The notes beneath the pieces are model-generated. The model saw only the letters and a program-made list of their open reading frames with translations. It searched no databases and was not told the DNA's origin. The position numbers and the translations under genes are program-made. 64,000 bases of DNA from Cephaloticoccus sp. (GTDB lineage: Bacteria > Verrucomicrobiota > Verrucomicrobiia > Opitutales > Opitutaceae), in contig JAURHD010000007.1 in assembly GCA_030833445.1 (NCBI GenBank), positions 1-64,000 on the forward strand. The letters are read 5' to 3'. Below, piece after piece: positions 1 through 64,000 of this stretch (within the stretch, counting starts at the first letter, position 1; each line of letters starts with the position of its first letter).

Positions 1-12
1 TTACCTTTCATG

Positions 13-38
13 GTCTGGGTCCTTTCTGGGGCCCAGAC
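13..38. terminator. Hairpin after the small TPR gene
   Basis: Ten-base arms (13-22 and 29-38) pair with one G-T wobble around a six-base loop. It lies about 30 bases past the stop of the minus-strand gene at 69-446 and could end its transcript. No clear T-run follows on either strand, so this is only a possible terminator. Confidence 0.3.
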
Positions 39-68
39 TAACATCAAAGGTGGCTCAAAATAGCGAGG

Positions 69-446
69 TCAGGTCACTCCGTTGATCAAGGCAACCCGAT
101 CATTGAGTGAGTCCGGTTCAAGCTGCACCAGCCGACGACGCAAGATCATGGCTTCGGGCGAACCTGCCTGCTCAAGCAATTCGGCCGCTACCCGTAAAGC
201 ATGAGTATCCCCCGGGACAGCAGTCAGGGCCACATTGAGCGAGAGTTTGGCGCTGGGGTAATCCTGTTGCTCAATAAAATCTTTGGCCTGCACCAGTGCG
301 CGCTGCTGTTTCCAAATTTTGTAGCGGTTCTTCACGGGCTGGTAGGCGAACCACGCACCCGCCAATAGCACCACAAGTCCCACCACACCCACACGTCTTA
401 GCCAGATTGTCCGTCGCGTAATTTTACGGCTGGTCAAGATTTGCAT
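69..446 (-). CDS. Small membrane-anchored TPR-like protein
   Basis: A 125-residue protein with a basic N-terminus, one membrane segment at about residues 18-35, and a helical region at about 45-115 that reads as one or two tetratricopeptide-like repeats (KDFIEQQDYPSAKLSLNVAL is the clearest). The TPR part probably faces the periplasm. It follows the copper-related gene at 540-1472 on the same strand after about 90 bases. It stops abruptly after one repeat unit, which is short for an anchored TPR protein, so it may be a truncated copy of a longer gene. No other frame stays open beyond the stop. Function unknown. Confidence 0.55.
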   Translation of the reverse strand: MQILTSRKITRRTIWLRRVGVVGLVVLLAGAWFAYQPVKNRYKIWKQQRALVQAKDFIEQQDYPSAKLSLNVALTAVPGDTHALRVAAELLEQAGSPEAMILRRRLVQLEPDSLNDRVALINGVT

Positions 447-539
447 AAAGCCACACTCCGGGTGAATCCACCCGATAATGCAAGCCAGTGTAAGAAGTGG
501 TTTAAATGCCAGAACCTTGCCCCAGCAGAAGGGCCGGGA

Positions 540-1472
540 TTAATCCACCACTTCAAACCAAAAGGGCGCAAACAGCTCCGTTCCATCCATGTTTACCTGG
601 GCCCATGCCACGTAACGGCCGGGATTGGGAATCATAACACGGAACGTCAGGGTAGGTTTCCTTAGATCGGGTTTTACGGACAAATCAATTTCTTGGGGAT
701 GCAGATGGGCAAATCCCGTGCGCGCTTCGTCAAAAGCCACCACATGAGCATAGGCCCCCATCACCGGTTGCAATGGCACTTCCCCTCCTCCGGGATTGGT
801 AATCACCAGTTTCATCGACGCTTCCTTGCCCGCACGAATGGGTGTGCTGTCAGGGCGGAGAGCAAACTGGTAACCAGCGACGGTTGCCTCCCATGAAAGT
901 TGATGCGCGTCACTGATAGTCTCAGCGGTTGGATCCGGTCCGGCGATGTGTAGCACGGTGTTCGCATACAACCCCAGCCCGGTGGCGGCCGGAGTGAAAT
1001 CAGCAAAAAACCGATATTCGCCACCGTATCGCGGGGTAAAGTGAAACGTCCATTTGCCCGGTTCGCGCTGAGGCTGGGGATGCACGTGATGATAATCCAT
1101 CATCTGCGGATCGATGATCATCAGGTGCAGTAACTCGGTGTGCACATTGAGTAGATCCGCCGGCGCAATCGGTTTTCCCGCGTGGGTCTGGAGAGTGAGA
1201 GTGACTTCCGTTAGCTGCCCTGCGACCACATGACCAGTGGTCTGCAGGCTCAGGCTAACCGGTGAGCGCACATTGACCACCGGAAGAAACTGTGGATTCG
1301 CCGGATCGCACATCTGTATAACATTACTGCCCTCAACCCTGAAATCCATGTGGCTCAAATTCGTCCCGGTGGGCAATATCCGGAACACGCCGTAGAGTGC
1401 GACCGCCACAATCGTGATACGCACGACGCGCCATCCATTGCCCGATGAAGTTGATCCGGCGGCCGCGGTCAT
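540..1472 (-). CDS. Membrane-anchored protein with two HxHP modules, probably copper-related
   Basis: About 310 residues. The start is the ATG overlapping the stop of the Sco gene as ATGA; a longer reading adds 13 residues and is less likely. One membrane anchor lies at about residues 17-33. The rest looks like two beta-rich modules: the first carries HHVHP near residues 128-132, the second AHLHP near 255-259, each preceded by another histidine (near 116 and 243). This resembles YtkA/FixH-like domains found beside copper and cytochrome oxidase genes. Translational coupling to the Sco chaperone and proximity to the oxidase cluster suggest a role in copper delivery to the oxidase. The family assignment is from motif reading only. 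Confidence 0.6.
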   Translation of the reverse strand: MTAAAGSTSSGNGWRVVRITIVAVALYGVFRILPTGTNLSHMDFRVEGSNVIQMCDPANPQFLPVVNVRSPVSLSLQTTGHVVAGQLTEVTLTLQTHAGKPIAPADLLNVHTELLHLMIIDPQMMDYHHVHPQPQREPGKWTFHFTPRYGGEYRFFADFTPAATGLGLYANTVLHIAGPDPTAETISDAHQLSWEATVAGYQFALRPDSTPIRAGKEASMKLVITNPGGGEVPLQPVMGAYAHVVAFDEARTGFAHLHPQEIDLSVKPDLRKPTLTFRVMIPNPGRYVAWAQVNMDGTELFAPFWFEVVD

Positions 1473-2356
1473 GACTTGTGCATTTTTGCCACGAAACTCT
1501 TGGGCTCCCAAATCGTGCCGTCCGCCCGATGGATGATGCGGCCCTGCTCGTTGATGAGCAAGGTGGTCAACGTGTGTTTGACGATGCTGCCTTCAAATTC
1601 GGCAATCACCCCGAACTGGGCCAGCAGGTCCTTGATCGCGCGTTCGGGACCAGTTAAGAAACTGAAATTGCCGGTATCGATTCCGCGGGCCTCGGCGTAA
1701 TCGCGGAGGACACCGGGAGTGTCGTATTCAGGATCCAGTGTGATTGAAATCAGTTCGAGATTATCCACCCCCGCATCCTTGGCGAGTTGCTGGGTCTCCA
1801 TCATATTTATGGTGGCCGCCGGGCACATCGTGGCCACGGGGCAGCGCGTATAGATAAAATTGAGCATGATCTGCTTCCCGCGGAAACGGGCACTTTGGAC
1901 CACCTCCCCACTCTGGTCATACAGTGCAAAATCAGGCAGATTCTCGCCCACTTCGCGGTAGGCCCCCCTACCTCGGATCAAGGTATCCTGGCGCAGGGCA
2001 TCGGCACTCGCCTTGAGGGTGCCTTCAGCGACTTGGTCATCGGGCCAGATGTTCTCCAATCGGAAATGACCCGTATCGCTGGGAATCAGTTTCGCCCGTA
2101 TGCGTTGCCCCGGTTTGGCATTGGCTGCATCACCCGCGGAAACGGAAAACTCCATGGTCATCGCCGGCATGTAGTCGGGGATTTCCTCGTGGTTCACCAC
2201 CAGAACATGCTGCACCAAGTCCACGGAAAGGATTTCGCCTCGCAGGGTATAATGCTTGGGCTGGGCGTCTGCCACCGCCTCGGCCGGTTTCTCCGGCGAG
2301 CAGCCCGCCAACAGCAACCCCACCAAGAGTAAAAGGTTCAGGGCATTAGATTTCAT
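1469..2356 (-). CDS. Sco1/SenC copper chaperone with N-terminal CusF-like domain
   Basis: A 295-residue lipoprotein (lipobox LLAGC, Cys19). Residues about 35-105 form a CusF-like domain with the methionine motif YMPAMTMEF (62-70) typical of Cu(I) binding. Residues about 135-290 form the thioredoxin-like Sco domain that delivers copper to the CuA site of oxidase subunit II. The Sco cysteines are Cys172 and Cys178 in RCPVATMCP, with His261 as the third ligand. The gap between cysteines is five residues instead of the usual three. It is transcribed away from ctaA and translationally coupled to the next gene. The Sco call is secure; the gene symbol is left open. Confidence 0.88.
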   Translation of the reverse strand: MKSNALNLLLLVGLLLAGCSPEKPAEAVADAQPKHYTLRGEILSVDLVQHVLVVNHEEIPDYMPAMTMEFSVSAGDAANAKPGQRIRAKLIPSDTGHFRLENIWPDDQVAEGTLKASADALRQDTLIRGRGAYREVGENLPDFALYDQSGEVVQSARFRGKQIMLNFIYTRCPVATMCPAATINMMETQQLAKDAGVDNLELISITLDPEYDTPGVLRDYAEARGIDTGNFSFLTGPERAIKDLLAQFGVIAEFEGSIVKHTLTTLLINEQGRIIHRADGTIWEPKSFVAKMHKS

Positions 2357-2442
2357 AACTATACGGATTCGCCCGGCGAAATAATTGTCAAAGGGTTTGC
2401 GGAAGTTAGCGCGGTCGCTTCTAACTCAAAGTTTCATTGCTC

Positions 2443-3432
2443 ATGGCCAACTCTGCACACTCGCAAACCCCTTCAACCTACCAACCCGGTCTGGCGTGGT
2501 TTGCCACGATCGGTGGTGCTTGGGTGTTTGTCTTGGTCACCTTGGGTGCCTTCACGACCACGATTGGGGCCGGTATGGCCTTCACCGACTGGCCGCTCTC
2601 CAACGGATCGGTCAATCCCCATGGCTGGTTGGAGAATATCGCCATGTTTGCCGAACACTCGCACCGCTTGAGCGGCACGATGATGGGGCTCATTACTCTG
2701 GCGACGGCCCTATGGCTGTGGAAGCGGGAACCTCGGCGCTGGTTGCGCCAACTAGGTTGGGCCGCACTCGCCATCGTGGTGATTCAAGGCCTGCTTGGGG
2801 GCACGCGGGTGTTGCTCGATGCGGTGGCGGTTCCGGGCTTTGAGATGACCCTCGGCCAAATGCTGCGAATTCCCCATGGCATTCTCGCACAAATCTACAT
2901 CTGCTTGTTGATCGCCATTGGCGCGTCGTTGTCGCGCCGATGGATCGCTCAATCCATCCCGGTGAACTGCGCGGTGCGTCGGGCCGGAATGATTTGCGTG
3001 GTCCTGCTGCTACTCCAACTGACCATTGCCGCGACCATGCGCCACAATCATGCGGGTCTGGCCATTCCAAGTTTTCCTTATTCCACCGCCGATGGACATC
3101 TCCTGCCAGGCGCGTGGGACTTTCGGGTGATCCTCAATTTTGCGCACCGCTGCATGGCCTTGGTGCTGTCGGTCGCTTTGGTCTGGTATGCAGTCAAATT
3201 GTGGACGGATCGGGCCAGCACGCTGCTGATGCGCTCCGGAGCCTCAATCATGGTCGGCTTGTTGACCCTGCAAATCCTGTTGGGGGCGCATGTCATCTGG
3301 CAGTTGCGCGAACCGCACGTCACGACCGGTCATGTGGTCGTCGGTGCCTTGTTGCTCGCGGTCACGTTCGGCCTGACCTGGCTGGCCCACCGGGATGTAA
3401 TTGAAGGATCGAATCCCAAACCCATCGCATGA
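2443..3432 (+). CDS. ctaA: Heme A synthase (CtaA/Cox15)
   Basis: A polytopic membrane protein of 329 residues that oxidises heme O to heme A for the oxidase. About eight hydrophobic segments are visible. The histidine motifs expected for heme binding are present: EHSHR near residue 70, PHG near 145, AHR near 235 and GAH near 285. I chose the ATG at 2443 over an in-frame TTG six bases upstream. The stop overlaps the start of ctaB as ATGA, so the two heme A enzymes are translationally coupled. The divergent Sco gene shares the short upstream region. Confidence 0.92.
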   Translation: MANSAHSQTPSTYQPGLAWFATIGGAWVFVLVTLGAFTTTIGAGMAFTDWPLSNGSVNPHGWLENIAMFAEHSHRLSGTMMGLITLATALWLWKREPRRWLRQLGWAALAIVVIQGLLGGTRVLLDAVAVPGFEMTLGQMLRIPHGILAQIYICLLIAIGASLSRRWIAQSIPVNCAVRRAGMICVVLLLLQLTIAATMRHNHAGLAIPSFPYSTADGHLLPGAWDFRVILNFAHRCMALVLSVALVWYAVKLWTDRASTLLMRSGASIMVGLLTLQILLGAHVIWQLREPHVTTGHVVVGALLLAVTFGLTWLAHRDVIEGSNPKPIA

Positions 3433-4307
3433 CCAACTCAACGACAGCCGGATTCGGCGATTATCTGGAGCTGACAAAGCCACGGCTCAGCATGCTGTCC
3501 GTGCTCACTACGCTGATCGGTTACGTGGCGGCGAGACCACCCTGGTTGCCGGTTGAATTCATTTCTTTGATCATCGGCACTTGCCTCGCAGCCGGGGGCG
3601 TCGCCACCCTCAACCAATGGCTCGAAGCCGACACGGACGCCAAGATGCGGCGCACTGCAGACCGTCCGATCCCCTCCGGTAAGATCCCAACCGGATCCGC
3701 GTTTGTGTTGGGTGCCCTCATGTGCGGCGCGTCCTTGGGATTAATGTTCATCAAGGTCAATGGAATGGCCACGTTGTTCACTCTGATCACGATGATATCC
3801 TATGTGGGGTGGTATACGCCGGCAAAACGGTCGTCCCGGTGGTCCACGGAAATCGGGGCGTTGGCCGGTGCCTTTCCTCCTTTGATCGGTTGGTCGGCCG
3901 CAGAGGCCGGAGTTTCCGCTCTCGGTTGGGTCCTCTTCGGCATTCTGGTTTTTTGGCAGATCCCCCACTTCATGGCCATCGCCTGGACTTACCGCCACGA
4001 CTATGCCGCGGTCGATTTTCCCATGCTCTCGGTGCGGGATGAAAATGGCGGCTGGGTAGCCGGTTGGTCCTTCATCAATGCCCTCTTGCTTCTGGCCGTC
4101 AGCGTCGTGCCTGCCTTTCTCGGTCTCACCAGTAACTACTACCTGATTGTCGCCGGCTTGACCGGACTTTGGTTTCTCTGGCGCGCTGCATTGTTTCTCA
4201 GGCCTGTGGGTCGTGACCAAGCCGCCCGGAAATTATTCTACGCCTCCATAATCTACCTACCGATCACCTTGTTTGCACTGGTCGCCGATCGGGTGATTTT
4301 TTTCTAA
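3429..4307 (+). CDS. ctaB: Protoheme IX farnesyltransferase (heme O synthase)
   Basis: A UbiA-family prenyltransferase of 292 residues with about eight to nine membrane segments. It adds a farnesyl chain to protoheme to make heme O, the substrate of CtaA. The two Asp-rich motifs are visible: NQWLEADTDAKMRR near residues 61-74 and a second, DFPMLSVRDENGG, near 196-208. Its start overlaps the ctaA stop. Length matches the family. Confidence 0.95.
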   Translation: MTNSTTAGFGDYLELTKPRLSMLSVLTTLIGYVAARPPWLPVEFISLIIGTCLAAGGVATLNQWLEADTDAKMRRTADRPIPSGKIPTGSAFVLGALMCGASLGLMFIKVNGMATLFTLITMISYVGWYTPAKRSSRWSTEIGALAGAFPPLIGWSAAEAGVSALGWVLFGILVFWQIPHFMAIAWTYRHDYAAVDFPMLSVRDENGGWVAGWSFINALLLLAVSVVPAFLGLTSNYYLIVAGLTGLWFLWRAALFLRPVGRDQAARKLFYASIIYLPITLFALVADRVIFF

Positions 4308-4311
4308 TCTC

Positions 4312-4749
4312 ATGCAAGTTCACGATATTCCGGCCCTCAATGCCACCCTCAACGGCATTGCCACGATCCTACTGACAGCGGGATTTATCTATATCAAGAG
4401 CGGCAATCGCGATGCCCATCGCAAGGTCATGATGAGTGCGGTGATGGTATCGGCCCTCTTTCTGGTCGGTTACGTCACTCATAAAATCATGATTCATGGC
4501 GTGCATACTCCTTTCGGGGGCGAAGGGCTGATTCGCCCGGTGTATTATACGATGCTCGTCTCGCATATCATCCTGGCCATCGCGACTGCCTACTTGGTGC
4601 CGCGGACGTTCCTACTGGCCATCAAGGGTGACTATGACCGCCACCGCGCTTGGGCCCGGTGGACCTTCCCCATCTGGTATTACGTTTCCATTACCGGGGT
4701 GCTGGTCTATTTCTTCCTCTATCAATGGTGGCCCGCGGCCAAGGCATGA
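4312..4749 (+). CDS. DUF420 membrane protein (CtaM-like)
   Basis: A 145-residue protein with four predicted membrane segments and the DUF420 pattern: an early NATLNGIAT stretch, HRKVMMSA near residues 36-43, and a later DRHRAWARWTFPIW motif. Members of this family sit beside heme A and oxidase genes; CtaM of Staphylococcus aureus is needed for an active aa3-type oxidase. It begins four bases after ctaB, so it is probably the last gene of a ctaA-ctaB-DUF420 operon. A strong hairpin follows. Confidence 0.85.
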   Translation: MQVHDIPALNATLNGIATILLTAGFIYIKSGNRDAHRKVMMSAVMVSALFLVGYVTHKIMIHGVHTPFGGEGLIRPVYYTMLVSHIILAIATAYLVPRTFLLAIKGDYDRHRAWARWTFPIWYYVSITGVLVYFFLYQWWPAAKA

Positions 4750-4776
4750 AAAAGCCGGGCAATTGTTGCCCGGCTT
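4749..4776. terminator. Hairpin between convergent DUF420 and azurin genes
   Basis: Perfect 11-bp arms (4752-4762 and 4766-4776) around a three-base loop. On the minus strand the stem runs into a T-run at 4753-4749, so it fits best as the azurin terminator; it could also stop plus-strand transcripts. Confidence 0.8.
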
Positions 4777-4801
4777 GAAGCAGAAGTAAGTAAATTCGAC
4801 T

Positions 4802-5299
4802 TTATTGCACGGTGATCGTGCCCTTCATCCCCAATTGAAAATGACCGGGGAAAGTGCAGATAAACTCATACACCCCGGGCTCACTGAACTTGAGCGTGAT
4901 GGAATCCGATTCCTTGGGTCCCAGCATCTTGGTGTGAGCCACCACCTCTGATTTCTTGGCCTCGGGCACATTGTCTTTACCCATCGCCAGAGGTGCTGCC
5001 GCGATGGCAAAGGCCGCGACATCCGTTCCGGGCTTCAAAACCACCAAATTGTGCGCCATGCCCTGTTTTGGCATCTGCCCAACATTGGTTAAAGTGATCT
5101 TCACTTCCTCGCCTACCTTGAGGTCGATTGAGGTCATATTGTATTTCATCTGGTCGTTGCCGGTCAGCTCGATGACACGGACCCCGGACTCAGCTGCGGG
5201 TGCGGGAGCAGCTACGGCTGCCTGGGCGGTTTCTTTCTTGGCGCAGCCGGTTGCAATGAAGGCAATCAAGGCTGTGGCGATTATCGGGTAGAGTTTCAT
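4802..5299 (-). CDS. Azurin-type blue copper lipoprotein
   Basis: About 165 residues with a signal peptide ending in ATGC, so probably a lipoprotein, followed by an Ala/Pro-rich linker and an azurin domain. The type 1 copper ligands are visible: His in GMAHN, then Cys, His and Met in CTFPGHFQLGM. Azurins carry single electrons in the periplasm; beside this oxidase it may donate to subunit II or its fused cytochrome c. I chose the ATG giving a standard lipoprotein signal. An in-frame TTG at 5362 has an AGGAGG seven to eight bases upstream and would add 21 mostly hydrophobic residues, so the start is not settled. It is divergent from coxB. Confidence 0.88.
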   Translation of the reverse strand: MKLYPIIATALIAFIATGCAKKETAQAAVAAPAPAAESGVRVIELTGNDQMKYNMTSIDLKVGEEVKITLTNVGQMPKQGMAHNLVVLKPGTDVAAFAIAAAPLAMGKDNVPEAKKSEVVAHTKMLGPKESDSITLKFSEPGVYEFICTFPGHFQLGMKGTITVQ

Positions 5300-5539
5300 G
5301 ACAGCACCATAGTGGCGTCGAATGCACCAAATCGCAAAGGTCAATATGGCCAAAAAAACCAATCAACGTCCCTCCTAATGCCCAGGGCACCAAAATTAAT
5401 AAATATTCCGCAGCATTGCAGCCCACCCGGTGAAAAACGAAAGTCCTCCGAATATGGCTTGAAATGGTGGCTTGTTCGCGAACTCTCTTGCGGGTTGGCG
5501 ACCAGTTTGCCGGCATATTCCTTTATCACGACAGCACCC

Positions 5540-6829
5540 ATGCGTTTGCCCTCATTCCTATCAAAACTCGCCCATCGGGGCCTGACCGCCCTTGCTTTGG
5601 GTGGCGTGGCCCTTTTGACGGGTTGCAAACTCAACTTCTGGCAGATGGATGGTCACCAGACCACCATGGTGACCTCCGGACCCGTGGCCGAGTCACAGCT
5701 CCAAGTATTTTACGTGACCTGCTGGGTCACTCTGGTGCTCTTTCTCATCGTCGGCGCAGTGCTGGCCTACGCGACCATCAAATTCAAAGCCCGCAACACG
5801 GCGGACGAGCATGCCGAGGTGCCGCCAGAGGGTCACGGCAATCCCCTGATCGAACTTTCTCTGATTGGCGCATCGGTGCTCGCCTTGGTTTTTATCGCTG
5901 TGCCCACGCTCAAGGCCATCTGGTTCACCTACGATGTGCCCGAAGCCGAAAAGGCCAACGCCTACGAAATTACCGCCACCGGCTATCAATGGTGGTTCAA
6001 ATTTGATTATCCGATTGAGCAAATCGATGGCGTGGGTGCCCTCGCCACCGCCAATGAGCTGGTCATACCCGCGGGACGCCCGGTGCGCGTGAATCTGCGC
6101 ACCAGTGATGTAATCCATTCGTTCTGGGTGCCAAAACTGGCTGGCAAGGTCGACATGATCCCCAACCGCGGTAACCACCTGTGGCTACAGGCCGATGAAC
6201 CCGGCTACTTCTGGGGTCAATGCGCCGAGTATTGCGGCGACTCCCACGCGGTCATGCGTTTCCGGGTCATCGCACTCAACGAACAAGACTTCGCCGACTG
6301 GTTGCAGAATCAAAAGCAATCCGCCCGCACGGTTAAGGCCGATGGCGTTGCTGGTGCTGACCATCCCAAGGTGGAATTCGCCTCATTCAAGCGCAACGAA
6401 TACGGTTATACCGACAAATGGGCCGCCAAGGCCGATGTTTCACCGCTGGATAATTGGAAGCAGCAGCAATTTCCCGCCAAGAATGAAAACCCAGCCCTCA
6501 TTGCGCAGGGCCGCAAGGTCTTCAGTGAAAAAACCTGCATCGTCTGCCACACCGTTACTGGTCACGAAGGCGTGGGCACCAATGGCCCCACCCTGACTCA
6601 CGTTGGCTCGCGCACGACAATTGCCGGAGCCTTGCTGGAGAACAATTCCGAGCAGCTCGCCCGTTGGTTGCATCATCCCGACCAAGTCAAACCCGGCAAC
6701 AAAATGTATTACGGGATCAATGGCATGGCCGGTTACATGAAGCCCGAGGGCGACAAACTGGTGCCCAACATCACCCTGACCGATGACGACGTGACCGCCC
6801 TCGTCGCTTATCTCGAGAGCCTTAAATAA
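5540..6829 (+). CDS. coxB: Cytochrome c oxidase subunit II with fused cytochrome c domain
   Basis: 429 residues. Lipoprotein-like signal (LLTGC, Cys29), two membrane helices at about 55-82 and 101-128, a cupredoxin domain with the binuclear CuA ligands His193, Cys228, Cys232, His236 and Met239, then a C-terminal cytochrome c domain with CIVCH (333-337) and a likely axial Met near 396-400. This is the caa3 arrangement, in which the enzyme carries its own cytochrome c. The upstream extension of the open frame has no signal peptide, so I start at the ATG directly before the signal. First gene of the coxBACD operon. Confidence 0.95.
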   Translation: MRLPSFLSKLAHRGLTALALGGVALLTGCKLNFWQMDGHQTTMVTSGPVAESQLQVFYVTCWVTLVLFLIVGAVLAYATIKFKARNTADEHAEVPPEGHGNPLIELSLIGASVLALVFIAVPTLKAIWFTYDVPEAEKANAYEITATGYQWWFKFDYPIEQIDGVGALATANELVIPAGRPVRVNLRTSDVIHSFWVPKLAGKVDMIPNRGNHLWLQADEPGYFWGQCAEYCGDSHAVMRFRVIALNEQDFADWLQNQKQSARTVKADGVAGADHPKVEFASFKRNEYGYTDKWAAKADVSPLDNWKQQQFPAKNENPALIAQGRKVFSEKTCIVCHTVTGHEGVGTNGPTLTHVGSRTTIAGALLENNSEQLARWLHHPDQVKPGNKMYYGINGMAGYMKPEGDKLVPNITLTDDDVTALVAYLESLK

Positions 6830-6836
6830 TCACCAC

Positions 6837-8768
6837 ATGGACGCTACGGTAAAATCAACCTACACCGGACACGAAGAGCACGCCCCGCAAACCCGGGCCG
6901 CGGTCTTCTGGCGCCCCAGCGCCAAAACCGGTCTCATGAGCTGGCTCACCACGGTGGACCATAAGAAGATCGGTTTTCTTTACGGGGTCTTCGCCTTGTT
7001 CTTCTTTCTGGTGGGCGGCGTCGAGGCGCTCCTCATTCGTCTGCAATTGGCGGTGCCGAACAACGACGTGTTGACGGCCCATCAATACAACCAGATGTTC
7101 ACGATGCACGGCACGACCATGATCTTCCTCGCGATCATGCCGCTGTCCGCCGCCTTCTTTAACTACATCATGCCGCTGCAGATCGGCGCGCGTGACGTGG
7201 CCTTCCCCCGTCTCAATGCCTTCTCCCTGTGGACCTTTGTGGCCGGTGCCGTCATCATCAATCTCGGCTGGTTCATGAAGGATGGTGCCCCGGATGGTGG
7301 TTGGTTTGGTTACGCCCCGCTCACCTCGAAGCTCTACAACCCCGACCACTCGATCGACATGTGGGTAATGGGGCTTCAGCTCCTCGGGGTGGCTTCCATC
7401 GCGGCCTCCCTGAACTTCATTGTCACAATCATCAATATGCGGGCCCCCGGCATGACCATGATGCGCCTGCCGGTATTCACTTGGATGACTTTGATCACCG
7501 CGTTCCTGCTCATCCTGTCGTTTCCCGCGATCACCATCGCCTTAGTCGAATTGATGATGGACCGCCTCTTCGGCACCAGCTTCTTCGAAATCTCCAACGG
7601 CGGTATGCCGATTCTCTGGCAGCATCTTTTCTGGGTGTTCGGTCACCCTGAGGTTTACATTTTGATCCTCCCGGCAATGGGCGTGGTTTCGGAAATCCTA
7701 CCGACTTTCTCCCGCAAACCGTTGTTCGGCTATCCGATTGTCGTCTTCTCCGGCGCAACCATCGGTTTCCTCGGTTTCGCCGTCTGGAGCCACCACATGT
7801 TTACCACCGGCATGGGCACCGTCGCTACGGCCGCCTTCGCCTTGGCCACCATGGCCATCGCCGTTCCGACCGGCGTCAAGATCTTCAACTGGATCGGCAC
7901 CCTCTGGGGCGGTCACCTGCAAATGCGCACACCCATGATGTTCGCCCTCGGCTTCATCTGGATGTTCATGATGGGTGGCTTCTCCGGCATTATGCACTCG
8001 GCCGCTCCGGCCGACGCTCAGCAGCAGGACAGCTATTTCGTCATCGCCCACTTCCACTACGTGTTGATCGGCGGCTCCCTCTTCGGTTTGCTGGCCGGCA
8101 TCCACTACTGGTTCCCGTTGATGTTTGGCCGCAAGGTGAGTGAGTTCTGGGGCAAACTTTCCTTCTGGGTTATCTTTGCCGGCTTCAACGCCACGTTCTT
8201 CCCGATGCATTTCCTCGGTCTGAATGGCATGCCGCGCCGCACCTTCACTTATGACGGCAACCTCGGATGGAATGAGCCCAACCTGATCGCAACCGTCGGC
8301 GCCTTTATCCTAGGTATCGGCGTGGCCATCTACTTCGGCGTGATGATTTATACCTATTTCAAAGGCGAAAAAGTCCGCCGCGATCCATGGGACGCGCGCA
8401 CCCTCGAATGGTCCATCCCCAATCCCCCGCCGGAATACAATTTCGCCGTCACGCCGACCGTGCATGCCCGCGATGCCTTCTGGTATGAAAAGCATCACAA
8501 GGCGGAAATCGCCGTGGAAAAGGCTGAGCACGCCAAGGAAGATGAAGCCCATGGTGGCATCCATATGCCCTTCCAATCCATCTATCCGCTGGTTGCCAGC
8601 GTTGGCCTGTTCGTCATGGGTCTGGGTGTGGCCGTGCTCGGCGGCGGTGCTGCGGTAAAACTGCCGGTTTCCATTGCCGGTATCGCGATCATGTTCATCG
8701 GCATCTTCATGTGGGCCCACGAGGGTAACGAGGGTTACCACATCCATCCGAAGAAGGAGGATCTTTAA
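6837..8768 (+). CDS. coxA: Cytochrome c oxidase subunit I
   Basis: Catalytic heme-copper oxidase subunit, 643 residues. The CuB and tyrosine region FGHPEVYILILP lies near 268-279, SHHMF near 318, and HFHYVLIGG near 405. The Glu within GHPEV and the TGVK lysine of the K channel mark it as an A1-type proton-pumping oxidase. It is longer than the mitochondrial subunit because of extra C-terminal helices, as in other caa3 enzymes. It starts seven bases after coxB. Confidence 0.97.
   Translation: MDATVKSTYTGHEEHAPQTRAAVFWRPSAKTGLMSWLTTVDHKKIGFLYGVFALFFFLVGGVEALLIRLQLAVPNNDVLTAHQYNQMFTMHGTTMIFLAIMPLSAAFFNYIMPLQIGARDVAFPRLNAFSLWTFVAGAVIINLGWFMKDGAPDGGWFGYAPLTSKLYNPDHSIDMWVMGLQLLGVASIAASLNFIVTIINMRAPGMTMMRLPVFTWMTLITAFLLILSFPAITIALVELMMDRLFGTSFFEISNGGMPILWQHLFWVFGHPEVYILILPAMGVVSEILPTFSRKPLFGYPIVVFSGATIGFLGFAVWSHHMFTTGMGTVATAAFALATMAIAVPTGVKIFNWIGTLWGGHLQMRTPMMFALGFIWMFMMGGFSGIMHSAAPADAQQQDSYFVIAHFHYVLIGGSLFGLLAGIHYWFPLMFGRKVSEFWGKLSFWVIFAGFNATFFPMHFLGLNGMPRRTFTYDGNLGWNEPNLIATVGAFILGIGVAIYFGVMIYTYFKGEKVRRDPWDARTLEWSIPNPPPEYNFAVTPTVHARDAFWYEKHHKAEIAVEKAEHAKEDEAHGGIHMPFQSIYPLVASVGLFVMGLGVAVLGGGAAVKLPVSIAGIAIMFIGIFMWAHEGNEGYHIHPKKEDL
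8754..8760 (+). promoter_or_regulatory. Strong Shine-Dalgarno for coxC
   Basis: AAGGAGG inside the last codons of coxA, ten bases before the coxC ATG. It fixes that start and shows that this organism uses the anti-Shine-Dalgarno pairing even though many neighbours lack a clear site. Confidence 0.75.
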
Positions 8769-8770
8769 TC

Positions 8771-9610
8771 ATGAGCAGCTCTTCAGCGACGATTGATCAT
8801 CACCATGATCACACCACGACCACGGGCATCCCGAACAAGAAACTGCTCATGTGGGCGTTTCTGGCTTCGGACTGCATGTTCTTCGGGTGTCTGATTTCCA
8901 CGCACCTGATTTATCGGCTGCACCCGCCACCGGATGCTCCGGTCGCCCGCGACATTTTCTCGATCGAGCTCACCTCTTTCTCAACCTTCATCCTGTTGAT
9001 GTCGTCGTTGATGATGGCCCTCGCGGTCAATGCCATCCAGAAGAACAACCTGAAGAGCATGCGCTGGTCCCTGCTGACCACGATTTTCTTCGGCGCCATC
9101 TTCTTGGGCTGTCAGGTCTATGAGTTCCAGCACTTCGTGCATGCAAAGGGTCTAACCATCACCAATAGTATTCTGGGCACTACGTTCTACACCCTTACGG
9201 GCACCCACGGCACCCACGTCGCCATTGGTGTCCTCTGGTTGATCCTCATGTATGTGCGCTCCTTTCAGCCGGTAAATACCGCCGCTGATCGCGGTTGGTT
9301 CTGGCGCGGCGTCCTGCACATCATTGCCATTACCGGCGTGGTAATGTTTTCGATGTTCGCCGTCATCGGCCTGACCCACACACTTCAAGCTGGCGAGGGT
9401 CTCCTTGCCTTTGTCAGCCATGATTTTGGACTTTTGATCGGTCTCGCGGTCAGCACTGCCCTAAGTCTGTTCTTGGCTCGTCCACGTGGTCCGGTTGCCT
9501 TCAATGAGGCCAATGCCATTGATGTCGAATCGATGGGGCTTTATTGGCATTTCGTCGATATCGTCTGGATCGTAATTTTCACCGCCGTATACCTGCTCGA
9601 ATACATCTAA
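8771..9610 (+). CDS. coxC: Cytochrome c oxidase subunit III
   Basis: 279 residues, about seven membrane helices, preceded by a His-rich start (HHHDH). Recognisable subunit III segments include ASDCMFFG near residue 32 and GTHGTHVAIGV near 144-154. Subunit III stabilises the catalytic core and supports proton uptake. It follows coxA after two bases, with a strong ribosome binding site inside coxA. Confidence 0.94.
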   Translation: MSSSSATIDHHHDHTTTTGIPNKKLLMWAFLASDCMFFGCLISTHLIYRLHPPPDAPVARDIFSIELTSFSTFILLMSSLMMALAVNAIQKNNLKSMRWSLLTTIFFGAIFLGCQVYEFQHFVHAKGLTITNSILGTTFYTLTGTHGTHVAIGVLWLILMYVRSFQPVNTAADRGWFWRGVLHIIAITGVVMFSMFAVIGLTHTLQAGEGLLAFVSHDFGLLIGLAVSTALSLFLARPRGPVAFNEANAIDVESMGLYWHFVDIVWIVIFTAVYLLEYI

Positions 9611-9615
9611 GCACT

Positions 9616-9954
9616 ATGAGCACCCACACTGCTACCGCCGATCATCATGGATCGGATGAGAACAAGTTCCAAATCTACGTCCAAATCGCGATGTTGCTGG
9701 CCGTCATCACCGGCGTGGAAATCGTCGGGATATTCCTGCCCTTCGCCACTTGGTTGATCGTGACCGGCCTCGTCCTGCTTTCGGTCGTGAAATTCATGTA
9801 TGTGATTTTCTTTTTCATGCACCTGCGTTGGGACAAGCCATTCTGCACCATCCTGTTTTTCATCGGACTGGTGCTGGCCAGCGGCACCACTTGGGCGCTG
9901 CTCGAGATTTTCGGCGCACAAGACAGTATTCCTCTGACCTCGATTACTTCCTGA
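9616..9954 (+). CDS. coxD: Cytochrome c oxidase subunit IV (prokaryotic type)
   Basis: 112 residues with three hydrophobic helices and the typical phrase FMYVIFFFMHLRWDKP near residues 58-73. Small accessory subunit of caa3-type oxidases. I chose the ATG at 9616, five bases after coxC; the open frame extends upstream inside coxC but gives no sensible N-terminus. A strong terminator follows, ending the coxBACD operon. Confidence 0.9.
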   Translation: MSTHTATADHHGSDENKFQIYVQIAMLLAVITGVEIVGIFLPFATWLIVTGLVLLSVVKFMYVIFFFMHLRWDKPFCTILFFIGLVLASGTTWALLEIFGAQDSIPLTSITS

Positions 9955-9984
9955 ACTACCGACGAAGCACCGGACGAATTGAAT

Positions 9985-10015
9985 GGCGGCCCATCATGGG
10001 CCGCCTTTTCTTTTT
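9985..10015 (+). terminator. Rho-independent terminator after coxD
   Basis: Perfect nine-base GC-rich arms (9985-9993 and 9997-10005) with a three-base loop, followed by TTTTCTTTTT. A textbook plus-strand terminator ending just before ctaG, which therefore probably has readthrough or its own promoter. Confidence 0.9.
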
Positions 10016-10021
10016 CCCACG

Positions 10022-10819
10022 ATGATCGAGTGGACGCATTGGCATAACGAACCCTACCTGGTGGGAGGTCTTATCCTGCTGGGTTGGTTATTCGCCATCT
10101 TGGCCGGTCCCTTGAGGGAACGTTTGGCCCCAGGAGCGAGCTATCCCAAGCGACAGGCGATAAAGTTCTATGCCGCCTTGATCATATTCTACCTGGCCGT
10201 GGGGTCACCCCTGGATCAAATCGGCGAACGTTATTTGTTCAGTGCACATATGGTGCAGCATACTTTGCTGATCTATGCCGCCCCGGTATTGTTTCTATTG
10301 GGAATACCACGCTGGATGATCGATCCGGTATTGAGCCGGCCTGGCCTGCGCACCGCGGGAAAAATAGCCAGCCAGCCGGTAGTCTGCGGGGCGGTATTCG
10401 TCATCACGACCAGCGTCTGGCATGCGCCACTACTCTATGAATGGGCGCTGCAGGACAAGCTGGTGCACGTGCTCGAACATTTGATGTTTTTCGGGTCGGC
10501 TTTGTTTTACTGGTGGCCGCACCTCAGCCCATCGGCCGTCTTTCCACCGAGGAGTTATCCCACGCAAATGGTCTATCAACTCTGCGTTACGATCGCGATG
10601 ATTCCGGTTTATGCGTATATCACTTTCACCCCTTCGATCCTCTACCCCACCTACGAATATGCGCCCCGGCTTTTCGCGGACTTCAGTCCTACCAATGACC
10701 AATTATTGGCAGGGGTGATCATGAAAATTGGCGGCATGCTGGTTTCACTGACAGCTGTCGCGGTGAGTTTCTATCGTTGGTATCACGCCAGTGAGCTGCG
10801 CGGGACCGACCGGCTATGA
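10022..10819 (+). CDS. ctaG: Cytochrome c oxidase assembly protein CtaG (caa3 type)
   Basis: 265 residues, about seven membrane helices. The family motifs include HMVQHTLLIYAAPVLFLLG near residues 76-94 and the region VHVLEHLMFFGSALFYWWP near 150-168, with conserved histidines thought to serve copper handling. This family supports CuB insertion in Bacillus-type oxidases and is unrelated to mitochondrial Cox11. The start at 10022 puts the ATG seven bases after the coxD terminator T-run; 13 further in-frame residues upstream fall inside the hairpin. Confidence 0.9.
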   Translation: MIEWTHWHNEPYLVGGLILLGWLFAILAGPLRERLAPGASYPKRQAIKFYAALIIFYLAVGSPLDQIGERYLFSAHMVQHTLLIYAAPVLFLLGIPRWMIDPVLSRPGLRTAGKIASQPVVCGAVFVITTSVWHAPLLYEWALQDKLVHVLEHLMFFGSALFYWWPHLSPSAVFPPRSYPTQMVYQLCVTIAMIPVYAYITFTPSILYPTYEYAPRLFADFSPTNDQLLAGVIMKIGGMLVSLTAVAVSFYRWYHASELRGTDRL

Positions 10820-10888
10820 CAGAGGCGGCCATCTGATTGGCCCCGGGACGCTTGCGCCTGACCCAATCCCTGCAATGCTGGGGGCCTT

Positions 10889-12685
10889 ATGACTTGGGAT
10901 ATCGCCCTAGTTTTTATTTTGTTGGTGCTTACCCTGGCCTGCTTCGTCTGGGAGAAGTTTCCGCCGGATTTAACCGCGCTGACCCTTTTTCTCATTCTAA
11001 TAGGCTGTCAGCTGATTCCGACCGAAAAGGCATTATCGGTATTTTCCAATCCGGCACCGCTAACGGTAGGCGCGATGTTTGTGCTGAGTGCGGCCCTGGT
11101 GAAGTGCGGAGCCGTCGATCGGCTATCCGCCCTGATCGAAAGTTCATCCCGCCTCCCCTACTCCGTGGTCATCCTGATTATGGTGATACTGGTATCGACC
11201 ATTTCCGCGTTCATTAACAACACCCCGGTGGTCGTGGTTTTCCTGCCGGTGATCTTAAATTTGGCCCGGAAGATGAATCGGGCACCCTCGAAATTTCTGA
11301 TTCCCCTCTCCTATGCAGCGGTGCTGGGCGGAACCTGCACTCTCGTCGGCACCAGCACGAATCTTGTGGTGAACGGTATCATCACCGGGAAAGGGCAACC
11401 CGCCTTCGGTATGTTTGAACTGGCTTGGTTGGGCATCCCGGTGACCATCCTCGGCGGTCTATACCTCGCTATTTTTGGCAATCGCCTTCTGCCCGTGCGC
11501 GAAATGCTTACCTCTATTCTATCGGATGAGGAGCGCCGCGAATATATCACCGAAGCTTACGTGCAGGCGGATTCGCCCGTGCTTGGAAAAACTTTGGTGG
11601 AAGCCGGATTCACCAGCAAACGTGGGGTGCGAGTGTTGGAAATCGTCCGGGATGGCATCGCGCTTTATTTCGATCCCAAAACCGCCCAATTGAAGGCCGG
11701 CGACCGATTGATTTTATCCTGTCGACCAAGTGGCATCGCAAACACGCGACGGGTGCAGGGCATTAACCTGACTTCCGAATTGAATTTGGGCATCGAACAG
11801 ATTGCCGCCCACGAGGGTTCTTTGGTGGAAGCGGTGGTGACCCCCCACTCCGCATTGCTCGGACACACCGTGCGCGATGTGAACTTTCGTCAGCGCTACC
11901 GCATGGTCGTGATCGCACTGCACCGCAAAGGCGAGAATGTCCGGGAGCAAATCGAGAATCTGCCGATTGAAGGGGGCGATGTATTGCTCATGATGGGCAC
12001 CGACCAAGCCATCGACGCACTGCGGGACAACGATGATTTCGTATTTTTTGATCGGGCGCGGGTGCCGACCAAACCCCAGACGGGCAAGGTGCTGCTGGTA
12101 GTCGGGGTGATTTCTGCAGTCATCGCCTCTGCGGCCATGGAATGGGTGCCGATCGAAATTGGGGCTTTGACCGGATGCGTGATCATCTGTTTGTCCCGAT
12201 GCCTCAAGACAACCGAGGCTTATGCAGCGGTGGATTGGAATATCCTGTTCCTGATTTACGGCATGCTGGCGATGGGCATGGCAATGGAATATACGGGTGC
12301 GGCCGCCTGGATCGCGGGGCATATCGTCAGCGCAGTGCAATTGCTCGTGCCGGCCGCGCACAAGGGCATCATCATGCTCGCGTGCATCTATTTGGTGACC
12401 ACCGTATTGACTGAGATTCTCTCGAACAATGCCGTGGCCGCGTTGATGGCACCGATTGCCATTGGGATCGGCATTAAGCTCGGGATGGATCCGCGCCCTT
12501 TCATAATTGCAGTAACCTTCGGTGCCTCGGCCGCGTTTGCTACCCCGATTGGTTATCAAACCAACACTTACGTCTATGGTGTCGGCGGTTACCGATTCGG
12601 GGATTTCCTACGCATCGGTCTGCCGCTCAATGCGCTCTGCTTTGTGGTGGCCATGGTGGTCATTCCCCAAGTTTGGCCATTTTGA
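10889..12685 (+). CDS. SLC13/DASS-type transporter with two RCK_C domains
   Basis: 598 residues. An N-terminal membrane half (about 1-210), two regulatory TrkA-C/RCK_C-like domains (about 215-300 and 305-390), then a second membrane half. The two SLC13 signatures are INNTPVVVVFLP near residue 110 and SNNAVAALMAP near 512. Such proteins move sulfate, dicarboxylates or other anions with sodium; the substrate cannot be read from sequence. It starts about 70 bases after ctaG with no functional link to the oxidase apparent. Confidence 0.88.
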   Translation: MTWDIALVFILLVLTLACFVWEKFPPDLTALTLFLILIGCQLIPTEKALSVFSNPAPLTVGAMFVLSAALVKCGAVDRLSALIESSSRLPYSVVILIMVILVSTISAFINNTPVVVVFLPVILNLARKMNRAPSKFLIPLSYAAVLGGTCTLVGTSTNLVVNGIITGKGQPAFGMFELAWLGIPVTILGGLYLAIFGNRLLPVREMLTSILSDEERREYITEAYVQADSPVLGKTLVEAGFTSKRGVRVLEIVRDGIALYFDPKTAQLKAGDRLILSCRPSGIANTRRVQGINLTSELNLGIEQIAAHEGSLVEAVVTPHSALLGHTVRDVNFRQRYRMVVIALHRKGENVREQIENLPIEGGDVLLMMGTDQAIDALRDNDDFVFFDRARVPTKPQTGKVLLVVGVISAVIASAAMEWVPIEIGALTGCVIICLSRCLKTTEAYAAVDWNILFLIYGMLAMGMAMEYTGAAAWIAGHIVSAVQLLVPAAHKGIIMLACIYLVTTVLTEILSNNAVAALMAPIAIGIGIKLGMDPRPFIIAVTFGASAAFATPIGYQTNTYVYGVGGYRFGDFLRIGLPLNALCFVVAMVVIPQVWPF

Positions 12686-12701
12686 CCTACGATATCCGCC
12701 C

Positions 12702-13481
12702 CTATAGTTTCAGCCGCAAACCGTCATAGGCGAACTTGATCCCGTCAGGCAGCCCGGTCTCGGCCGGACCATGATCCGTATAGTGGGTTAGGTGCGTCAG
12801 CCAAGTCTGAGGTGCACCGATCTCACCTGCTGCGGCAATCGCTTCCGGGATGCTCATGTGCGTCGGGTGTGGCTGTGGTCGCAATCCATCAAGCACCACG
12901 GCATCGGCGCTCCTAGCCATCGCAATCGCCTCGTGTGTGAGCCGCTTGTTATCCGTGTAATAGACAAACTTTCGTCCACTGCTGCGCTCGGTGAAAATCA
13001 GACCCAAGGTGTTCAGACCGCCGTGGGGCAACAGGGTCGATTGAATCGTCCCTTGCGGTAGCTCCAGCACTGCGGGCATGGGTATCAATTTAAATGCGGC
13101 ATAACCCTTTGAGATCGGTCTCTCGGCTATCGCATAAGGAAAAACCGCCAATACCCGCGCCATGCCTTCCTCGGTCGAATAAACCGTTATGGCCTCGCCG
13201 CCCTTTTGGTCACAGAATCGCCGGAGATCATCCATGCCGGCGGTGTGATCCGCATGCCCGTGGGTCAGGATAAAGAAGTCCATCGTCCGGATGTTTTCCC
13301 GCACACACTGTAGCCGGAATTCCGGGGCAGCATCCACCTGCACATGCAATCCGTCCATCACTACGTGCACGGAAGCCCGGGTGCGCTGATTGCGTGGATC
13401 CTCAGAGGTGCATACGGCACAATCGCAGGCAATCATTGGCACCCCTTGAGACGTGCCTGTGCCCATAAAGATGACTTCCAT
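12702..13481 (-). CDS. PhnP-like metallo-beta-lactamase-fold hydrolase
   Basis: About 259 residues from the ATG at 13481, which follows a GAGG-like site at the right spacing; the longer frame would run into pepF. Features: MGTGTSQGVPM at the N-terminus, a cysteine cluster CDCAVC with the family's arginine-rich follow-up, the metal motif THGHADHTAG, and a later HLTH. This matches the PhnP and related phosphodiesterase subgroup, which cleaves cyclic or phosphodiester bonds using two metals. No phn operon is nearby, so the substrate is open. Divergent from pepF. Confidence 0.85.
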   Translation of the reverse strand: MEVIFMGTGTSQGVPMIACDCAVCTSEDPRNQRTRASVHVVMDGLHVQVDAAPEFRLQCVRENIRTMDFFILTHGHADHTAGMDDLRRFCDQKGGEAITVYSTEEGMARVLAVFPYAIAERPISKGYAAFKLIPMPAVLELPQGTIQSTLLPHGGLNTLGLIFTERSSGRKFVYYTDNKRLTHEAIAMARSADAVVLDGLRPQPHPTHMSIPEAIAAAGEIGAPQTWLTHLTHYTDHGPAETGLPDGIKFAYDGLRLKL

Positions 13482-13599
13482 GGGCCCAGCCTCACGGTTT
13501 CGCCGCAGCGGGCAACGCGGAACTAATGGCGCATCCTGAAGATTCACCACTCGTCCCGAAACCTTTGCCATTGGGTCATCCAGTGCCATTCTGCCAAAC

Positions 13600-15411
13600 A
13601 TGCAAAATCTCGCCGATTTACCCCGCACGTGGGACCTGAGCAGTTATTTCCCATCTCTCGATGGTCCGGAATATCGCGAATTCAAAACTGCCTTGAAACG
13701 AGACCTTGGGGACCAGTTCAAGTCCATCGCTCAGCTCTCCAGTCTCGACTCGGCTAAGAGTCGGGTTTGGTCGGCCCATGTGAATGCCTATGAGGAGCTG
13801 GTTTCCCGCATCGGCCATCTATCATCGTATCTGGGCAACATCTGCTCAGCAGATGCATCCAACGAAATTGGCAAACGCGAATCAGCAGAACTATCCACTC
13901 ACTATGCCACCTTGACCAAGATCCGTAGTGAGCTGCTGCGTGGGCTCGGCAAAGCCAGCGAAAGTGATTGGCAGGCTTTTCTTGCCGAACCTTCGCTCGA
14001 AGGCGCCACCTTCACCTTAAAGCGGATGCGGATCGAAGCCGCCAAACGCATGAGTGGACCGGAAGAAGCATTGGCCGCTGATTTGGGTGTGGATGGCATC
14101 AGCGCATGGGGTCGACTCTATGACAACCTGACGGGACAACTGACTTTCGAAATGAAATGGCCCGATGGTCGCAGCGAAACCATCCCCATGGCACAAAGAC
14201 GCGCGCTCATGGCGCATACGGATCGCGCCGTGCGGGCGACCGCCTTCAAACAGGGCAACCTAGTCTGGGAAGCCCATGGCGAATCTTTCGCGGCGGCACT
14301 CAACGCCATTGCCGGCACCCGCCACACTTTGTATAGCCGCCGGGGTCAGCCCAGTTTTCTGGATCAACCTTATTTCGATTCCGCCGTGTCCGCGGCCACG
14401 GTGGATGCCATGTTCAAGGCCATCATCGCCAACATCGAAGTGCCGCGCCAAGCCCTGCGACTCGGCGCTACACTGCAACAGACACCCGCGTTGGCTTTCT
14501 ATGATCTTGAGGCCCCAAGGCCACTCGATCTGGTCCCTCCACTCAGTTGGAAAGACGCCGTGAACTTGGTGGAAAGGGCCTTCGACTCCGGTTATCCCGA
14601 CCTCGCCAATTATTATCGCGACCTCTTCAACCAACGTTGGGTCGAGTCGGAGAAACGCGCCAACAAACGCTCCGGCGCCTATTGCACAGGTTCAGTGGTA
14701 ACCGGCGAGCAACGCGTATTCATGACCTACGCTGATACGATGCATGATGCCAACACCCTTGCTCACGAGGTCGGCCATGCCTGGCACAGTCACCTGATAA
14801 AGGACCTGCGGCCTTTCGCCCAGGAATACCCGATGACACTTGCGGAGACCGCCTCCACCTTTGCCGAGAAAATGTTCATGCATGGCATGCTGCAGGATCC
14901 AAAAATCAACGATGCCCAAAAGGCCTTCCTGCTGGATCATGAATGCAGCAGTGCGGGTTCCTACCTACTCAACATCGCCATGCGTTACCAGTTCGAGCAG
15001 GCGTTCTATACCCGCCGTCAAAAAGGCGAGCTCTCAGTCAATGAGATCAAGACTCTCATGGTCGAATCCCAACGCAAAGTCTATGGTGATACCATTGCCG
15101 AGGGTGACGAGGATCCGTGGTTCTGGGCTTCGAAACTTCACTTTTTCATCACCGAGGTATCGTTCTACAATTTCCCCTACACCTTCGGCTATCTGCTCAG
15201 TCAGGCCCTCTTTGCCGAGTTCACCCGCACCGGTGCCGATTTCCTGCCACGCTACGAGGCCTTCCTACGCGCCACCGGCACGGCCACCTGCGAAGACGCG
15301 GTCAAATCCACCCTAGGCTGGGATCTGACCAGCGAGTACTTCTGGGCGGACGCGGTTCGCACGGTGGAAGCTCCGGTCAAGGCGTTTGGCGAAGTGGTCG
15401 CACAGCGTTGA
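13600..15411 (+). CDS. pepF: M3 family oligoendopeptidase (PepF-like)
   Basis: 603 residues, matching the oligoendopeptidase F length. The zinc site HEVGHAWH lies near residues 388-395, followed by the downstream glutamate in ETASTFAEKMF. These cytoplasmic enzymes trim short peptides of roughly 7-17 residues. The start is an ATG without a clear Shine-Dalgarno site. It stands alone with a likely divergent promoter in the 118 bases shared with the PhnP-like gene. Confidence 0.92.
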   Translation: MQNLADLPRTWDLSSYFPSLDGPEYREFKTALKRDLGDQFKSIAQLSSLDSAKSRVWSAHVNAYEELVSRIGHLSSYLGNICSADASNEIGKRESAELSTHYATLTKIRSELLRGLGKASESDWQAFLAEPSLEGATFTLKRMRIEAAKRMSGPEEALAADLGVDGISAWGRLYDNLTGQLTFEMKWPDGRSETIPMAQRRALMAHTDRAVRATAFKQGNLVWEAHGESFAAALNAIAGTRHTLYSRRGQPSFLDQPYFDSAVSAATVDAMFKAIIANIEVPRQALRLGATLQQTPALAFYDLEAPRPLDLVPPLSWKDAVNLVERAFDSGYPDLANYYRDLFNQRWVESEKRANKRSGAYCTGSVVTGEQRVFMTYADTMHDANTLAHEVGHAWHSHLIKDLRPFAQEYPMTLAETASTFAEKMFMHGMLQDPKINDAQKAFLLDHECSSAGSYLLNIAMRYQFEQAFYTRRQKGELSVNEIKTLMVESQRKVYGDTIAEGDEDPWFWASKLHFFITEVSFYNFPYTFGYLLSQALFAEFTRTGADFLPRYEAFLRATGTATCEDAVKSTLGWDLTSEYFWADAVRTVEAPVKAFGEVVAQR

Positions 15412-15869
15412 TATAGAATACCAGCCGGTGGCTTAGATTATATCGGTCGCGATTCGAGTTTCAATTGATGAGCACGTCCGCCCTAGTCGGAAGCGTCAGT
15501 GACCCATTCGTCGCTCTTCGGCTTCAGGGCTGTCGGGTTTCAAGATTCTTTTCAGCGCTACACGGCTAAGAGGTTGAAGGGATTTCGTTTCTAGCTCCTG
15601 AGCTTCCACCCGCATTCCGTAAGCCAGAAGATCTTCACGAGAATGTCGATGTGCCCAAGCGGGAGGAACTATTCGCGAAGCGGGATCGGCCGCAGCGGCA
15701 GGGCTAAAAAGTTGGGCCAACGCGATGATATGAAAATTTGTGAGACCTCGAAGATAAGTCCACCGGAGTATAAAATATTGTCGACTGAGCCCCATGCGGT
15801 AACAGGTCTCCAATCAATGTGATATCCGGACATCCGACATTTTGGAGTTCGTCTCCTTACCCTATGCAC
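15412..15869. other. Low-content interval between pepF and the groEL terminator
   Basis: About 460 bases with no recognisable conserved gene. The only candidate is the weak minus-strand frame annotated separately at 15496-15795. I see no RNA gene, repeat or mobile element in the rest. Confidence 0.5.
15496..15795 (-). CDS. Possible small hypothetical protein
   Basis: An open frame of 99 codons from an ATG at 15795, in an otherwise empty interval. The product is basic at the N-terminus, with a hydrophobic stretch at about 22-36 and a charged helical second half. No family is recognised. Codon use is mixed and less biased than in the neighbours, so it may be a recent, degraded or spurious gene. 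It lies downstream of the groEL terminator on the same strand. Confidence 0.25.
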   Translation of the reverse strand: MGLSRQYFILRWTYLRGLTNFHIIALAQLFSPAAAADPASRIVPPAWAHRHSREDLLAYGMRVEAQELETKSLQPLSRVALKRILKPDSPEAEERRMGH

Positions 15870-15905
15870 AAAAAAAGGCGCCCTGCTATCCAGCAGAGCG
15901 CCTTT
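15870..15905 (-). terminator. Terminator of groEL
   Basis: Arms 15874-15881 and 15898-15905 pair perfectly (AAAGGCGC with GCGCCTTT), extended by an inner five-base CTGCT/AGCAG pairing; on the minus strand the stem is followed by a T-run (15876-15870). It lies about 25 bases past the groEL stop. Confidence 0.88.
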
Positions 15906-15931
15906 GAAATAATTCGATAGGTTGCGTGGAC

Positions 15932-17575
<1,644 letters not shown>

Positions 17576-17618
17576 AATAGTTGAGTATAATTTTTAAGGT
17601 TAGTTGTGGTAAGCGCAC

Positions 17619-17915
17619 TCAGGCGATTACGCCGAGGATGTCGTCCTCGCGGACGAGCTTGAACTTTTCGCCGTCGAGCTTCACTTCTGAGCCACCATAG
17701 GGGCTGAGGAGCACGCGGTCGCCGACCTTAACTTCGAAGGCGGCTACCTTGCCGTTTTCATCCTTCTTGCCGGTGCCCAAGGCAATGACCTTGGCCTCCT
17801 GCGGCTTTTCCTTGGCGCTATCTGGAATGATAATTCCGCCGCGCACTTGCTCCTTTTCCTCGATGTGCTGCACAAGCACGCGATCACCGATGGGTTTGAT
17901 TTTAACGTTAGCCAT
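17619..17915 (-). CDS. groES: 10 kDa co-chaperonin GroES
   Basis: 98 residues. Contains the mobile-loop region [20 protein letters not shown] near residues 19-38 and the start [12 protein letters not shown]. It caps GroEL. The gene follows dnaK on the same strand after a hairpin, so it may have its own promoter; a TTGTCA box lies at 17961-17956 on the minus strand, but the matching -10 is weak. Confidence 0.97.
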
Positions 17916-17963
17916 ATATGTTGGGTTTTGGGTTTAGAGTTGGATGTTTTGTTGTTTGACAAA

Positions 17964-17992
17964 GCACGCCGACGGCAGGGCCATCAGCGTGC
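17964..17992 (-). terminator. Hairpin between dnaK and groES
   Basis: Outer arms GCACGC/GCGTGC extend inward with G-T wobbles to about 13 pairs around a three-base loop. On the minus strand it is followed by TTTGTC and is T-poor, so termination may be partial, leaving some dnaK to groES readthrough. Confidence 0.55.
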
Positions 17993-18005
17993 AAAGGGTT
18001 AAAGA

Positions 18006-19949
18006 TTATTTCTTGTCCTCATCGACGACTTCGAAGTCGGCATCGACCACATCAGCTTTCTTCTCGGCCTTCTTTTTCTTGCCTTCGGGAGCAGGATCTC
18101 CCGCGCCTTCAGCGCCACCGGCAGCCGCTTGGGCTTCCTGGGCGGCCTTCTGGGCCTCGGCGTAGAGTTCAGCACCCACCTTGGAAAGATTTTCCAAGGC
18201 CGCCTTCATCTTGTCCGGATCATTGGCTTCGAGGTCCTTCTTCGCGTCGGCAATCGCCGTCTCGATGGTGGACTTCTTGTCGGCCGGCAGCTTGTCGCCG
18301 CTTTCCTTCAAGGTCTTCTCAAGTTGATAAATGGTGGAATCAAGTTGGTTCTTGGTCTCGACGGATTCCTTGCGCTTCTTGTCTTCCTCAGCGTGAAGTT
18401 CCGCTTCCTTGGTCATGCGCTCAACCTCGTCCTTCGACAGGCCGGAGGAATCCTGAATGGTGATCTTCTGGTCCTTGCCCGTGCCGAGGTCCTTGGCCGA
18501 TACGTGCAGGATACCGTTCGCATCGATATCGAAGGTGACTTCGATCTGCGGGGTGCCACGGGGGGCCGGCGGGATGCCGTCGAGCTTGAACGTGCCGAGG
18601 GTCTTGTTGTCGCGGGCCATGGAACGCTCGCCCTGCAGCACGACAATTTCCACGGAGGGCTGGTTGTCGCTGTAAGTCGAAAACGTCTGGGTCTTCTTGG
18701 ACGGAATGGTTGTGTTGCGCGGAATCATCGCGGTCGAAACATCGCCCGCGGTCATGATACCGAGGGTAAGTGGGGTCACATCGAGCAGGAGCACATCGCG
18801 GACATCGCCCTTGAGCACGCCGCCCTGCACCGCTGCGCCAATCGCGACCACTTCATCCGGATTCACACCTTGGTGCGGCTGCTTGCCAGCCAGCTTGTGG
18901 GCGATTTCGACCACCTTGGGCATGCGGGTCATACCACCCACGAGCACCAGCTCGTCGATATCGGAAGAGGAAAGTTCCGCGTCCTTGAGACAGTTGAGGA
19001 AAGGTTGTTTGCAGCGCTCAAATAGGGCATCGCAAACCTGCTCCAGCTTGGAACGGTTGAGTTGAATATTGAGATGCTTAGGTCCGGAGGCATCGGCCGT
19101 GATAAAGGGCAGATTAATATCCACGGACTGGGACGAGGAGAGCGCGATCTTGGCCTTCTCGGCTTCTTCCTTCAGACGCTGCAGTGCCATCGGATCCTTG
19201 CGCAGATCGATGCCGTGTTCCTTTTTGAATTCGTCGACCAACCATGAAATGAGCGCGTCATCCCAGTTGTCACCACCGAGGTGGGTGTCGCCATTGGTCG
19301 CTTTGACCTCAAATACCCCGTCACCGATTTCCAAAGCGGAGACGTCAAACGTGCCGCCACCCAAGTCGAATACGGCGATTTTCTCGTCCTTCTTCTTGTC
19401 GAGGCCATAGGCCAGAGACGCGGCGGTGGGTTCGTTGATAATGCGGAGCACCTCCAGACCGGCAATCTTGCCTGCATCCTTGGTGGCTTGGCGTTGGGAA
19501 TCATTAAAGTAAGCGGGCACCGTGATTACAGCCTGAGTAACCTTTTCACCCAGGTAAGCTTCGGCATCGGCTTTTAGTTTCGTCAGCACAAAGGCTGCGA
19601 TCTGCTGCGGAGCGAACTGCTCGGTCTTGTCCCCAACTTGGGCTTCAATGTAAGCGTCACCGTTTTTACCGGCGGTCACTTTGTAGGGGAGACTCTTGAT
19701 CTCTTCCCCGATCTCGGTGAATTTGCGGCCAATCAGACGCTTGGCGGAAAAAATCGTATTGCGCGGGTTAGTAACCGCTTGGCGTTTGGCCGCTTGGCCA
19801 ACCAAACGCTCACCAGACTTGGTAAACGCAACGATGGACGGAGTGGTGCGAGCACCCTCCGCATTGGGGACGACTACGGGTTCGCCGCCTTCCATGACGG
19901 CCATACACGAGTTCGTTGTTCCTAAATCGATACCTAAAATTCGGCTCAT
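18006..19949 (-). CDS. dnaK: Chaperone DnaK (Hsp70)
   Basis: 647 residues. N-terminal ATPase domain starts with [15 protein letters not shown], with [11 protein letters not shown] near residue 194; substrate-binding domain from about 385 and a charged helical lid ending in an acidic tail. It refolds proteins with DnaJ and GrpE, neither of which is in the window. First gene of the dnaK-groES-groEL run. Upstream lie a perfect TATAAT at 20028-20023 and palindromes described separately. Confidence 0.98.
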
Positions 19950-20022
19950 GCCATCTGCTTAGCAATGGATGTGCCCAATGCCCTTAACTAACATTAACAT
20001 TTATCTATTAATTAGTTAAAAA

Positions 20023-20028
20023 ATTATA
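20023..20028 (-). promoter_or_regulatory. Candidate -10 box for dnaK
   Basis: A perfect TATAAT on the minus strand about 74 bases before the dnaK ATG, in an AT-rich stretch. No good -35 sits at 16-18 bases; a TTGACT lies 24 bases upstream of it. The inverted arms TTAACTAA (19984-19991) and TTAGTTAA (20012-20019) lie between it and the gene. Confidence 0.45.
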
Positions 20029-20080
20029 CATGAATCCTCTCGCATGCTGAAAAGTCAAATCAATGCCATAATGACTCAAT

Positions 20081-20121
20081 TGTGTCACACCTACCTCATG
20101 CATGTGTCATGCATGACACAT
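20081..20121. promoter_or_regulatory. Palindromic sites between dnaK and the LON-domain gene
   Basis: A perfect 20-base palindrome (20102-20121, core TGTGTCATGCATGACACA) is preceded by a shorter TGTGTCACAC at 20081-20090 sharing the TGTGTCA half-site, and by a repeated TCATGCATG (20096-20104, 20107-20115). Two related half-site clusters in a divergent promoter region look like a regulator operator. The regulator is unknown. Confidence 0.5.
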
Positions 20122-20170
20122 AAAATCAGGTAACGGTTTGAACCCAGAGCCCTCTATCATACCGTGCCTT

Positions 20171-20854
20171 ATGGAAATGGAAATCGTCGTGCCGAACGAA
20201 TTACCAGTAATGACCCTGTCCGGGGTGGCTTTTTTCCCTCAAGCATTGCTCCCATTGCACATTTTCGAGCCACGCTATCGGCAAATGCTAAGTGATGTGC
20301 TCGCCAAGGACCGGTTGATGGCAGTGGTAGGCCTCGACACCAGTAATTCCGCTCAAGAGGCAGCGTTTGAGCCACCCCACCAGGTCGCCACCGTCGGCAT
20401 CATCCGAGCCTGCCAAAAAAGAGAAAATGGCACATCCAATCTGCTATTACAGGGTCTTTGCCGGGCGCGAATCACCTCTATTCTAAGCGAAGATCCTTAT
20501 CGCATAATTTCCATCCAGGCCCTGCAAAGTGAACCCGGTGATGATCCGCAATACCACGAACAATTGCGGCGCGAACTTGCCCAATTACTGAACAAAAAAC
20601 GGCAACTTGGAGCAGAGCTACCCGAGGAGCTGACGGAATTTCTCCATACCGTGAAAGACCCCGACACTTTCGTGGATCTCGCCGCTTTCAGCCTGTGTGA
20701 AAACCAAGCACTCAAACAACAGCTGCTGGAGACGCTTGAAGTGACGACACGATTTGAACTGTTCAACCGGCACCTGCGACAGGAGATATCCGAGATGCAA
20801 TTTCGACGCAAACTGCAAGGTGAACTATCAGACGACCGCATCGCTGAAAACTAA
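20171..20854 (+). CDS. LON substrate-binding-domain protein
   Basis: About 227 residues matching the N-terminal substrate-recognition domain of Lon protease alone (LPVMTLSGVAFFPQALLPLH near 10-30, then FEPRYRQML), without the ATPase or protease parts. Such stand-alone proteins are widespread and their roles are poorly known; a link to protein quality control is inferred from divergence with dnaK. I use the ATG at 20171; a TTG 33 bases upstream is less likely. Confidence 0.82.
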   Translation: MEMEIVVPNELPVMTLSGVAFFPQALLPLHIFEPRYRQMLSDVLAKDRLMAVVGLDTSNSAQEAAFEPPHQVATVGIIRACQKRENGTSNLLLQGLCRARITSILSEDPYRIISIQALQSEPGDDPQYHEQLRRELAQLLNKKRQLGAELPEELTEFLHTVKDPDTFVDLAAFSLCENQALKQQLLETLEVTTRFELFNRHLRQEISEMQFRRKLQGELSDDRIAEN

Positions 20855-20886
20855 CAAACCCCGCCACATAAATGCGACGGGGTTTG
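20855..20886. terminator. Bidirectional hairpin between LON gene and tRNA
   Basis: Perfect nine-base arms CAAACCCCG (20855-20863) and CGGGGTTTG (20878-20886) directly after the LON-domain stop and before the 3-prime end of the convergent tRNA gene. It likely ends transcription from both sides. Confidence 0.75.
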
Positions 20887-20890
20887 AAAG

Positions 20891-20966
20891 TGGAGCCGAG
20901 CATCGGATTCGAACCGACGACCTACTCATTACGAATGAGTCGCTCTACCAACTGAGCTAGCTCGGC
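20891..20966 (-). tRNA. tRNA-Thr (anticodon CGT)
   Basis: A full 76-base cloverleaf on the minus strand: acceptor arms GCCGAGC/GCTCGGC, D-loop AGTTGGTAGA, anticodon stem ACTCA/TGAGT around TTCGTAA giving anticodon CGT for ACG codons, T-loop TTCGAAT, and an encoded CCA end. Confidence 0.96.
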
Positions 20967-21025
20967 GTCACCGAAAGAACGGAACAAACTCGCCGCCATG
21001 GCAAGCGCAAGTCTTGATTTGACCA

Positions 21026-22102
21026 GTGACCTCACTCGCTACCGACCTTTTTGACTATGAACTGCCCGAGAGGCTGATCGCCCAAATCCCGGCGGCCCGA
21101 CGCGATGCTTCCCGCCTGCTGGTGGTGGACCGCGCCAAACGGGAAATCAGTCATCATATATTCACGGATTTGCCACAGTTCTTAAAGTCGGGTGATGCCC
21201 TCTTTCGCAACAATGCCGCCGTGCTCCCGGCGCGGTTGCGGGCAGTCCGGCCCAGTGGCGGTCAAGTCGAGTGCTTCCTGTTGAGACCCGGTGATGGCGA
21301 ATCTGTCTGGCGATGCTTGGTTAAACCCGGCAAGCGACTGCCCGTCGGAGCCACTTTCACCCATGCAAATGGAGAATTCAGAGGAGAAATTCTGGCCAAG
21401 GAACCCGACGGTTCCGCCATGGTCAGACTGACCCCGGCCAACGGCGAATCAATTGTAGAAACAGCCAACCGCCTGGGTTCCATACCCCTCCCACCCTACA
21501 TTCAACGTAAAGACGACGGTCAGCGCGATACAGACAAGAATCGCTACCAGACCGTCTACGCCAATCGGGCCAAACAGGTGGCAGTCGCAGCGCCGACCGC
21601 CGGATTGCATTTTACGCCTGAATTGCTGCAGGAGTTGACCGCGCAAGGTGTGGAGTCGGCCGACATTACCCTGCACGTCGGCTTGGGCACCTTCCGACCG
21701 ATCATGACCGATACAATTGAGGCACACAATATCCATCACGAGCTCTATGAAATGCCCGCAGGGACTCAGACCAAGCTACACGAAACCCGGGGTCGTCGAG
21801 TAGCCGTAGGCACCACGACCGTTCGCACCATCGAACATTTTCTACGCGCCCACTCAACTTCATCGAACGCCGATTATTTCGGCGAAGCAGATATCTATAT
21901 CTATCCCCCGGGCAACTTCCTGGGTGTGGATGCACTCATCACTAATTTTCATCAACCTCGCTCCACCTTGCTCTGTCTGGTCGCGGCTTTTTTAACCCCG
22001 GGTTCAACGAACGGCATTGCGTGGTTGAAGGAAATCTACGCCGAGGCCATCGCCCACGAATACCGTTTCTTCAGTTATGGAGATGCGATGTTGATTTTGT
22101 AG
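21026..22102 (+). CDS. queA: tRNA ribosyltransferase-isomerase QueA
   Basis: 358 residues from a GTG start. It transfers the ribosyl part of SAM to preQ1 in tRNA to make epoxyqueuosine. Typical segments: DFDYELPE-like start (here LFDYELPERLIAQIP), VNRAKQ-type YANRAKQVAVAAPTAGLHF near residues 179-197, and DALITNFHQPRSTLL near 306-320. No other queuosine gene is nearby. The divergent tRNA-Thr is not a substrate of this pathway. Confidence 0.95.
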   Translation: MTSLATDLFDYELPERLIAQIPAARRDASRLLVVDRAKREISHHIFTDLPQFLKSGDALFRNNAAVLPARLRAVRPSGGQVECFLLRPGDGESVWRCLVKPGKRLPVGATFTHANGEFRGEILAKEPDGSAMVRLTPANGESIVETANRLGSIPLPPYIQRKDDGQRDTDKNRYQTVYANRAKQVAVAAPTAGLHFTPELLQELTAQGVESADITLHVGLGTFRPIMTDTIEAHNIHHELYEMPAGTQTKLHETRGRRVAVGTTTVRTIEHFLRAHSTSSNADYFGEADIYIYPPGNFLGVDALITNFHQPRSTLLCLVAAFLTPGSTNGIAWLKEIYAEAIAHEYRFFSYGDAMLIL

Positions 22103-22144
22103 ACGGCGCCTTCCCTTCCCGATGCAACGTGCTACCTTAGCTTT

Positions 22145-22507
22145 GTGACTCCCGACGAACTTCAGACTCTGATTGATGATGCGACCTTCGACTATGCCAT
22201 GGGCGAACCTGACCGTGCCCTGAGCAAACTCAACTGCGCGGCGGAGGCCAATCCAGACTCGTTTGCCGCCTGGCACGCATTGGCAGAAATCTATTTCAGT
22301 CTGCGGTATCTCGATGAAGCACTGCACGCGGCCGAAAAGGCCCACCAGCTCGATGATAGCGATTTGTTCATTAATACCACCCTTTCGCGGATCTGGATGG
22401 AACGAGGCGACAAGGCGATGGCCGAGAAATATGGGGCGCAGGCGAAAATCCTAAGCTGGAAAGACCAATTGAAAAATCCGCAAGGGCAAGCGGATGGCAT
22501 TAACTAA
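22145..22507 (+). CDS. Small TPR protein
   Basis: 120 residues from a GTG, with two to three tetratricopeptide repeats (for example ANPDSFAAWHALAEIYFSLR near 35-54, then YLDEALHAAEKAHQLDDSDL). No signal or membrane segment, so probably a cytoplasmic protein-binding helper. It sits between queA and accA, about 40-50 bases from each. Role unknown. Confidence 0.78.
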   Translation: MTPDELQTLIDDATFDYAMGEPDRALSKLNCAAEANPDSFAAWHALAEIYFSLRYLDEALHAAEKAHQLDDSDLFINTTLSRIWMERGDKAMAEKYGAQAKILSWKDQLKNPQGQADGIN

Positions 22508-22554
22508 AATCCTGCCCGTTGACAGCGCTTATCCAGGCCCGGTAATTTCGATGG

Positions 22555-23532
22555 ATGGACACGCCGACCTATGTGTTGGAATTCGAAAAACCTCTGCGCG
22601 AACTCGCGATGCAACTTGATGCCCTGCGGCAGCAATCGCTGGAGAGTAATCTTGATTTGCAGAAGGAGATTACTGCCATCGAGCAAAAAATTGAGAAGAC
22701 CCGGAGTCAAATCTACACCCATCTGACGCCCTGGCAGCGGGTGCAAATCGCCCGTCACCCGAAGCGGCCCTACGCCCTCGATTATGTAGGGATGCTCTGC
22801 GAAGATTTTATCGAACTCCACGGAGACCGGCAATTTCGAGACGACCGGGCTTTGGTTGGTGGCACCGCATTTTTCAATGGCCAGGCCGTCATGGTCATCG
22901 CCCAGCAAAAAGGGCGCGACACCAAGGAAAAGATCGCCCGCAATTTCGGCATGCCTCAACCGGAAGGTTACCGCAAGGCGCTGCGTCTGATGAAAATGGC
23001 GGAAAAATTCAATCTGCCCGTGCTCTCTTTCATCGATACCCCCGGGGCCTATCCCGGCATCGGTTCAGAAGAACGTCATGTTTCGGAAGCCATTGCGGTC
23101 AATTTGCGTGAAATGGCCATGTTGAAAGTCCCCACCATTGCAGTGGTCGTAGGCGAAGGTGGCTCCGGAGGCGCCCTAGGCATCGGGGTGACCGACCGGG
23201 TCGTAATTTTCGAGAACAGCTATTATTCAGTGATTTCACCCGAAGGCTGCGCCGCCATCTTGTGGAAGGACGGCACTGCCGCACCTCAAGCAGCGGAAGC
23301 ATTGAAGCTAAATGCTTCAACCTTGATTGATCTAGGGGTGGTGGAGGATGTCATCCCGGAACCATTGGGCGGAGCCCACTATGATCCGCAAAAAGCCGGA
23401 CAGGCCTTGGGCCGTTGCCTGCAAAAGCACCTCAAGACCATTAGCAAACTGCCGGTAAAAAAATTGCTTGATGCCCGTTACGCCCGCTATCGCAAGCTCG
23501 GTGTTTTTGAGGAAACCCTCGCAAAGGTCTGA
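22555..23532 (+). CDS. accA: Acetyl-CoA carboxylase carboxyltransferase subunit alpha
   Basis: 325 residues, the usual length. It joins AccD to move carboxyl groups from biotin to acetyl-CoA, the first step of fatty acid synthesis. Landmarks: a helical N-terminus beginning near LEFEKPLREL, RDTKEK near 120, and the glycine-rich GEGGSGGALGIG near 199-210. Convergent with the YmdB-like gene, 12 bases apart. accD is not in the window. Confidence 0.96.
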   Translation: MDTPTYVLEFEKPLRELAMQLDALRQQSLESNLDLQKEITAIEQKIEKTRSQIYTHLTPWQRVQIARHPKRPYALDYVGMLCEDFIELHGDRQFRDDRALVGGTAFFNGQAVMVIAQQKGRDTKEKIARNFGMPQPEGYRKALRLMKMAEKFNLPVLSFIDTPGAYPGIGSEERHVSEAIAVNLREMAMLKVPTIAVVVGEGGSGGALGIGVTDRVVIFENSYYSVISPEGCAAILWKDGTAAPQAAEALKLNASTLIDLGVVEDVIPEPLGGAHYDPQKAGQALGRCLQKHLKTISKLPVKKLLDARYARYRKLGVFEETLAKV

Positions 23533-23544
23533 AGGCGCAGAGCG

Positions 23545-24327
23545 TTATCTTCGCACCGTCAGGAGTTCAATTTTTTCCGCACGGGCCATGCCGGGACTGA
23601 TTTCGATCAGGGCCCCCGACATGCGCACATCATCCGTCGCCACGGAAAACCGCCGAGGCATACCATCCATAAAACGTCCGATGACCGGTTCGATTTCGCG
23701 ACCGAGGACGGAATGATAAGGTCCGGTCATGCCAACGTCGCAGATGAAGGCCGTGCCCTTGGGGAGAACCCGTGCGTCGGCCGTCGGCACATGCGTATGA
23801 GTGCCGAGGACCGCCGTAACCCGACCATCCAAATGCCAGCCCAGCGCCTGTTTTTCCGAAGTCGCCTCGGCATGCACCTCCACCACGATGGCATCGGTTT
23901 GGGATCGCAATTGTTCAATCATTCGGTCCGCGCAGAGAAACGGGCATTCCGATTTCAGATTAAGATATTGCCGGCCCAACACCGTGAACACCCCTACCCT
24001 AAAGCCCCGTGATTCGATGATCAGATGGTCCCAACCCGGGCAGGATTTGGGTAGATTTGCCGGACGACAGACATGATCCATCTGCGCAATGTCCACGACC
24101 CAGTCACGCTGATCCCAGACATGATCCCCCAGGGTGATCGCGTCCACACCGGCGCTCAACAAGGACTGCGCAATGGCGGCAGTGATGCCCGAGCCGGCGG
24201 CGGAGTTTTCCCCGTTGGCGATAACAAAGTCCAAAGCATGCTCTCGGCGGACGGCAGCCAAGCGTTCATTCACCACATCCCGGCCGGGCCGGCCGACAAT
24301 ATCCCCGATGAACAAAAGTTTGAGCAT
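23545..24327 (-). CDS. YmdB-family metallophosphoesterase
   Basis: 260 residues from the ATG giving [12 protein letters not shown]. The family metal motifs are FIGDIVG with the following [10 protein letters not shown] near 38-45, GDHVWD near 67-72 and GTHTHVPT near 174-181. YmdB of Bacillus subtilis hydrolyses cyclic nucleotides and affects motility and biofilm genes. A seven-base-arm hairpin (24329-24345) lies directly before the start on the minus strand and could affect translation. Divergent from ilvB. Confidence 0.88.
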
Positions 24328-24449
24328 ACGGCCCAAAGTGGGCCGCATTTGGGGCCCCGCCAACCGAAAACAGTATGACAATCTCGCCTTTACGGAGGCT
24401 TGCCCCTCACAGGTGAAATCTCTTTGCTGGGCACCCTTTTGTCCTGCCT

Positions 24450-26225
24450 ATGAAATCCACGACCTCTCCCACTACATTCCCCAAAGCCGAAATCGGCCGA
24501 GAAATGAAGGGTGCCGACGCCGTCGTCGAGTGCCTGATCCGTGAAGGCGTGGAGGTCATTTTTGCCTATCCGGGTGGTGCCTCGCAGGAATTGCATCAAT
24601 CCCTCGCCCGCACCGACAAAATCCGCACGATCCTGCCCCGTCACGAACAGGGCGGCTCATTCGCTGCCGAGGGATATGCCCGTGCCACGGGCAAGGTAGG
24701 CGTTTGTATGGCCACCAGCGGTCCCGGAGCCACCAACCTCGTATCGGCGATTGCCGACGCCTTCATGGATTCGATTCCTTTGATCGCGATCACGGGACAG
24801 GTTTACTCCAAGTATATCGGCAAGATGGCATTTCAGGAGACCGACTTCTACGGCATGACCCTGCCGATCGTGAAGCACTCCTATCTCATCACGGATGTGC
24901 ATGAGCTCCCGATGATATTCAAAGAGGCTTTCCACATCGCCAGCACGGGCCGTCCGGGACCGGTGATCATTGATATCCCGAAGGACGTGCAACAGGCGCT
25001 CTTCCGCCCGGTTTATCCTGCGACGGTAGAATTCAGCAACCCCTATGTGGGTTGCGCCCACGAAGCGACCGACGATCAGCTGAAGCAAATTCTGGCCCTC
25101 ATATCGGAAGCCAAGAAGCCCATGCTTTATGTCGGTGGGGGCATCATTTCCGCCCATGCCGCGGCAGAGTTAAAAACCTTTGCCGAAACCACCAACATTC
25201 AGGTGGCAACCACATTGATGGGTCTGGGTGCATTCCCCGAATCCCACCCGCTTTCCATGCACTGGTTCGGCATGCACGGGGCGGCCTATGGCAATTGGGC
25301 CGTGGATCAATGCGATCTGTTGCTTTGTTTAGGCGCGCGGTTCGACGATCGCATCACTGGCGATACGAACAAATTCGCCACCAAGGCAAAGATCGTGCAC
25401 GTCGATATCGATGCCTCCGAGCACAACAAGAACAAGGCCGTGCAATTGGCGGTGGTCAGTGACATCAAATACGCCCTGCGTCGATTGAATGAACTCGCAG
25501 AAGTGGCCAAATTTACGCCACCGGAAACCAAGGCCTGGCACAGTGAGGTATCCAAATGGAAAAAGGACCATCCCTTCTCCTATGAGCCCAGCAAGCACAT
25601 CCAACCCCAGGAGGCGATTGCCACGCTTTATGAGCTGACCAAAGGGGAAGCGATCATCACTACGGGGGTCGGCCAGCATCAAATGTGGGCGGCTCAATTT
25701 TATCGCTTCAATGAGCCCCGCCACTACATCAGTTCGCTCGGTTTAGGCGCCATGGGTTTCGGCTATCCAGCCGCTCTGGGCGCTAAAGTCGCCTGTCCTG
25801 ACAAAGAGGTGATCGATATCGATGGTGACGGTTCGTTCGCGATGAACATCCAGGAACTGGCCACCGCGAAGATCGAAAAGATCAACGCCAAGGCGATGAT
25901 CCTGAATAACCAACATCTCGGGATGGTCGTGCAATGGGAAGATCGTTTCTATGGCAGCATCCGTGGGAACACCATCCTCGGTGACGAGAGCAACATCGGC
26001 AGTCCGGAAAATCCCGATGCGCTTTACCCTGACTTTGTAAAGATCGCGGACGGCTATGGCGTGAAGGGCCGCCGGGTGATCAAAAAGAGCGAGTTAAAAG
26101 AAGCGATTCAGGAAATGTTGGATCACGACGGTCCTTACCTGCTGGATGTAATCGTGCCCTATACCGAGCATGTGCTGCCGATGATTCCGGCCGGGAAATC
26201 GGTGAAGGAAATGTTACTCAAGTAA
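24450..26225 (+). CDS. ilvB: Acetolactate synthase large subunit
   Basis: 591 residues. It condenses pyruvate, or pyruvate with 2-oxobutyrate, using TPP in the branched-chain amino acid pathway. The catalytic Glu lies in [18 protein letters not shown] near residue 65. The TPP motif opens with [15 protein letters not shown] near 455 and closes with LNNQ. FAD and Mg regions look intact. The usual small regulatory subunit gene ilvN does not follow; a terminator does. Other TPP enzymes of the family are possible but less likely. Confidence 0.92.
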
Positions 26226-26248
26226 CCGTCCCTACCCTAGAGAATTTC

Positions 26249-26277
26249 AACCCGCTCCAAATTGGAGCGGGTTTTTT
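26249..26277. terminator. Terminator between ilvB and the cyclase gene
   Basis: Perfect ten-base arms AACCCGCTCC (26249-26258) and GGAGCGGGTT (26264-26273) with TTTTTT following on the plus strand. It ends ilvB; the convergent cyclase stop lies at its edge. Confidence 0.9.
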
Positions 26278-28540
26278 ATTTCTCTGTCATGACGTAAACC
26301 CCGTCCCAGTCTTTCGCTGGGGGCTCGATCTGATATTGCTTAACAATTTTCAGGTAAACCAAGGAGGGGTTGGTCATCACACCCGGAGTTTTGCCGGGGA
26401 CATTGAATTCCAATTCACGACTTTGCGCGAACAGGGCCAGTGCACCTTCCCAATCTTGGGCATAATATTTAGCCAGGCCTGACTCGAACAATGTGATGCA
26501 TTCGCGCGTTTGCGCGGTAACTGTTTCCTTCAATCCCACAATTTCAAAGATTGGCACTGCCCGGGTGCGGCCTTTCACCACGATCCGTCCCAAGGCTCGG
26601 AAAACAACATGGTCGCCGCCAAATTTTTCACAGGCCTGCTTGGTGGCTTCGGCGCACATCGTGTAAGCTCCCCAACTTTTGGCGCCGGATTCCATCCGTG
26701 CGGCCAAATTCACATTATCCCCCATCATGGTGTAGTTGAAGCGAGTGCGGCTACCCATATTGCCGATCATGCTGACCCCCGTGTTCAAGCCGATCCGCGA
26801 CTGCATCTGCCAGACAATCTCGGGCCATTTCTCGCCTTCCGATTTCCACTTGTCCCGCAGCTCCGCCAATTTGATGTGCACTCGTTGGGTAGCCACGCAG
26901 GCCCGATAGGCATGATCCTCCATCTTAATGGGCGCGCCAAACATCGCCACCACCGCGTCACCAATATATTTGTCCAACGTGCCCCCTTCCGACTGCACGA
27001 TGTCGGTGCACGCAGTGAGATACTCGTTCATCAATTCAACCAAGGGACCTGAACCCAATTTTTCTGAAAACGTGGAAAAGCCCTGAATGTCGGAAAAATA
27101 GGCAGTGATCTCGGAGTCATGTCCGCCCAGTTGCGGGTCATTGCCGGAATCGATCATATTGTCCACCAGTTCCGGCGAGACATAGGTGCCGAACATACCC
27201 TTGATCCGGCCTTTCTGTTTCTGCTCCTCAAGCACCTGCCAGATCAAAGCGGCAAAACTGGTCGATAACGCCGCGCCAAGAGGAGCGGTTATCGGCAGAA
27301 GCCATTGGGTTTCCCTAAAAAAATGAAACGCCAAGGCGACGTAGGTCACCGACATCAGGACCGCCATGATCTTGGTGAAGACTCCTCGACCGCCACCGAC
27401 GATCGTAAAACCTGAGACCAACAAGGTCAGCCCAAAAACCAGACCATAGACCATCCACGGCTCCGGATATTTCAGAAATTTTCCAGAGATGATGGTCTTT
27501 AGTAGATTGCCATGCACCCCCACCTTGGGCACCGGCACTTCATCAAAAGGAGTGGTTCCCATGTCCTGCATCAGCGGATCGGTCGGTCCAACCAGAACAA
27601 TTGAATCCTTCCAAAAGCTCTGGGCAAAAAATTTCACGCCTGTTTCATGCTCCTCCGGCACCTCGGATTTCAGCAACTCGGCATAATTATAAACGGTGGA
27701 AAACCCAAGGCGGGGATTGTTATCAGGGGCAACCCATGGCGAGAACCAGTTAACTTCCAATAATTGTTTTTCCCGCAACGGCACCTTGATTTGCACCGCG
27801 CCATCAGGCCGAACCAATTCCAAGTAATCGTCGGTTACGTTGATACTTTCGGGCCCAAGTCCGTAATATAGTCGGGCCAGCTCGACACTCAAATGGTAAT
27901 AGGTGCGCACATTGCTCGGCGCAAATAGTGGCACCCAGCGCGTTCCCCCGTCCAAGGTGTCGATCAAACCGATATTCGGTGGGTTAAACGGCACCTTGCT
28001 GCCTACATTGAATACGGGTCTTTCTGGAGGCTCGAGCGATTCAATCGGCCCCATAGGCTCTGAAAGCAAAGGCAAATTCCGGGTCTCCTTCTTGCCGTTG
28101 ATGTCACGGAAAAAACCGGCCGAATAGGAGGCAGCCAACACCACGGGTGGACCCTTCCAGAGGTAACGCGCGAATTCTCGATTTCCCGTCACGAGTTTGG
28201 CCCGATCAACCGCTTCCGGAATGCCAATCTCTGAAAGCACGAAGTCAAAACCCACCGCTTTCACGCCGGCTTGCTGGATCAACGTCTGCGATACCCGGGC
28301 GAAAAATGACCGGCTCCAGGGAAAGTTACCAATCTCATCAAAAGATTGGGAATCCACGTCGATATAGATGATCGGCAGTGGTGACGGCAATTCGCCCCGA
28401 AACTGAAAACGCCAGTCGGTAAATTTGTTTTCTACAAAATCCAACCACCCCTTGCTACTGAGTCCGCACCACAGCAGCGGTATAGGGAGCAGGAGCAGCC
28501 AGCGCAGAGAAAACAATTTCTTCGCAGTGGGTAGGGCCAT
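26276..28540 (-). CDS. CHASE2-domain adenylate/guanylate cyclase
   Basis: 754 residues. An N-terminal membrane segment, a periplasmic CHASE2 sensor (about 35-355), three membrane helices at about 365-440, and a class III cyclase domain (about 465-665) followed by a helical TPR-like tail. Catalytic features look intact: metal Asp in YFSDIQGFS near 478, YIGDAVVAMFGAP, and the NLAARMES asparagine/arginine motif. So it probably makes cAMP or cGMP in response to an envelope signal. It is the third gene after an O-antigen-ligase-like protein and a FecR protein on the same strand. Substrate choice cannot be settled by eye. Confidence 0.92.
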   Translation of the reverse strand: MALPTAKKLFSLRWLLLLPIPLLWCGLSSKGWLDFVENKFTDWRFQFRGELPSPLPIIYIDVDSQSFDEIGNFPWSRSFFARVSQTLIQQAGVKAVGFDFVLSEIGIPEAVDRAKLVTGNREFARYLWKGPPVVLAASYSAGFFRDINGKKETRNLPLLSEPMGPIESLEPPERPVFNVGSKVPFNPPNIGLIDTLDGGTRWVPLFAPSNVRTYYHLSVELARLYYGLGPESINVTDDYLELVRPDGAVQIKVPLREKQLLEVNWFSPWVAPDNNPRLGFSTVYNYAELLKSEVPEEHETGVKFFAQSFWKDSIVLVGPTDPLMQDMGTTPFDEVPVPKVGVHGNLLKTIISGKFLKYPEPWMVYGLVFGLTLLVSGFTIVGGGRGVFTKIMAVLMSVTYVALAFHFFRETQWLLPITAPLGAALSTSFAALIWQVLEEQKQKGRIKGMFGTYVSPELVDNMIDSGNDPQLGGHDSEITAYFSDIQGFSTFSEKLGSGPLVELMNEYLTACTDIVQSEGGTLDKYIGDAVVAMFGAPIKMEDHAYRACVATQRVHIKLAELRDKWKSEGEKWPEIVWQMQSRIGLNTGVSMIGNMGSRTRFNYTMMGDNVNLAARMESGAKSWGAYTMCAEATKQACEKFGGDHVVFRALGRIVVKGRTRAVPIFEIVGLKETVTAQTRECITLFESGLAKYYAQDWEGALALFAQSRELEFNVPGKTPGVMTNPSLVYLKIVKQYQIEPPAKDWDGVYVMTEK

Positions 28541-28645
28541 CGCTGGGGACGCTATTCACCTCGCAACCAAACGGAAGCAGAATTCCACCTGTCCGCCAGA
28601 GGGATATTCAGTGCGGCTGCGCTGATACGCAGTCCACCCCTGGAA

Positions 28646-29551
28646 TTATTTACCGTCGCCCGATGTGGTGCGCGGAGTTGTCTGGGTAGCCGGAGGACTC
28701 TGTGTCGTCTTTTCCTCCGTCTTGGTCGTATTCGTTGTCGTGGTAGTCGTGGTGGTAGTGGTCGGCGGCGGCGTGGTAAACACGACCGTGGCAACCGCCT
28801 GAACAACCTGCTGCACCGTGGCAGCCACGGCCGCCTGAGTTGCGGGAGGCGTATCGATCACGATAACCGGTGTAGATGGACCCGACGTCACGGTAATCAC
28901 GCCGGCATCGTCGACTTCCACATCAATGACGATTTCAACTTCCTTGTCCTGTCCCACGGCCGTTTCATTGGGCATGTTGACGGTGCCAGCTGCCAGCACG
29001 ACATTGCCCTCAACCGTGGTCAGGGAGAAAAATGCCCGACCAGTGCCGTCAGGACGGAAAATAATCCGGAAAGTTGTGCCGCGAATACCAGCAGCGCCCA
29101 CCGGGGTTTGCACCGTGAAGGATGACCCGGCATCAGCATTCAACTTCTTCACATTGCCGACCAGCTCACCGCGACTGAGGTGCAGTTTGGTGGTCGATAC
29201 GGATGGTTCAGCCGTCATGCTTGCCACGGAAACTTCATCCGCAAACGGGTCTTGGAGAAACTCATCGATGGCGAGGGATGAATCCTCGGCCAGATTGATC
29301 GTGGCGCCATTGGAAAATACCAACACAACACTGGACTCCGCCGCGGTGTTGACCACATACCCTTGGGAGATTTCTGTGCCTACCGAAAGTTTGAGGGTAT
29401 TCCCATCCTTGGTGGCGGTGACTTCTCCGGTTACCTTGGCGATTTTAATCACACCCTCAGGGCGACCTGCGTCATTCTGCCCCAGAGCGTTATAAGAAAC
29501 AAATCCGGTAAAAATTAAGATCCAAAACCAAGAGATAAGCTTTTTATACAT
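28646..29551 (-). CDS. FecR-domain exported protein with Thr/Pro-rich tail
   Basis: 301 residues from the ATG before a signal peptide (MYKKLISWFWILIFTGF). A FecR-type beta domain spans about 30-200, with the family phrase TPVGAAGIRGTTFRI near 142-156. The tail from about 225 is rich in Thr, Pro, Ala and Val, including an uninterrupted run of ten threonines written with mixed codons. It starts 20 bases after the O-antigen-ligase-like gene and precedes the CHASE2 cyclase by about 105 bases. FecR-like and CHASE2-cyclase genes are often neighbours, so it may be the periplasmic partner of the cyclase. Not a classic ferric citrate regulator: there is no sigma factor or TonB receptor here. Confidence 0.85.
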   Translation of the reverse strand: MYKKLISWFWILIFTGFVSYNALGQNDAGRPEGVIKIAKVTGEVTATKDGNTLKLSVGTEISQGYVVNTAAESSVVLVFSNGATINLAEDSSLAIDEFLQDPFADEVSVASMTAEPSVSTTKLHLSRGELVGNVKKLNADAGSSFTVQTPVGAAGIRGTTFRIIFRPDGTGRAFFSLTTVEGNVVLAAGTVNMPNETAVGQDKEVEIVIDVEVDDAGVITVTSGPSTPVIVIDTPPATQAAVAATVQQVVQAVATVVFTTPPPTTTTTTTTTTNTTKTEEKTTQSPPATQTTPRTTSGDGK

Positions 29552-29570
29552 CGTAGGGTGGGATTGATGG

Positions 29571-31493
29571 CTATTGGCTTGTTGCCAATTGCTGGCGTAA
29601 ACGCTGGGCAGTGATGTTACTTGGGTCAAGACGCAAGCTATAGTCTACCGCCGCACGAGCCTGCGCCATCCCAGCTGGCTGCAGACTGAGGTGATACCCT
29701 TGATAGAACCAGACCCAGGAACTGGCCGGAGATAGCAAGATGGCTTCAATCATATCGGCCCCGGAATTTAACCATTTGCCTTGCATATCATTAGCTACCG
29801 CCCGTCGAACCCAAAACTCCGGCACTACCTTGCTAATATTCAAGGCATGATCCGCATAACCGGCGGCTTCCTTTCCTAATTCGGCTGATTTCTCTGGCTC
29901 AATGTGCGACCACAATGCTGTGGCCCAAGCGCGGTCAGCCCAAGCTTGGCCGTTCTGAGGATTCATGGCACATGCCCGGGCAAGGTTGGAGTGGACCTCG
30001 ACCAATGTGGAACGGTAAATCGCCTCACCGGAGTCGTATTGCCATAATTTATCGAGCGACTGACGCGATGCATAACGGAGCGACTCGGCCTGATAAAACG
30101 GATAAATGCCAAACCAAGCACCTGCAATTACACCTAAAGCCAATGCCACCTTCGCTGATCCCGTCAACCAGTGGAGACGGACAGCAGGAGTCGGAACGCT
30201 TGGCCACCGATACTGCACCCAAAGCGCCGCCAAAATGGCGAAGATCATTCCCAATGCGGGAATTTTAAAATGAAAGTCCACAAACAACTGTAATGAGAAT
30301 GCCAGGAGCCCCACCGCAACGGCCGTCCAAAGCCCCGGGTCAGCCAGCACACCGGGCTCTGATGCGATGACTTCCGATTCCGCAGTGCGGATCCGCCGCC
30401 GCAACGATACCCATATCAAACTCGCGACCAGACCAAAACTAAGTGCAAACCCGACTAAGCCATAATCGCTCAGTGTATTCAGATAATCGTTATGCGACCA
30501 TTGAGGTTCCATTTGGTATATCGCCGGCCGGTATTTTTCGAAAAGCATATTGTAGCTGCCACCGCCACTTCCAAACCAAAGATGCTCTTGGAAAATCTGC
30601 CACGCTCCCCGCCACATGATCGGTCGGGTCCATTCGCCTGATTCCGCAGGCATACTGTTAATTCGAGCGGCGACCAACGGACTGGCGACATAGAGGATCC
30701 AACCCAGCGCAATTATCGCAACGGACACTGCGGCCATCCCAGCCAGCCGTAACCACCAACGTCCACCTCTGACAAATAGCGGCCAAATCATCAATGCCAC
30801 TGCAAATCCCAACCACCCTCCCCGACTCACGGTCAGCACCAAGCCGAAGCAACAACAGAGTCCAAGATATCCAAAGATGATGCGTTGCACGGCTGAAGCG
30901 CGACGACGGAAAGCAAGAAACCCTATGGCGGGGATGATCAGGAGGTAAAACGCCGCCAAACTATTGGGGATGCCAAAAGGGCCACTGGATCGACCAATGA
31001 ATTGATCACTCTGCACCCGACCGAGCATCAACCAGTCAGGATGCTCAAACTTTTGGTAGGCCGCCAATAGGGTGGCCACAAAGGCCAATGCACTGATGCA
31101 AGCCAACAGGCTCATACGGGTTCGCCGATGCGTGATATCATTCAATACCACCCAAAATGTGACAGCGATATTAGCCCACAAAATCCAATCATACCATCCC
31201 AGCCACCTTACGGGCGATATCCAGTAAACGTTTGCCGCGGCGTAGAGAAGGAATGGCAAACAGAACCAGCCAGCAGAATGAAACCGGTTACCGTTGTCCG
31301 ACCAACGACGTGCAGCGAGATGCACGGCCAAAGTCGAAGCCGTCAGCATACTGGTGATCAACATCGTCTCCGGGCGATAACCACCCAGGCAAATTGTGGT
31401 CCAGGCCAAGTTGACTCCAATCATTACCACCAAGATCCATTCTATCACTAAGCCGCTTCCTTTTGTGGTGGTTCGCACAGGTCTCACACTCAT
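29571..31493 (-). CDS. O-antigen ligase/polymerase-like membrane protein with TPR tail
   Basis: 640 residues. About eleven to twelve membrane helices, with the Wzy_C/O-antigen ligase motif GGGSYNMLFEKYRP and WSHNDYLNTLSDYG near residues 315-345, where the His is a conserved loop residue of this family. After a membrane helix near 450, the C-terminal 180 residues form TPR-like helices. Members polymerise or ligate polysaccharide chains at the inner membrane; others glycosylate proteins. No glycosyltransferase genes are in the window. It probably starts the operon with the FecR and cyclase genes. Confidence 0.85.
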   Translation of the reverse strand: MSVRPVRTTTKGSGLVIEWILVVMIGVNLAWTTICLGGYRPETMLITSMLTASTLAVHLAARRWSDNGNRFHSAGWFCLPFLLYAAANVYWISPVRWLGWYDWILWANIAVTFWVVLNDITHRRTRMSLLACISALAFVATLLAAYQKFEHPDWLMLGRVQSDQFIGRSSGPFGIPNSLAAFYLLIIPAIGFLAFRRRASAVQRIIFGYLGLCCCFGLVLTVSRGGWLGFAVALMIWPLFVRGGRWWLRLAGMAAVSVAIIALGWILYVASPLVAARINSMPAESGEWTRPIMWRGAWQIFQEHLWFGSGGGSYNMLFEKYRPAIYQMEPQWSHNDYLNTLSDYGLVGFALSFGLVASLIWVSLRRRIRTAESEVIASEPGVLADPGLWTAVAVGLLAFSLQLFVDFHFKIPALGMIFAILAALWVQYRWPSVPTPAVRLHWLTGSAKVALALGVIAGAWFGIYPFYQAESLRYASRQSLDKLWQYDSGEAIYRSTLVEVHSNLARACAMNPQNGQAWADRAWATALWSHIEPEKSAELGKEAAGYADHALNISKVVPEFWVRRAVANDMQGKWLNSGADMIEAILLSPASSWVWFYQGYHLSLQPAGMAQARAAVDYSLRLDPSNITAQRLRQQLATSQ

Positions 31494-31557
31494 GGTTCAA
31501 ACTTCAACCCATGAGTTCGGCGACAATATTTCCGCACCCAAATTCATCCGGGTCAGG

Positions 31558-31592
31558 AAATAAAAACGCCGCCCCGGCAATGGGGCGGCGTT
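31558..31592 (-). terminator. Terminator of glnA
   Basis: Perfect 11-base arms (31565-31575 and 31582-31592), very GC-rich, followed on the minus strand by TTTTATTT. It lies about 25 bases past glnA and separates it from the next minus-strand gene. Confidence 0.9.
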
Positions 31593-31615
31593 GAAATCTG
31601 TGATTGCTAACCGTC

Positions 31616-32650
31616 TTAGGCAGTCGGAACCGTCAGGATCGTCTTGAGAATCCGGCCGGCGACGAGATACGGATCGGCCGCGGAGTTCGGACGACGGTCT
31701 TCCAAGTAACCCTTGTAACCGCTGTTGACGAAACTGTGCGGGATACGGACCGAAGCACCACGGTCGGCAAGTCCATAGCTGAACTTGTCGATCGACTGAG
31801 TCTCGTGCAGACCGGTGAGGCGCAGATGGTTGTCCGGACCGTAAACCGCGATATGCTCGTCGAGGTGCTTGCTGAAAGCAGCCATGAGCTTCTCGAAGTA
31901 TTCCTTGCCACCAGTGTCACGCATATAAGTGGTTGAGAAGTTGGCATGCATACCGGAACCGTTCCAATCCAAGGGCTGGTTGAAGGGACCGCGGATCGGC
32001 TTGCACTGCCACTCGATGTCCAAGCCGTAGGTCTCGGCCAAACGGGCCAAGAGATAGCGGGCTACCCACATCTGGTCGGCGGCTTTCTTGGAGCCCTTAC
32101 CGAAGATCTGGAATTCCCACTGACCCATGGCGACCTCAGCATTGATGCCTTCGAGGTTAATTCCGGCATCCAAGCAGATGTCGATGTGCTTTTCGACGAT
32201 CTCACGGGCAATGCTGCCAACATTTTTGTAGCCCACGCCGGTGTAATAAGGACCCTGCGGTGCGGGGAAGCCGCCCTTCGGAAATCCGAGAGGCGCGCCA
32301 TCTTCGTAAAAGAAGTATTCCTGCTCAAAACCGAACCACGCGCCTTCATCGTCGGGAATGGTCGCCCGCGAGTTGGAAGGATGCGGAGTCTTGCCGTCCG
32401 GCATCATGACTTCGCACATCACCAAAACACCGTTCTTACGGGTGCTATCGGGATAAACCGCGACTGGCATGAGCAAACAATCCGAACTCTTGCCCTCGGC
32501 CTGTTGGGTCGAGCTTCCGTCGAAGCCCCACATGGGCAGTTCTTCGAGCTTCGGGAAGCTAGCGAATTCCTTGATTTGAGTTTTGCTACGCAGGCTGGCC
32601 AATGGGGTGTAGCCATCGAGCCAGATGTATTCTAATTTGAATTTTGCCAT
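31616..32650 (-). CDS. glnA: Glutamine synthetase, type II (eukaryote-like)
   Basis: 344 residues, far shorter than the roughly 470 of bacterial type I, and matching the GSII type common in eukaryotes and some bacteria. It starts KLEYIWLDGY, has the WGFDGSSTQQ substrate loop near 42-51, FGFEQEYFFYE (here WFGFEQEYFFYED), NGSGMHANFSTT and a C-terminal RPNSAADPYLV. It makes glutamine from glutamate, ammonia and ATP. It lacks the adenylylation-site region of type I enzymes. The upstream interval shows no obvious sigma-54 promoter. Confidence 0.96.
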   Translation of the reverse strand: MAKFKLEYIWLDGYTPLASLRSKTQIKEFASFPKLEELPMWGFDGSSTQQAEGKSSDCLLMPVAVYPDSTRKNGVLVMCEVMMPDGKTPHPSNSRATIPDDEGAWFGFEQEYFFYEDGAPLGFPKGGFPAPQGPYYTGVGYKNVGSIAREIVEKHIDICLDAGINLEGINAEVAMGQWEFQIFGKGSKKAADQMWVARYLLARLAETYGLDIEWQCKPIRGPFNQPLDWNGSGMHANFSTTYMRDTGGKEYFEKLMAAFSKHLDEHIAVYGPDNHLRLTGLHETQSIDKFSYGLADRGASVRIPHSFVNSGYKGYLEDRRPNSAADPYLVAGRILKTILTVPTA

Positions 32651-32896
32651 ATCGGTTAGGTTGTTATTGCAGGGTTTGTGATACAGACGCCTCTGGGCTC
32701 ACGATGAGAAAGGCCAGAAAACGAAATGTAAAATCACAATTAGAAAGCACCTTATATGCCAGCAGTCGCAAGAAATCTGTCATGTCCAAATTTAAAATCC
32801 TAAAATACGCCAAGTCATTGAATTTCAACATAAAGCCAGCTCAAACTCACGCTTGCACGAGGTCCATTACTCCTCATTTTCATCCCTCAGCGAATC

Positions 32897-33316
32897 ATGC
32901 CTGACATCAAAGACACCAAGCGCGCACTGGTTCGTATCGGCTACGATGGGACCGTGCACAAAACCTTTCGGGGGTCCGATAAGGAAAGTCGCTTTGCCAA
33001 CGAAGTCCGAGTATTGCGGCATTTGGAGGCCAAGGGATGCGATTTCGTCCCGCGACTGCTGAAAAGTGACGCTAAACAACTGCAAATCGTGACCACCAGC
33101 TGTGGTTCTCGCGTGGACCACATAGGTGAGGAAAGGCTGAAGTCACTATTCGCCGAGTTAGAGGCCTACGGAATACGTCATGACGATCCGTTTGTGAGGA
33201 ATGTCACCTATCGGGTGGCCGATGGACGGTTTTGTCTGATTGATTTTGAGCATGCTACTTTTCTGGAAGAACCAGCCGATGGAGCAGCGTCGCAACCAGA
33301 AGGTCAGGCTTCATGA
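32897..33316 (+). CDS. Compact kinase-like protein
   Basis: 139 residues with a minimal protein-kinase-like layout: a probable ATP-binding lysine K22 (VHKTF), a partner glutamate E36 (FANEVRVL), catalytic HDDPFVRN (His95, Asp97, Asn102) and a DFE metal motif at 116-118 in place of DFG. It is about half the length of a normal kinase, lacking a glycine loop and the substrate-binding C-lobe helices. It overlaps the PP2C gene by four bases (ATGA), so kinase and phosphatase are coupled. It could be a small protein kinase, an aminoglycoside-kinase-like enzyme or a sugar/lipid kinase; the fold call is an inference. Confidence 0.65.
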   Translation: MPDIKDTKRALVRIGYDGTVHKTFRGSDKESRFANEVRVLRHLEAKGCDFVPRLLKSDAKQLQIVTTSCGSRVDHIGEERLKSLFAELEAYGIRHDDPFVRNVTYRVADGRFCLIDFEHATFLEEPADGAASQPEGQAS

Positions 33317-34182
33317 GCACCCTGAACAATGGTTCATCGTCCCCTGCTCCATACCTGCACTGGTCCGGGCAGACCAATCGCGGCAAGGTTCGTCCCAACA
33401 ATGAAGATGCCTTTCTCGGCCTGCGCTTTGATGGCCACGATGTCAGTTATCTCGGCAGTTCCGGCGCAGCGTCCGTGCAAAATGCCGATTTTGTATTTGC
33501 GGTCAGTGACGGTATGGGCGGGGCCCAGTCCGGGGAATTTGCCAGCCGGATAACGATTGAAAAACTCTCCCACTGGTTGCCCAAAAGTTTCCAAGTATCC
33601 GCCTTGGGTGTTACCTCCGATCATACCGACCTGCTTCGGGAAGTTTTCGACGCGATCCATGCCGAGTTACTCAAACTGGGCCGCAGTTACGAAGAATGCC
33701 GCGATATGGGCACCACCCTGAGCCTTTGCTGGTTTACGCCGGAGCGAGCCTTCTTCGGCCACATTGGTGACAGTCGAATCTATCACCTGCCCAAGGCCGG
33801 TGGCATGCGCCAATTAAGCCATGATCACACTTACGCCGGCTGGCTCAGACGCTCAGGAAAGATAAATGAACGTGAAGCTCGTTCCCATCCAATGCGCCAC
33901 GCATTGAATCAAGCTCTGGGAGCTGGTCGCCAGTTTATTGAGCCTCAGTTTGGCGCCGTGGTCTATGAGCCGGGCGACCGTTTTCTACTCTGCTCCGACG
34001 GATTGATCGATGGTCTCTGGGATCACCACCTGGATGAATTCGGCCATTCCGTGAATGATACCACCGCTGCTCAACGACTGATCACCGAATCATTGGAACG
34101 TTCTGGTCGCGATAATCTGACGGCAGTGGTCGTGGAAACGAACACGGCCCCAAGCCAGACGTCACTCAACACTGCCTCATGA
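33313..34182 (+). CDS. PP2C-family Ser/Thr phosphatase
   Basis: 289 residues with all main PP2C motifs: NNEDAF near 29-34, VSDGMGG near 64-70, GHIGDSRIYHL near 152, SDGLIDGLWD near 231 and RDNLTAVVVE near 269. These residues bind two metal ions and remove phosphate from Ser/Thr. No membrane or sensor domain is seen, so it is cytoplasmic. Its coupling to the compact kinase suggests the two act on the same target, which is not evident here. Confidence 0.93.
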   Translation: MSTLNNGSSSPAPYLHWSGQTNRGKVRPNNEDAFLGLRFDGHDVSYLGSSGAASVQNADFVFAVSDGMGGAQSGEFASRITIEKLSHWLPKSFQVSALGVTSDHTDLLREVFDAIHAELLKLGRSYEECRDMGTTLSLCWFTPERAFFGHIGDSRIYHLPKAGGMRQLSHDHTYAGWLRRSGKINEREARSHPMRHALNQALGAGRQFIEPQFGAVVYEPGDRFLLCSDGLIDGLWDHHLDEFGHSVNDTTAAQRLITESLERSGRDNLTAVVVETNTAPSQTSLNTAS

Positions 34183-34183
34183 T

Positions 34184-34543
34184 ATGCCCAAAATCTTTGT
34201 CTACGGCACATTGAAACGCGGCGGCAGCAACCATCATTACCTGCAGGATCAGACTTACATAGCGGACGCTCAAACTGTGCCCGGCTATACCTTGTATCAA
34301 CCGGCTGATTATCCCGGATTGGTTCCGGCGGCTAATGACTCAGCAGGTGTGACGGGTGAAGTCTGGGAAATCACCCTGGAGTGCCTGCAAGCTGTTGACG
34401 CGCTGGAAGGGACGACCGAAGGGCTCTATGCCCGTAAACATATTTTATTGGCTCCACCCCACGATAGTTTCCAAGTGGAAACGTATTACTACCTGCCACC
34501 TATTGCAGGCTACCCCCATTTAGGTTCGACCTGGCCGGTCTGA
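34184..34543 (+). CDS. Gamma-glutamylcyclotransferase-like protein (AIG2/GGCT fold)
   Basis: 119 residues beginning FVYGTLKRGGSNHHYL, the substrate loop of this fold, with the catalytic-type Glu in DALEGTTEG near residue 86. Relatives cleave gamma-glutamyl amines or peptides into 5-oxoproline, but many have unknown substrates. It starts two bases after the PP2C gene and probably shares its transcript. Confidence 0.88.
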   Translation: MPKIFVYGTLKRGGSNHHYLQDQTYIADAQTVPGYTLYQPADYPGLVPAANDSAGVTGEVWEITLECLQAVDALEGTTEGLYARKHILLAPPHDSFQVETYYYLPPIAGYPHLGSTWPV

Positions 34544-34550
34544 TCGCGAC

Positions 34551-34928
34551 TCAGGTCTTCTTGAGGTGTTTTTTGGGGATCTGTTTAACCGTGGCAAATT
34601 TGGCGCGAAACAACTCATCCATCGCTTTGAGGCTCGCGGCCGGGATGCGTTTTACCAAGTCGTCGAGTGCCGGGAACTCCACCCTATCCTCCCGATCTTC
34701 TTCTTCAGGCGGCGGCAAGGTGACTCTGAACTCAAACGGTTCTTCCTGATAAACTGCATCTTCGCCTTCACTCGGGCCCACCGGGGCTTGATCGTCTTCA
34801 TCGGAAACCACCGGAGACGGAATGAGCTCTGGTTCAGTTTCCTCTTCCGTCTCGTCTACTGCAACTACCGGGGCGGGAATCTGCGCAAGCCGGTCGCGGA
34901 TGCCGGACTCCAAACGGTCAATCAGTCC
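34551..34928 (-). CDS. dnaX: Tau-specific C-terminal extension of DnaX (-1 frame)
   Basis: An open frame of 125 codons in the -1 frame relative to dnaX. It begins directly at the A10 tract near the dnaX stop, so the join gives [15 protein letters not shown] and onward. The extension is acidic in the middle (runs of Glu/Asp) and ends with a basic helical part ([20 protein letters not shown], then KKHLKKT), fitting a flexible linker plus a small binding domain as expected of tau. Its only independent start is a TTG at 34913 without Shine-Dalgarno support, so a separate gene is unlikely. Predicted tau length is about 510 residues. A sequencing indel in the homopolymer is the alternative. Confidence 0.68.
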
Positions 34929-36082
34929 TTTTTTTTTTCGCCGTCGGCACCAGCATTTTCCGGCAGCGATTCCGCCAAGGCAGACAGCTCCTTGATCAAG
35001 GAATCTATTGCCCGCGAACGACTGGCCTCAACGGCCTTCAGTAGGGTAACCTCGAAATTTATTTTTTCCGCCAGTCCCAGTTTCACGCCACCCTCGCCTT
35101 CCCGCAGGGCATCGAGCATCCGCGTAGCCTGCTCGGTAGTCATGGGAATCTCGCCCAATCGTTTTGTGTGACCGCCCTGCGCAATCGCATCCAGCAACGC
35201 CGTCCGCACATGGGCCTGCAAATCGGAGAGCATCCGCACCAAATCGCGGCCAGCGGCATCGCATTCGTCCACTATCGCCACGATTTGTTTGTGATCCCCT
35301 GCCGCCATCGCCCCGGCCAAAGCCTCGATCTTGCTTTGGGCGACCAATCCAAACACATCCAGCACATCTGGCTCGGAAATTTCGCCACCACAAAATGAAA
35401 TCATCTGGTCGAGAATGGACTGGGCATCCCGCAGTCCGCCGTCGGCCATGCGTGCAATACAGGCCAGGGCATCGCTCGAGACCTTGATCTTCTCCTCCTT
35501 GGCAATTTGCTGCAGCCGGCCCACAATCAGCTCGGTGGGTATCGGCTTGAGGTCAAAGCGCTGACAGCGGGAAATCACCGTCAGTGGCATTTTTTGCGGA
35601 TCCGTGGTCGCAAAGACAAACTTCACATGCGGCGGCGGCTCTTCGAGGGTTTTCAGCAGGGCGTTGAATGAACCCGGTGAGAGCATGTGCACCTCATCGA
35701 TGATGTAGATTTTGAATTTGGCTGAGGCCGGGGCATAGCCCACCGAGTCGAGGATGGCTTCGCGGATCTTGTCCACCTGCGTATTACTGGCGGCGTCAAA
35801 CTCGATCACATCCAGATGTGATCCATCCGCAATGGATTGGCAGACCGGGTCATTGACATCGAAATCTGCGTTTGGCCCATCAGTGCAATTGAGCGCCTTG
35901 GCAAAAATACGCGCCGTCGTGGTTTTGCCCGTGCCGCGGGGGCCGACAAACAGGTAGGCATGTGCAATTCGGTCGCGGCTGATGGCATTCTTCAAGGTCC
36001 GCACCACGTGATCCTGCCCGACAACGTCGGCAAACGTCTGGGGACGCCATTTGCGGGCAATGACTTGATAGGCGATCGGCAC
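34922..36082 (-). CDS. dnaX: DNA polymerase III subunit gamma/tau
   Basis: 386 residues in the zero frame from a GTG start. It has the clamp-loader ATPase: Walker [10 protein letters not shown] (47-55), DEVH Walker B near 129, and the sensor motif TTDPQKMP near 167, plus the collar domain to about 365. The family zinc module normally has four cysteines; here I see two (LNC and VCQSI). The frame ends just after the A10 tract, close to the length of a gamma form, with the tau extension in the -1 frame. It loads the sliding clamp and ties polymerase to helicase. The SRP RNA gene lies just upstream. Confidence 0.95.
34928..34938 (-). promoter_or_regulatory. dnaX: Recoding site in dnaX (A10 tract with A AAA AAG)
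   Basis: On the minus strand the codons read GAA AAA AAA AAG GAC TGA. The final seven bases of the tract plus G make A AAA AAG in the same phase as the known E. coli dnaX -1 slippery heptamer. GGACT at 34928-34924 can pair with AGTCC at 34909-34905, a short hairpin. The ten-A run is also long enough for transcriptional slippage, as known for Thermus dnaX. Confidence 0.7.
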
Positions 36083-36134
36083 GATGGACTTAGCAGAATT
36101 CCGAAATCAAATAGGGCAAAGCGAAAATAAAAGT

Positions 36135-36230
36135 GGCCAGGCACTCCACGGCACTGGGAGAACGTCGTTACCGTTGCTACCTTCCGGTCCTGGCGGAGTT
36201 CACGCGCCTGCCCATGCATGGCACCTGGCC
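36135..36230 (-). ncRNA. ffs: Signal recognition particle RNA (small bacterial type)
   Basis: About 96 bases on the minus strand closing with GGCCAGG/CCTGGCC ends. It carries the diagnostic apical loop: CCAGGACCGGAAGGTAGCA, the Ffh-binding GGAAG tetraloop and its internal loops. A T-rich stretch (CTTTTATTTT) follows as a probable terminator. The gene sits just upstream of dnaX, a neighbour pairing also seen in other bacteria. The exact ends are set by the outer stem only. Confidence 0.93.
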
Positions 36231-36331
36231 GAGGCGGACCGTAGGTGCCCAGCCAGCGCATTCAACTGCAAATTGAATTATATCTTGGATTCACGCGCCA
36301 ATCCTGGCCGATCGAGATCAAAATTACCCGG

Positions 36332-36784
36332 TTATGACTCGGGCGGTGCATTATCCAGAACTCCCGGGGGAGGCGGTGGAAGCCGTCCTCCTTCAGGATT
36401 ACGGCCGGGCCGATCTCGCCGCCACCGTTCACGCATTTCTCTCTTCAATTCGTCGAGTTTGATCACCTGGGCCGGGGTCAGGACCTTGGCAATCTGCTCA
36501 TTCATGTTTTCCGCTACGGCCACGGTTTCCTTAAAACCGCTGCTGCGCAATCGTCGCAGTTCCGCCTCGGTCGCGGCCACAATGGGACGGATTTTCTCCA
36601 GTTGTTCCGTCGTCAGTTCCAATCGATCGGAAAATCGATGCAACAGCATCGGCGTAAATTTATCCATCGCCGAAGGCCGAAAATCGTGACTGCGCGCGAC
36701 TCGCAGGGAAATAAATCCGCCAAAGACCGCACCGGCCAAAAACACCCCCAGAAAGGCCAGAATGACTTTCCAAGGTTTATTCAT
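36332..36784 (-). CDS. Spy/CpxP-like periplasmic sensor protein
   Basis: 150 residues: a membrane anchor or signal at about 7-27, then an alpha-helical periplasmic part with two LTxxQ-type motifs (LTTEQLEKI near 56 and LTPAQVIKL near 102), and a Pro/Arg-rich tail. This pattern matches heavy-metal sensors and Spy-like chaperones. It overlaps the preceding gene by eight bases, and so is the third gene of an ECF sigma operon. It may sense envelope or metal stress and feed it to the sigma factor; that is inferred from context. Confidence 0.8.
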   Translation of the reverse strand: MNKPWKVILAFLGVFLAGAVFGGFISLRVARSHDFRPSAMDKFTPMLLHRFSDRLELTTEQLEKIRPIVAATEAELRRLRSSGFKETVAVAENMNEQIAKVLTPAQVIKLDELKREMRERWRRDRPGRNPEGGRLPPPPPGVLDNAPPES

Positions 36785-37088
36785 AATCGGTCTCTCCTAG
36801 GACAATGCTCGCCGGATCAACTGTCACAAAACTATCCGCCACATGCGTAGGGGTAGATTGGGCGAGCATGGTGTAATTGCTCACCACCCCCAAAACGGCC
36901 AATAGACTGGCCACGCCCACGGCCCGCAGGGCAAATTGCTCGATCAATGAAGGGTTCGCCCGTTTGGCGGTAAATGCGTGGGCGGCAGCGCGGGTCGCAA
37001 ATCCATAAGGTGCCACCGACTCCTGTTCCTCGGAAACCTGCCGGGCAGCCTTGATCAGGCGCTGCCATGCCTTATCTGAGCGATTCAT
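36777..37088 (-). CDS. Probable anti-sigma or sigma-associated membrane protein
   Basis: 103 residues: a soluble N-terminus of about 50 residues, one membrane segment near 52-72 and a short outside tail. The ATG overlaps the sigma gene stop (ATGA). It lacks the HxxxCxxC zinc motif of the common ZAS anti-sigma family, so its role rests on position and topology only. Confidence 0.6.
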   Translation of the reverse strand: MNRSDKAWQRLIKAARQVSEEQESVAPYGFATRAAAHAFTAKRANPSLIEQFALRAVGVASLLAVLGVVSNYTMLAQSTPTHVADSFVTVDPASIVLGETDYE

Positions 37089-37675
37089 GATCTTTCCTTT
37101 CTTTCTAGGGATTCAAAGAGTTTGCGCAACTTTCTCCGTGCACGAAATGCACGGACTTTGACCAGCGAGCCGTTCCACCCGGTAATAGCACAGATCTCGG
37201 ATATGGTTTTTTGCTCCAAATCCAACAATCGGATGACCATCTGGTCTTCCGGTTTCAATTGGGCGAGTAATTTATGGACCAGTTCATGCGCCGCCATCGC
37301 TTCATCTGGGGAGACCTCATTCTCGTTGGTCATGACGGCATCGAGGACATCCGCCTCCCCTTCCGAAAGGTCGGCCCAACGAAATTCCGGCCGTCGTTTC
37401 TGGGCACGCAAATGGTCAATGCACGTAGTCACCGCAATACGTGAGACCCAGTGAGGAAACGGCACCGCCCCCTGAAACTGCTCAATCCGGGTGAACATTT
37501 TCATAAAAATTTCCTGAGCGAGGTCCTCCTCGAGGACTCGTCGGGGCAAGTGGGAACGCACGATGCGGATAACCAAAGGGTAGAGTTGGTCGACGAGTTG
37601 CCGCGCGGCTGCTTGGTCACGCTGGCGGACCCGCTCCAAGCATCCGGGCAAGTCAAACGACTCGTCGTCAGGCAT
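37085..37675 (-). CDS. ECF-type RNA polymerase sigma factor
   Basis: 196 residues with sigma-70 region 2 (LAQEIFMKMF, then FPHWVSRIAVTTCIDHLRAQ near 75-94) and region 4 (LKPEDQMVIRLLDLEQKTIS near 139-158, then a helix-turn-helix). No other domain. It heads a three-gene operon with a membrane protein and a Spy-like sensor, resembling envelope or metal stress sigma systems. Its promoter region is the interval shared with leuA; I could not identify a conserved autoregulatory site. Confidence 0.9.
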   Translation of the reverse strand: MPDDESFDLPGCLERVRQRDQAAARQLVDQLYPLVIRIVRSHLPRRVLEEDLAQEIFMKMFTRIEQFQGAVPFPHWVSRIAVTTCIDHLRAQKRRPEFRWADLSEGEADVLDAVMTNENEVSPDEAMAAHELVHKLLAQLKPEDQMVIRLLDLEQKTISEICAITGWNGSLVKVRAFRARRKLRKLFESLERKERS

Positions 37676-37801
37676 ATGGCAATAGAATCAGTATCATACA
37701 CATCTGACAAGACGCGGGCCGACGGTCGCGGTTACATCCAATCGGATGACATTGACCTGACTTGACGAATCAGCCTGGGCAACTCTAGCTTGCTGCCGTT
37801 G

Positions 37802-37876
37802 ATGCGAAACCAACTGCAGGCCCTACGACTTACCACCGCGCACGATCTCTGAATCGCCCGCCGGGTTTATCGTGCG
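37802..37876 (+). promoter_or_regulatory. Possible leucine leader peptide and hairpin before leuA
   Basis: A 16-codon frame (37802-37852) holds four leucine codons (CTG, CTA, CTT, CTC). Its end overlaps one arm of an eight-base perfect stem, CGCACGAT (37839-37846) with ATCGTGCG (37869-37876). The layout recalls amino-acid attenuation ahead of a leucine gene. There is no Shine-Dalgarno site for the leader and no T-run after the stem, so this is tentative. Confidence 0.3.
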
Positions 37877-37959
37877 TTATCGCCTGCCACTACCGCCACC
37901 GCCAAACGCGGTGTTGAGCCAGTCCTCCCTGTTTTGTTAACCTTCTAGTTTGTTTCGTT

Positions 37960-39627
37960 ATGCAACCCTCTCCTGTCACCAAATATCGACCGTTTCCCCC
38001 GGTTGACTTGCCCAATCGCCAATGGCCCGGTCGCACGCTGACCCAAGCCCCGATCTGGTGCAGTGTCGATCTCCGCGACGGTAACCAAGCCCTCGCCCAG
38101 CCCATGAGCGTCGAGGAGAAACTCGAATACTTCGAAATGCTCGTGAACATCGGGTTCAAGGAAATCGAAGTGGGATTCCCTTCCGCCTCGCAGATCGAAT
38201 TCGATTTCATCCGCCGCCTGATCGATGAAAACCGCATCCCCGATGATGTCGCCATCCAGATTCTCTGCCAATGCCGCGAGGAGCTCATCACGCGTTCGTG
38301 CGAGGCCATGCGTGGGGCCAAGAACGTCATCTTCCATCTCTACAACTCGACCTCACCCGCCCAGCGCAAACATGTTTTCAATGCGACCAAAGCGGATATT
38401 GTAAACATCGCCGTGCAGGGCACCAAGTGGGTCAAACAATACACCCAAGCCCTGATCGACGACGGCACTCGCGTGCGCTTCGAATATTCGCCGGAAAGTT
38501 TCACCAGCACGGAGCTCGAGTTCGCTTTGGAAATCTGCGAAGCGGTAACCGACGTATGGCAGCCCACGGTCGACAACAAGATCATCCTCAACCTGCCCGC
38601 CACCGTCGAATACGCGACCCCCAACGTGCACGCTGATCAGATTGAATGGATGGGCACGCACCTGACCCGGCGCGATTGCACCATCATTTCATTACACACC
38701 CATAACGATCGGGGCACGGGCATCGCCGCAACCGAACTGGCCTTGTTGGCCGGCGCCGACCGCGTTGAAGGCACGCTCTTCGGCAACGGCGAACGCACCG
38801 GCAACCTGGACATCGTCGTGGTCGCTTTGAATTTCTACACCCACGGCATTGATCCGGGACTCGACTTTTCGAACATCAACGAAATTCGCGAAATCTACGA
38901 GCGTTGCACCCGGCTCGAGGTGCCCGTGCGGCAACCCTACGCAGGGGAGTTGGTCTTCACCGCCTTCAGTGGATCGCACCAGGATGCCATTAAGAAATCC
39001 TGGGCTGTCCAAAAACCGGACACGCCTTGGGATGTGCTCTACATCCCGGTGGATCCCGCGGATATCGGCCGCAGCTACAAAGCTATCATTCGGATTAATT
39101 CCCAGTCAGGCAAAGGCGGCGTCGCCTACATTCTTGAGAGCGAGTTTGGTTATAGCCTGCCCAAACTCATGCACAAGGAGGTTGGCCGCTTGATCAATGT
39201 TTTGGCGGACAGCACCGGCCGCGAACTCACCTCGAAGGAAATCCATCAAGCCTTCGTCGATGAATATCTGGACCGCACTGATTCCATTGCCATCAAGCAA
39301 TTCCGCACCAACGAAACGGATAGTGCCGTGAGTTGCCAGGTGAACATTGCCATCGAGGGCCAAAGGCACGATCTCTCCGCGGAGGGTAATGGTCCCATCG
39401 ACGCGTTCGTCCGCTCGCTCAGTGGCACCAGTTTACCCAAGTTCGAGGTGCAATCATACACCGAGCATTCGCTGGGCAAGGGCGCCGAGGCCAAGGCCGT
39501 CTCCTACATCCAAATCAAGACCGACCGGGGTCAGATGCTCTATGGTGCCGGCACTGACACCAACATCGAACTCGCTTCGATCAAGGCCATCGTCAGTGCC
39601 CTCAACCGAGTGCTGGCTAAACCATAG
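37960..39627 (+). CDS. leuA: 2-isopropylmalate synthase (LeuA type 2)
   Basis: 555 residues. It condenses acetyl-CoA with 2-oxoisovalerate, the committed leucine step. The catalytic barrel shows SVDLRDGNQALAQPM near residues 29-43, GFKEIEVGFPSAS, and HTHNDRGTG near 246. The C-terminal regulatory domain (about 430-555) probably binds leucine. The length and N-terminus match the long LeuA2 subfamily of fungi and some bacteria. A possible leader lies upstream; rlmN follows 22 bases later. Confidence 0.95.
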   Translation: MQPSPVTKYRPFPPVDLPNRQWPGRTLTQAPIWCSVDLRDGNQALAQPMSVEEKLEYFEMLVNIGFKEIEVGFPSASQIEFDFIRRLIDENRIPDDVAIQILCQCREELITRSCEAMRGAKNVIFHLYNSTSPAQRKHVFNATKADIVNIAVQGTKWVKQYTQALIDDGTRVRFEYSPESFTSTELEFALEICEAVTDVWQPTVDNKIILNLPATVEYATPNVHADQIEWMGTHLTRRDCTIISLHTHNDRGTGIAATELALLAGADRVEGTLFGNGERTGNLDIVVVALNFYTHGIDPGLDFSNINEIREIYERCTRLEVPVRQPYAGELVFTAFSGSHQDAIKKSWAVQKPDTPWDVLYIPVDPADIGRSYKAIIRINSQSGKGGVAYILESEFGYSLPKLMHKEVGRLINVLADSTGRELTSKEIHQAFVDEYLDRTDSIAIKQFRTNETDSAVSCQVNIAIEGQRHDLSAEGNGPIDAFVRSLSGTSLPKFEVQSYTEHSLGKGAEAKAVSYIQIKTDRGQMLYGAGTDTNIELASIKAIVSALNRVLAKP

Positions 39628-39649
39628 TCATAACTCATCCTAAACTCGG

Positions 39650-40765
39650 ATGAAATACACGCCCACCAAATCACCGCTCACCGGTGAAACCTTGGAGACG
39701 CTCACCTCGCGCTTGAAAGCGCAAGGTGAGCCGGCGTTTCGCGCAAAGCAGATCCTCGACTGGGTTTACAAAAAACGCGCCCGCACGTGGGATGACATGA
39801 CCAATCTGTCGAAATTCCTGCGCGCTTGGCTCGATGAACAATTCGAGCTAGTTCCGCTCGCGCTCGTTCACGGCAAACAGTCGCTCGATGTGACCGACAA
39901 ACTGCTCCTTGAGCTCGGCGACAAATCGCTCATCGAAACCGTCATCATCCGCGCTCCCCAAGAAGGTGTCGGCCTTGAACACTCGCGCAAGACCATCTGC
40001 ATATCCACGCAGGTCGGCTGTGCAATGGGCTGCAAGTTTTGCGCCTCGGGGCTAATGGGACTGAAACGCGACCTCAACGCTGGCGAAATCGTCGCCCAGC
40101 TGCTGCACGTCTGTTACCGCGAGGATGCCCACGATCCGCGCGCACACACCGGTCTCGCCTCGTTCGACAACATCGTGGTCATGGGCATGGGCGAGCCCCT
40201 CGCCAACTACGAGGCCATCACCACCGCACTCAAAATCATCAACGCCGACTGGGGCTTCGGTTTCGGCGCACGGCGCATCACCCTTTCTACCAGTGGGCTT
40301 GTGCCCAACATTCTCAAGCTCGCTGACGAGCCCATCGGGGTGCGACTCGCCATTTCACTGCACGGCGCCACCGACGAAGTTCGTTCGCAAATCATGCCGA
40401 TCAACAAGGCCTACCCGTTGGCCAAACTCATTCCCGCCGTCCGCACATTTAGCGAGAAGCACGGCCGGATGGTTACGCTCGAATTCATCTTGATCGAAGA
40501 CATCAACGACATGCTTGAGCAGGCCGAAAAACTCCGCGATATCGCCATCGACCTTCACGCCCACGTCAATCTGATCCCCTACAACACCGTGGAAGGCCTT
40601 CCGTGGAAACGCCCTTCAATCACGCGCCAAGAACGCTTCGCTGAAATTCTCCGCTGCGCCCGCGTTTCCGTGACGCTCCGCCGCGAAAAGGGTCACGACA
40701 TTGACGCCGCCTGCGGCCAGCTCCGCCTCAAGACAGAGAAAGAGCGTGAATTGGTAAATAGCTGA
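39650..40765 (+). CDS. rlmN: 23S rRNA/tRNA adenine-C2 methyltransferase RlmN
   Basis: 371 residues. A radical SAM enzyme that methylates A2503 of 23S rRNA and A37 of some tRNAs. The cluster motif CAMGCKFC lies near 124-131; the catalytic cysteine near the C-terminus is in DIDAACGQLR. MGMGEPLANY near 180 is the family signature. Probably co-transcribed with leuA. Confidence 0.96.
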   Translation: MKYTPTKSPLTGETLETLTSRLKAQGEPAFRAKQILDWVYKKRARTWDDMTNLSKFLRAWLDEQFELVPLALVHGKQSLDVTDKLLLELGDKSLIETVIIRAPQEGVGLEHSRKTICISTQVGCAMGCKFCASGLMGLKRDLNAGEIVAQLLHVCYREDAHDPRAHTGLASFDNIVVMGMGEPLANYEAITTALKIINADWGFGFGARRITLSTSGLVPNILKLADEPIGVRLAISLHGATDEVRSQIMPINKAYPLAKLIPAVRTFSEKHGRMVTLEFILIEDINDMLEQAEKLRDIAIDLHAHVNLIPYNTVEGLPWKRPSITRQERFAEILRCARVSVTLRREKGHDIDAACGQLRLKTEKERELVNS

Positions 40766-40860
40766 ACCATCTCGGCGCTGGCCTAGTTTTACCGAGCTCA
40801 TGGAAAGGGGAGATTTCTGCGCTTTAGTCATATCAACATAACCATATATATTGATTAGTA

Positions 40861-41742
40861 ATGCCACCGGACTCCTCTGTCGCCCAACTTTTCACCCAAC
40901 AGGCTCATCCCCTGCGTTCCTTGGAATTTTTCCCGCCAAAGGACGATGCCGGAGTCGAATCACTGCGCCAAACCGCGAAAGCCCTTCAACGCATCCAACC
41001 GGATTTTGTTTCGGTAACCTATGGCGCCGGCGGCAGCACGCGCGAACGCACGGCCCAAGTTTCTAAAATCCTCCGCGAAGATCTGGGATTCACGGTCATG
41101 CCCCACCTCACCTGCGTCGGGCATTCGCGCACGGAGCTTAAGGAGCTGGCCGACCGCATTCACGCCAACGGATTTCGCAATATCATGACCTTGCGAGGTG
41201 ATCCGCCAAAAGGGAGCACGGAATTTGCGGCTGTGGCCGACGGTCTGCACTATGCTTCCGAGCTCGTCGGACTTTTAAAATCTCAGCATCAGGATTTCTG
41301 TCTCGGGGTCGGGGGTTACCCTGAAAAGCATCCCGAGGCCGTTTCAGCCGATGTCGACTTGGCCAACTTGAAAACTAAAGTGGATGCCGGAGCGGACTTC
41401 ATCACCACCCAGCTCTTTTTCGATAACACCGTATACTTCCGCTTTGTGGACCGTTGCCGGTCTGCCGGAATCAAAGTCCCGATCGTGCCGGGTATCATGA
41501 CGGTGCTTTCGCTGAAACAAATTCAGCGCTTCACCACCATGTGCGGGGCTACCCTACCCGTCACACTCGTCAAACGCCTGGAAGCCGCCGGGGAAGATTC
41601 GGACATCGTGGAAACTATCGGAATCGATTGGGCGCTTGGGCAGATTCGCGAATTGATCGCCAAGGGAGCACCCGGCTATCACATCTATATTGTGAACCGG
41701 GCAAAAAGCGCGCTTGCTCTGGCCGCTGGTTTGGCCGCCTAG
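40861..41742 (+). CDS. metF: Methylenetetrahydrofolate reductase
   Basis: 293 residues, a standard bacterial MetF. It reduces methylene-THF to methyl-THF for methionine synthesis using FAD. Seen: SLEFFPPKDD with the catalytic Glu near residue 22, VTYGAGGSTRERT near 51, and the TLRGDPP loop near 115. No SAM riboswitch is visible in the short upstream region. Its stop overlaps the convergent SUI1 gene by four bases. Confidence 0.95.
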   Translation: MPPDSSVAQLFTQQAHPLRSLEFFPPKDDAGVESLRQTAKALQRIQPDFVSVTYGAGGSTRERTAQVSKILREDLGFTVMPHLTCVGHSRTELKELADRIHANGFRNIMTLRGDPPKGSTEFAAVADGLHYASELVGLLKSQHQDFCLGVGGYPEKHPEAVSADVDLANLKTKVDAGADFITTQLFFDNTVYFRFVDRCRSAGIKVPIVPGIMTVLSLKQIQRFTTMCGATLPVTLVKRLEAAGEDSDIVETIGIDWALGQIRELIAKGAPGYHIYIVNRAKSALALAAGLAA

Positions 41743-42137
41743 CCACCCGCAAAGACCGGTCGAAAACCGGCTTCGCTGAGGATCAAAGCAATTTTCTCCC
41801 GCTGGTCACCTTGAATCTCGATGTTCCCGTCCTTGACGGTCCCTCCACAGCCACATGAAGCCCGCATCTGTTTCGCGAGCTTTTCCTTTTCCGGTAGCCC
41901 AATTCCCACAAATCCAGAGATCACGCTGACGGTCTTGCCGCCTCGCCCACCGGTAGAACGTTTAATATCTACCCGGCCACGATTACTGGATGAGGGCAAG
42001 GAAGGGTGCTTTTCCGTTTGCTGGTTTGTGACCGTAGGCTTGGCGCTGTGGGGCAAATCTAGTCCCCCAAGGGCTCCAAAAGGATTATGGCCCAGCCCAG
42101 CCCCGCCATCCGTCGATACTTTATCGCCTTTGGCCAT
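41739..42137 (-). CDS. SUI1/YciH translation-initiation-factor-like protein
   Basis: 132 residues: a disordered Gly/Pro/Ser-rich N-terminus and a C-terminal SUI1 domain from about 55, with RGGKTVSVISGFVG and CGCGGTVKDGNIEIQGDQRE near 94-113. SUI1 is the eIF1 fold; bacterial YciH forms are small proteins that may influence start-site fidelity. Its 3-prime end overlaps metF by four bases. Confidence 0.9.
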   Translation of the reverse strand: MAKGDKVSTDGGAGLGHNPFGALGGLDLPHSAKPTVTNQQTEKHPSLPSSSNRGRVDIKRSTGGRGGKTVSVISGFVGIGLPEKEKLAKQMRASCGCGGTVKDGNIEIQGDQREKIALILSEAGFRPVFAGG

Positions 42138-42145
42138 GGCTCAAC

Positions 42146-42382
42146 TCAGGCCCGTCCACCGCAGGAACCAACGGGGATATCGGATTCACCGCCCAGAAAC
42201 AAATGGGCTTTGGCATAACTCCTACGTTCAAGAAAATGAACAAGTTGCGGATGTAACCGACCACGTTCCTGCGCCAATATTTCATCGAGTTTCAACATCT
42301 CAGCAGCGATCACCGCGCCGTTGGATTGCTTGATGCCTTGCAGCAGATGGCTGAGGGCGATTTTGATTTCTGATTCGGTCAC
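42146..42382 (-). CDS. Small hypothetical cytoplasmic protein
   Basis: 78 residues from a GTG (MTESEIKIAL); a TTG 51 bases upstream is possible. Helical, with LHPQLVHFLERRSYAKAHLF near 43-62 and a final VGSCGGRA. No family recognised with certainty. It directly precedes the SUI1 gene on the same strand, eight bases away, so the two are probably co-transcribed. Confidence 0.6.
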   Translation of the reverse strand: MTESEIKIALSHLLQGIKQSNGAVIAAEMLKLDEILAQERGRLHPQLVHFLERRSYAKAHLFLGGESDIPVGSCGGRA

Positions 42383-42435
42383 GTTAGATGGAGAAACTAA
42401 TTTTGCTGTTACTGTCCTTAAGCTGGATTGCAATC

Positions 42436-42464
42436 ACTCAAGCATTTTCGAGCTTAGCTTGAGT
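42436..42464. promoter_or_regulatory. Inverted repeat upstream of sucA
   Basis: Perfect eight-base arms ACTCAAGC (42436-42443) and GCTTGAGT (42457-42464) separated by 13 bases, about 105 bases before the sucA start, in a divergent intergenic region. Could be an operator or RNA hairpin; no regulator identified. Confidence 0.3.
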
Positions 42465-42570
42465 CTGAAGGCCCGGTGTGCTGAATTTTCATTTCAACCA
42501 TTTCTAATAGCTTAACCTAGTAATCAGACCCCATAAGCCTGCTGCGTTGTTGAGCATTTCTTATCCTCAG

Positions 42571-45327
42571 ATGAATTCTCTCTCTCTTCCCACCCGGGCC
42601 AATGCAGCGGCGATTGAAGCCGCCTACCAGCTATGGCTGGAAAACCCGGATTCGGTGGACCCGACTTGGCGCGCCTTCTTCCAAGGCTTTACCTTGGGTA
42701 ACACTGGTGGAGCCCTCCCGGGGGGTGTAAACGCGTCCAGTGATGTTTCGATCGTTGATAGCCTCAAACAGTCGCACGTCCATTACCTCATTAATAGCTA
42801 CCGGGCGATCGGCCACTTTGAAGCCCACCTCGATCCCCTGAGTGGGCCCCCGGAAGCGCATCCCAAGCTGAGTCTCGAACAATTCGATCTCACCGAAGCC
42901 GACCTCGATACGTCCTTTGACGTCGGCACCTATCTCGGCGGTGGCCAGATGAAGCTCCGTGATGTTATTACCTCCCTCCGCCAGACCTACTGCGGACATG
43001 TCGGCGTGGAATACACCCATATCCAGGACGTCGATGTGCGGCAATGGCTCCAGCAGAAAATGGAGCTTACCCGCAACCAGCCGGATTTCACTCGTCAGGA
43101 AAAAATCCGTATTCTGCGCCGCGTCCACAAGGCCGAGCTCTTCGAGAAATTCCTTCACACCAAATACGTCGGCCAAAAGCGGTTCTCTCTCGAAGGCGGT
43201 GAAACCATCATCGCCGCCCTCGATGCGATGATCGAACACGCTCCGCAAGTAGGCGTCGAAGAGGTTGTCATGGGCATGGCGCACCGTGGTCGGCTCAACG
43301 TGCTGACCAGTATCATGCGCAAGTCGTTCGACGAACTCTTCGCGCAGTTTTCCGAAAACTACATCCCCGACGCGGTCGGCGGAGACGGCGATGTAAAATA
43401 CCATCTCGGCTACAATGCCGTGCTGGATACGACCGCCGGTCCGAAGGTCGAAGTTCGCCTCGCCGCCAATCCTTCGCACCTTGAAATCGTCAACCCGGTC
43501 GTCGAGGGCAAGGCCCGCGCGCGCCAGCGGATCCGCGGCGACACCGATCGCACCAAGGTCCTGCCCGTGCTCCTCCACGGTGACGCCGCTTTTGCCGGCC
43601 AAGGGGTAGTCGCCGAGACCATGAATTTTTCCCAGCTGCCCGGCTATCGCACCGGCGGCACCCTGCATTTCATCATCAATAACCAGATCGGTTTCACCAC
43701 CGATCCGAGCGACGCGCGCTCCACCCGCTATTGCACCGATGTCGCCAAGATGATCGAGGCCCCTGTGTTTCACGTCAACGGGGACGATCCTGAAGCCGTC
43801 TGCATGATGGCCCGCTTGGCCCTGGAGTTTCGGGAGAAGTTCCACCGCGATGTCGTCATCGACATGTATTGCTACCGGAAGCACGGCCACAACGAGAGCG
43901 ACGAGCCCGCCTTCACCCAGCCCCTGCTCTACCGCAAGATCAGCAAGCAGGATCAGGTATCCGCCATTCTCACGCGCAAACTCACCGAAGAAGGCACCAT
44001 CACCGCGACCGAGGGGGATGCCATCAAAGCCGAATACACCGACGCCTTGGAGGCCAATCTCGACAAGGCCAAGGCCGGTGAGGATAACCGCAGCGCGAAA
44101 CGCAAGGCCCTGAGCGAGGCCAACAAATTCGCGGGCTCGACCGCCGTGTTTCAGCCCAACTTCAATTTTGATCCGGCCCCGACCCTTTCCAGCGCAGAGG
44201 ATATCGCGACCGTCGTGCAAGCTCTGACCACCGTTCCGGAGGGGTTTAATCTCAATCCCAAGATCAAACGCCTGCTCGATCAGCGGGCCAAGGCCCATGC
44301 CAATGGCGGGCCGATTGATTGGGGCCTTGGTGAGTCCCTCGCAATCGGCACCCTCTTGTTGGACGGCACCCATGTGCGACTCAGCGGACAGGATTGCCAA
44401 CGCGGGACCTTCAGTCACCGCCACGCCGTCCTGCACGATTCAGAGACTTTGCAGACTTATACGCCCTTAAAACATGTCCGCGAAGGCCAAGCCATGTTCT
44501 GTGTGTATAACTCGCTGCTCTCGGAAGCCGCCGTGCTGGGTTTTGATTACGGTTACGCCACCGATTACGACGAGATGCTCTGTATCTGGGAAGCCCAGTT
44601 CGGCGATTTCGCCAACGGAGCCCAAGTGGTCATCGACCAGTTCATCGCCAGCGGTGAATCCAAGTGGCAGCAGACCTGTGACATGGTGCTCCTCCTGCCC
44701 CACGGTTACGAAGGCCAGGGACCGGAGCACTCCTCGGCCCGCCTCGAACGTTTCCTCACCGCCTGCGCTGAGGACAACATGCAGGTCGCCAACGCCACCA
44801 CTCCTGCACAGTTTTTCCACCTTCTACGCCGGCAGATGAAGCGTAGTTTCCGCAAACCACTCATCATCATGTCACCCAAGTCGCTGCTGCGCCACCCGGC
44901 GGCAACATCGCAGTTGGAGGATTTCACCACCGGACATTTTCACGAAATTCTGGAGGAGCCCACCGCTCCGGACAGCGCCGAACGCCTCATCCTTTGCTCG
45001 GGTAAAGTTTACTATGATCTCTGCGACTACCGCGAAGAGCACAAGATCACCGACACCGCCATTGTGCGCATCGAACAGCTCTACCCGCTCAATTCCGCCC
45101 GGCTCGCCGAAGTTGCCAATCGCTATCCTCATGCCCGGCTCGTGTGGTGCCAGGAAGAATCCCAGAACATGGGTGCCTGGTCTTATATCGCGCCGCATCT
45201 GGAAGTAATTACCAGTCGCCGGCCGTTCTATGCCGGGCGCGATGCCTCCGCCTCCCCCGCCGTCGGTTCCCTCGCCCTCCACCGAATCGAACTCGCCGCC
45301 TTCCTCAAAGCCGCTTTCACTGGTTAA
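42571..45327 (+). CDS. sucA: 2-oxoglutarate dehydrogenase E1
   Basis: 918 residues. TPP-dependent first component of the 2-oxoglutarate dehydrogenase complex, which makes succinyl-CoA in the TCA cycle. N-terminal phrase YQLWLENPDSVDPTWRAFF near 20-38 is typical; the core has MGMAHRGRLNVL near 235-246 and HKHGHNE-type RKHGHNESDEPAFTQP near 438. I use the ATG at 42571; a TTG lies 24 bases upstream. First of the sucA-sucB-lpd operon. Confidence 0.96.
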   Translation: MNSLSLPTRANAAAIEAAYQLWLENPDSVDPTWRAFFQGFTLGNTGGALPGGVNASSDVSIVDSLKQSHVHYLINSYRAIGHFEAHLDPLSGPPEAHPKLSLEQFDLTEADLDTSFDVGTYLGGGQMKLRDVITSLRQTYCGHVGVEYTHIQDVDVRQWLQQKMELTRNQPDFTRQEKIRILRRVHKAELFEKFLHTKYVGQKRFSLEGGETIIAALDAMIEHAPQVGVEEVVMGMAHRGRLNVLTSIMRKSFDELFAQFSENYIPDAVGGDGDVKYHLGYNAVLDTTAGPKVEVRLAANPSHLEIVNPVVEGKARARQRIRGDTDRTKVLPVLLHGDAAFAGQGVVAETMNFSQLPGYRTGGTLHFIINNQIGFTTDPSDARSTRYCTDVAKMIEAPVFHVNGDDPEAVCMMARLALEFREKFHRDVVIDMYCYRKHGHNESDEPAFTQPLLYRKISKQDQVSAILTRKLTEEGTITATEGDAIKAEYTDALEANLDKAKAGEDNRSAKRKALSEANKFAGSTAVFQPNFNFDPAPTLSSAEDIATVVQALTTVPEGFNLNPKIKRLLDQRAKAHANGGPIDWGLGESLAIGTLLLDGTHVRLSGQDCQRGTFSHRHAVLHDSETLQTYTPLKHVREGQAMFCVYNSLLSEAAVLGFDYGYATDYDEMLCIWEAQFGDFANGAQVVIDQFIASGESKWQQTCDMVLLLPHGYEGQGPEHSSARLERFLTACAEDNMQVANATTPAQFFHLLRRQMKRSFRKPLIIMSPKSLLRHPAATSQLEDFTTGHFHEILEEPTAPDSAERLILCSGKVYYDLCDYREEHKITDTAIVRIEQLYPLNSARLAEVANRYPHARLVWCQEESQNMGAWSYIAPHLEVITSRRPFYAGRDASASPAVGSLALHRIELAAFLKAAFTG

Positions 45328-45357
45328 CCTTTTCCGCTGCACCAACCAAATTTAGAT

Positions 45358-46599
45358 ATGAGCCTTGAAGTAAAAATCCCCGCCCTCGGCGAATCCATCA
45401 ACTCCGGCATCCTCGCCAAATGGCATGTCAAGGACGGCGATACGGTCCAAAAGGACCAGCCTCTCTTTGAACTCGAGACCGACAAAATCACGTCCGAGGG
45501 CATTGCGGAAGCCGCCGGTAAAATCAGTCTGAAGGTCAGCGAAGGCACAGAGGTCAAAATCGGCGAGGTTGTCGCCACGATCTCAGAAGGCGGATCCGAT
45601 AGCTCCTCCGAGAAACCCGCCAAGGAATCCAAGGAAAAGGCCGCTGACTCTGCTCCAAAGAAAACCGAAAAAGAATCCAAGGAGGATAAGTCCGAGCCCA
45701 AGGAAACTGCCAAGAAGAGCGACGCGCAATCACCCGCGGTCCGCCGCCTGGCCGAGGAAACCGGGGTCGATCCCAAACTGGTCGAAGGTTCCGGCAAAGA
45801 TGGTCGGGTGACGAAAGGCGATATGCTCGCGGCAAATGATGCCAAGCCGTCAGAGGCCAAGCCCGCATCTGCTGCACCGGCAAAACCTGCCAGCACCGGT
45901 GAACGCCAAACCCGCAAGAAACTGTCACCCCTGCGCGCCAAGATCGCCTCACGCCTCGTCCAGGCCCAGCACGAGGCCGCCATGCTCACGACCTTCAATG
46001 AGGTCGACATGTCGGCCGTGATGGAGCTGCGCAAAAAATACCAGGATGACTTCGTCAAGAAACACGGCGTCAAACTTGGCTTCATGTCCTTCTTCACCAA
46101 GGCCGTCGTCAACGCCTTGCAGGAAGTCCCCGCCATCAATGCCCAGATCGTCGGCGACAGTCTCATCCAGAATCACTATTACGATATCGGTGTGGCTGTT
46201 TCCACCCCCAAGGGTCTGATGGTTCCGGTCATTCGCGACTGCGAAAAACTCGGGATGGCCGACATCGAAAAATCCATTGGGGCGGTCGCCACCCGTGCAC
46301 GCGATGGCAAAATCACCCTCGCGGACCTAGAAGGCGGTGTCTTCACGATCACCAACGGTGGCATCTTCGGTTCGATGCTTTCCACCCCGATTCTCAATTC
46401 ACCCCAGAGCGCCATTCTCGGCCTGCACGCCATCAACGAAAAGCCGGTGGCCGTTAATGGTCAGGTCGTCATTCGTCCGATGATGTATCTCGCGCTGAGC
46501 TACGATCACCGCGTGGTCGACGGCCGCGAAGCCGTCACCTTCCTCGTCAAGGTCAAGCAAGCCATCGAGGATCCCACCCGCCTCGTCATCGGAATTTAA
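45358..46599 (+). CDS. sucB: Dihydrolipoyllysine succinyltransferase E2
   Basis: 413 residues: one lipoyl domain (1-77) with the lipoylated lysine in ETDKITSE near 43, a long Lys/Glu/Ser-rich linker to about 120, a peripheral-subunit-binding domain ([20 protein letters not shown] near 124-143), a second linker, and the catalytic domain with [10 protein letters not shown] near 382. It moves the succinyl group to CoA and binds E1 and E3. Confidence 0.95.
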
Positions 46600-46609
46600 A
46601 CCAATCTTT

Positions 46610-46679
46610 CTCTTTATCCCTTATCATTCCTCTCTCGTCATTTTTCTGATCGGGCCGAGAGAAAGATTAAGATAAAGAG
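46610..46679. repeat. Long imperfect inverted repeat between sucB and lpd
   Basis: Outer arms CTCTTTATC (46610-46618) and GATAAAGAG (46671-46679) and inner arms CTCTCG (46632-46637) and CGAGAG (46656-46661) with partly matching stretches between. The mRNA could fold into a stem of about 28 positions, perhaps affecting stability or the ratio of sucB to lpd. No T-run follows. Confidence 0.5.
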
Positions 46680-46697
46680 TAACGAGAAAGCATATCT

Positions 46698-48080
46698 ATG
46701 TCAGCATCCACCACTTTTGATCTCATTGTTATCGGTGCCGGCCCCGGCGGATACGTCTGCGCGTTTCGCTCCGCCCAGCTCGGTCTTAAGGTCGCCTTGA
46801 TTGACAAACGTAAAGAACTCGGCGGCACCTGCCTCAATGTCGGCTGCATTCCCAGCAAGGCACTCCTTGCCTCGTCCGAGCACTTCGCCTTTACGCAGCT
46901 TCATGCCGCGGCCCACGGCATCAAAGTCAACGGAGTTTCAATCGATGTGCCGACCATGCTGAAGAAGAAGGAAGACATTGTCGCCAAAATGACCGGCGGC
47001 ATCGCCATGCTGGCCAAGGCGCGCAAAGTCACCGTGATCAATGGTGAAGCGAAATTCACCGCCGCCAATACGGTCGCGGTCGGCGATCAATCCCTGACCG
47101 CCAAGAACATCGTCATCGCCACGGGTTCGGCGCCGGTCGAACTGCCGTTCATGAAGTTTGACGGCAAGACGGTCGTCTCCTCCGACCAAGCCATCGCGTT
47201 TACCGAAGTGCCGAAGAAACTCGTCGTGGTCGGGGGCGGCGCCATCGGTCTGGAACTCGGCTCAGTCTGGGCCCGGCTCGGTGCCGATGTGACCATCGTG
47301 GAATTTCTCCCGCAGATCGGCGGCGCGGCCGATGCCGATGTCATCCGTAACTTCACCCGCATACTTCAAAAGCAAGGCCTCAAGATCGAGGTCAACGCCA
47401 AGGTCACCGGCCTCAAGGACGGCAAGCTCACCGCCGAACGCGATGGCAAGACGCTGGAATTTCCCGCCGACAAGGTGCTCGTTTCCGTCGGTCGCCGCCC
47501 CTACACGGATGGACTTGGTTTGGACAAAGCCGGGGTCGAACTTACCGACAAGAAACGCATCAAGGTGGATGCACACCTCAAAACCAACGCCGCTGGCGTA
47601 TGGGCGATCGGTGACGTGATCGATGGCCCGATGCTCGCGCACAAAGCTGAAGAGGATGGTGTCGCTGTCGCCGAATGGATCGCCGGAAAGGCCGGTCACA
47701 TCAACTGGGACCTCATGCCGGCCATCATCTACACCGATCCCGAAATCGCGACCGTCGGCATGGGTGAGGACGCCGCCAAAAAGGCCGAGATAAAGGTCAA
47801 CGTCGGCAAATTCAACTTCGCCGCCAATGCCCGCGCTCACGCCAACGATGGCGCGGATGGCTTTGTGAAGATCATCGCCGACGCCACGACCGACAAAATT
47901 CTCGGCGCGCAGATCCTCGGCAAGAACGCCGGCGAACTCATCAGCGAAATCGTCACGCATATGGAATACGGCGGCAGCGCCGAGGACCTCGCCCGCACGA
48001 TCCACGCCCATCCGACGATGAGTGAAGCGGTCAAGGAAGCTGGTCTCGCGGTCAGCAAAAGTGCGTTGCATGCCTTTTGA
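46698..48080 (+). CDS. lpd: Dihydrolipoyl dehydrogenase E3
   Basis: 460 residues. FAD enzyme that reoxidises lipoamide and reduces NAD. Seen: GAGPGGYVCA near 12-21, the redox disulfide GGTCLNVGCIPSK near 42-54, NAD fold VVGGGAIGLELG near 175, and the C-terminal HAHPTMSEAVKEA with the catalytic His/Glu. It may serve both the 2-oxoglutarate and other 2-oxoacid complexes, such as the fused E1 at 55.4 kb. Confidence 0.96.
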   Translation: MSASTTFDLIVIGAGPGGYVCAFRSAQLGLKVALIDKRKELGGTCLNVGCIPSKALLASSEHFAFTQLHAAAHGIKVNGVSIDVPTMLKKKEDIVAKMTGGIAMLAKARKVTVINGEAKFTAANTVAVGDQSLTAKNIVIATGSAPVELPFMKFDGKTVVSSDQAIAFTEVPKKLVVVGGGAIGLELGSVWARLGADVTIVEFLPQIGGAADADVIRNFTRILQKQGLKIEVNAKVTGLKDGKLTAERDGKTLEFPADKVLVSVGRRPYTDGLGLDKAGVELTDKKRIKVDAHLKTNAAGVWAIGDVIDGPMLAHKAEEDGVAVAEWIAGKAGHINWDLMPAIIYTDPEIATVGMGEDAAKKAEIKVNVGKFNFAANARAHANDGADGFVKIIADATTDKILGAQILGKNAGELISEIVTHMEYGGSAEDLARTIHAHPTMSEAVKEAGLAVSKSALHAF

Positions 48081-48233
48081 AGACTTGCATCACGCGCAAA
48101 ACTTCCAGCAATCTCCGCTCGTGTTGAATTCTTCCCTTCTTCGTAAAGCTAACCTCTGGCGCGTCGTCGTTGACGCGTTCCGGCGTGTTGTTGCCTAGCG
48201 AAGGAGTCGATTCATCTACTCAACCAGCCTTGC

Positions 48234-48260
48234 AACCGCGCCCTCCCCGGCGCGGTTTTT
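48234..48260 (+). terminator. Terminator of the sucA-sucB-lpd operon
   Basis: Perfect nine-base arms AACCGCGCC (48234-48242) and GGCGCGGTT (48249-48257), six-base loop, then a T-run. It lies about 155 bases after lpd and before the EamA-type transporter. Confidence 0.88.
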
Positions 48261-48284
48261 CTGTGCCGGGTGGCGCCGATCCAA

Positions 48285-49160
48285 ATGACCCAGTCCACAC
48301 CGGCAAAAGCCTCTCCTCATCACGCCCGCGGTATCATCCTCATGGTGCTATCCACCGTGGGCTTCACCGCAAATATCCTGCTGATCCGGGCGTTTGCCAC
48401 GCTCGAGGGCACCAACATGTGGTTTCTGGTCTGCATGCGGTTTCTCACCGGCCTGTTCCTGATCAGCACCATCTACCATCGGGAATTTCAGCCGCGGAAC
48501 CTGTTGTTGAATCCACGCCTCATCGCCCGTGGCGTGATCGGTGGCATTGGCACGGCCGGCTACTACATCACCATAGCCCACTTGGGTGCAGGTCGGGCCA
48601 CCTTCATCGGGAACACCTACGTTATCTGGGGCGGTTTGCTGGCGGTCTGGGTTCTAAGCGAACGCTTCACCCTGCGGCTGGCAGTCGGCTGCGTCTCCAC
48701 GCTCAGCGGAATCGCCCTTCTGACCAACGTAATCGGCACGGCGATGCACCCCGGTATTTACGACGTGTTGGCGTTGGTCACCGCGTTTGCCTCCGCCACT
48801 GTCATCGTGCTGATCCGGCAGCTTCATGCGAAGGAACATACCTCAACCATCTTTGCCGCCCAGTGCGTCTACGGTTTATTGATCTGCAGTATCCCGGCCT
48901 GGCACCTGACCGATACGTTGCCCACCGGTTCATGGTGGATTATCCTCGGTGCCAGCGTTTCAGCCGCCGTGGGACAACTCTGCATGACCCGAGCCTTTCG
49001 CGATCTCACCGTCGGTGAAGGTTCCCTGCTGCAAATGCTCGTGCCCCTCGGGGTGGCAATCGGTGGCGTATTGCTATTCAGCGAACATTACACTGCCACC
49101 GAATTGATCGGGGCAGTGTTGATCTTGGGCGGATCGGTCCTGCCGTCCCTGCGACGTTAA
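48285..49160 (+). CDS. EamA/DMT-family transporter
   Basis: 291 residues, ten membrane helices in two EamA repeats (about 18-150 and 160-290). Typical phrases: GTAGYYITIAHLGAGRATF near 87-105 and SVSAAVGQLCMTRAFRDLT near 225-243. Such proteins export amino acids, nucleosides or other metabolites; the substrate is unknown. I use the ATG at 48285 instead of a GTG 15 bases upstream. Its stop overlaps the convergent PhyH gene. Confidence 0.88.
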   Translation: MTQSTPAKASPHHARGIILMVLSTVGFTANILLIRAFATLEGTNMWFLVCMRFLTGLFLISTIYHREFQPRNLLLNPRLIARGVIGGIGTAGYYITIAHLGAGRATFIGNTYVIWGGLLAVWVLSERFTLRLAVGCVSTLSGIALLTNVIGTAMHPGIYDVLALVTAFASATVIVLIRQLHAKEHTSTIFAAQCVYGLLICSIPAWHLTDTLPTGSWWIILGASVSAAVGQLCMTRAFRDLTVGEGSLLQMLVPLGVAIGGVLLFSEHYTATELIGAVLILGGSVLPSLRR

Positions 49161-49993
49161 GCCTTGGCTGCCTTGGCGGCTTCCCGGGCCACTCGCTGAC
49201 GGACCTGCCATGGAAAACTCCGCGGAGCCGCGAGCGGTTTCTCATAGGCGGAGCCCATCGCGATATAGGCGCGCCGGTAGTCCTCTGAGTTATTCGGCGG
49301 GGTGTAATGCAACGTCCGGCCATGGTGAAACGTAGCTCCACCAGCGGGCAGTTCGCAGGCCACGGCACTGCTGAAATCAACGGCACCCGGCACCACTTCC
49401 AAGCCCGGGGTCAAAGGATTGTCCCCGATGGGGCGATGCGGCACGATTTCGTTGCGGTGCGATCCGGGCACAAAATGCATGCAGCCATTTACCGTGGTCG
49501 CGGGCTGCAATGGAATCCAGACACTCAAGCTGGAATACTCCTTCGCCGGATTCCAATACGCCTCATCCTGATGCCAAGGTGTGGCGGCGGCATTGTGCGC
49601 CGGTTTGTTGATCGCATGGTCCCCGACCATCTTGGTGTCGTCGCCATGGAGTTGCTTCATCATGGCCTTCAGATTGGCCACCATCTGCGTCTGCAATAGC
49701 TCGGGAGCATATTTGGCCGGCTGAAGAATCTGCGGAATGGAAATCTTTTTACCGGCTTCCCGCGCGCCATTAAGATCGTAGAGATCCCCATCGGCCTTGC
49801 TGCTGTCCTCATGGAAGAGCCGGTCATAGATCGCTTTCACGGTTTCAATCTCGGCCACCGGCATGATTGCATCGATAGCCAGGTAGCCATGCTCATGATA
49901 AAATGCAATTTGCTCAGGCGTGAGGAGATGCGTCGGGCGCAAGGGCGGTGTGGCACCGTAGTTGGGGAGCTGTGGGGCGGTCATGGCATTCAT
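49157..49993 (-). CDS. Phytanoyl-CoA dioxygenase family oxygenase
   Basis: 278 residues with the PhyH-type Fe(II)/2-oxoglutarate fold. The metal site is WHQDEAYW (HxD near residues 140-143) and a distal His in HHGRTLHYTPPN near 223-234, with a following Arg for 2-oxoglutarate. It hydroxylates an unknown small molecule. An AraC-type regulator is divergently encoded about 70 bases away and may control it. Confidence 0.9.
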   Translation of the reverse strand: MNAMTAPQLPNYGATPPLRPTHLLTPEQIAFYHEHGYLAIDAIMPVAEIETVKAIYDRLFHEDSSKADGDLYDLNGAREAGKKISIPQILQPAKYAPELLQTQMVANLKAMMKQLHGDDTKMVGDHAINKPAHNAAATPWHQDEAYWNPAKEYSSLSVWIPLQPATTVNGCMHFVPGSHRNEIVPHRPIGDNPLTPGLEVVPGAVDFSSAVACELPAGGATFHHGRTLHYTPPNNSEDYRRAYIAMGSAYEKPLAAPRSFPWQVRQRVAREAAKAAKA

Positions 49994-50063
49994 CGTCGGT
50001 CAGGTTAACAGAAAAACGAAGCCCTTGCGTCCGTGCGCATACGGCAGCACAAAATCAAACATC

Positions 50064-50945
50064 ATGCCTCGTCCTCCCAGCGCCCGGAATGCCGGCCGAA
50101 TCGATTTGTCCGCCCGGGACATCAATTTGCCGGGGGTGCTGGAAATCGGCAGCTATCATTACAAATCGGCCCAACGCGGGCTGCAGGGCGTCGCCCACGA
50201 AGGTTGCTTCGGGATCTGTCACCTCGTGCGCGGGGTGCAGACCTATCGGGTCGATGCGGATGTCTGTCACCTACGTGGAGGTGATCAGTTGCTCACCTTC
50301 CCCGGCGAGGCTCTCGACACCGCGGGAACTCCGGAAGAAAAAGGGCACCTACATTGGTTTGTGCTGCGCATGCAACCTCTCGATGCGCCGCTGCTCTTTC
50401 TCGATGCAACCGCGGCGGTCGAACTCCGCAAAGTGCTGCTCGCCCTGCCCAACCGCCACTTTGCGGCGCACCCCGATGCGGATGATTTGGCCGCTACAAT
50501 ATTAAACACCCTGCAAACCAAGCCGACGCAGCTGCTTTCCCGCATGAGTGCCGCCCAATTGTTACTGCGCTATATTTTTCAGCTGCTGGAAGCGGCGGGG
50601 CGGGATGAAGCAGGCCGGCCATCACCCAGAATCCAGCGTTGCTTGGACCATATCACGGATCACCTGCACGAGACGCTTAGTGTGCCAGAACTGGCCACTC
50701 TGATTGGTCTCTCAGAATCCCGATTCAAGAACCGCTTTCGCGAAGAGGTCGGCATTCCTCCCGGCGATTATGTGTTGCGCAGCAAGATCACCGCCGCTTG
50801 CGAAGATCTAAAAAATCAGGAGAGCATGGTCACCACGGTTGCCCACGCGTTCGGATTTTCGAGTTCGCAGTATTTCGCCACGGTATTCCGGCGTTTCATG
50901 GGTCTCACGCCAACGGCCTATAAACGCCGTCATTTGCAGCGTTAA
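50064..50945 (+). CDS. AraC-family transcriptional regulator
   Basis: 293 residues: a cupin-like N-terminal ligand domain (about 20-120) and a C-terminal pair of helix-turn-helix motifs (about 190-290), including LSVPELATLIGLSESRFKNR near 206-225 and VAHAFGFSSSQYFATVFRRF near 259-278. I use the ATG giving MPRPPSARN; 34 upstream residues overlap the PhyH gene. It probably regulates the divergent PhyH gene in response to a small molecule. Confidence 0.88.
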   Translation: MPRPPSARNAGRIDLSARDINLPGVLEIGSYHYKSAQRGLQGVAHEGCFGICHLVRGVQTYRVDADVCHLRGGDQLLTFPGEALDTAGTPEEKGHLHWFVLRMQPLDAPLLFLDATAAVELRKVLLALPNRHFAAHPDADDLAATILNTLQTKPTQLLSRMSAAQLLLRYIFQLLEAAGRDEAGRPSPRIQRCLDHITDHLHETLSVPELATLIGLSESRFKNRFREEVGIPPGDYVLRSKITAACEDLKNQESMVTTVAHAFGFSSSQYFATVFRRFMGLTPTAYKRRHLQR

Positions 50946-50992
50946 CTTGAAACAAACTTGCGACCGTCAGTTCAAGGATCGCTAGTGGAAGG

Positions 50993-51682
50993 GTGAGCAA
51001 GCGCACCTTAATTCTCTGGGACATCGACGGAACCATTATCGTATCGCACGGCGCCGGAGTGCGCGCGATGGAACGCGGTTTCACCGAGCGTTTCGGCCGG
51101 CCATGTGACCTAAGCAAGATCGACTGGGCAGGCCGCACGGACAGCTGGATCACTAGCGAAGTATTGCGGCATAACAATCTGCCGGCCACCCCGGAGAACA
51201 TCCAAGCCTACCTCGAAGCCTATCTTTCCCTGCTACCAATCGAATTGGCCAACGGCCAGCAGGGTCAGGTGCTGCCAGGCGTGCTCGAATTGCTAGAGAC
51301 CTTGCACCATCACCCGCATATCGCCCAAGGCCTGCTCACCGGCAATTTGCAGCGCGGGGCTCAGTTTAAACTGACCCACTACAAGGTCTGGCACTATTTC
51401 GAATTCGGCGCCTTTGCCGATGACAGTCCCCGTCGCAATGATCTCGGACCGCATGCCTTGCGTCGGGCCGGCGCCCATCACGGTGTGGAGTTCGCGCCGG
51501 ACAGCACCTTCATCATCGGCGACACGCCCCATGATATTGAATGCGGCAAGGTCATCGGAGCCAAAACCATCGCCGTGGCTACGGGCAACTACTCACTCGA
51601 GGAATTACAATCGCATGCCCCGACCACCGCCTTCGCCAACTTGAGCGATACGGCCGCATTTTTGCTCACGATCGGCGCCTGA
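50993..51682 (+). CDS. HAD-family phosphatase
   Basis: 229 residues from a GTG. HAD motif I is LWDIDGTII near 8-16 with the nucleophile Asp10; motif II is LTGN near 114; motif IV is IIGDTPHDIECG near 172-183. The cap domain resembles phosphoglycolate phosphatase-like enzymes, but the substrate is open. It ends immediately next to the convergent lipoprotein gene. Confidence 0.85.
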   Translation: MSKRTLILWDIDGTIIVSHGAGVRAMERGFTERFGRPCDLSKIDWAGRTDSWITSEVLRHNNLPATPENIQAYLEAYLSLLPIELANGQQGQVLPGVLELLETLHHHPHIAQGLLTGNLQRGAQFKLTHYKVWHYFEFGAFADDSPRRNDLGPHALRRAGAHHGVEFAPDSTFIIGDTPHDIECGKVIGAKTIAVATGNYSLEELQSHAPTTAFANLSDTAAFLLTIGA

Positions 51683-52105
51683 TTATTTCGCCTTCTTCAT
51701 CTCTACGGCGGTCACTTTGCCCTGCATCAGGACAACGCGCACGGCATCCTCAAAGCGCTCATCATGGCGGTCATACGCCACCCCGCCCCCGACGCCACTG
51801 CCATAGCCGCCGGAACTGACACCCAACCCGAGGGAAAACTTCGGCTTTTTATCGTAGTAAGCCCAAATCTCCGCCGTGCCTTCTTCCGTGGTGCGCGTAA
51901 AAATCCGGTCCGGCTCACCCAAGGCCACTTTCACCTGCTTGGGGGTGAAACCGAGGTCTACCCGGCCCGCCCGAATCGTCGCCTGCACTTCCGGGGACCA
52001 TTCGTTGAATACGGCCTTATTTTGGTTGATGCGAGAGTCCACCGATGCGCAACCACCTAAAACCAAAGTAATAGCTAGAAGTAAGCTGGAGAGAGTAGTT
52101 TTCAT
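51683..52105 (-). CDS. Small lipoprotein with BamE/SmpA-like domain
   Basis: 140 residues, lipobox VLGGC (Cys near 18). The domain shows the BamE-like pattern: a turn before TPKQVKVALGEPDRIF and a later EIWAYYD, then a Gly/Ser-rich loop and a basic end. BamE-like lipoproteins help the outer-membrane assembly machine, though other small lipoproteins share the fold. I use the ATG before the signal; the longer frame overlaps rpiB. Confidence 0.78.
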   Translation of the reverse strand: MKTTLSSLLLAITLVLGGCASVDSRINQNKAVFNEWSPEVQATIRAGRVDLGFTPKQVKVALGEPDRIFTRTTEEGTAEIWAYYDKKPKFSLGLGVSSGGYGSGVGGGVAYDRHDERFEDAVRVVLMQGKVTAVEMKKAK

Positions 52106-52177
52106 GGGAAGTTTTGTTGCGCCAGAATCTGGCCTGTTCTCAATGACAGCACAATTCCCTAACCGTTCACTCCAACT

Positions 52178-52621
52178 ATGAAAACCTTTACTATTGCGAT
52201 TGGATCCGACCACGCCGGTTACGCCTATAAGGAGGCCATCAAGGGCATGCTGCTAGCCGAAGGTCACACCGTGCGCGATTTCGGCACCCATTCGGCAGAA
52301 CGCTGTGATTACCCCGATTTTTGTTTTCCTGTCGCCCGGGCGGTCGCCGCTGGTGAAGTCGAGCGCGGGATCGTGCTGGGAGGTTCAGGCAACGGGGAAG
52401 CCATGGCGGCCAACCGGGTGAAGGGAGTTCGCTGCGGCGTGTGTTGGAACGAACAGGTCGCGATTTGGAACCGGTCACACAACGACGCCAATTGTCTCTC
52501 CCTCGGTGAACGCACCATCACCCAGGAGGAAGCCTTTCACATTGTCCGCGTTTGGCTGGCCACGGAGTTCGAAGGCGACCGCCACATCGCCCGCATCCGC
52601 AAACTGGATAGCATGGCGTAA
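52178..52621 (+). CDS. rpiB: Ribose-5-phosphate isomerase B
   Basis: 147 residues. It interconverts ribose 5-phosphate and ribulose 5-phosphate. Family marks: IAIGSDHAGYAYKEAI near 6-21, CDYPDF near 43, and GIVLGGSGNGEAMAANRVKG near 64-83. Here GSGNG replaces the common GTGIG, a known variation in this family, which also includes sugar isomerases such as LacA/B. Confidence 0.9.
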   Translation: MKTFTIAIGSDHAGYAYKEAIKGMLLAEGHTVRDFGTHSAERCDYPDFCFPVARAVAAGEVERGIVLGGSGNGEAMAANRVKGVRCGVCWNEQVAIWNRSHNDANCLSLGERTITQEEAFHIVRVWLATEFEGDRHIARIRKLDSMA

Positions 52622-52662
52622 TCCCTCGATTGGGTCGCGATTCAGGTGATTCCAAATATGAT

Positions 52663-52686
52663 TTGACATTAAAGTAATTATTACTT
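52663..52686 (+). promoter_or_regulatory. Promoter with operator-like inverted repeat before the MarR gene
   Basis: A consensus TTGACA (52663-52668) is followed by AAGTAAT-T-ATTACTT (52672-52686), a perfect seven-base-arm inverted repeat located where the promoter spacer should be. The -10 is not clear. The position, 16 bases before the MarR ATG, fits autorepression. Confidence 0.6.
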
Positions 52687-52701
52687 CGATGTTCAATCGT
52701 T

Positions 52702-53145
52702 ATGGGAACCCATTACCAAGGATCGAAGGAAGAAACCGACGCACTCAATGCTTACATCAAGCTGATGCGAGCGGCTGAGACCCTTACTGCGAGATCCCAT
52801 GCGGTGCTCCCCAAGAATCTTACTCTTTCACAATTCGGTGCTCTGGAAGCACTTTTGCATCGAGGTTCCATGTGCCAGTCCGAGTTGGCAGCCAAGTTAC
52901 TCAAGAGCGGAGGCAACATTACCCTAGTAGTCGATAATTTGGTCAAGGCCGGCTTGGTAACCAGGCAAAGGGATGAACAGGACCGCCGTTTCATCACCGT
53001 ATCCCTTACGGAGAAGGGCCGCAGCTATATTTCCGAGCTGTTCCCGAAAGTCGTGGCCAACATCACCAAGGAATTTGGCATTCTCAGTAGTGCCGAACAA
53101 TTCACCTTGTGTTGGCTGTGCAAAAAACTCGGCACGGCTAGCTAG
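52702..53145 (+). CDS. MarR-family regulator (MhqR-like)
   Basis: 147 residues with a winged helix: CQSELAAKLLKSGGNITLVV near 59-78 holds the recognition helix, and RQRDEQDRRFITVSLTEKG near 88-106 is the wing with the usual DRR. It precedes DoxX, ring-cleaving dioxygenase and esterase genes. That order matches the regulon of B. subtilis MhqR, which derepresses quinone and azo-compound defence. No obvious sensing cysteine pair; MhqR itself does not rely on one. Confidence 0.9.
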   Translation: MGTHYQGSKEETDALNAYIKLMRAAETLTARSHAVLPKNLTLSQFGALEALLHRGSMCQSELAAKLLKSGGNITLVVDNLVKAGLVTRQRDEQDRRFITVSLTEKGRSYISELFPKVVANITKEFGILSSAEQFTLCWLCKKLGTAS

Positions 53146-53216
53146 TGAAACTCCCACCCAAGAACCAATTAACCATTACTCTTTATCCTATACTTCAACA
53201 TCAAATCATTTATCCA

Positions 53217-53660
53217 ATGAAAACCATAATTAGCAAAATCCTGAATACTAACGCCCGCAATTGGGCTCTCCTCGCTCCGCGCCTCGTGCTCGGGGTGATC
53301 ATGTTCGCCCACGGCGCCCAAAAGCTCTTCGGCTGGTTCGGAGGCTACGGCCTCAAGGGAACTGCTGGCTTTTTCGCCGAAAGCCTGGGTATGACTCCCG
53401 GCATTCTCTGGGCCGGCATGGCCGGCGGTGGCGAATTCCTCAGCGGCATCCTGTTGATCCTGGGCTTGGCCACCCGCTTCGGCGCCTTGAGCAGTGCCAT
53501 CACCATGACCGTCGCAATCATCACCGTGCATCACGGCGCCTTCTTCCTGCCCGCCGGCATGGAATACGTCCTCGCCCTGATCGCGATCTCCATCGCCCTG
53601 CTCATCAATGGTGGCGGCGACTTGTCGATCGACGCCGGTCTCACCCGAAAGAACACCTGA
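53217..53660 (+). CDS. DoxX-family membrane protein (MhqP-like)
   Basis: 147 residues with four membrane helices. The DoxX phrase LVLGVIMFAHGAQKLFGWFG lies near 23-42. Start chosen as the ATG before the conserved first helix; the frame continues upstream without support. DoxX proteins are linked to quinone or thiol stress. Second gene of the MarR-led cluster. Confidence 0.88.
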   Translation: MKTIISKILNTNARNWALLAPRLVLGVIMFAHGAQKLFGWFGGYGLKGTAGFFAESLGMTPGILWAGMAGGGEFLSGILLILGLATRFGALSSAITMTVAIITVHHGAFFLPAGMEYVLALIAISIALLINGGGDLSIDAGLTRKNT

Positions 53661-53709
53661 AAAAAACCAAATGTCACTCAATGAGTGGCATTCAAAATCT
53701 CCTCTTATC

Positions 53710-54639
53710 ATGAATCTCACCGGTCTGCATCACATCACCGCCATTGCTTCGGATCCGAAGCAAAACGTGGATTTCTACACCCGTGTGTTGGGTCTGCGCT
53801 TTGTTAAAAAGTCGGTCAACCAGGACGATCCCGGGACCTACCACCTTTACTATGGAAACTACGAGGCCTCACCGGGAACCATCCTGACTTTCTTCCCCTG
53901 GCCGGGTATGCGTCGGGGTCGACCCGGGCATGGGCAAGCCTATGCCACCGCCTATTCCATTCCAGCGGGTGCGGTAGACTATTGGACCGGTCGTTTGTCA
54001 GATCTAAAAATTAAGACCGAGCCCACAGTCGAACGTTTTGGCGACCAAGTCATCACCCTGTTCGATCCGGATGGTCTGCGCGTGGAACTGGTAGCCAGCC
54101 AGGAAACCGATAGCCGTCCCGCCACTCCCTCCCCGGATGTGCCGGCCGACTATGCCCTTCGGGGTTTTCAAAGCAGCACCTTGGGCCTGACCGATATCCA
54201 AGCGACCGCTCAAATCCTCACGGGTAACATGGGTTATCGTGAAGTAGCCCAAGCTGGTCACCGCACCCGTTATACCGTGGGCAATGGCGGACCGGGCACC
54301 TACGTCGACTTACTGGTGGATCCCAATCTACCCCACGGCCTGAACGGTGCCGGGACCATTCACCACGTCGCTTTCCGGACTCCGGACGACGCCAGCCATG
54401 AGATCGCTCACGGCGAAATTGCCTCGGCTGGTTATCATATCAGCCCGATCATCGATCGCGCATATTTCAAATCCATCTACTACCGGGAACCTGGTGGCGT
54501 GTTGTTTGAAATAGCGACGGATCGACCCGGTTTCACCATCGACGAACCACTTGAGTCACTCGGCACCCACTTGGGTTTGCCCCCGCGGCTGGAGCCGCAT
54601 CGCGCAGCCATTGAAGCAGCCCTGCCAAAACTGAACTAA
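53710..54639 (+). CDS. Ring-cleaving dioxygenase of the VOC superfamily (MhqO-like)
   Basis: 309 residues with two VOC (glyoxalase) modules at about 1-130 and 150-280. Starts LTGLHHITAIASDPKQNVDF and ends near a YREPGGVLFEIATDRPGF metal-site segment at about 260-277. It likely opens hydroquinone-type rings using Fe. I use the ATG at 53710; an earlier ATG at 53671 adds 13 residues. Lies between the DoxX and esterase genes. Confidence 0.9.
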   Translation: MNLTGLHHITAIASDPKQNVDFYTRVLGLRFVKKSVNQDDPGTYHLYYGNYEASPGTILTFFPWPGMRRGRPGHGQAYATAYSIPAGAVDYWTGRLSDLKIKTEPTVERFGDQVITLFDPDGLRVELVASQETDSRPATPSPDVPADYALRGFQSSTLGLTDIQATAQILTGNMGYREVAQAGHRTRYTVGNGGPGTYVDLLVDPNLPHGLNGAGTIHHVAFRTPDDASHEIAHGEIASAGYHISPIIDRAYFKSIYYREPGGVLFEIATDRPGFTIDEPLESLGTHLGLPPRLEPHRAAIEAALPKLN

Positions 54640-54660
54640 TCATCTCGGAAATGGAACACC

Positions 54661-55278
54661 ATGACCCTGCATAATCATCACTATCACTACACAATCGGAA
54701 CGGATCCGGCCGCACCTCCACTCCTGTTGCTGCACGGCACCGGGGGCAATGAAAACGATCTGTTGCCGTTGGCTCGGGTCCTGTCGCCGGGTAGCACTGT
54801 GCTCAGTCCCCGTGGACGAGTCAGTGAACGCGGAGCCAATCGCTTCTTTGCCCGCTTAGCCGAGGGTGTATTCGACTTGGATGAAGTCACTCGGCGCACA
54901 CATGTGTTGGCCGATTTTGTCATCGCTGCCTGCGGGGAACACGGTATCGAAGCCGGCTCGCTGATCGCCGTGGGCTTTTCCAATGGAGCCAACATTGCCG
55001 CCAGCTTATTACAACTGCGTCCCGAGGTGTTGGCAGGTGCCATCTTGCTGCGTCCCATGGTCGTCCTCCCTGATTCCGCACCCAAGGATTCCTTGCTGGG
55101 GAAACGGGTCCTCATTGCCAGTGGAACACAGGACCCGATCGTGCCGTCGGCTCATCCGGAAAAGTTAGCCGATCTCCTGCGCGCGGGGGGATCAGAAGTT
55201 TCCGTCCAGCTGTTCCCGATCGGTCATCAACTTACCACGGCCGATATTATGGCTGCGAAAGATTTCCTGGGTTCCTAA
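54661..55278 (+). CDS. Alpha/beta hydrolase (MhqD-like esterase)
   Basis: 205 residues. The family oxyanion loop LLLHGTGGNENDLLPLA lies near 22-38, the nucleophile in GFSNGAN near 105-111, the acid in SGTQDPIVP near 158, and the His in IGHQL near 188. Phospholipase/carboxylesterase family. It completes the MarR-DoxX-dioxygenase-esterase set. Confidence 0.9.
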   Translation: MTLHNHHYHYTIGTDPAAPPLLLLHGTGGNENDLLPLARVLSPGSTVLSPRGRVSERGANRFFARLAEGVFDLDEVTRRTHVLADFVIAACGEHGIEAGSLIAVGFSNGANIAASLLQLRPEVLAGAILLRPMVVLPDSAPKDSLLGKRVLIASGTQDPIVPSAHPEKLADLLRAGGSEVSVQLFPIGHQLTTADIMAAKDFLGS

Positions 55279-55297
55279 GTCGCAGGACCAATCGAAA

Positions 55298-55322
55298 CGC
55301 ACTTCCGAACCACGGAAGTGCG
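55298..55322. terminator. Hairpin after the esterase gene
   Basis: Perfect ten-base arms CGCACTTCCG (55298-55307) and CGGAAGTGCG (55313-55322) with a five-base loop, 20 bases after the stop. No T-run follows, so it could be a 3-prime stabiliser or a weak terminator. Confidence 0.55.
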
Positions 55323-55439
55323 CAAATGATTGTCCATGAAGTGTCGCCCCGGCCAATCCGTCGGCACCAAAATGAATTCCCCGGCACCAAATCTCTCGCT
55401 TGCGCGGGGCGGAGCCGCCCGCCACCGTGAAGGCAAATC

Positions 55440-57467
55440 ATGGCTTTCCCCAACCCTCCTCCGATACTAGCGGACCGCACTCTGCGCTCCACAGATCTGG
55501 ACCAGCATCGCGACGAAACCCTTTTGCGCATCTATGCGTGGATGTTTTTGGCGCGATCGGCTGACAACCGCATCCTCGAACTGTTTCGCCAGGGCCTGAT
55601 CAAAGGCACCGTTACGGGCGGCATGGGCAACGAAGGGCTTTGTGTGCCGTTAGCCCTGTTGGCTGACAAGACTCAGGACGTCATCTGCAACAGTCATCGC
55701 GGACTCGGCGGCCATCTGATCTGGAGCGGTCACCTGTGCGATCACCTAAACCAATATTTCGCCAACGCCGAAAGCCCCACCAAGGCCCGCGAAGGCAACA
55801 TCCACCACGGTGACCCCAAGAATCGTTCGCTACCGATGATCAGCCATTTGGGCATCATGCTGTCGAACGTGGCCGGGGCCGTGGATTCCCAGCGTCGACA
55901 AGGCAAACCGGCCGTCGGCTTTGCCTTCTTTGGCGACGGCTCCTCCAGCACCGGCGATGTGCATGAATCACTGAACCTCGCCTCCCTGCTCTCGTTGCCG
56001 ATGGTCTTCGTGATCGAGAACAATCGCTACGCCTACTCGACCCCCCTGAAAGAACAATTCACCGGGTCCAGTTTGTGGCAACGCGCTGCCGGTTACGGCA
56101 TGGAAGGCTTTGCGACCGACGCCACCGATGTCGAAGCTTACACGGCCACCATCGCGTCTGCCATTGATAAAGTGCGCACCACTTCCCGACCCGTTCTGAT
56201 TGAAGCCCATACCTTGCGTCTGCGCGGCCATGCCGCCTACGACACCTGCGATTACCTCAAGCCGGGTGAGAGCGAGTCCTTTTTCGCCCAAGACCCGCTG
56301 CCGCGCCTTCGCGCCAAACTTGCCGAGGCCGGCCAAAAAACAAGCCTCAACGAACTCGAGACCGAACTAACGGCGTATCTCGAGGCCTGCGTGAAAGTTT
56401 CCATGGCCATCCCGCGGCCGGATGCCACGGGCATGGTGGATGAACTCTTTGCCCCTGCCAGTGCTCCCTTGGCTTGGAAAGCCGAACCCGCCGAGCCACT
56501 ACAACTCAATTTTGCGCAGGCCCTCAATACGGCCCACCGCAAAATCCTTAACGAACGACCGGAGTCGATTGTGCTCGGGCAGGACATCGGTGTTTACGGC
56601 GGCGCATTCAAGGTCACCGAGGATTTGCTCAATGACTTCGGCCGCACCCGGGTGTTCAACACGCCCTTGGCCGAAAGCGCCTGCACCGGTTACGCCATTG
56701 GCATGGCCGTGAATGGCCATCGCTCCATCGCCGAATTTCAGTTTGCCGATTTCTCCACCGAGGCGGTCACGCAGATCACGCAGAATGCAGCCACCTATTT
56801 TTTCCGCTCCGGGGCGGCCTGCCCCATCGTGTTTCGTTTTCCCTGCGGCACAGTCCAACTCGGCTCGTTCCACTCACAGGAACTCGAATCCAGTTTCCTC
56901 TCCTATCCCGGCCTGAAGGCCCTGTATCCCAGCACACCGCAGGATGCGTTTGACGCCTTGCTGGCCGCCTACGAAGACAACAATCCGGTGATCCTGTTTG
57001 AAAACAAGGCCCTCTACCGTTGCAAAAAACAACCGGTGGCCTGGAACCCGGATTACCGCAAAATCTGGAAACCCAAACAACTGCGCACCGGTGACTTTGC
57101 CACCTTCGTAAGCTACGGTGAAATGGTGCATCGCGCGGCCGAGATCTGCGATTACCTGGCCGAGGAATACGAGATGGCCTTTGATTTGTTCGACCTGCGT
57201 GCGCTCTCGCCGCTACGACTGGATAGCATTCAGGAATCACTTAAACGCACCGGCCGTCTGGTCGTCCTCCATGAAGGCCGACGCACCCATGGCTTCGGGG
57301 CCGAGTTGGTTGCGCAATTGACGGAGGATAATTTCTCGAACCTCAAGGCTGCGCCGCTGCGGATTGGTTCCCTCGATATTCCGGTGCCGTTTGCCCAAGA
57401 GCTCGAAAAAGCCTACCGCCCGAGCAAGGATGACGTCATTGAACAGCTGTTGAAGTGGCTGGAGTAA
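55440..57467 (+). CDS. Fused 2-oxoacid dehydrogenase E1 (alpha plus beta)
   Basis: 675 residues. The first half (about 20-340) is an E1 alpha subunit with the TPP motif opening GDGSSSTGDVHE and ending ENN; the second half (about 350-675) is an E1 beta subunit (AQALNTAHRKIL to the C-terminus). Such fusions act in pyruvate or branched-chain 2-oxoacid dehydrogenase complexes. No E2 gene is adjacent; the sucB/lpd products or other loci would have to supply E2 and E3. kdsC follows after ten bases but the pathways differ. Confidence 0.88.
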   Translation: MAFPNPPPILADRTLRSTDLDQHRDETLLRIYAWMFLARSADNRILELFRQGLIKGTVTGGMGNEGLCVPLALLADKTQDVICNSHRGLGGHLIWSGHLCDHLNQYFANAESPTKAREGNIHHGDPKNRSLPMISHLGIMLSNVAGAVDSQRRQGKPAVGFAFFGDGSSSTGDVHESLNLASLLSLPMVFVIENNRYAYSTPLKEQFTGSSLWQRAAGYGMEGFATDATDVEAYTATIASAIDKVRTTSRPVLIEAHTLRLRGHAAYDTCDYLKPGESESFFAQDPLPRLRAKLAEAGQKTSLNELETELTAYLEACVKVSMAIPRPDATGMVDELFAPASAPLAWKAEPAEPLQLNFAQALNTAHRKILNERPESIVLGQDIGVYGGAFKVTEDLLNDFGRTRVFNTPLAESACTGYAIGMAVNGHRSIAEFQFADFSTEAVTQITQNAATYFFRSGAACPIVFRFPCGTVQLGSFHSQELESSFLSYPGLKALYPSTPQDAFDALLAAYEDNNPVILFENKALYRCKKQPVAWNPDYRKIWKPKQLRTGDFATFVSYGEMVHRAAEICDYLAEEYEMAFDLFDLRALSPLRLDSIQESLKRTGRLVVLHEGRRTHGFGAELVAQLTEDNFSNLKAAPLRIGSLDIPVPFAQELEKAYRPSKDDVIEQLLKWLE

Positions 57468-57477
57468 TCGGTCCGCC

Positions 57478-57996
57478 ATGAATCACACATCTCCAATACC
57501 TGCCGCCGACTGGTCAAAGATCCGCCTCTTTGCCATGGATGTGGATGGCGTGCTGACGGATGGCACCGTGCAAATCTCTTCGGATGGCTCTGAAAGCAAA
57601 GTCTTCTCCATCCTCGATGGCATGGGCATCGTGCGACTCAATCGACTGGGTGTCGCGGTCGCATGGATCAGCGGTCGCCCGTCTGAAGCCACGACCAAGC
57701 GTGCTACCGAGCTTAAAGTTCCGCATCTGATTCAAGGGCGCACCGACAAACTGACCGCCTTGCAGGAGTTGGCCGGTCGCTTGCACCTGCAACCCGCCGA
57801 ATGCGTCTATATGGGAGATGATGATATCGATGCCACGGCGATCGCTTGGGCCGGGATCGGTGTCTGTGTGCCCGACGCCATGCCGGCCGCGGTCTCCGCC
57901 GCCCGTTATCTGACCAACCGACCGGCCGGCCGCGGTGCGGTGCGTGAAATCTGCGAACATATTATCCTGCATCACGGTCCCAACCAAGCATCGTGA
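57478..57996 (+). CDS. kdsC: KDO 8-phosphate phosphatase
   Basis: 172 residues, a short C0-type HAD. Motif I is LFAMDVDGVLTDGTV near 17-31; GRPSEATTKRATEL near 63 and MGDDDIDATAI near 117 follow. It releases phosphate from KDO 8-phosphate to give KDO for lipid A core. It overlaps the next envelope gene by four bases, tying KDO supply to the LPS transport genes. Confidence 0.93.
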   Translation: MNHTSPIPAADWSKIRLFAMDVDGVLTDGTVQISSDGSESKVFSILDGMGIVRLNRLGVAVAWISGRPSEATTKRATELKVPHLIQGRTDKLTALQELAGRLHLQPAECVYMGDDDIDATAIAWAGIGVCVPDAMPAAVSAARYLTNRPAGRGAVREICEHIILHHGPNQAS

Positions 57997-58421
57997 GACT
58001 CATCCCCGTCAGTCTTCTTTTGTTTTCAACCGCCATCGCCACGGCTGGACCTCCGCTTACCTCGCAGACCCCGGTGAGTAATTTCCGGTTGCCGACGTTC
58101 ACGGAGCAGGGCCACCGATCAATGTTGCTACAGGGTTCTCAGGCCGTAGTGGCGCCTAATCGGGTCGAATTGCAGGATCTCAATCTCACCCTGTTCATCG
58201 GTGATGCCGCGAGCACGGTGGAAACCGTTATCCTGAGTCCCGTCGCGACGGCAAATCTGGATGATGAAACGGTGCACGGCCTCGGCACCGTCCGGGTGAT
58301 TCGCGACGACCTGGAGATCACGGGCACCGGTTGGTCCTATGACCATCACCAGAAAAAAGTTTCCATCACCGCAAACGCCCGGATAGCTTTCCAAGCCCAG
58401 TTACCTGACATGCTCAAATGA
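57993..58421 (+). CDS. LptC-like exported protein
   Basis: 142 residues from a GTG that overlaps kdsC. A signal peptide or anchor of about 18 residues, then a beta-rich region with GTVRVIRDDLEITGTGWSYD near 98-117 typical of OstA/LptC-type beta-jellyroll folds. Its place between kdsC and lptA is the LptC position in other genomes. The assignment is by position and fold impression. Confidence 0.65.
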   Translation: MRLIPVSLLLFSTAIATAGPPLTSQTPVSNFRLPTFTEQGHRSMLLQGSQAVVAPNRVELQDLNLTLFIGDAASTVETVILSPVATANLDDETVHGLGTVRVIRDDLEITGTGWSYDHHQKKVSITANARIAFQAQLPDMLK

Positions 58422-58987
58422 AACGCCTGGTCCTGATTTTTTCCTTAGTTGCCGCGCTGGTGGCAATCCCTGCCGGGCAAGCCGCCAGTGGCGAGCTGCC
58501 CCAGACGGTGATCGAATGCTCGGGTCTGGCCGAAACCATCAGCACGGACACGGAGACGATCGCCACGTTTCATGATCAAGTCGTGGTCACCGGCAACAAC
58601 ATCAAATTGTATTGCGATAACCTGAAGGTCGTCGCCATCCGCAAGGGTGATCCTACCGCCACCCTCGGGGAATACGGCTATTTCAAGTCACTCGTGGCCA
58701 CGGGTCGCGTGCGGATCGTGCAGGGTGACCGCGAGGCCACTTGTGGTCGGGCCGAGGTTTTCCCCGGTGAAGACCGCATCGTGCTGAGTGAGGAACCGGT
58801 CGTCCGGAGTTTCGATGACCAATATATTGCGACCGGACCACGCCTCGTGCTCTATCGCGGTCAACGTCGCGCCGTAATCGAAGGCTCCGAAACCGATCGG
58901 GCCCACATCTCCATGCCCCCCATCAAGGACCTCGGCTTTGATGAAACGACGCCGGACAAATCCGGACAACCTGCCGGAAAACCCTGA
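58418..58987 (+). CDS. lptA: LptA/OstA-like periplasmic LPS carrier
   Basis: 189 residues with a signal peptide (MKRLVLIFSLVAALVAIPAG) and an OstA-type beta domain: FHDQVVVTGNNIKLYCDNLK near 51-70 and the strand repeats after it. It forms the periplasmic bridge carrying LPS to the outer membrane. It overlaps the LptC-like gene and precedes lptB by five bases. Confidence 0.82.
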   Translation: MKRLVLIFSLVAALVAIPAGQAASGELPQTVIECSGLAETISTDTETIATFHDQVVVTGNNIKLYCDNLKVVAIRKGDPTATLGEYGYFKSLVATGRVRIVQGDREATCGRAEVFPGEDRIVLSEEPVVRSFDDQYIATGPRLVLYRGQRRAVIEGSETDRAHISMPPIKDLGFDETTPDKSGQPAGKP

Positions 58988-58992
58988 CCGCC

Positions 58993-59733
58993 ATGACCGC
59001 CGCCGTTGCATCGTCCGAAATCTCCACCACCGGACTCGTCAAAACATTCGGCGCCCGCACGGTCGTCAACGGGGTGGATCTGAAATTTTCTGCCGGCGAA
59101 GTGGTCGGTCTGCTCGGTCCCAATGGTGCGGGCAAGACAACCACCTTTTACATGATGGTGGGCCTGGTCCCGGTAACCAAAGGCCGGGTGATGATGGATG
59201 GCAAAGACATCACCAGCCAGCGGATGCATGAGCGCGCGCGGCATGGCATCGGTTACCTGCCGCAGGAGGCCTCGGTCTTTCGTAAACTCACGGTCGAGGA
59301 AAACATTCTCGCCATAGCCGAGGCCATTGGGATTCCGCGTAAGGAACGCGCCTCCTTGGTCAAACATCACTTGGGCGAACTCAGCCTGGATCATGTGGCC
59401 AAACAAAAGGCCTATACCCTTTCGGGCGGCGAACGTCGCCGGCTGGAGATCGCCCGCGCGCTGGTAACCAAACCAAAATTCCTGCTGATGGACGAGCCTT
59501 TCGCCGCCATCGACCCGATCTCCGTGGGCGAGGTGCAGAAGATCATCCTGCAGCTCAAGTCCCGTGGCATTGGAGTGGTCGTGACCGATCACAACGTCCG
59601 GGAAACCCTGCGCATCGTAGACCGGGCCTACCTGATTCACCAAGGCAAGGTCCTGACCGAAGGCACCGGTGATTTCCTGATCAACGACCGCCAGGCCCGG
59701 GAATTTTATCTGGGTGAAAATTTCAATCTCTGA
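58993..59733 (+). CDS. lptB: LPS export ABC ATPase LptB
   Basis: 246 residues with a complete nucleotide-binding site: Walker A GPNGAGKTT near 42, Q-loop LPQEAS near 91, signature LSGGERRRLEIAR near 143, Walker B LLMDEPFAAIDP near 164-175, and the switch His in VTDHNVRE. The closing NFNL matches LptB. It powers LPS extraction with LptF/G, which are not in the window. Confidence 0.95.
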   Translation: MTAAVASSEISTTGLVKTFGARTVVNGVDLKFSAGEVVGLLGPNGAGKTTTFYMMVGLVPVTKGRVMMDGKDITSQRMHERARHGIGYLPQEASVFRKLTVEENILAIAEAIGIPRKERASLVKHHLGELSLDHVAKQKAYTLSGGERRRLEIARALVTKPKFLLMDEPFAAIDPISVGEVQKIILQLKSRGIGVVVTDHNVRETLRIVDRAYLIHQGKVLTEGTGDFLINDRQAREFYLGENFNL

Positions 59734-59738
59734 CGCTC

Positions 59739-60746
59739 ATGCAAAAGGAAGTTCACGCCATCACCGTTGAGCATTTTTTCAACCGCTACCAAGAGAAATT
59801 GGAGCTGGAGTTGCTCACCCCGGAAGGCTTCGGGATGCATCGATTGATCAAAGAAGGTTCGATTAATCGTCCCGCGCTCGCCCTGACCGGCTTTTTCAAA
59901 TACTTCGCGAACAAACGCATTCAGGTCCTCGGCGCTGCGGAGATGACCTATCTGAAGACGCTGAACAAGGAAGCGCAGGGGAAAATATTTCGCGAGATGG
60001 TCAAACGGCAGATCCCGTGCCTCATCATGACCCGCAACTACCACCCGACACCCACGTTGCTGGAAGTCGCCACGGCCATGAAGCTGCCGGTTTTCCGCAC
60101 GCCGATGATCACGATGAATTTCGTGAATCTGGCCACCCTCTGCGTGGACAACGAATTCGCCCCTTCGACCACCGAACACGCCACGACTCTCGACATCAAG
60201 GGCATTGGGGTGTTGCTGCGCGGCTCAAGCGGCGTCGGCAAAAGCGAATGCGCGCTCGCCCTGATCGAACGGGGACATTCCTTGGTCGCGGATGACCTCA
60301 CTGTCATCCGGTTGCGCGACGAACGCGATCTCATGGCCACCAGTCGTTCACTCAATCGCGGTTGGATGGAATGTCGCGGTATCGGCATCATCAACGTCGG
60401 CGAAATGTTTGGCATCAAATCCATCCGCTTGGAAAAGCGAATCGATCTGGTGGTCTCGATGCAGGAGTGGACCCCCGAGGTAGTGGAGGAACGCACCGGA
60501 CTGGAGGAAAACTTTTATCCCATTCTCGGCACCAATGTCCCCCACATTGAACTCTATGTCCGGCCCGGGCGGGATATGGCGCGCCTCGTGGAAGTCGCCG
60601 CCCTCACCCACGCATTGAAGCGGATGGGGCATGATCCAGCCAAAAAATTCAACGAACAACTAATCGCCCACATGTCGCAACAAAGTGAGGAAGAATCATT
60701 GAAGCTGAAACCTTTCGACACCGAGGAACGGGACGGCAGCCTGTAG
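59739..60746 (+). CDS. hprK: HPr kinase/phosphorylase
   Basis: 335 residues. N-terminal domain to about 130, then the kinase core with P-loop GSSGVGKSECA near 162-172, the catalytic His/Asp region ERGHSLVADD near 178, and the signature ending NVPHIELYVRPGRDMARLVE near 267-286. It phosphorylates HPr on Ser46 and so links sugar status to metabolism. It is inserted in an LPS-transport string; no PTS gene is visible here. Confidence 0.94.
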   Translation: MQKEVHAITVEHFFNRYQEKLELELLTPEGFGMHRLIKEGSINRPALALTGFFKYFANKRIQVLGAAEMTYLKTLNKEAQGKIFREMVKRQIPCLIMTRNYHPTPTLLEVATAMKLPVFRTPMITMNFVNLATLCVDNEFAPSTTEHATTLDIKGIGVLLRGSSGVGKSECALALIERGHSLVADDLTVIRLRDERDLMATSRSLNRGWMECRGIGIINVGEMFGIKSIRLEKRIDLVVSMQEWTPEVVEERTGLEENFYPILGTNVPHIELYVRPGRDMARLVEVAALTHALKRMGHDPAKKFNEQLIAHMSQQSEEESLKLKPFDTEERDGSL

Positions 60747-60748
60747 TC

Positions 60749-61501
60749 ATGTCTGCCCCCGCTTCCCGTCACGATGGTCGCAAATTCGACCAACTCCGTC
60801 CGATTGCCTTTGAGGCAAATATCGCCCCGCATGCCACCGGCTCAGTGCTCGTTTCCTTCGGCTCCACCCGCGTAATTTGCGCGGCCACCATCGAACCCAA
60901 AGTGCCGGGCTGGATGCGTCAACAAGGCGTCAAGGGAGGTTGGCTGACGGCGGAGTATTCCATGCTGCCCTACTCAACCCTTGATCGCAAATCACGGGAT
61001 ATCTCACGGGGCAAACTCGATGGCCGCACGGTGGAAATCCAGCGCCTGATCGGCCGTTCCCTGCGTGCGGTGGTGGATCTGCAAAAACTCGGGGAGAACA
61101 CTCTTTGGGTGGACTGTGATGTCTTGCAGGCCGACGGCGGCACGCGGACGGCTTCCATCACCGGCGCCTATCTTGCGACCCGACTCGCGGTGCAAAAATT
61201 ATTGGACGCCAAGCGCATTCCCGAAAATCCACTCAGCGACTCCGTCGGGGCCGTAAGCGTGGGTGTGTTCAAGAATCAGGCCCTGCTCGATCTTGATTAC
61301 GTCGAGGACAAGGATGCCGACGTCGATTTTAACGTGGTCATGACCGGCAAGGGACAATTCGTCGAGGTTCAGGGCAGTGGCGAAGAAACCACTTTCTCGC
61401 ATGACCAGTTAACCGAGTTGCTCCAAATCGCGCAAAATGGCCTTAAGACCATTGCGGCGGAGCAAACGGCCTTCCTCACCCGCGCGTTGCTGAAAATCTG
61501 A
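60749..61501 (+). CDS. rph: Ribonuclease PH
   Basis: 250 residues. Phosphate-dependent 3-prime exonuclease that trims tRNA ends. Family marks: RHDGRKFDQLRPI near 7-19, SVLVSFGSTRVICAAT near 32-47, RGKLDGRTVEIQRLIGRSLR near 90-109 and LWVDCDVLQADGGTRTASI near 118-136. It starts two bases after hprK, last gene of the string. Confidence 0.96.
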   Translation: MSAPASRHDGRKFDQLRPIAFEANIAPHATGSVLVSFGSTRVICAATIEPKVPGWMRQQGVKGGWLTAEYSMLPYSTLDRKSRDISRGKLDGRTVEIQRLIGRSLRAVVDLQKLGENTLWVDCDVLQADGGTRTASITGAYLATRLAVQKLLDAKRIPENPLSDSVGAVSVGVFKNQALLDLDYVEDKDADVDFNVVMTGKGQFVEVQGSGEETTFSHDQLTELLQIAQNGLKTIAAEQTAFLTRALLKI

Positions 61502-61528
61502 TTGGCGCTCCCGGCGGGTCGAACCGAC

Positions 61529-61999
61529 TCAGTCGGTCGGCACCGGTGGGGGCTCAAATTTCCCGAAGTTGCCGCTTTCGGCCGCTTTGACGAAACCTTC
61601 GGTCACACTCTTCAAGCTCTCCCAACGGGTCCGAATTTTCCGGGCCTCTTCATTGGTGATCACATTGTCCGATGAAGCCACGGCGATGGTCGCCAGCATG
61701 TCGGCAAAATCCTGCACGATGTCATTGGTCAGCGGTATCAACTGCCCGGTGTGTTGCATCCCTTGGGGATTTCTAATGAAAAATCCACCCGTTTGCTCAC
61801 AAACCCATTGAGCAATATGCGCGTCCCCGGTGCTGGCGATTAACTGGCCCACTCGGTCAAGCGGGCTGTTGGCCCCGCTGCCATCAGCTGGAGGTTCCGC
61901 CCATTTGTAGATCAATGAAAGGGAAAGCCCCAGATCAGCGGCCACTTGCTTGGCACTCGTTTTTTTCAAAACCTCCCGGATTACCTCGTGCGATTCCAT
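61529..61999 (-). CDS. Phage CII-like regulatory protein (CP76-type)
   Basis: 156 residues from the ATG giving MESHEVIREVLKKT. It has a helix-turn-helix near the N-terminus (TSAKQVAADLGLSLSLIYKW near 13-32) and the segment VCEQTGGFFIRNPQGM near 67-82 that recalls the Phage_CP76/YdaS-like family. No phage structural, integrase or repressor genes are nearby, so it is probably a domesticated regulator. Divergent from sucC. A 15-base inverted repeat (61523-61537) spans its stop. Confidence 0.7.
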   Translation of the reverse strand: MESHEVIREVLKKTSAKQVAADLGLSLSLIYKWAEPPADGSGANSPLDRVGQLIASTGDAHIAQWVCEQTGGFFIRNPQGMQHTGQLIPLTNDIVQDFADMLATIAVASSDNVITNEEARKIRTRWESLKSVTEGFVKAAESGNFGKFEPPPVPTD

Positions 62000-62075
62000 G
62001 AGGAGAAGTTGCCGATTGCATAAGCGAAACGCAATCCCACCTGCATCCCAGCTAACGAATGTCACAAATCCATTT

Positions 62076-62104
62076 TTGTGCTGTGTCCGCGCTCAAGTTA
62101 TGAC
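62076..62104 (+). promoter_or_regulatory. Weak candidate promoter of sucC
   Basis: TTGTGC (62076-62081) and TATGAC (62099-62104) stand 17 bases apart, 17 bases before the sucC start. Both boxes match sigma-70 consensus only partly. Confidence 0.3.
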
Positions 62105-62121
62105 TAGGTTCTCCTCCCCCA

Positions 62122-63303
62122 ATGAACATCCACGAGTATCAGGCCAAAACCCTCTTTGCGCAGTTCGGGGTTCCCGTTCCGCAAGGTGCATCCGCTAAGT
62201 CCGCCGCAGAGTTCGACTCTGCCCTCGCCCAACTTCCTGAAGGTCCGACCATGGTGAAGTCCCAAATTCATGCCGGCGGCCGCGGCAAGGGCACTTTCAC
62301 CAACGGCTACAAAGGCGGCGTCAAATTCTGCAAGACCAAGACTGATGCCAAATCGATCGCCGGTGAGATGATCGGCAACACCTTGGTGACCGCCCAGACC
62401 GGCGCCGCCGGCCGCAAAGTTCAGACCATTTACTTCACGGTCGCGAGCGACATCAAAAAGGAATACTACCTCGCCATCCTGCTGGACCGCGCATCGTCCA
62501 AACCGGTCATTGTGGCCTCGACTGAAGGCGGCGTTGAAATCGAAAAGGTCGCCCACGAGACCCCGGAGAAAATTTTCAAAGTCCTGGTCGATCCCGCCTA
62601 TGGTCTGGCCGACTTTCAAGTGCGTGAACTCATCTTCGGTCTGGGCCTCAATGCCGCTGAAGGTAAAAATGCCGCCAAGCTCATCCGCAATCTCTACAAA
62701 ATGTTCTGGGAGACGGATGCGGCCATGATCGAGGTCAATCCCCTCATCACCACGCCGGACGACCAAGTGCTCGCGCTCGACGCCAAGGTCTCCTTCGACT
62801 CCAACGCCCTCTTCCGCCATCCCGAGATCGTCGCCCTCCGCGACCTCAACGAGGAGGACCCTAAGGAAATCGAGGCCTCGAAATACGACCTCGCCTACAT
62901 CGCGCTCGACGGAAACATCGCCTGCCTCGTCAACGGCGCCGGCCTCGCCATGTCTACCATGGACATCATCAAGCACTATGGCGGCAACCCCGCCAACTTC
63001 CTCGACGTGGGCGGTGGCGCATCGAAGGAAAAGGTCGTGGCAGCCTTTAAAATCATTCTCGGCGACGCCAACGTGCAGGGCATCTTCGTCAACATCTTCG
63101 GCGGCATCATGGACTGCAACGTCATCGCCGAGGGCATCGTTGAAGCCGTCAAGGAAGTCGGCCTCAAACTCCCCCTCGTCGTTCGCCTTGAAGGCAACAA
63201 CGTCGACAAGGGCAAGGCCACCTTGGACGCCTCCGGTCTCTCCCTCGTCTCCGGCGACACCATGGCCGACGCCGCCCAGAAAATCGTCAAACTCGTCGCT
63301 TAA
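62122..63303 (+). CDS. sucC: Succinyl-CoA ligase subunit beta
   Basis: 393 residues with an ATP-grasp N-terminus ([20 protein letters not shown] near 1-20, [13 protein letters not shown] near 45-57) and a CoA-ligase C-terminus ([16 protein letters not shown] near 325-340). With SucD it makes ATP or GTP while converting succinyl-CoA to succinate. Long antisense open frames opposite are shadows. It pairs with sucD after four bases. Confidence 0.96.
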
Positions 63304-63307
63304 CCCC

Positions 63308-64000
63308 ATGTCCATTCTCATCTCATCCGAAACCAAGATCATGGTCCAAGGCATCACCGGTGCCTTCGGCGGCAAACACGCCCAGCTTTCCATCGACTAC
63401 GGCACACAGGTGGTGGCCGGTGTCACCCCGGGAAAAGGCGGACAGACTTTTGAGCACGCCGGCGTCAAGGTGCCGATCTTCAATACCGTTGCCGAAGCCG
63501 CCAAGGCGACCGGTGCCACCGTCTCGACCATCTTTGTGCCGCCGCCATTTGCCGGCGACGCCATCCTTGAATGTGTGGATGCCGGCCTCGATCTCGCCGT
63601 CTGCATCACTGAGGGCATTCCGATCAAGGACATGATCCGCGTGAAGCGCGCCATGTCTGGCGCCAAAACCCGTCTCATCGGTCCCAACTGCCCCGGGGTC
63701 GTTACACCGGGCACAGGCGAAGGCTCCAAAGGTGGGTGCCGCATCGGCATCGCTCCCGGCTACATACACAAGAAGGGTCACGTCGGCGTCGTCTCGCGCT
63801 CCGGCACCCTCACTTACGAGGCTGTTTTCCAAATCACCTCCAAGGGCCTCGGTCAGTCCACGTCTGTCGGCATCGGCGGCGATCCCGTCAATGGCACCAG
63901 CCACCTTGATGTGATCAAACTCTTCAACGAAGACCCCGACACCAAGGGCATCATCCTCATCGGTGAAATCGGCGGCAATGCCGAGGTCGAGGCCGCCCGT
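63308..64000 (+). CDS. sucD: Succinyl-CoA ligase subunit alpha (partial)
   Basis: The first 231 codons; the gene runs off the window edge with no stop. It has the CoA-binding domain with [19 protein letters not shown] near 15-33, [11 protein letters not shown] near 78, [12 protein letters not shown] near 122, and [16 protein letters not shown] near 151-166. The phosphohistidine motif lies beyond the visible part. Co-transcribed with sucC. Confidence 0.94.

Follow-up and report, generated by a model that had tools for sequence, protein, structure and literature searches.

The gene dnaX is a textbook case of one gene that gives two replisome subunits by recoding, and the route, through the ribosome or through RNA polymerase, differs between bacteria. 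In the window analyzed here, which is the whole stretch of 64,000 nucleotides from an assembly of Cephaloticoccus sp. (contig JAURHD010000007.1), dnaX stops just past a run of ten A while a second frame stays open from the same run, and this arrangement raises the question of which proteins the gene gives and by which route. The original prediction had read the zero frame as a short gamma and the recoded product as tau, and had left transcriptional slippage and ribosomal frameshifting both open. We put the probability at about three in four that this dnaX yields two clamp-loader proteins via programmed transcriptional slippage at the A10 tract. The features concerned are as follows.

36132 to 36230, minus strand: gene of the small SRP RNA, next to dnaX on its upstream side (Rfam RF00169, 66 bits)
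34922 to 36082, minus strand: dnaX zero frame, giving gamma of 386 aa with AAA+ domain, lid and domain III (Pfam and NCBIfam)
34929 to 34938, minus strand: A10, the proposed slippage tract, in phase and the sole A10 of the assembly
34928 to 34934, minus strand: A_AAA_AAG heptamer at the 3' end of A10, a possible ribosomal shift site (from the sequence)
34922 to 34924, minus strand: zero-frame stop TGA, one codon past A10 (from the sequence)
34918 to 34920, minus strand: stop TGA of the third (+1) frame, by which both non-tau frames are closed (from the sequence)
34551 to 34928, minus strand: -1 frame, the putative tau-specific extension (linker and C-terminal tail), 125 codons and a stop (open frame and dN/dS)
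34560 to 34676, minus strand: conserved C-terminal tail of the putative tau, residues 85-123 of the -1 product (comparison and prediction)

The zero frame begins with a GTG start codon at 36082 on the minus strand. Its product was matched by PF13177 (132 bits), PF22608 (53 bits) and PF12169 (25 bits) of Pfam and by TIGR02397 of NCBIfam (416 bits against a cut-off of 250), and, with the AAA+ clamp-loader domains and domain III present, it belongs to the DnaX clamp loaders. The minus-strand reading GAA AAA AAA AAG GAC TGA of the original prediction was found in its place, as was the open -1 frame of 125 codons at 34551-34928. Past A10, 125 codons are open in the -1 frame, one in the zero frame and two in the +1 frame, and a product read in the zero frame through AAG and in the -1 frame thereafter would have 385+125 = 510 residues. 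Comparison with relatives supports the view that a complete gamma is encoded in the zero frame, and a conserved extension, which would be joined to gamma only by recoding, in the -1 frame, and in these two parts the original reading of gamma and tau has held.

A comparison of the run length and the -1 frame across related genomes had been proposed together with that reading, and relatives with dnaX in a single frame had been taken as a sign of an indel. In a first family set of 111 loci, in which the window's own locus was counted twice, the split was present in 106, four loci ended before the tract, and one (L054) had a single frame of 497 aa, with A10 in place of the A9 of its near relative L170; one of the 106, L053, has a split dnaX whose contig ends after 87 open codons of the second frame. 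The set used hereafter consists of 116 distinct loci, namely those of family code f1 and named records matching at 73% identity or more, and the named relatives include Opitutaceae, Opitutus, Lacunisphaera, and Ereboglobus. Tau lies in the -1 frame in 114 of the 116 loci (95 with A10 and 19 with A9), i.e., a two-ORF dnaX with a -1 transition at poly-A is kept among the relatives, and the single-frame form with tau in the zero frame is limited to the remaining two. In the 114 split loci, the run is followed by G in 94 and by C in 20. All 146 family rows that have a run, with near-copies counted, carry at least A9, which exceeds what the heptamer requires; elsewhere in the dnaX genes of the family, Lys is encoded by AAA in 28% and Glu by GAA in 30% of cases.

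Besides the A10 at dnaX, the 2.92 Mb assembly has no other A10, and exact A9 was found at five other places. In 14 other genomes of the family, which were picked by hand, the A10 pattern was matched zero to five times per genome; judged by position, an A10 lies in or at the end of dnaX in 10 of the 14, and it is the genome's sole A10 in six of these ten (4.0-6.0 Mb). For the order as a whole, 372 genomes were searched and 344 had a dnaX match; the site was read in a part of them, picked to cover families and pooled with the named family records, and, after removal of 36 near-copies and of 7 loci off the contig end, 234 distinct readable dnaX loci were obtained. A run of A9-A13, beginning at residue 366-395, stands at the dnaX site in 226 of these 234 loci (A10 in 177, A9 in 42 and A11-A13 in seven), for which chance is no explanation; the rest have A8 (two loci) or a shorter run or none (L117, L120, L132, L133, L219, and L291). 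In other orders of the class, 152 genomes had a match, and in all 20 of them that were read at the site dnaX is one long zero frame of 451-701 residues, with no run over A6 near the site. The window's order forms one side of a fully supported branch in the DnaX tree.

Sixteen very small genomes (0.8-1.1 Mb) were counted apart from the 234 loci. Those of f74 keep A9 and a long -1 frame (six of six), and no run over A7 was found in those of f7, f73, f75, and f76 (ten of ten). In L132, L300, L298, and L299 (f7, 0.8-0.9 Mb), the long A-run is gone, with A7 in L298 and less than A6 in the others, and a stretch resembling the C-terminal tail of tau follows domain III closely and in the same frame (398-406 aa), as though these genomes had retained a single DnaX product. 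In L301, L307, and L313 (f75 and f76), DnaX has 354-366 aa, the site has no A-run over A6, the zero frame contains nothing that is evidently a tau part, and tau may have been lost in these reduced genomes. The DnaX of L133 (f6, 1.3 Mb) is likewise short, with 389 aa. Two dnaX-like matches per assembly were found in G301, G331, and G376 (f2), which may be duplicate genes or mixed bins.

The frame of tau was called as the longest open frame, and the calls for L226 and L232 were corrected by the C-terminal tail profile. With the six loci without a run of eight or more left out, tau lies, relative to gamma, in the -1 frame in 148 order loci, in the zero frame in 49 and in the +1 frame in 31. Some families are uniform (f16 with +1 in 17 of 17, f11 with -1 in 15 of 15) or nearly so (f2 with the zero frame in 20 of 23, besides f1, the family of the window), and f19, f20, and f8 are mixed. 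The minimum number of tau-frame changes was 17 on a FastTree tree of the gamma part (142 scored rows), 15 on an IQ-TREE tree (69 rows, 63 scored), and 7 on the FastTree tree after removal of 13 isolated or unsure rows chosen by hand, parts of the DnaX tree being unsure owing to some long branches. A net one-base change at the run accompanies the flip of frame between L250 and L251, L214 and L239, L205 and L215, and L054 and L170; the flip between L217 and L223 is less clean, with other gaps nearby, and in further pairs of near relatives the frame differs via changes outside the run. Since each of these five flips is that of a single assembly, it may be a homopolymer assembly error, which would count against slippage, whereas differences between whole families cannot be errors. 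A homopolymer of eight or more with a direction of frame change that is not fixed among orthologs, as found in this order, is taken as a mark of slippage in the main text of PMC3711429 (Antonov et al., 2013), and the frame drift of the order therefore favors slippage.

Closure of the non-tau frames was scored as a stop within eight codons from the end of the run, and the expected numbers were derived from other positions of these genes. Both non-tau frames are closed in 138 of 148 loci with tau in the -1 frame (6.9 expected), in 40 of 48 with tau in the zero frame (4.2 expected) and in 29 of 31 with tau in the +1 frame (2.5 expected); where tau lies in the zero frame, families short of full double closure are f19 (5/9), f2 (18/20), f14 (0/1), and f15 (0/1). 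The frame that has no reason to close under a -1 ribosomal shift is closed in 140 of the 148 tau -1 loci, against 28.1 expected. In the window's family, CTG ATT GA after the site is read as L-I-D/E in the tau frame, and each of the two other frames has TGA there; the double closure of the family is thus partly a by-product of residue conservation, and selection need not have acted on the closure itself.

As for an element of the E. coli type, the window has A_AAA_AAG, and neither a conserved downstream stem-loop nor an upstream Shine-Dalgarno-like stimulator was found with it. The GGACT/AGTCC stem, which the original prediction had suggested as a weak stem around the site, can be drawn there, but it occurs at the same offsets in just 9 of 95 A10 family loci, and the window's stretch folds worse than its shuffles (z +1.52; the fold was equalled or bettered in 190 of 200 shuffles). 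This stem was therefore rejected as a stimulator, and it is a part of the original reading that is not supported. The consensus fold of the downstream stretch in the window's family was empty, and single-fold z values of 70 family loci were -0.28 and -0.33 against 0.04 and -0.01 for controls, a signal slightly above control. Rfam includes a dnaX frameshift family, and no Rfam frameshift element was found in 34400-36400 among the matches at E up to 5. Shine-Dalgarno-like sequences stand at background level in the window's family (11/116 against 8.4%), and are above a background of about 7-10% in f2 (10/22), f16 (7/17), f20 (6/10), f21 (4/10), and f19 (5/15), an excess that counts against slippage.

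Against this evidence three other explanations have to be weighed. Homopolymers are error-prone and the window's genome is a draft of 72 contigs, which would suit a frameshift mutation or an assembly error, with dnaX broken or the run truly A9 or A11. However, the 114 of the 116 distinct family loci that share the split include those of seven single-contig assemblies (G011, G012, G021, G028, G078, G156, and G175), and among the ten closest disjoint pairs the second frame has a dN/dS of 0.11-0.32, apart from one pair with 0.78, so that a broken gene or indel is refuted at the family level and is scarcely credible for the window. Among close pairs, the second frame is thus under purifying selection. 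The values range from 0.19 to 1.26 in the next ten pairs, with medians of 0.54 (2842 pairs), 0.62 (52 disjoint pairs), and 0.47 (last 70 aligned columns), and the scatter in wide pairs may be due to poor alignment of the linker. It is also very improbable that the second frame is a separate protein with an internal start. The window offers TTG at codon 6, which the original prediction had taken for the sole start but which is merely the first, followed by GTG at codons 40, 50, and 83 and ATG at codon 103, and 89 of 114 family loci have ATG or GTG no later than codon 40. Yet ATG or GTG lies within 20 codons in just 33 of the 114, any start codon with a Shine-Dalgarno-like sequence lies within 40 codons in 30, and 49 order loci have gamma and the part downstream of the run fused in one frame; internal initiation was rejected for want of a conserved start.

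The remaining explanation is programmed -1 ribosomal frameshifting at A_AAA_AAG, by which shifting ribosomes would make tau and those staying in frame would terminate at TGA and yield gamma. The heptamer is in phase here and in most family loci with tau in the -1 frame, where the direction is almost constant, and this speaks for a ribosomal shift and against slippage, as does the prevalence of G after the run in the family. The split is retained in L219 with the A6 heptamer alone; this A6, standing before C (A_AAA_AAC), is short for slippage, and it is possible that L219 has switched to ribosomal frameshifting. In E. coli, according to a passage of PMC5009743, ribosomes shift much more on A_AAA_AAG than on A_AAA_AAC or A_AAA_AAA, so that the loci with C after the run have a poorer E. 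coli site, with A_AAA_AAA still available within the run. In f16, where tau is in the +1 frame, the -1 frame is shut at once in all 17 readable distinct loci, and a -1 ribosomal shift is therefore unable to make tau there. A run kept longer than a shift needs and a closed third frame are further points against this explanation, which we consider unlikely. We infer from these comparisons that both gamma and tau are made and that slippage, not a ribosomal shift, is the main route: slippage is favored over E. coli-type frameshifting because the tau frame varies across the order and a stop shuts the third frame, and further because the window's family lacks a conserved stem or Shine-Dalgarno stimulator. 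Of the two mechanisms between which the original prediction did not choose, slippage is thus preferred on the frame variation and the closed third frame.

Under transcriptional slippage, RNA polymerase would make dnaX mRNAs differing in the number of A. The mRNAs with the templated 10 A (or with 13 or 7) would end one codon on and give gamma of 386 aa, those with 11 A (or 8 or 14) would enter the second frame and give tau of about 510 aa, and those with 9 or 12 A would enter the third frame, terminate at the following TGA and yield a product similar to gamma. Some further tau may come here from ribosomes that slide on A_AAA_AAG. For the order, we lean toward the view that the polymerase slips so freely that the templated tau frame hardly matters, the gamma:tau ratio being set by slippage and the +1 dnaX genes being normal and working.

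The second frame had no Pfam or NCBIfam match. In its AlphaFold2 model (mean pLDDT 67.5), two helices are well predicted, of which residues 2-15 open the second part and residues 97-111 fall inside the conserved tail. On profile comparison, the tail is shared, with probabilities of 85-97%, by f2, f5, f8, f11, f19, f20, and f21, that is by seven of the eight other families tested, in which tau lies in the -1, zero or +1 frame; f16 was matched weakly (22%), and the tau C-termini of other orders gave no significant match (2%). Since the C-terminal part of E. coli tau binds polymerase and helicase, the tail would by analogy serve the links of tau to other replisome proteins, polymerase or helicase.

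An order that has kept the A-run and switched the tau frame provides natural experiments for separating the two mechanisms, and lets us ask whether polymerase slippage sets the gamma:tau ratio; if the view of free slippage is true, the ratio would be governed by slippage rather than by the templated frame. In such genomes, tau would be expected to escape annotation that ends at the first stop codon. In searches limited to the open PMC library, we found no report on the window's family, on +1-organized dnaX or on frame drift within an order, and thus no precedent in print for the order-wide drift with +1 arrangements.

The arrangement of the window is not new in kind, because two-ORF 'reverse' dnaX with A10 has been in print since 2013. 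The GeneTack dnaX cluster in the main text of PMC3711429 comprises 17 such genes of 12 genera, nine of them with 10 As and all 17 in the -1 frame, and slippage was proposed by the authors; as in the window, the zero frame gives gamma and a -1 change gives tau. No word starting with Opitut occurs in that main text, and the window's family may still belong to the set. The window's order differs from this set in having tau also in the zero and +1 frames. PMC3711429 is cited in PMC5009743, where a passage states that one nucleotide can reverse the roles of gamma and tau. The IS630-family transposases expressed by slippage (described in the same main text of PMC3711429) likewise differ among orthologs in the direction of frame change, but they are a mobile-element gene and not a replisome gene with two products. 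With E. coli dnaX, the window shares A_AAA_AAG and the origin of gamma and tau from one gene (passages of PMC3711429 and PMC5009743); there, however, the -1 ribosomal shift makes gamma with a Shine-Dalgarno-like sequence and a stem-loop, whereas the window's family has a longer run and no conserved Shine-Dalgarno sequence or stem, and a shift would make tau. With Thermus thermophilus dnaX, which is expressed by slippage at A9, the window shares the A-run before the tau part and the stops that close the non-tau frames (passages of PMC1088944 and PMC5009743). The templated frame is that of tau in Thermus thermophilus and that of gamma in the window, and it is the loci of the window's order with tau in the zero frame that resemble the Thermus thermophilus gene.
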